Assembly: GCA_031265345.1 (NCBI GenBank)
Contig: JAISCU010000213.1
Location: 1-17,467 of the forward strand
Direction of reading: 5' to 3'
DNA length: 17,467 bases
Origin: Bifidobacteriaceae bacterium
GTDB lineage: Bacteria; Actinomycetota; Actinomycetes; Actinomycetales; WQXJ01
Part shown: positions 1 to 17,467 of the stretch, piece by piece
Layout of the letters: every line of letters begins with the position of its first letter
Numbering within the stretch: the stretch's first letter is position 1
Notes under the pieces: model-generated
Told to the model about the DNA's origin: nothing
The model's database searches: none
Seen by the model: only the letters and a program-made list of their open reading frames with translations
Program-made: the position numbers and the translations under genes

Positions 1-262
1 CAGAGGGACGCGGGCCGGATCCAAGACAGCGGTCTCGATGAACAATGGCTTGGGCCCCCGCGTCCTCGCCGACCGGGTGCGCGCGACACCCCGGACTCGG
101 CGAGCAAAGGCATGGGAAACAGCGGACTCGACGAGTCCCACACCGCGAAACGACGGCCCCGACGGCTCGGACCACGCGGATCACCGGGGAACTGCGGTGC
201 CGCTTCCCGACTCCGACAGGGAGGGACGTCTACCCCGCAGTAGGATCTGGGAGACTGGCCTG
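1..262. other. Upstream region of nadE, no gene recognised
   Basis: The frame of nadE stays open back to an ATG at position 38, but the 75 residues this would add are low-complexity, Arg/Asp-rich and resemble no NadE N-terminus. I see no RNA gene, clear terminator or convincing promoter here. It is best read as the nadE upstream region, possibly including the 3' flank of a gene outside the window. Confidence 0.5.
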
Positions 263-2854
263 GTGGATCATTGCGCCATCACAGCCGGGTTCGTCCGCGT
301 CGCCGCCTGCTCGCTGCCGGTTCACCTAGCCGACCCGGCAGCCAATGCGACAGCCATAGGCGATCAAGCCAGAGCCGCCGCCGATTCGGGCGCCGCCCTG
401 GTCGTCTTCCCTGAATTGAGCGTCACCGGGTACTCGTTGGATGACCTGTTCATGCAATCGGCGCTCCTCGACGCCACCACCACCGCGCTGGCCGAGCTCG
501 CGGAACAGTCGCGCGACCTGCCCGCCGCTCTGGTCGTGGGCGCGCCCCTCCGCGTCACGCACCGCCTCTATAACTGCGCCGTCGTCATCGCGGGTGGCCG
601 CATCCTGGGCGCGGTCCCCAAGTCCTACCTCCCGAACTACCGTGAGTTCTACGAGCACCGGCAGTTCGCCTCCGGTGTGGGCTTCGAAGGCACTACCAGG
701 ATCGCCGATGCCGTCGTCCCAGTAACCACGAAGCAACTGTTCGATATTTCGTTCGGCTCGCCCGCCATTTCCTCCGCCGCGCCCCGCGCCGCCCAAGACG
801 ACCAAGACCACCGAGATCACCAAGGCGACCAAGACGACGCAAGGCGAACCGGCACTGACGCGGGAGCCGGGCTGACGGCATCGTCCATGCGACTCGGGAT
901 AGAGATCTGCGAGGACCTGTGGGTGCCCATCCCGCCGGGCGCGGAGGCGGCCCTGGCTGGTGCCGAAGTGATCGTCAACATCTCCGGCAGCCCCATCACG
1001 GTGGCGAAGGCCCGCGAGCGCCGCCGCCTCAGCGAGGTCCAGTCGGCGAAGCTGATCTGCGGATATGTCTATGCTGCCAGCGGCAAGGGCGAGTCTTCGA
1101 CGGATCTGAGTTGGGACGGGCAGACCCTGATCTTCGAGCGCGGAGAACTGCTCGCACAAGGCCCGCGCTTTGCCGATGCCGCTGTCTCGGCCCTGGCTGA
1201 CCTCGACCTCGCCCTGATCCGGCAGGACCGCCTCCGGCAGGGCACGTTCGATGACAACAGGGTGGCTTGGGCGGACCGGATCGGGCGCTTCCAGACTGTA
1301 GCTGTCCAGCTGCCAACGCCTGCGCGCCCGCCGATGCCGCCCACACAGCCCGGGACCGCGCCATCCGCCCAGCCTGACGCGGCCCCGACACAGCCTGGCG
1401 CGGCCCCTATGCGGCCCGGCGCGACGCCGCCCACGCTGGCCGGTGGCTCGCCGCCCGCACAAGCTGGTGCGCTGCCGACGCAGGTCGGCGCGCCGCTGAC
1501 AGAGCCCGGCGCGACGTCTACGCCGTCCGGCGCGACGCCTACACTGCCCGGCGCGGCGCTGCCCGCACCGCACGGGACCGCGCCATCCGCGCAGGCTGGT
1601 GCGGCATCTCCCGCACTGCCCGGTGCGGCGCTGCCCGCACAGGCGGGTGCGGCATCTCCCACACAGGCGGGCGCGGCCCCCACGCGGTCCGGCGCGATGC
1701 CGCCCACGCCGTCGCCGCCCGCGCCTCTGGCCGAGCCTTCGCGACCAACCCGCCTGATGCGGGAGATCGCCCGTTTCCCGTTCGTGCCGGACGACCGTGC
1801 CCGGCTCGACCAGGACTGCTACGAGGCTTACAACATCCAGGTCAGCGCGCTGGTGAAGCGGCTGACATCCATCGGAGAGCCGAAGGTGGTCATCGGCGTG
1901 TCGGGCGGCCTCGATTCCTCGCACGCGCTGATCGTGGCGGCCAAGGCGATGGACCAGTTGGGCCGCCCCCGCGCGGACATCCTGGCCTACACCATGCCTG
2001 GGTTCGGCACCACCCACGCCACCAAGGCGAACGCAGCGGCGCTGGCGAACGCGCTCTCGGTGAGTTTCGAGGAGCTCGACATCCGGGCGGCCGCCCGGCA
2101 AATGCTGGCCGACATCCATCACCCCTTCGCGCGGGGGCATCCTGATTACGACATCACGTTCGAGAATGTGCAGGCCGGTCTGCGCACGGACTACCTGTTC
2201 CGGATCGCGAACTATCGCGGCGGCATCGTGCTCGGCACTGGCGACTTGTCCGAACTCGCGCTCGGGTGGTGCACCTACGGCGTGGGCGACCAGATGTCGC
2301 ACTACAACGTCAACGCGGGCGTGCCGAAGACGCTGATCCAGTATCTGATCCGCTGGGTCGTGAAGACGGCCCAGTTCGATGAGCAAGTCGGTCGGACTTT
2401 GCAGGCGATTGTCGAAACGGAGATCAGCCCCGAGCTGGTGCCCCCGGGGGAGGGCGGCGATCCTCAATCGACGCAATCCGTGATCGGGCCGTACCCGTTG
2501 CAGGACTTCACGCTGTATTACACGCTCCGGTTTGGGCTCACGCCCAGCCAGGTGTTCTTTCGGCAGCGCGAGGCTTGGGAGGACCCTGGCCGGGGCCGGT
2601 GGCCGGACGGCGTGCCCGCCCAGGACCGGCGCGGCTATGGTCCCGAGGCGCTGGTCCACTGGCTGGAGGTCTTCTACCGACGCTTCTTCTGGGCCCAGTT
2701 CAAGCGTTCAGCCCTCCCGAACGGGCCGAAGGTGGTGCGTGCGGGTTCGCTGTCTCCGCGCGGCGACTGGCGTCAACCGTCCGACGCGACGGGCGAACTC
2801 TGGCGCCGCGAGATCGACGCCCTCAAGGCGCGCTTCGGCCGCCCCGAACCATGA
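263..2854 (+). CDS. nadE: Glutamine-dependent NAD+ synthetase with expanded interdomain linker
   Basis: This enzyme amidates nicotinic acid adenine dinucleotide to NAD+ using ATP and ammonia released from glutamine, in the cytosol. The GTG start at 263 follows GGGAG by 9 nt and puts GFVRVAAC at the same place as in mycobacterial NadE. Residues 1 to about 345 form the nitrilase-type glutaminase domain, with the triad E51 (FPELS), K120 (PKSYLP) and C216 (EICED). The synthetase domain starts near residue 495 and has the P-loop SGGLDS at 547-552; the C-terminus (SPRGDWRQPSD) is typical. The protein is 863 aa against about 680 for the mycobacterial enzyme. The excess is an Asp/His/Gln-rich insertion before C216 and about 145 residues of Pro/Ala/Gly-rich repeats at roughly 350-494, exactly between the domains. 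All catalytic motifs are intact, so activity is likely. Confidence 0.95.
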   Translation: MDHCAITAGFVRVAACSLPVHLADPAANATAIGDQARAAADSGAALVVFPELSVTGYSLDDLFMQSALLDATTTALAELAEQSRDLPAALVVGAPLRVTHRLYNCAVVIAGGRILGAVPKSYLPNYREFYEHRQFASGVGFEGTTRIADAVVPVTTKQLFDISFGSPAISSAAPRAAQDDQDHRDHQGDQDDARRTGTDAGAGLTASSMRLGIEICEDLWVPIPPGAEAALAGAEVIVNISGSPITVAKARERRRLSEVQSAKLICGYVYAASGKGESSTDLSWDGQTLIFERGELLAQGPRFADAAVSALADLDLALIRQDRLRQGTFDDNRVAWADRIGRFQTVAVQLPTPARPPMPPTQPGTAPSAQPDAAPTQPGAAPMRPGATPPTLAGGSPPAQAGALPTQVGAPLTEPGATSTPSGATPTLPGAALPAPHGTAPSAQAGAASPALPGAALPAQAGAASPTQAGAAPTRSGAMPPTPSPPAPLAEPSRPTRLMREIARFPFVPDDRARLDQDCYEAYNIQVSALVKRLTSIGEPKVVIGVSGGLDSSHALIVAAKAMDQLGRPRADILAYTMPGFGTTHATKANAAALANALSVSFEELDIRAAARQMLADIHHPFARGHPDYDITFENVQAGLRTDYLFRIANYRGGIVLGTGDLSELALGWCTYGVGDQMSHYNVNAGVPKTLIQYLIRWVVKTAQFDEQVGRTLQAIVETEISPELVPPGEGGDPQSTQSVIGPYPLQDFTLYYTLRFGLTPSQVFFRQREAWEDPGRGRWPDGVPAQDRRGYGPEALVHWLEVFYRRFFWAQFKRSALPNGPKVVRAGSLSPRGDWRQPSDATGELWRREIDALKARFGRPEP
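1310..1746 (+). repeat. Pro/Ala/Gly-rich minisatellite inside nadE
   Basis: About 14 imperfect units of 7-8 codons, each ending in a GA(A/T/L/P) step preceded by PG, AG, VG or SG, encode an apparently disordered stretch of about 145 residues. The repeat stays in frame throughout. It coincides with the linker between the glutaminase and synthetase domains, the one place where length change should be least harmful to either fold. Confidence 0.85.
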
Positions 2855-2858
2855 GATT

Positions 2859-2875
2859 GGGGACATAGTCGTGCT
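2859..2875 (+). repeat. Possible degenerate end of a GGGGAC-type repeat element
   Basis: GGGGAC is followed 4 nt later by TCGTGCT just after the nadE stop codon. The same combination, with a longer gap, opens the folded element after trpEG at 5783. No matching inverted end is visible nearby, so this may be a decayed half-copy or chance. Confidence 0.25.
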
Positions 2876-2957
2876 GCCACTGTTCAGGGTGGCGCGGTGA
2901 TTCTTGCGCGGCTGAGTGACCGCCTTCCATCGACGGCCCCGGACCGGCACCGAAGCG

Positions 2958-3172
2958 GTCGCCGCGCCGAGCGCCCCCATCTGCGTCCTGAAGCTCGCCG
3001 GCTGCCCCCAATTGCACCCTGAAGTACGTCGTGCCCGCTTTTGCGCTGCCGACAGCGTCGAGTGCCCGCGATTGCACGCCGGAGTTCCTCGAGTGCCCGC
3101 TTTTGCACCCCAGACCGCGTCGAGTGCCCGCGATTGCACCATGAAACTCGTCGAGTGCCCGCTTTTGCATGG
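2958..3172. repeat. Array A: seven tandem units with 31-nt period
   Basis: Seven units are centred on TGCCCGC-xxTTGCA-type cores starting at 2972, 3003, 3032, 3063, 3094, 3125 and 3156. Spacings are 31, 29, 31, 31, 31 and 31 nt; the short one reflects loss of two bases. The best units (3058-3170) contain TCGAGTGCCCGC followed alternately by GATTGCA and TTTTGCA, so there is also a 62-nt double period. The first two units are degenerate. A period of 31 is not a multiple of 3 and no frame is conserved across units, so the array is not coding. I do not recognise the family. Confidence 0.85.
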
Positions 3173-3223
3173 GAGGGTTTGGCGTTCCCGCAGGTCAACG
3201 TCTCGGAGCCGTCCGGGTGAGGG

Positions 3224-3316
3224 TGTAAAACGAGGCACTCGATCCCGAATCGGGTGCATTTGTGGGCACTCGATGCAAACGAGCGCGCAAAAGCAGGCAC
3301 TCGACGCACCAAGACG
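3224..3316. repeat. Array B: three 31-nt units in inverted orientation
   Basis: Three units start at 3224, 3255 and 3286, again exactly 31 nt apart, but in the opposite orientation to array A. Each contains GGCACTCGA (3234, 3265, 3296) preceded by a TGCAAAAGC-like stretch, the reverse complement of the array A core. Arrays A and B therefore converge on about 50 nt of non-repeat sequence and could pair as a long imperfect stem in RNA or as a cruciform. Confidence 0.8.
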
Positions 3317-3445
3317 GCGGCGCCGCCCGAACGGGCTGCCCCACCGGCCGCCGTACCTTGAATCGTTAGGTCGTGTTGACGCCGGGTCTCTGGCTGGGTC
3401 GTGCCGTCAGCCCAGTTCCGAAGCTATCCCTGGAGCGAGCCCGCG

Positions 3446-3475
3446 TTGCGCCCGCCTGCCGATTGATGGCATATT
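3446..3475 (+). promoter_or_regulatory. Candidate promoter for the trp leader
   Basis: TTGCGC (3446-3451) and CATATT (3470-3475) are separated by 18 nt and resemble -35 and -10 boxes. Transcription would start at about 3482-3483, right on the GTG of the leader peptide, implying a leaderless leader-peptide mRNA. Neither box is a strong match, so this is an inference from position. Confidence 0.35.
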
Positions 3476-3482
3476 GGATGGC

Positions 3483-3524
3483 GTGCTGAACATCGACCGC
3501 CGTGAGTGGTGGCCCGCCGTCTAG
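3483..3524 (+). CDS. trpL: Tryptophan leader peptide
   Basis: A 13-codon frame from GTG 3483 to TAG 3524 encodes MLNIDRREWWPAV, with two adjacent Trp codons at 3507-3512. Trp is the rarest amino acid, and a tandem pair in a tiny frame just upstream of a chorismate-using gene is the hallmark of a transcription-attenuation leader. No clear ribosome binding site precedes it, which fits leaderless translation. The Trp codons sit immediately before the first hairpin arm of the attenuator. Confidence 0.85.
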   Translation: MLNIDRREWWPAV

Positions 3525-3592
3525 GCGGGTGATGTCGGCGAACACCATGATGTAAGCGAACACTCAGACCGCCTGGGCCCAGGCGGTCTTTG
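3513..3592 (+). promoter_or_regulatory. Tryptophan attenuator with terminator and antiterminator
   Basis: Arm 1 CCCGCC (3513-3518) pairs with GGCGGG (3524-3529), forming a hairpin directly after the Trp codons. The terminator is a perfect 24-nt palindrome at 3566-3589 (12-bp stem) followed by TTTG. The word AGGCGG occurs both at 3523-3528 and in the descending terminator arm at 3581-3586, so the two copies compete for CCGCCT (3569-3574). A ribosome stalled on the Trp codons would cover arm 1, free AGGCGG at 3523 to bind CCGCCT, and prevent the terminator. With ample Trp-tRNA the terminator forms. Confidence 0.85.
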
Positions 3593-3632
3593 TATTGGAC
3601 CCCTCGGCCCAGGCTCGACGGCTGGAGGAACC

Positions 3633-5774
3633 ATGAACGCCCACACGAACACCGAGTCCGCGCCCGCGGTTGCATCGCATGCAACACGCCCCGCATCGAC
3701 CGCGCCCGCCTCAGCGGCCTCCATGGCATCCTTCCTTCCGCCTGCCGATCAACCGTTCGCCCTGATCAGGCGCGGCGGCTCGGCCGTGGTCGAGGTCCTG
3801 ACCGGACCAGTGAAGGACGTGGACAAGACCGGTGATATTCCGCTGGAGGACAAGCCGGTGCTGGCGGTGGTGCCGTTCCGGCAGATCGCCGAGCGCGGCT
3901 TCGACGTGGTCGACGACCAAGCGCCGCTGCGCTGCCTGATAGTGGAGCAGCGCAGTCGGATCGCGGTGAAAGACCTGATCGAGTCCCTGCCCGCAGGACC
4001 GCCGCCGTTCACGGCGGAGGGCTTCGACATTTCCGATTCCGATTACTCCGACCAGGTCAAACAGGTCATGAGCGAAGAGATCGGGCGCGGCGAGGGCGCC
4101 AATTTCGTGCTCCACCGCTCGTTCAGGGGCCGAGTCGACGCCGACCCCCGCGAGGCGGTGCTGGCCTGGATGGCCGCCCTTCTGCGCGCGGAGCAGGGCG
4201 CCTACTGGACTTACGCCGTGTTCACGGACGGCCTGGCTTTCGCGGGCGCGAGTCCCGAGCGCCATGTGACCGTCAAGTCGGACCTCGTGACGATGAACCC
4301 GATCTCCGGCACCTACCGCCATCCGCCCGAAGGCCCCACGGTCCCCGGAATGCTCGCGTTCTTGACCGACACCAAAGAAGTCGATGAACTTTTCATGGTG
4401 GTGGACGAGGAGCTCAAGTTGATGTGCGCGGCCTGCCCCAGCGGCGGCCGCATGATCGGGCCGTACCTGAAGCCGATGAGCAAGGTCACGCACACTGAGT
4501 ACCTGTTGGAGGGGCTCACCGCGGCCGATCCCCGCGAGGTCTTGCGCCAGACCATGTTCGCCCCCACCGTCACCGGTTCTCCCATGCAGAACGCTTGTGC
4601 TGTGATCGCTCGGCGGGAGAAGCGGCCGCGCGGCTACTACGCCGGGGTCCTGGCCCTGTTCGAGCCCAGCCCGGCCGGCGTGTGGGACCTCGACGCTCCG
4701 ATCCTCATCCGCACCGCCTATGTCGACGGCGCCGGCCGGGTCGCGGTCCCCGCCGGCGCCACGCTGGTCCGCCACTCCGATCCGGCGAGCGAGGTGGCCG
4801 AGACCCGCACCAAGGCTGCCGGAGTGCTGACCGCGATTGGCGCCCTGCCAGACGCCCAGCCGGGTTCCTCCCCGAACCCCCACTCGCACGATGCCGCCGG
4901 GCCGCCTCCCGCTCACCCGTCGGGTCCCGGCTCCCCGCCGCCCCCAGCCCGATCGAAGGTCCCCACCGCGGTCACCGCCCCGGCCGCGATTCCCACCGCC
5001 TCCCCGCGCCAGTTCGTTCCCCCGAACGGCCCGGATCGGCGGCAGTTTCCCGCCGTCAACGCCGGGCCTGTCGAGTCCGTTCCGATTGCCGCAGTGGCGG
5101 AAGACCCCCAGGTCAGGGCCACGTTGCTGTACCGCAACGAGCGGCTGGCCCAATTCTGGCTGCGCCCGCAGGCATCTGGCGCGAGCCCGTTGGCGGGCCT
5201 CGAGACGGTCGTCATCGACGCTGCGGACAACTTCTCGCAAATGCTGGCCCACTTGCTGAGACGTCTGGGCTCTTCCGTGAGGGTGGAGTCCTGGCGGACG
5301 TACCGGCCGGGGCCGGAGGGCTTGGTGGTGCCGGGCCCCGGCCCAGGCGACCCGATTGGGGACGAGCCACGAATCGCGAAGCTGCGCCACGTCATCGGGC
5401 AATGCCTGGAGGAGGGTAGGCCGTTCCTGGCCGTGTGCCTGTCCCACCAGATCCTGGCCCACCATCTGGGGCTCGACTTGCGCCAATTGGCTCGGCCGCA
5501 TCAGGGCGAGCAGCTGACGGACGATCTGTTCGGCATGTCCGCCACGCTCGGCTACTACAACACTTTCACTGCTGTCGCCCCGTTGGAAGCCCTGCCCAAC
5601 CTCGAAGTGGTGCGCAGGCGGGGAGCTGATGAGGTGATAGCCCTGCGCGGCCCCAATTTCGTCTCCCTCCAGGGCCACCCCGAATCGGCCCTCTCCCCGG
5701 ACGGCCTGTCCCTTCTGTCCGCCGTCCTGCCCGCACTCCTCTCCGGCGCCACCCCCTTCCCCCCCCAACGCTGA
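3633..5774 (+). CDS. trpEG: Fused anthranilate synthase TrpE-TrpG, PhzE-like
   Basis: The 713-aa protein joins a chorismate-binding subunit (about residues 30-400) to a class I glutamine amidotransferase (about 524-713) through a Pro-rich linker (about 403-485). The product is expected to be anthranilate, the first step of tryptophan synthesis, from chorismate and glutamine. Motifs are NPISGTY at 222-228, GPGPGDP in the oxyanion region, nucleophile C602 in CLSHQ, and H682/E684 in GHPES. CLSHQ and YNTF are more reminiscent of PhzE (aminodeoxyisochorismate synthase of phenazine pathways) than of classical TrpG (CLGHQ). The attenuator upstream argues for a tryptophan role. The start is ATG 3633 after GGAGGA with short spacing; the first 30 residues are low-complexity. 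No other trp or phz gene is in the window. Confidence 0.88.
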   Translation: MNAHTNTESAPAVASHATRPASTAPASAASMASFLPPADQPFALIRRGGSAVVEVLTGPVKDVDKTGDIPLEDKPVLAVVPFRQIAERGFDVVDDQAPLRCLIVEQRSRIAVKDLIESLPAGPPPFTAEGFDISDSDYSDQVKQVMSEEIGRGEGANFVLHRSFRGRVDADPREAVLAWMAALLRAEQGAYWTYAVFTDGLAFAGASPERHVTVKSDLVTMNPISGTYRHPPEGPTVPGMLAFLTDTKEVDELFMVVDEELKLMCAACPSGGRMIGPYLKPMSKVTHTEYLLEGLTAADPREVLRQTMFAPTVTGSPMQNACAVIARREKRPRGYYAGVLALFEPSPAGVWDLDAPILIRTAYVDGAGRVAVPAGATLVRHSDPASEVAETRTKAAGVLTAIGALPDAQPGSSPNPHSHDAAGPPPAHPSGPGSPPPPARSKVPTAVTAPAAIPTASPRQFVPPNGPDRRQFPAVNAGPVESVPIAAVAEDPQVRATLLYRNERLAQFWLRPQASGASPLAGLETVVIDAADNFSQMLAHLLRRLGSSVRVESWRTYRPGPEGLVVPGPGPGDPIGDEPRIAKLRHVIGQCLEEGRPFLAVCLSHQILAHHLGLDLRQLARPHQGEQLTDDLFGMSATLGYYNTFTAVAPLEALPNLEVVRRRGADEVIALRGPNFVSLQGHPESALSPDGLSLLSAVLPALLSGATPFPPQR

Positions 5775-5782
5775 CCCCAGAC

Positions 5783-5867
5783 GGGGACGGTACCTTTTCG
5801 TGCTCACCGCACGGTTTTCCACAGGCAGACCCGCAGGTCAGCCCCTGTGGATAACGGGTCCGTCCCC
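5783..5867. repeat. Highly folded 85-nt element with inverted ends (REP/MITE-like or structured RNA)
   Basis: The ends GGGGACGG (5783-5790) and CCGTCCCC (5860-5867) are perfect inverted repeats. Inside are a hairpin CGTGC/GCACG (5799-5803 with 5809-5813) and a longer stem (5815-5825 with 5844-5854, one mismatch in 11). The longer stem is capped by GACC-CGCA-GGTC (5828-5839). This makes a three-way junction. It begins 9 nt after the trpEG stop and may act as terminator, REP-type repeat or RNA. There is no run of T after it. Confidence 0.6.
5815..5854. other. Inverted pair of DnaA-box-like words
   Basis: TGTGGATAA at 5846-5854 is the exact complement of the consensus DnaA box TTATCCACA. TTTTCCACA at 5815-5823 differs from it by one base in the opposite orientation. 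They form the inner stem of the folded element. Whether DnaA binds is unknown, and pairing of the stem alone would explain the symmetry. Confidence 0.35.
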
Positions 5868-5980
5868 ATTCCATGCTCAAACGCCCGCCAGATGTCTATG
5901 GTCGCATGGGCACAACCGCCGCGTCGGGGGTAAAATCCCCCAGGCAGGCCCCGCCGCGACCGAGAACGGAGCACCATCGA

Positions 5981-6385
5981 ATGCAATGGGACGACCTGAT
6001 TGTCCAGGCGTCCGCCGCCACCGTCCACGCCTATGCCCCGTACTCGGGATACGTGGTCGGAGCCGCCGCGCTGGTCGCGGACGGACGCGTGGTGAGCGGC
6101 TGCAACGTCGAGAACGCCTCCTACGGCCTGACCTTGTGCGCGGAGTGTTCGCTGGTCAGCGAACTGCACATGACCGGCGGGGGACGCCCGGCCCAGGTCG
6201 TCTGCGTGGAGGGCTCGGGCAACGTCATCACACCCTGTGGACGATGCCGCCAACTCCTCTGGGAGCACGGCGGCGCGGCTTTGCGTGTGCTCACCCCCGA
6301 CGGCGAGCGCACTCTCGGCGAGCTGCTGCCGCAAGCCTGGGCGCCGCCCGTCAAAGACACGGTTCCCGAATCCCGGCCGATCTGA
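5981..6385 (+). CDS. cdd: Cytidine deaminase
   Basis: This is a zinc enzyme converting cytidine or deoxycytidine to uridine or deoxyuridine in pyrimidine salvage. The 134-aa length fits the small homotetrameric class. Zinc ligands C53, C86 and C89 and catalytic E55 lie in LCAEC and PCGRCRQ, at the same numbering as the Bacillus enzyme; NVENASYG (42-49) is the nucleoside-binding segment. The start ATG 5981 follows GGAG (5968-5971) by 9 nt. An earlier in-frame ATG at 5873 would add 36 residues of no family resemblance overlapping the folded element, so I reject it. A mutase of the phosphopentomutase-related family lies downstream, as in actinobacterial nucleoside-salvage clusters. Confidence 0.95.
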   Translation: MQWDDLIVQASAATVHAYAPYSGYVVGAAALVADGRVVSGCNVENASYGLTLCAECSLVSELHMTGGGRPAQVVCVEGSGNVITPCGRCRQLLWEHGGAALRVLTPDGERTLGELLPQAWAPPVKDTVPESRPI

Positions 6386-6409
6386 AGTCCCGTGGTCCAA
6401 ACCGCCCAC

Positions 6410-6460
6410 AAAGACAAAAGCCGTGACTCTCGGCGCCGAGAGTCACGGAATTCGTCTTTT
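6410..6460 (+). terminator. Long hairpin after cdd, possible terminator
   Basis: Positions 6421-6448 are a perfect 28-nt palindrome (14-bp arms beginning CCGTGACTCTCGG). Outside it AAAGAC (6410-6415) pairs with GTCTTT (6454-6459), and the structure ends in TTTT. It starts 25 nt after the cdd stop, so it could terminate cdd. It is also the head-to-head junction of two array C units, and the symmetry may simply come from that. Confidence 0.5.
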
Positions 6461-6645
6461 CTGGAGCGCCGACTGAATCGAGTGCCAGGGAATTTGTCTT
6501 TTCGCGAGCGAGACCATTTCGGCGCGGCTCGCTGGCCTGCGGTTTCATGTTTCGTCGCGCAGGGTGTCGTCAGCCAAAAGACAAATTCCCTGGATGTCGA
6601 TTTCGGAGGGTTCGGCAGAAAGACAAATTCCGTGGGTGTCGCGAC
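6410..6645. repeat. Array C: five units with 42-nt spacing, partly inverted
   Basis: Five units contain AAAGACAAATTCC-like cores. Two point left (GTCTTTT at 6454 and 6496, exactly 42 nt apart) and two point right (AAAGAC at 6577 and 6619, again 42 nt apart). A further right-pointing unit at 6410 is fused head-to-head with the first left-pointing one through a perfect palindrome. The unit ending at 6502 also contains TCGAGTGCC (6478-6486), the core word of arrays A and B. I see no gene in 6386-6825. Confidence 0.75.
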
Positions 6646-6825
6646 CGAAAACCACGATTGCCGAGCACAACTCCAGGTTCTGGTCGATATGGCGCGGCGA
6701 CGACCGGTAACGTGGGCACTGATGGAAGACGAAGGAGAGCCGAATCCGCGAGTGCGGGTAGCGCCGCCCGCGCCGGAACCGCCAAGAACACCAGGTGCGC
6801 CAGGAAGCCCAGGAAGCCCAGGAAC

Positions 6826-8739
6826 ATGCCGGGATTGACCAGCGCGCTCAAGGCCAAGGTCGAGGCATGGATCGTGGCCGACCCGGATCCCGCCACCCAG
6901 GCCAAGTTGGCCGCGACCCTGGAAGCCGCCCAACGGGAAGACCCCGAAGCCCAAGCGGAACTCGCGCAAGCGTTCGCGGGCACATTGACCTTCGGCGCGG
7001 TCGGATTGCGCGGAAAACCCGGCCCTGGACCGGCCCGCATGAACCGGGCGGTTGTCATGCGGGCGACGGCTGGGCTGATGGCGTACCTGGGGAACGGCAT
7101 CGGGCAAGGGCAAGGGCAAGCGGTCACCGGCCCCGAGGGCGCCCCGCTCGCGAGCCAAGACCGCCAGTCCAACCAACCCAACCAGCCGAGCAACGAAGGT
7201 TCCAACGAAACCGACTTGGCCAGCCGTTTGGCGCGGCTGAGGCGGCCCAAATCGAAGGCGCCCGAACCGCCCAAAGTGGTGATCGGCTATGACGCTCGCC
7301 CCGAATCGGCGGTCTCCGCGCTCGACGCCGCAGGGGTGGTCGTGGCCGCGGGGGGAAGGGCGTTGTTGTGGGAGCGGCCCTGCCTCACGCCGTTGCTCGC
7401 CTACGCCGTGTTGGAGATGGCGGCGGACGCCGGACTGATGGTGACGGCATCGCGCGACCGGGCTGAAGGCAACGGCTGCAAGATCTACCTGGGGGGACGG
7501 GCCGCGTCGGACCAAGCTAGAGGCGTGCAAATTGTGCCGCCCGTCGACCGGGAACTCGCCGAGCATATGGCAAAAGCCCCGCCCGCGAACCAGGTCAAAC
7601 GCGCGCCCCGGGGTTGGGAGAGCATCGGCGACGACCTGGAGCGCGAATACCTGCTCAGGGCGGTAGCGGGCGTGGCTCCGGCACCGGGAGCGGCCGACCT
7701 GAGGATCGTCTACACGGCGACGCGCGGGCTCGGCTCACGGATCGCGCTCCCGGCCTTCGAGCGGGCAGGGTTCACGGACGTTCACCCCGTGCCGGAACAG
7801 GCCCGGCCGGACCCGGATATCCCGACCGTCACCTTGCCCGAGCCCGAACCTGAGCCTGAGCCGGCCGGCGCGATGGGCTTGGCCACGGACTTGGCGGAGC
7901 GGATCGGCGCCGACTTGGCGATAGCCCACGACTCGGAGGCAGGCCGCCTAGCTGTGGCCGTCTTCGACCCGCATGGCCCGCGCGGCGGCAGTTGGCGCGT
8001 GTTGACTGGCGACGAGTTGGGCGCGCTGCTGGGTCAGGAGGCCGCCAAAGCGTGGAGGGACGTGCCCCAGGCGCACGATGCCGCTCGCCCGGCCCTCGCC
8101 TCGTCCGTCGTCTCGTCGCGGTTGTTGGCACGCGTCGCCCGCGATCAGCTCTTGCGCCACCAACGGGCGCTGCCTGGGATGAGATGGATAGCTCGGACGC
8201 CGGGTCTGGTGTTCGGATACGAGGAGGCGGGCGGCTATTGCGTGCGCCCGGACCTGGTGCGCGACGGGGACGGAATCACCGCCGGACTGGCAGTCGCCAA
8301 ACTGGCCGCCAAGGCGAAACTCGCGGGCAAGTCCCTGATCGATTTGTTGGACGATCTCGCGCGCCGCCATGGGCTCCATGCGACCGGCCAGGTATCGCTC
8401 ACGTTTTCGGACACGTCGAGGTCGGCTGGCGCGATGAGGGCTCTGCGCCGGGTGACGCCGAAGGCCATCGGTGATGTGCCGGTCGGCCGGATGATCGACC
8501 TGGCAACCGGCTGGGAGGGCATGCCTCCGGCCGACGTGCTGGTTTTCTCGATGGCGGACGGGTCGCGCGTGGTGGTGCGGCCGTTCGGCGGCGAGCCGAA
8601 GATCGAGTGTCATTTGGAGCTCGTGGTCCCTGTGCCGCCCACGGCGGGCTTCGCCGAGCTCACCGCGATCCGAGCCCGGGCCGCCGGGAGCGTGGCCACC
8701 TTGGCCCAGGCCGTCCGCGCGATCCTCGAACCGGACTGA
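6826..8739 (+). CDS. Phosphohexomutase/phosphopentomutase homologue with altered active site
   Basis: The 637-aa protein belongs to the alpha-D-phosphohexomutase superfamily and is closest in pattern to actinobacterial PmmB and PGM2-type phosphopentomutases. Family landmarks in order: GLRG at 60-63, a Gly/Gln/Ser-rich insertion at about 90-140, GYDAR, the phosphoserine loop at S209, the metal loop at 369-374, the sugar loop GYEEAGG at 464-470 and the phosphate loop at 585-592. Several loops deviate: TASHNP is TASRDR, DPDADR is DSEAGR, TGFKWI is PGMRWI, and RPSGTEPK is RPFGGEPK. The frame is nonetheless intact. ATG 6826 follows GGAAG by 9 nt; longer in-frame starts run into array C. The neighbour cdd suggests an origin in nucleoside salvage. 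Activity is doubtful. Confidence 0.8.
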   Translation: MPGLTSALKAKVEAWIVADPDPATQAKLAATLEAAQREDPEAQAELAQAFAGTLTFGAVGLRGKPGPGPARMNRAVVMRATAGLMAYLGNGIGQGQGQAVTGPEGAPLASQDRQSNQPNQPSNEGSNETDLASRLARLRRPKSKAPEPPKVVIGYDARPESAVSALDAAGVVVAAGGRALLWERPCLTPLLAYAVLEMAADAGLMVTASRDRAEGNGCKIYLGGRAASDQARGVQIVPPVDRELAEHMAKAPPANQVKRAPRGWESIGDDLEREYLLRAVAGVAPAPGAADLRIVYTATRGLGSRIALPAFERAGFTDVHPVPEQARPDPDIPTVTLPEPEPEPEPAGAMGLATDLAERIGADLAIAHDSEAGRLAVAVFDPHGPRGGSWRVLTGDELGALLGQEAAKAWRDVPQAHDAARPALASSVVSSRLLARVARDQLLRHQRALPGMRWIARTPGLVFGYEEAGGYCVRPDLVRDGDGITAGLAVAKLAAKAKLAGKSLIDLLDDLARRHGLHATGQVSLTFSDTSRSAGAMRALRRVTPKAIGDVPVGRMIDLATGWEGMPPADVLVFSMADGSRVVVRPFGGEPKIECHLELVVPVPPTAGFAELTAIRARAAGSVATLAQAVRAILEPD

Positions 8740-8811
8740 CGCGACCCCGCCGGCCCCAGTCCGCCAACCGGCCGGACCGGCCGAACGACAACTGTCCCAA
8801 GCCCTGCGCGC

Positions 8812-8817
8812 TACGAT
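8812..8817 (+). promoter_or_regulatory. Candidate -10 element upstream of eno
   Basis: TACGAT lies 49 nt before the eno start codon and resembles an actinobacterial -10 box. No good -35 box is visible at the usual distance, so this is tentative. The upstream 70 nt after the mutase stop contain only a GC-rich inverted repeat (GGCCGG/CCGGCC) without a T tract. Confidence 0.3.
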
Positions 8818-8844
8818 GAACAGCGCACCAATTGGTTTGTTTAG

Positions 8845-10140
<1,296 letters not shown>

Positions 10141-10153
10141 CGCGGCAAGATCA

Positions 10154-10203
10154 GGGGAGGAGCCGGCGCCTGGGGGTAGGCGCCGGCCCCTCCCCCTTTC
10201 TTT
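10154..10203 (+). terminator. Rho-independent terminator of eno
   Basis: A 10-bp GC-rich stem (10162-10171 with 10178-10187, loop GGGGGT) is extended by GGGGAGG (10154-10160) pairing with CCTCCCC. A T-rich tail (TTTCTTTG) follows. It lies 14 nt after the eno stop codon and is the clearest intrinsic terminator in the window. Confidence 0.9.
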
Positions 10204-10328
10204 GTCGTTTGGGCAATCTGCACGATGCCGCGCGCCCGTCTCCCCGCGCCGTCCACAGCTCTGCTCGTGGTCGGCCTGGGCGCCGAGATTCGGTGTGGGC
10301 GGCCCCGAGCGGCAACGTCAGTCGAGGA

Positions 10329-10348
10329 ATCGACTAGAATTCTGGTCT
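10329..10348 (+). promoter_or_regulatory. Promoter and possible operator of the relBE-type pair
   Basis: TAGAAT (10335-10340) is a good -10 box and overlaps the palindrome AGAATTCT (10336-10343), a plausible autorepressor site for the antitoxin. The start codon is only 8 nt downstream, so the mRNA would be leaderless or nearly so. No clear -35 box is visible. Confidence 0.4.
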
Positions 10349-10636
10349 ATGGCCAGCGTTATGTCATTGTCGGAGGTCAAGTCCCGGCTTTCTGAGGTGG
10401 CTGACGAGATCTTTCGGACGCACGACCGCGTCAACGTCACACGGAATGGGCGCGAGTTCGTCGTGATCATGTCGGCGCAGGAGCTTGAGTCGTTGGAGGC
10501 AACGATCGAGTTGTTGGAGGACCGGGCAGCCCAAGACCGGATCAGGCAAGCTGAGAAGGATCTGGCCAATGGCGACTTCACGACTGCGGAGAGCCTGGGC
10601 AAGCTGATGGAGGAGCGGCGCCGCAGTGGCCGGTGA
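10349..10636 (+). CDS. Type II antitoxin, Phd/YefM (RelB-like) family
   Basis: This is a 95-aa protein whose N-terminal half (MSLSEVKSRLSEVADEIFRTHDRVNVTRNGREFVVIMSAQELESL, split here as recognised segments around residues 5-49) matches the Phd/YefM DNA-binding fold common in actinobacterial RelBE-type pairs. The acidic and basic C-terminal part should wrap the toxin. It would neutralise the downstream RNase and repress its own promoter. ATG 10349 is preferred because the family pattern begins 5 residues later; no Shine-Dalgarno is visible, consistent with a leaderless transcript. The stop overlaps the toxin start by 11 nt, indicating translational coupling. It lies in DNA inserted downstream of eno. 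Confidence 0.88.
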   Translation: MASVMSLSEVKSRLSEVADEIFRTHDRVNVTRNGREFVVIMSAQELESLEATIELLEDRAAQDRIRQAEKDLANGDFTTAESLGKLMEERRRSGR

Positions 10637-10904
10637 CGGTTACCGTGTGATTCTGGTGCCTGGGGCACGGCGGGCATTGTCCGAATCGCTTCCTCCTTCG
10701 GTCGCGTTCGCGGCGTACGAGTTCATTGTCGGGCCGCTGGCGGCGAACCCCTGGCGGGTCGGTGCGCCACTGCGGGCGCCCTTCGCAGGCTACCATCGCG
10801 CGCGGCGCGGCGAGTACCGGATTCGGTACCGGATAGACCGTGAGAGCCTTTTGGTCACCGTGCTGGACATCGACCACCGCCGCGACTCGTACCACGCTGG
10901 TTGA
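10626..10904 (+). CDS. Type II toxin, RelE/ParE family mRNA interferase
   Basis: The 92-aa protein has the RelE/ParE pattern: an N-terminal strand (YRVILVPGARRAL), the GPLAANPWRVGAPL turn, a basic GEYRIRYRID strand and the terminal DIDHRRDSYH motif. Members of the RelE branch cleave mRNA at the ribosome; Arg and His/Tyr residues near the C-terminus do the chemistry and are present here. The GTG start at 10626 lies inside the antitoxin gene. The pair looks complete and is probably functional. RelE and ParE activity cannot be separated from sequence alone, although the HRRDxY ending favours RelE. Confidence 0.87.
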   Translation: MAGDGYRVILVPGARRALSESLPPSVAFAAYEFIVGPLAANPWRVGAPLRAPFAGYHRARRGEYRIRYRIDRESLLVTVLDIDHRRDSYHAG

Positions 10905-10914
10905 TCGCGATTGA

Positions 10915-11991
10915 GCATTTCCGCGCAGGTGTATCGCGGCCGCCGATTGGGAGGGCCAGTCCACCGCGATACAGGTGACAGCATCCATCGGCAAATGGTC
11001 CGTCGACACGGCGAACGTCCCCGATTGGCTCACCGTCGCGGCTGGTGAGGACCGCGCGACGGGCGACCAGTTCATCGTCCGAGCAGCCCGCAACGAGGGA
11101 GCCGCGAGATCGTTCGATCTCGTGATCAAAGCAGGCGACCTGGCGAAGGCCCTGACTATCAAGCAGCAGGCCGCCCCCACGGCATCGGTCTCCTTGTCGA
11201 AGACTTCCTGGTCGGCGCCTCAGGCGGTGGGCAGTCTCGCCATCAGCGTGACGGTGAACCGCGCCAAGTGGCAGGCGGCCACGGACCAGCCGTGGCTCTA
11301 TGTGTCGCGGACGGAGGGGCTCACCGGGGCGTTGCTGGTCTTGGGCGCGGATTCCAACCCGACCAGCGCCACCCGGGTGGGCTATGTGACCGTGTCGGCG
11401 GGCACGGCGACCAAGTCCGTGAAGGTCACTCAGGCGGCGGGTTCGGCCCTGAACACGTTCGCGTGGTCTGGCGCCCAGGTCGTCGACGCGGGCGCGAACA
11501 CCGTTCTGTTCGACACCGGCCTGGCCGCGGTGGGCCCCTGGACTCTCGCGGTCGACGCGTCGTGGCTCAAAGCTTCGTCGGGCCCGGTCGCGGGCCAGGT
11601 GGCGCTGGTCGTGAACGCCAACACCGGAGCCGCCCGCGACGCCCTGGTGACCCTGCGAAAGGGCAGCGCCACGGTTGCGTCGTTCGTGGTCATCCAGCGC
11701 GGCGCGGGGCCGGGAATCTCGCTTGGGGCGACCACTTGGAAGCCCTCGGCCGCCGGTGCCGACACGTCCCGCACGGTGAACGTCGAGCGGTCCGGCGACG
11801 CGGCACCCGGCCAGTGGAGGGCCGCAGCGAACGACCCGTGGCTGTCCGTCCCGGAGGGCTGGGCCGATTCGGGCACCAACCTGATGATCGTCGCGGACAA
11901 GAACACGACCGGCGTGGCCCGCACGGGCTCCGTCCTGGTCGAATCCGCCACCGGTCAAGCGGAGGTCGTGGTCACCCAGGCCGCCAAGTAG
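10915..11991 (+). pseudogene. 5'-truncated protein of about four BACON-like repeats
   Basis: Four repeats of 80-90 residues share the pattern W...WL.V...G...V..N.....R.G.V.V..G.....V.VTQ, typical of BACON and similar Ig-like domains of cell-surface or secreted proteins. The first repeat already begins upstream of the only usable start (GTG 10975): the frame reads WEGQSTAIQVTASIGKW from about 10948 and is closed by TGA at 10912. No signal peptide, anchor or catalytic domain is present. I infer that the 5' part of a larger secreted protein was lost when this DNA was inserted or rearranged. If GTG 10975 is used, a 338-aa cytosolic protein would result. The last repeat ends at a natural-looking VVVTQAAK stop. 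Confidence 0.65.
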
Positions 11992-12305
11992 CCGCACTAC
12001 ACGGATCCACACTCGCCGCCCGATGCCGCGCACGGACCATTCGTAGCCCGTCGTCTCCCCCCGTGGCTGGGGACCCTGCCAACAGGGGGCTCCACGGGCC
12101 AGGCCGTCAGGCCTCGGTCCGACCTTCGTGATCGCTGTGGACGTGTCCAGCAGCATCGGATCAGCGCCCCCGAACGTCCCAACCGACGCCTGAGCTGCCA
12201 CCCTGGGCGGTGCCTCGCCCCCGACAGCCGCCGCGCCGCCCCCGACAGCCGCCGCGCCGCCCGCGGCAGCCCGTCATCACGAGCGCGGTGGGGCAGAATT
12301 GACAA
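11992..12305. other. Gene-free spacer before the ftsB-like gene
   Basis: This 314-nt spacer holds a hairpin at 12061-12097 (CCGTGG/CCACGG outside, CCCTG-CCAA-CAGGG inside) without a T tract. It also holds a 21-nt direct repeat at 12217-12258. A short frame at 12125-12190 reads like a von Willebrand A MIDAS segment but is only 22 residues. No gene is supported. Confidence 0.5.
12217..12258. repeat. 21-nt tandem duplication
   Basis: The 21-nt word starting GCCCCCGACAGCC at 12217 is repeated without change at 12238, and a partial third copy begins at 12259. It ends 47 nt before the ftsB-like start and may affect spacing of upstream signals. Confidence 0.8.
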
Positions 12306-12836
12306 ATGCCATCGAACAAGTCCGGACCGGGTGCTCGCCGCCCCGGAAACGCCACCCGCCTGCGCGCCCGTGCCGATGGCATCCAGGCGACCAAACGCCG
12401 CGAGGCCGTCCAGGCCGGTCGCAGGCTCAGGATCGGATTCCAGATCGCATTGCTGGCGGTGATCGGGCTCCTGGCGTTCGTACTGATCTTCCCGACCCTC
12501 AAGCTGTATATGGCGCAGCAGGTGCAGACCGAGCAGCTCGAAGCCAAAGTCGAATCCGCGGCCCAGATCAACGAGGAGCTCGAGGCGCAATTGAAACGCT
12601 GGGAGGACCCCGCCTACGTCAAGGCGCAAGCCCGCCAGCGTCTCAGCTACGCCATGCCGGGCGACCGGACTTTCCGGGTCTCGGACCCCGAGAATGCTCC
12701 CGCCGTTCCCGCCGCCCGAGCACCCGAGCCCGAACCGCCCACCCATCTGGCGGAATCCGACGCGCCTGAGCAGCCTGATCCGTGGTACGCCCAACTCTGG
12801 CAGTCCGTCGTGGTCGCCGGGAACGTCGAGCCTTGA
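12306..12836 (+). CDS. FtsB/DivIC-like septum formation initiator
   Basis: The 176-aa protein has a basic cytoplasmic N-terminus (1-42), one membrane segment (about 44-66) and a coiled coil (about 70-100). Next comes the family signature DPAYVKAQARQRLSYAMPGD (114-133), then a Pro/Glu-rich tail. FtsB/DivIC proteins form a bitopic complex with FtsL and FtsQ/DivIB that activates septal peptidoglycan synthesis. In actinobacteria this gene usually follows eno and precedes DUF501 and ppx, as it does here after the inserted segment. ATG 12306 has only a weak GGTGGGG upstream. The long acidic tail is typical of high-GC homologues. Confidence 0.9.
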   Translation: MPSNKSGPGARRPGNATRLRARADGIQATKRREAVQAGRRLRIGFQIALLAVIGLLAFVLIFPTLKLYMAQQVQTEQLEAKVESAAQINEELEAQLKRWEDPAYVKAQARQRLSYAMPGDRTFRVSDPENAPAVPAARAPEPEPPTHLAESDAPEQPDPWYAQLWQSVVVAGNVEP

Positions 12837-12856
12837 CGCCGCCAACGCGGCAATCG

Positions 12857-13573
12857 ATGGTGCTGCCCGCCACGGTTCTGCCCTCGGTCGCGCCGCCTCC
12901 CGCCACCGGCACCTGCGCTTCGCCGCACACGGCGCCTTCACCCGTCAGCGCTCGCGAGGTCCCGCAGGCCAACCGCGACCAACCACACGTGGACGATGCC
13001 GACCTTCAAGCCCTACACGCACAGCTCGGCCGGGCGCCGCGAGGGGTGGCGGCCATCGCCGCTCGGTGCGTTTGCGGCGCGCCACTGGTCGCCAAGACCT
13101 CACCACGCTTGCCGGATGGCGCGCCTTTCCCCACCTTGTACTACTTGACGCACCCGGCGGCGAACCGTGCCATCGGAAGCCTCGAATCGCGGGGCACCAT
13201 GAACGCGCTCAACCGAGAACTCAAGGAAAACGGTGCCCTGGCCGAGGCGTACCAGGGCGCCCACCGCCAGTATCTGGCTGTCCGGGAGCAGATGGCCTTG
13301 GTGAAAGAGATTGAAAACATTTCGGTCGGCGGGATGCCGGAAAGAGTCAAGTGCCTCCATGCCCTGGCCGCTCACGCCTTGGCCGAAGGGCCGGGCGTCA
13401 ATCCCATCGGCGACTGGACGCTGTTGGCCATCGCTCATGAGTGGCGGCCTGACCAGTGCGTTTGTCAAGACCAACACGAGACCGGCCACAAGGAAACCAG
13501 CGCGATGACAACCCGAGAGCCAGACTCCAGCAACGCCGCAACGCCAACAAGACGGGGCCAGAAACATGTCTGA
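12857..13573 (+). CDS. DUF501 family protein
   Basis: The core LGRAPRGVAAIAARC, CGAP, LPDGAPFPTLYYLTHP, GGMPERVKCLHALAAHALA and GPGVNPIGDW matches DUF501, a small family of unknown biochemical function almost always encoded between the FtsB-like gene and ppx. The conserved Cys and His residues in KCLHALAAH hint at a metal or redox site, but this is speculation. ATG 12857 is the first start after ftsB and gives 238 aa. GTG 12989 would remove a Pro-rich leader and fits the usual family N-terminus (VDDADLQALHAQLG) better. Neither has a clear ribosome binding site. A 40-residue C-terminal extension is unusual. The stop overlaps the ppx start by 8 nt. Confidence 0.85.
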   Translation: MVLPATVLPSVAPPPATGTCASPHTAPSPVSAREVPQANRDQPHVDDADLQALHAQLGRAPRGVAAIAARCVCGAPLVAKTSPRLPDGAPFPTLYYLTHPAANRAIGSLESRGTMNALNRELKENGALAEAYQGAHRQYLAVREQMALVKEIENISVGGMPERVKCLHALAAHALAEGPGVNPIGDWTLLAIAHEWRPDQCVCQDQHETGHKETSAMTTREPDSSNAATPTRRGQKHV

Positions 13574-14528
13574 CACCATCAGAGCGGCTGGAATCGATTG
13601 CGGCACGAATTCGATCCGCCTCCTCATCGCGGATGTAGACCCGCAACGAAAGACGCTGAAAGAGTTTCGCAGGATCATGGAGATAGTGCGCCTCGGCCAG
13701 GACGTGGATCGGACTGGGCGGTTCGCGCCGGACGCCCTCGCGCGCACCCTCGAAGCCGTCTCCCGCTACGGCCAACTGTGCAAGCAGGCGGGCGTCCAGA
13801 AGCTCCGCTTCGTGGCGACCTCGGCGACCCGCGACGCCGCCAATCGCGGCGTCTTCCTGGACGGCGTGCGTGACGAGCTCGGAGTCGAGGCCGAAGTGAT
13901 CGACGGCCTGGAGGAGGCCCGCCTCAGCTTCGCGGGCGCGCTCTCAGCCCTCAAGGGGGGCCCGCCCGCGCCGTACCTCTGCGTGGACCTGGGCGGCGGT
14001 TCGACAGAGTTGGTCATGGGCACCACCGAACCAGAGTTCGCTTACTCGGCGGACGTGGGCTGCGTCCGCATCACCGAGCGCCACTTACGATCCGACCCGC
14101 CAACCGAGGCAGAAGTGGAGGCCGCCACCGCGGACATAGACCAGGTCCTGGCAGCCGCGGCGGCCCAGGTGCCCTTCGGCCAGGCGGCCACCGTGATCGG
14201 ACTGGCCGGCTCCATCACCACGATCACCGCCCACGCCCTGGGACTCGCCCAGTACGATCCAGCCAGGATCGACGGAACGACGCTGACAGTCGAAGAAATG
14301 TTGCGATCCTGCCGAGAGCTCTGGTCGGCCAGCCGCGCGATCCGGGCCCAGATGGGTTTCCTCCACCCCGGCCGTGTCGACGTGATCGGCGCCGGCGCGT
14401 TGGTCTGGTCACGGGTGCTGTGCCGTGTGCGCAACGAGGCCCAGACGGTTGGCCGCCGCCTCGAAGAGGTTGTGACGTCCGAGCACGACATCCTGGACGG
14501 CATCGTCCTCTCGGCGGCAACGTCCTGA
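13566..14528 (+). CDS. Ppx/GppA family exopolyphosphatase or pppGpp phosphatase
   Basis: The 320-aa protein is a short, two-lobe ASKHA-fold phosphatase like mycobacterial Rv1026. GIDCGTNSIRLLIAD (9-23) is the first phosphate loop, DLGGGSTELV (141-150) the second, and E116/E117 in DGLEEA the likely catalytic region. Members hydrolyse polyphosphate and/or remove phosphate from pppGpp, linking phosphate storage to the stringent response; the short actinobacterial type often favours short chains. It overlaps the DUF501 gene by 8 nt, so the two are probably co-translated. Leu174 is encoded by TTA (14085-14087), a rare codon in this DNA, and the tRNA directly downstream has the matching anticodon. 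Confidence 0.93.
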   Translation: MSDTIRAAGIDCGTNSIRLLIADVDPQRKTLKEFRRIMEIVRLGQDVDRTGRFAPDALARTLEAVSRYGQLCKQAGVQKLRFVATSATRDAANRGVFLDGVRDELGVEAEVIDGLEEARLSFAGALSALKGGPPAPYLCVDLGGGSTELVMGTTEPEFAYSADVGCVRITERHLRSDPPTEAEVEAATADIDQVLAAAAAQVPFGQAATVIGLAGSITTITAHALGLAQYDPARIDGTTLTVEEMLRSCRELWSASRAIRAQMGFLHPGRVDVIGAGALVWSRVLCRVRNEAQTVGRRLEEVVTSEHDILDGIVLSAATS

Positions 14529-14566
14529 CCGGGCGGTATGGTGCTATCGGCGCCATCCACGACCAG

Positions 14567-14640
14567 GCCCCCATAGCCCAATTGGCAGAGGCAACCGGCT
14601 TAAAACCGGTCCGGTGCGAGTTCGAGTCTCGCTGGGGGCA
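14567..14640 (+). tRNA. tRNA with anticodon TAA (Leu), short variable loop
   Basis: All four arms fold: acceptor 14567-14573 with 14633-14639, a 3-bp D stem (14576-14578 with 14590-14592), and an anticodon stem ACCGG/CCGGT around loop CTTAAAA. The T arm is GCGAG-TTCGAGT-CTCGC. The anticodon TAA is at 14601-14603, reading leucine codon UUA. The discriminator is A14640 and CCA is not encoded. The variable region is only 5 nt (14611-14615), so this is a class I shape, whereas bacterial leucine tRNAs normally have a long variable arm. The identity Leu rests on the anticodon only. Confidence 0.9.
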
Positions 14641-14704
14641 CTTTTGATGTGCCCTGGTTCGGCCAGTCCGCCCGCCCCGGCGATCACACGGAACGCCGGT
14701 TCGC

Positions 14705-14733
14705 ATGCTTGCATTATGATAAAGTGCAAGCAT
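14705..14733 (+). promoter_or_regulatory. Operator and -10 box of the fitAB-type pair
   Basis: Perfect 9-bp arms ATGCTTGCA (14705-14713) and TGCAAGCAT (14725-14733) flank 11 nt that contain a -10-like TATGAT (14715-14720). The site is 23 nt before the antitoxin start. Ribbon-helix-helix antitoxins of this family bind such inverted repeats and block the promoter, so this is a strong candidate autoregulatory site. Confidence 0.75.
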
Positions 14734-14756
14734 ACGTCGATGAGAGGTCGTGGAAG

Positions 14757-15035
14757 ATGCCGTCTGTCACCGTCCGAAACGTGCCCGAGGAAGTGCATCG
14801 CGCTATCCGTTCGCGCGCCGCGCAGCATGGCCGCAGCATGGAAGCGGAGTTGCGCGACATCCTGGAATCCGCAGTCAGGCCGCGTGGCCGGTTGAAACTA
14901 GGCTCGACCTTGGCCCAGATAGGGCGCGAGGTGAATCTTTCCGATGCGGAGTTCGCGGTCTTCACGAGCGCCCGCAACGCCGCTAGCGCGGACGCCGCCA
15001 CCGCACATCAGGCCAGAGCGGCGAGCCTCGAATGA
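14757..15035 (+). CDS. FitA-like (VapB) ribbon-helix-helix antitoxin
   Basis: The 92-aa protein starts with the ribbon-helix-helix pattern SVTVRNVPEEVHRAIRSRAA, followed by GRSMEAELRDIL, typical of FitA-type antitoxins that bind DNA as dimers. Its C-terminal half should insert into the partner toxin. ATG 14757 follows AGAGG by 9 nt and lies just downstream of a palindromic operator; an in-frame ATG at 14649 would begin upstream of that operator. The stop codon overlaps the toxin ATG by 4 nt, the usual coupled arrangement. The pair sits immediately after a tRNA gene, a common landing place for accessory DNA. Confidence 0.9.
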   Translation: MPSVTVRNVPEEVHRAIRSRAAQHGRSMEAELRDILESAVRPRGRLKLGSTLAQIGREVNLSDAEFAVFTSARNAASADAATAHQARAASLE

Positions 15036-15451
15036 TCCTCCTGGACACGAATGTGGTTTCCGAGCCGCTGCGCCGCATGCCTGAGGGCCGTGTCATCACA
15101 TGGATAGACGCGCAGTCTTCGGAAACGCTATTCATGGCGACGATGACCGTGGCGGAGTTGCGCGCAGGCGTCGCGCTGCTACCGCTGGGCAAGCGTCGAG
15201 CCGCCCTGCGCGAAGAAATCGAGACCCGCGTGTTGCCCATGTTCATCGGCCGCGTGCTGCCGTTCGACATGGCCTGCACGGTCGCCTACGCGGAGTTGGT
15301 GGCCAGGACCCGCGCGGCCGGCCGGCCGATCGAGACGGCCGCCGCCTGCATCGCAGCAGTCGCTGTCGCCAACGGGCTCACCGTCGCCACGTGCGACACG
15401 GAGCCCTTCCTCGCGGCGGGCGTGCGCGTCGTCGACCCGTGGGAGGCGTAG
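15032..15451 (+). CDS. FitB-like (VapC) PIN-domain toxin missing one acidic residue
   Basis: The 139-aa protein has the PIN fold pattern of FitB, a Mg2+-dependent RNase held inactive by its antitoxin. D5 in LLDTNVVSEP, E42 in TVAELRAG and D122 in ATCDTEPF align with three of the four acidic residues of FitB. The fourth, D104 in the usual ADAQIAA helix, is Ala here (AAACIAA; codon GCC at 15341-15343), one base change from GAC. Other parts are intact and no frameshift is visible. It may therefore be catalytically dead or weakened while still forming the autoregulatory complex. A near-identical 75-nt piece of this gene recurs at the window end. Confidence 0.88.
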   Translation: MILLDTNVVSEPLRRMPEGRVITWIDAQSSETLFMATMTVAELRAGVALLPLGKRRAALREEIETRVLPMFIGRVLPFDMACTVAYAELVARTRAAGRPIETAAACIAAVAVANGLTVATCDTEPFLAAGVRVVDPWEA

Positions 15452-15481
15452 GCTCCGCCGGAATCACGAAAAGCCCCAGGC

Positions 15482-15493
15482 GCACGATGCCGC
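15482..15493. repeat. Copy of dispersed word GCACGATGCCGC
   Basis: This 12-mer also occurs at 4886-4897, 8073-8084 and 10220-10231 on the same strand. Around the copies at 8067 and 15474 the match extends to about 28 nt with one mismatch. Two copies are intergenic and two lie inside trpEG and the mutase gene, where both are read in the same frame as HDAA. Confidence 0.5.
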
Positions 15494-15679
15494 CCGCCCG
15501 GCACCCGCAGACGCCAAGGCCCGTACGGGTCGTGCGGGGAGCCAGCCGAATCCATTCCGGTGGCGCGTCCCCGCCCCAAGGCTCGCCCGGATCACGCACC
15601 GGCCGCGCGATAATTGGAACCCTCAAGTGTCGCGAACCATGAACTGACAATGCGACCAAGGGTATGAAGGAGGCGCTCG

Positions 15680-17257
15680 ATGGCGGATGACCTGCCGCTG
15701 GACCCGTCCGGCAGGATAGCTCTGGCAGAGGGAAAGACGTTCGAGTACAAGCGGGACTTGTCCAGCCCCGACGAGGCGTTGGAATCTGTCGTTGCGTTCG
15801 CCAACTCGGCCGGGGGCAGGCTGGTCATCGGCGTCGCCGATTCGGGCGAGGTTGTCGGCGTGGTCGATCCGCTACTCGAAGAAGGGCGGCTGACTAATCT
15901 GATCTCGGACTCGATCATGCCCCAGTTGCGCCCCACCGTCGAGTTGGTGCCCCTGGCGGGCAAGACCGTCCTGATCGCCAAAGTCTGGCTGGGCTCGCAG
16001 CGCCCGTATTACCTGAAGAGGCTCGGTCCGCGGCAAGGGGCGTACATCCGGGTCGGAGCGAGCGACCGGCAGGCCAGCGCGGCGATGGTCGCTGAGTTGC
16101 GCCGTTCCGCGGAGGGCATTTCTTTTGATCAGTTGCCAGCTTCGCGCGCCAAGTTCACCGATTTGGATATCCCGCTGATGGCCGGGCTGCTGGGGAGGAA
16201 TGTGGATCAACGGATGCTGCGGACACTGAGGCTGATCGTGGAGGACCAGGGTGAGTGGGTTCCCTCCAACGGCGGCGTGCTGGTCGGGTGCGAGCATCCG
16301 GAGATGTTCTTGCCCCACGCTTGGGTGCAGTGTGCCCGCTTCCGGGGCCCCCGGAAGCGGGACATCTCCGACAAAGCGAACATCCGGGGGCCGCTGCCAG
16401 CGGCCATCGACCAGGTCATGGCCTTCTTCCGCCGCCACGCCTTCCTGTCTTCGAAGTTCGGGGAGAGTCCCCGCCGCCAGGACGTGTGGTCGTTGCCGTT
16501 CGACGCGCTGGAAGAATTGGTCGTCAACGGGCTGGTGCATTCCAGCTACGACGACCATGGCACGCCTCTCAAGATCGCGTTCCGTGACGAGGCGATATCC
16601 ATCGAGAGCCCTGGTGGGCTGGTGCCCGGTCTGACCGTGGAAGACATGGTCGAGGGCACTTCGGTGATCCGCAACCCGGTCCTGGCGCGGGTATTCGAAG
16701 AGCTCGGGCACATCGAGCAGTGGGGGTCAGGCATTCCCGAGGTCATCCAGGACTTGGCCGAGGCGGGACTTCCGCCGCTCGGTATTGAGGAACGCCGCGA
16801 GCGGTTGAGGTTCACAATCGCGATTCCTAGCCACGATCCGCGCTATTTCGAGCCCACTTGGCGGTCGCGCCCACAGGGTGCGCCGGGAAGTACACGAGTC
16901 GCGCCCGAAAGTGCACAAGTCAATGCACAAGTCAGGCCGAAGAATGCACAAGTCAATGCACAAGTCAATCTCGACCATTCACGAGTGCCGGCCGGATTGG
17001 GACGGCATGGCGTGACGATTCTGGCGGCGCTGGCCCGCGGCCCGCTGAGCCGGGCGGAGACCCTCGGCGCCATTGGCCTCAAGAACACCTACCCCTCCCA
17101 CCGCCGTCACCTCATCCCGCTGATCGAGCGCGGCTTGGTCGGAATGACCAACCCCGACAACCCGACGGCCCACACCCAGGCTTACGCCCTGACCGGTCTC
17201 GGTAGGTCAGTCCTGGCAGCGGTCGCTGACCCCAGGGTGACCGAGGACGCTTCGTAG
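15680..17257 (+). CDS. AlbA_2/GHKL-type putative transcriptional regulator (Schlafen-like)
   Basis: The 525-aa protein starts with an AlbA_2 (Schlafen) domain, residues about 15-140: EGKTFEYKRDL, then AFANSAGGRLVIGVADSGEVVGV. A GHKL-like ATP-binding region follows (about 275-390) with an N-box E279/N283 in ELVVNGLVHSSY, IESPGGLVPGL, RNP and GSGIPEV. A hydrophilic linker with AQVN repeats (near 411-430) leads to a C-terminal winged helix (about 445-515). Proteins of this architecture are usually annotated as ATP-dependent helicase-like or transcriptional regulators, frequently in mobile or defence-rich regions; their biochemistry is poorly known. ATG 15680 follows AAGGAGG by 6 nt, an excellent signal. 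It stands alone, flanked by the two FitAB copies. Confidence 0.85.
   Translation: MADDLPLDPSGRIALAEGKTFEYKRDLSSPDEALESVVAFANSAGGRLVIGVADSGEVVGVVDPLLEEGRLTNLISDSIMPQLRPTVELVPLAGKTVLIAKVWLGSQRPYYLKRLGPRQGAYIRVGASDRQASAAMVAELRRSAEGISFDQLPASRAKFTDLDIPLMAGLLGRNVDQRMLRTLRLIVEDQGEWVPSNGGVLVGCEHPEMFLPHAWVQCARFRGPRKRDISDKANIRGPLPAAIDQVMAFFRRHAFLSSKFGESPRRQDVWSLPFDALEELVVNGLVHSSYDDHGTPLKIAFRDEAISIESPGGLVPGLTVEDMVEGTSVIRNPVLARVFEELGHIEQWGSGIPEVIQDLAEAGLPPLGIEERRERLRFTIAIPSHDPRYFEPTWRSRPQGAPGSTRVAPESAQVNAQVRPKNAQVNAQVNLDHSRVPAGLGRHGVTILAALARGPLSRAETLGAIGLKNTYPSHRRHLIPLIERGLVGMTNPDNPTAHTQAYALTGLGRSVLAAVADPRVTEDAS
16910..16972 (+). repeat. AQVN-coding short repeats in the regulator gene
   Basis: The decamer TGCACAAGTC occurs four times, two pairs with 12-nt steps, and encodes a linker built from AQVN and AQV units. 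Similar QV-rich repeats before the winged helix are a familiar feature of this protein architecture. Confidence 0.75.
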
Positions 17258-17326
17258 CTCACGGGAACGGGCCAGCACGTCGCCGGGGTCGGGCACCTCC
17301 GTGATTCGAGCCGCAGGTCCTGGAGC

Positions 17327-17467
17327 ATGCTGTTCGGCACCGTCCGAAACGTGCCCGGCGAGATGGGTTGGGCCGCTCTGCGCCAAGGCCTGGAGACCCG
17401 GGTGTTGCCCATGTTCATCGGCCGCGTGCTGCCGTTCGACATGGCCTGCACGGTCGCCTACGCGGAG
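17327..17467 (+). pseudogene. Chimeric remnant of a second FitAB pair, cut by window end
   Basis: ATG 17327 opens a frame of 47 codons still open at the end. Its first codons copy the antitoxin N-terminus (TVRNVP; 17338-17357 is identical to 14768-14787). After about seven further codons it becomes the toxin from the residue equivalent to A57 onward; 17393-17467 matches 15221-15295 with one mismatch in 75 nt. The antitoxin body and toxin N-terminus, including D5 and E42, are absent, so it cannot be a working PIN nuclease. The join is in frame. An internal deletion within a duplicated fitAB pair explains it best. Confidence 0.8.

Follow-up and report, generated by a model that had tools for sequence, protein, structure and literature searches.

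Convergent phased arrays around a common centre motif: a candidate, probably mobile, non-coding element of actinobacteria

The spacer between a NadE-type gene (positions 38-2854) and a TrpE-TrpG fusion gene (3633-5774) of a Bifidobacteriaceae bacterium (contig JAISCU010000213.1; the whole stretch of 17,467 nucleotides that was analysed is called the window below) was found to contain two convergent arrays of short units on either side of a conserved centre. We regard this feature, with moderate confidence, as a copy of a MITE-like element that is interspersed, non-autonomous and without coding capacity, in which arms made of predicted same-face protein sites surround a proposed site for a shared host factor. 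The element would belong to a previously unrecognised, actinobacterial and probably mobile kind. If this reading is right, there is a class of palindromic interspersed elements particular to actinobacteria, in which the arms change while the helical phase and the centre stay.

Paired arrays in the nadE-trpEG spacer

The host spacer of the arrays (2855-3632) is 778 nt long. Units of the arrays have the core GAGTGCCCGC(TTTT|GATT)GCA, and those on the + strand, counted at GTGCC, start at 2971, 3002, 3031, 3062, 3093, 3124 and 3155, which gives steps of 31, 29, 31, 31, 31 and 31 nt in order. The parts of the element are as follows.

Full element: about 390 nt in the nadE/trpEG spacer, non-coding
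2969..3018, + strand: outer left-array units (2971, 3002), degenerate, with 3 and 1 mismatches to GTGCCCNNNNTTGCA; steps 31 and 29 nt
3029..3169, + strand: left array of five units (3031, 3062, 3093, 3124, 3155) in exact 31-nt steps; TTTTGCA/G alternates with GATTGCA
3170..3223, no strand: gap between the arrays, conserved (TGGGAGGGTTTGGCGTTCCCGCAGGTCAACGTCTCGG...), common to the window element and its homologue L001 (below)
3187..3198, + strand: centre motif CCCGCAGGTCAA, a variant of the family motif ACCGCAGGTCAG
3224..3302, - strand: right array of three convergent units (3224-3238, 3255-3269, 3286-3300) in exact 31-nt steps
3303..3337, no strand: right flank, conserved, with the end ...CCAAGACGGCGGCGCCGCCCGAACGGGCT, where the L001 homology stops

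The periodic paired arrays at 2971-3300 are real, and the observation in the earlier note of seven + units and three convergent units (2971-3169 and 3224-3300, respectively) is confirmed, as is the alternation of TTTTGCA and GATTGCA cores, which was recovered as a 62-nt repeat family and by TRF (period 62); the right (-) array alternates likewise (TTTT, AAAT, TTTT). The 31-nt step described there is exact in the five inner + units and in all three - units, but one step is of 29 nt and the two outermost + units are degenerate. The limits given (2958-3316) were about right, conservation with L001 reaching approximately 3337 and including the gap between the arrays. Within the spacer, 47 fifteen-nt windows repeated at lag 31, a count reached by none of 500 dinucleotide shuffles of the spacer, in which the maximum at any lag was 12. 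A loose one-unit pattern showed no enrichment (45 matches in the window against 61.7 expected), and the signal is therefore that of the array and not of the single unit. Two further candidates were rejected: a hidden protein over the array, for which one of several overlapping ORFs (2823-3170, - strand) was used in a protein search that gave no relative at E <= 0.01, and a known RNA family, Rfam covariance models at gathering scores having matched only a tRNA at 14567 in the window and nothing at the element. Downstream of the arrays, the spacer also holds a likely trp leader at 3483-3524, whose short frame starts with GTG, has two Trp codons in a row and closes with ...REWWPAV; a strong terminator-like hairpin comes next, at 3566-3589, ahead of trpEG.

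An RNA fold-back, in which the arrays would be transcribed either together with nadE or upstream of trpEG, giving a long hairpin that would be processed or would stop transcription, is in our judgement unlikely. RNA folding is strong (z-scores of -6.9 and -7.1 for the window element and L001, respectively), the arms differ between elements yet match within an element, and the - strand has one weak 5-pair terminator-like match in the right array (3310-3296; the scan found 2 against 0.4 expected). However, the opposing window arms match in their cores only (identity 0.73), the linkers being near chance (0.35), so that what is kept is the spacing and not whole-arm pairing; moreover, on the + strand the scan placed its sole terminator-like site at 3566-3589, after the element, and the homologous copy stands in another gene context. 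Whole-turn steps, together with a match between arms that is confined to the cores, favour sites on one face of the DNA, and the units are accordingly better described as candidate same-face DNA sites than as pairing RNA. The earlier note had offered both readings. Its phased protein-binding array gains indirect support from steps of 20-21, 31 and 42 nt that are kept across different arm sequences (below) and from the non-complementary linkers, the sites themselves being predicted; as for its RNA fold-back, such folding could occur (z about -7), yet it is not what the linkers or the phasing suggest.

Copies, arms and centre motif in related genomes

Scanning of genome contigs with a two-unit pattern of the window array produced a single record, JAISBQ010000213.1 (genome G001, locus L001), from a MAG labelled Bifidobacteriaceae in which this contig is possibly misbinned. 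The L001 element, present as a single copy, is the sole close relative that the window element has. The two are 85% identical over 220 nt, gap and right flank included, and L001 has five units that converge in the same way at exact 31-nt steps. The enolase of G001 is 83% identical to the window's, and that of other family members up to 94%. The neighbours of L001 are a C-5 cytosine DNA methylase, repetitive frames and a frame of 278 codons that matched no Pfam family, not nadE or trp, and the tie to these two genes proposed in the earlier note therefore looks incidental. In two of six stretches upstream of trpEG from relatives (L046 and L048), a nadE-like end adjoins trpEG and the spacer is short and array-free, all by eye, compared with 778 nt in the window. 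The whole element was not found in phages, and plasmids gave one 41-nt match (an Embleya plasmid); in five other order genomes the matches were weak, short and chance-like by eye.

The window itself contains a second element, described by the following features.

6403..6656, no strand: second element, same design, between cytidine-deaminase and phosphomutase-type genes
6437-6468 and 6479-6510 (+ strand) facing 6570-6599 and 6612-6641 (- strand): second-element units in 42-nt steps, with a different core GGAATTTGTCTTTT
6532..6543, - strand: second-element centre motif ACCGCAGGCCAG

A BLAST search of 18 family genomes with the second array (6396-6660), run without a positive control, gave no match. 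Elsewhere in the window, two toxin-antitoxin-like pairs were noted, at 9962-10904 (Phd/YefM with a ParE-type toxin) and 14649-15451 (FitA-like with a PIN-domain protein), and the ORF at 17182-17451 starts like that at 14983-15279, which suggests another copy, truncated at the edge of the window.

Comparison of the window element, L001, the second window element and the L053 elements revealed that the arms differ and that a centre is common to all. This conserved centre, the second element and the signs of mobility described below are absent from the earlier note. The family centre motif approximates GCAT[A/C]ACCGCAGGTCAGAGCNNTG, and its core ACCGCAGGTCAG matched 90 times in the 18 family genomes, where the reversed control matched 13 times. 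Seventy loci around core matches, corresponding to 67 distinct instances, were examined together with the window, and 20 further G012 stretches were added. Not every match is an element: some look coding, and the G018 copies (L123, L127) look by eye like coding repeats. Unselected neighbours before the core, at 124 dissimilar sites, read G-C-A-[T/A]-[A/C]; positions after the core are partly fixed by the search patterns. A possible association of motif sites with DnaA boxes (4/162 against 13/1,610) was set aside, and a naive reading of gene context in L188-L297 gave no informative pattern. The frame downstream of the centre motif in L071 (around 1500) resembles the actinobacterial IHF gene. 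Other palindromic tandem repeats were also seen in family genomes (L055, 847-1176; L059, 585-737), namely a 153-nt tandem with inverted parts and hairpin units with the core CGAGTTTCACCTTTCC at an 83-nt step in G001.

Arms were sought at 200 distinct motif sites, each flanked by 60 nt or more, and inverted arms (score of at least 14) were present at 43 of them, compared with 1.2% of 1,988 flank pairs from different loci, while detectable arms were lacking at 157. The armed sites came from G012/G010 (20), G003 (7), G016 (5) and other genomes (11), four genomes (G012, G010, G003 and G016) supplying 32 of the 43. In the author's reading they form 13 arm families, and arm sequences differ between elements. 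Eight families have a robust tandem step, defined as one supported by at least five windows: 31 nt in G012 with its G010 copy, in L093 and in the window element with L001; 42 nt in the second window element; 21 nt in L198 and in G016; 20 nt in L199; and 13 nt in L239. Seven of these eight step 20-21, 31 or 42 nt (2, 3 or 4 helical turns), within 1 nt of multiples of 10.5, the exception being L239; extra lags of 13 nt occur in L119 and L198, and of 17 nt in L199. The remaining families have single units (G003) or weak steps (for example, 37 nt in L270 and 19 nt in L089), and a separate repeat in L053, with an 87-nt step, misfits the helical rule. Across 31 G012 loci scanned, 7 of which were without a core, 45 of 45 same-strand neighbours lay 31 nt apart (44 distinct, contig C37 having been read twice); as the copies share descent, their equal steps count as one observation. 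A 42-nt tandem is also present outside the left arm of the G012 copies. At 95 order and viral sites, arms scoring at least 14 were found in 4.2%, against 0.5% of random places, and are thus rare outside the family. Because most motif sites are without arms and arms are rare at the order and viral sites, centre and arms are separable.

Centre motif beyond the family

The motif form ACCGCAGGTCAGNGC was present in 86 of 396 order genomes, with 156 matches by hand sum, of which 112 were outside family genomes (21 and 20, respectively, for the control). In the phylum, CATMACCGCAGGTCAG was found in 9 of 396 genomes, one of them (G051) apparently with coding matches; the five G051 matches were rejected as elements, since they fall where a repeated, apparently coding and presumably transposase-like frame ends. 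A longer motif form occurred in at least 80 IMG/VR contigs, and a 30-base motif query with an E-value limit of 10 matched 662 of 50,697 phage records, which by the first word of their names comprised 659 with actinobacterial hosts, one 'Bacteriophage', and two of Erwinia and Salmonella. The motif is often repeated, in either orientation. None of the L309-L323 sites reached an arm score of 14 (best 13). In five Streptomyces plasmids, among 40 matches listed, the motif was 795-894 nt from the record end. The right end of Gordonia phage Daredevil (L306) has eleven copies of GCAGGTCAG (five +, six -) in 1,676 nt, nearly all of them non-coding.

Such positions bear on a further explanation, an attachment or replication site, in which the centre would serve as the core for recombination or initiation, with the arrays as arm-type or iteron sites, as in a phage attP or a plasmid origin. 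In phage Wee the motif directly follows a tRNA-like attP core (by eye), upstream of a Y-integrase, and in phage Patt it lies 120 nt upstream of an integrase. Of 60 phage records taken at even steps from the list, many of them related, 47 have it no more than 300 nt from a genome end, and in L314, L316 and L320 (around 1504) it directly follows a tRNA-like 3' end (by eye), with a terminator-like hairpin next in two of them. A longer motif form occurs in the phiJoe paper, which has an int-attP primer (PMC5311408). We nevertheless doubt that the window element is such a site: the ten window frames first scanned included no integrase or replication family, no tRNA is nearer than 14567, G012 alone has 169 cores, and ARAGORN placed a tRNA within 150 nt of none of 114 motif sites in L188-L297.

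A tentative proposal, to which we give a modest chance, is that the centre motif is the recognition site of a phylum-wide actinobacterial bending or binding factor, which phages and linear plasmids may use near attP, cos sites and ends, and which the elements may use as a hinge between phased, fast-changing arrays, that is, as a modular hub. If true, the centre would be a handle on a factor that chromosomes, plasmids and hundreds of actinophage records share. The mIHF protein was considered as the centre-binding factor and set aside as unsupported, because a ChIP study in M. tuberculosis, in its available part, describes its sites as lacking a common motif (PMC6155035).

Mobility, mechanism and comparison with known systems

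Elements of this kind are dispersed in multiple copies in G012 and G003. The 169 cores of G012 (at up to two mismatches) belong to copies on many contigs, and 23 aligned copies share a right end, mean column identity being 0.79 at +120, 0.54 at +130 and 0.48 at +140. The G003 element is 107 bp long, with CTAG at both ends in six script-matched loci of the eight given. In L087 (G003) it lies inside a frame, and its excision together with one CTAG yields a 232-codon frame through the junction, whose end we take to be like that of an FtsX-type permease; since the occupied site also keeps a 279-codon open frame at its left edge, the argument for interruption rests on the continued protein sequence. 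As this CTAG version has single-unit arms, the mobility shown is that of a cousin and not of the phased form itself. The window copy, at which no target duplication was seen, may itself have moved. Neither a transposase nor a recombinase was noticed in or beside elements in the stretches read, nor was a wide arm pair, as of a parent transposon, among the listed G012 core positions, where contigs often break at copies.

The mechanism that we propose for the MITE-like element starts from its family-wide centre, which has on either side a convergent array of putative element-specific sites, of about 17-20 bp, at whole-helical-turn spacing. An element-specific protein (transposase, recombinase or regulator) would bind the arm units side by side on one DNA face, while a common actinobacterial factor would bind the centre and bend or bridge the DNA. 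The two arms could then meet in one nucleoprotein complex, which might mobilise the element or, in situ, insulate or organise the locus.

A nucleoid or regulatory element, BIME-like, kept for the host and bound by architectural proteins without current mobility, is quite improbable. Both window sites are intergenic and helically phased and have a common centre, and the Correia elements with an internal IHF site described in the accessible part of one report (PMC2229807) may be compared; however, the non-orthologous positions and the gene-interrupting G003 copy point to movement, and the M. tuberculosis mIHF sites, as far as the above study was available, are without a common motif (PMC6155035). 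The earlier note had held that the arrays would come down to a local tandem duplication if relatives contained no further phased copies, or randomly spaced ones; the copies found in relatives were phased. A local duplication without wider meaning can be dismissed as very improbable, even though just 1 of the 396 order genomes matched the core pattern CGAGTGCCNNNNTTTGCA and one-mismatch cores were rarer than the reversed control in the 18 family genomes (56 against 147, hand sum), because the same element occurs elsewhere (L001), the same architecture recurs with other cores, and the G012 copies are phased.

The element resembles MITEs, REPINs and BIMEs and fits none of them fully; no description of such elements in actinobacteria was among the matches listed in a literature search. 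In phage attP regions (lambda, L5), a core is flanked by arm-type sites; the likeness here lies in a core with inverted groups of protein sites and in the centre motif beside an attP-like core in phage Wee, whereas the window copy has no integrase (ten frames scanned) or tRNA identity. RIB elements have a host-factor site between units, and we know of no sequence relation between the window element and enterobacterial BIMEs or RIBs. Regularly spaced units in opposite orientation are common to BIMEs (PMC2817692, in the part available), RIBs and the present element, which differs in being actinobacterial and in unit steps of 2, 3 or 4 turns. With MITEs and Correia elements, as the accessible part of the report above describes them, it shares shortness, a non-coding nature, inverted arms, a proposed internal host-factor site and, in the G003 version, a target duplication (PMC2229807), but its arms are phased arrays, its centre motif is common to phages and plasmids, and no parent transposon is known. 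REPINs, or REP doublets, which go with RAYT transposases, consist of two short inverted units around a spacer and are extragenic and multi-copy, according to the available part of their description (PMC3116915). The present element is similar in its inverted doublet of units around a spacer, its extragenic and multi-copy occurrence and its genome-specific unit sequence; its units are not self-palindromic as those of REPINs are, no inverted repeat of at least 12 nt having been found within a unit. It differs from REPINs further in having several units per arm at fixed helical steps, and in that the centre, rather than the arms, is conserved across genomes.
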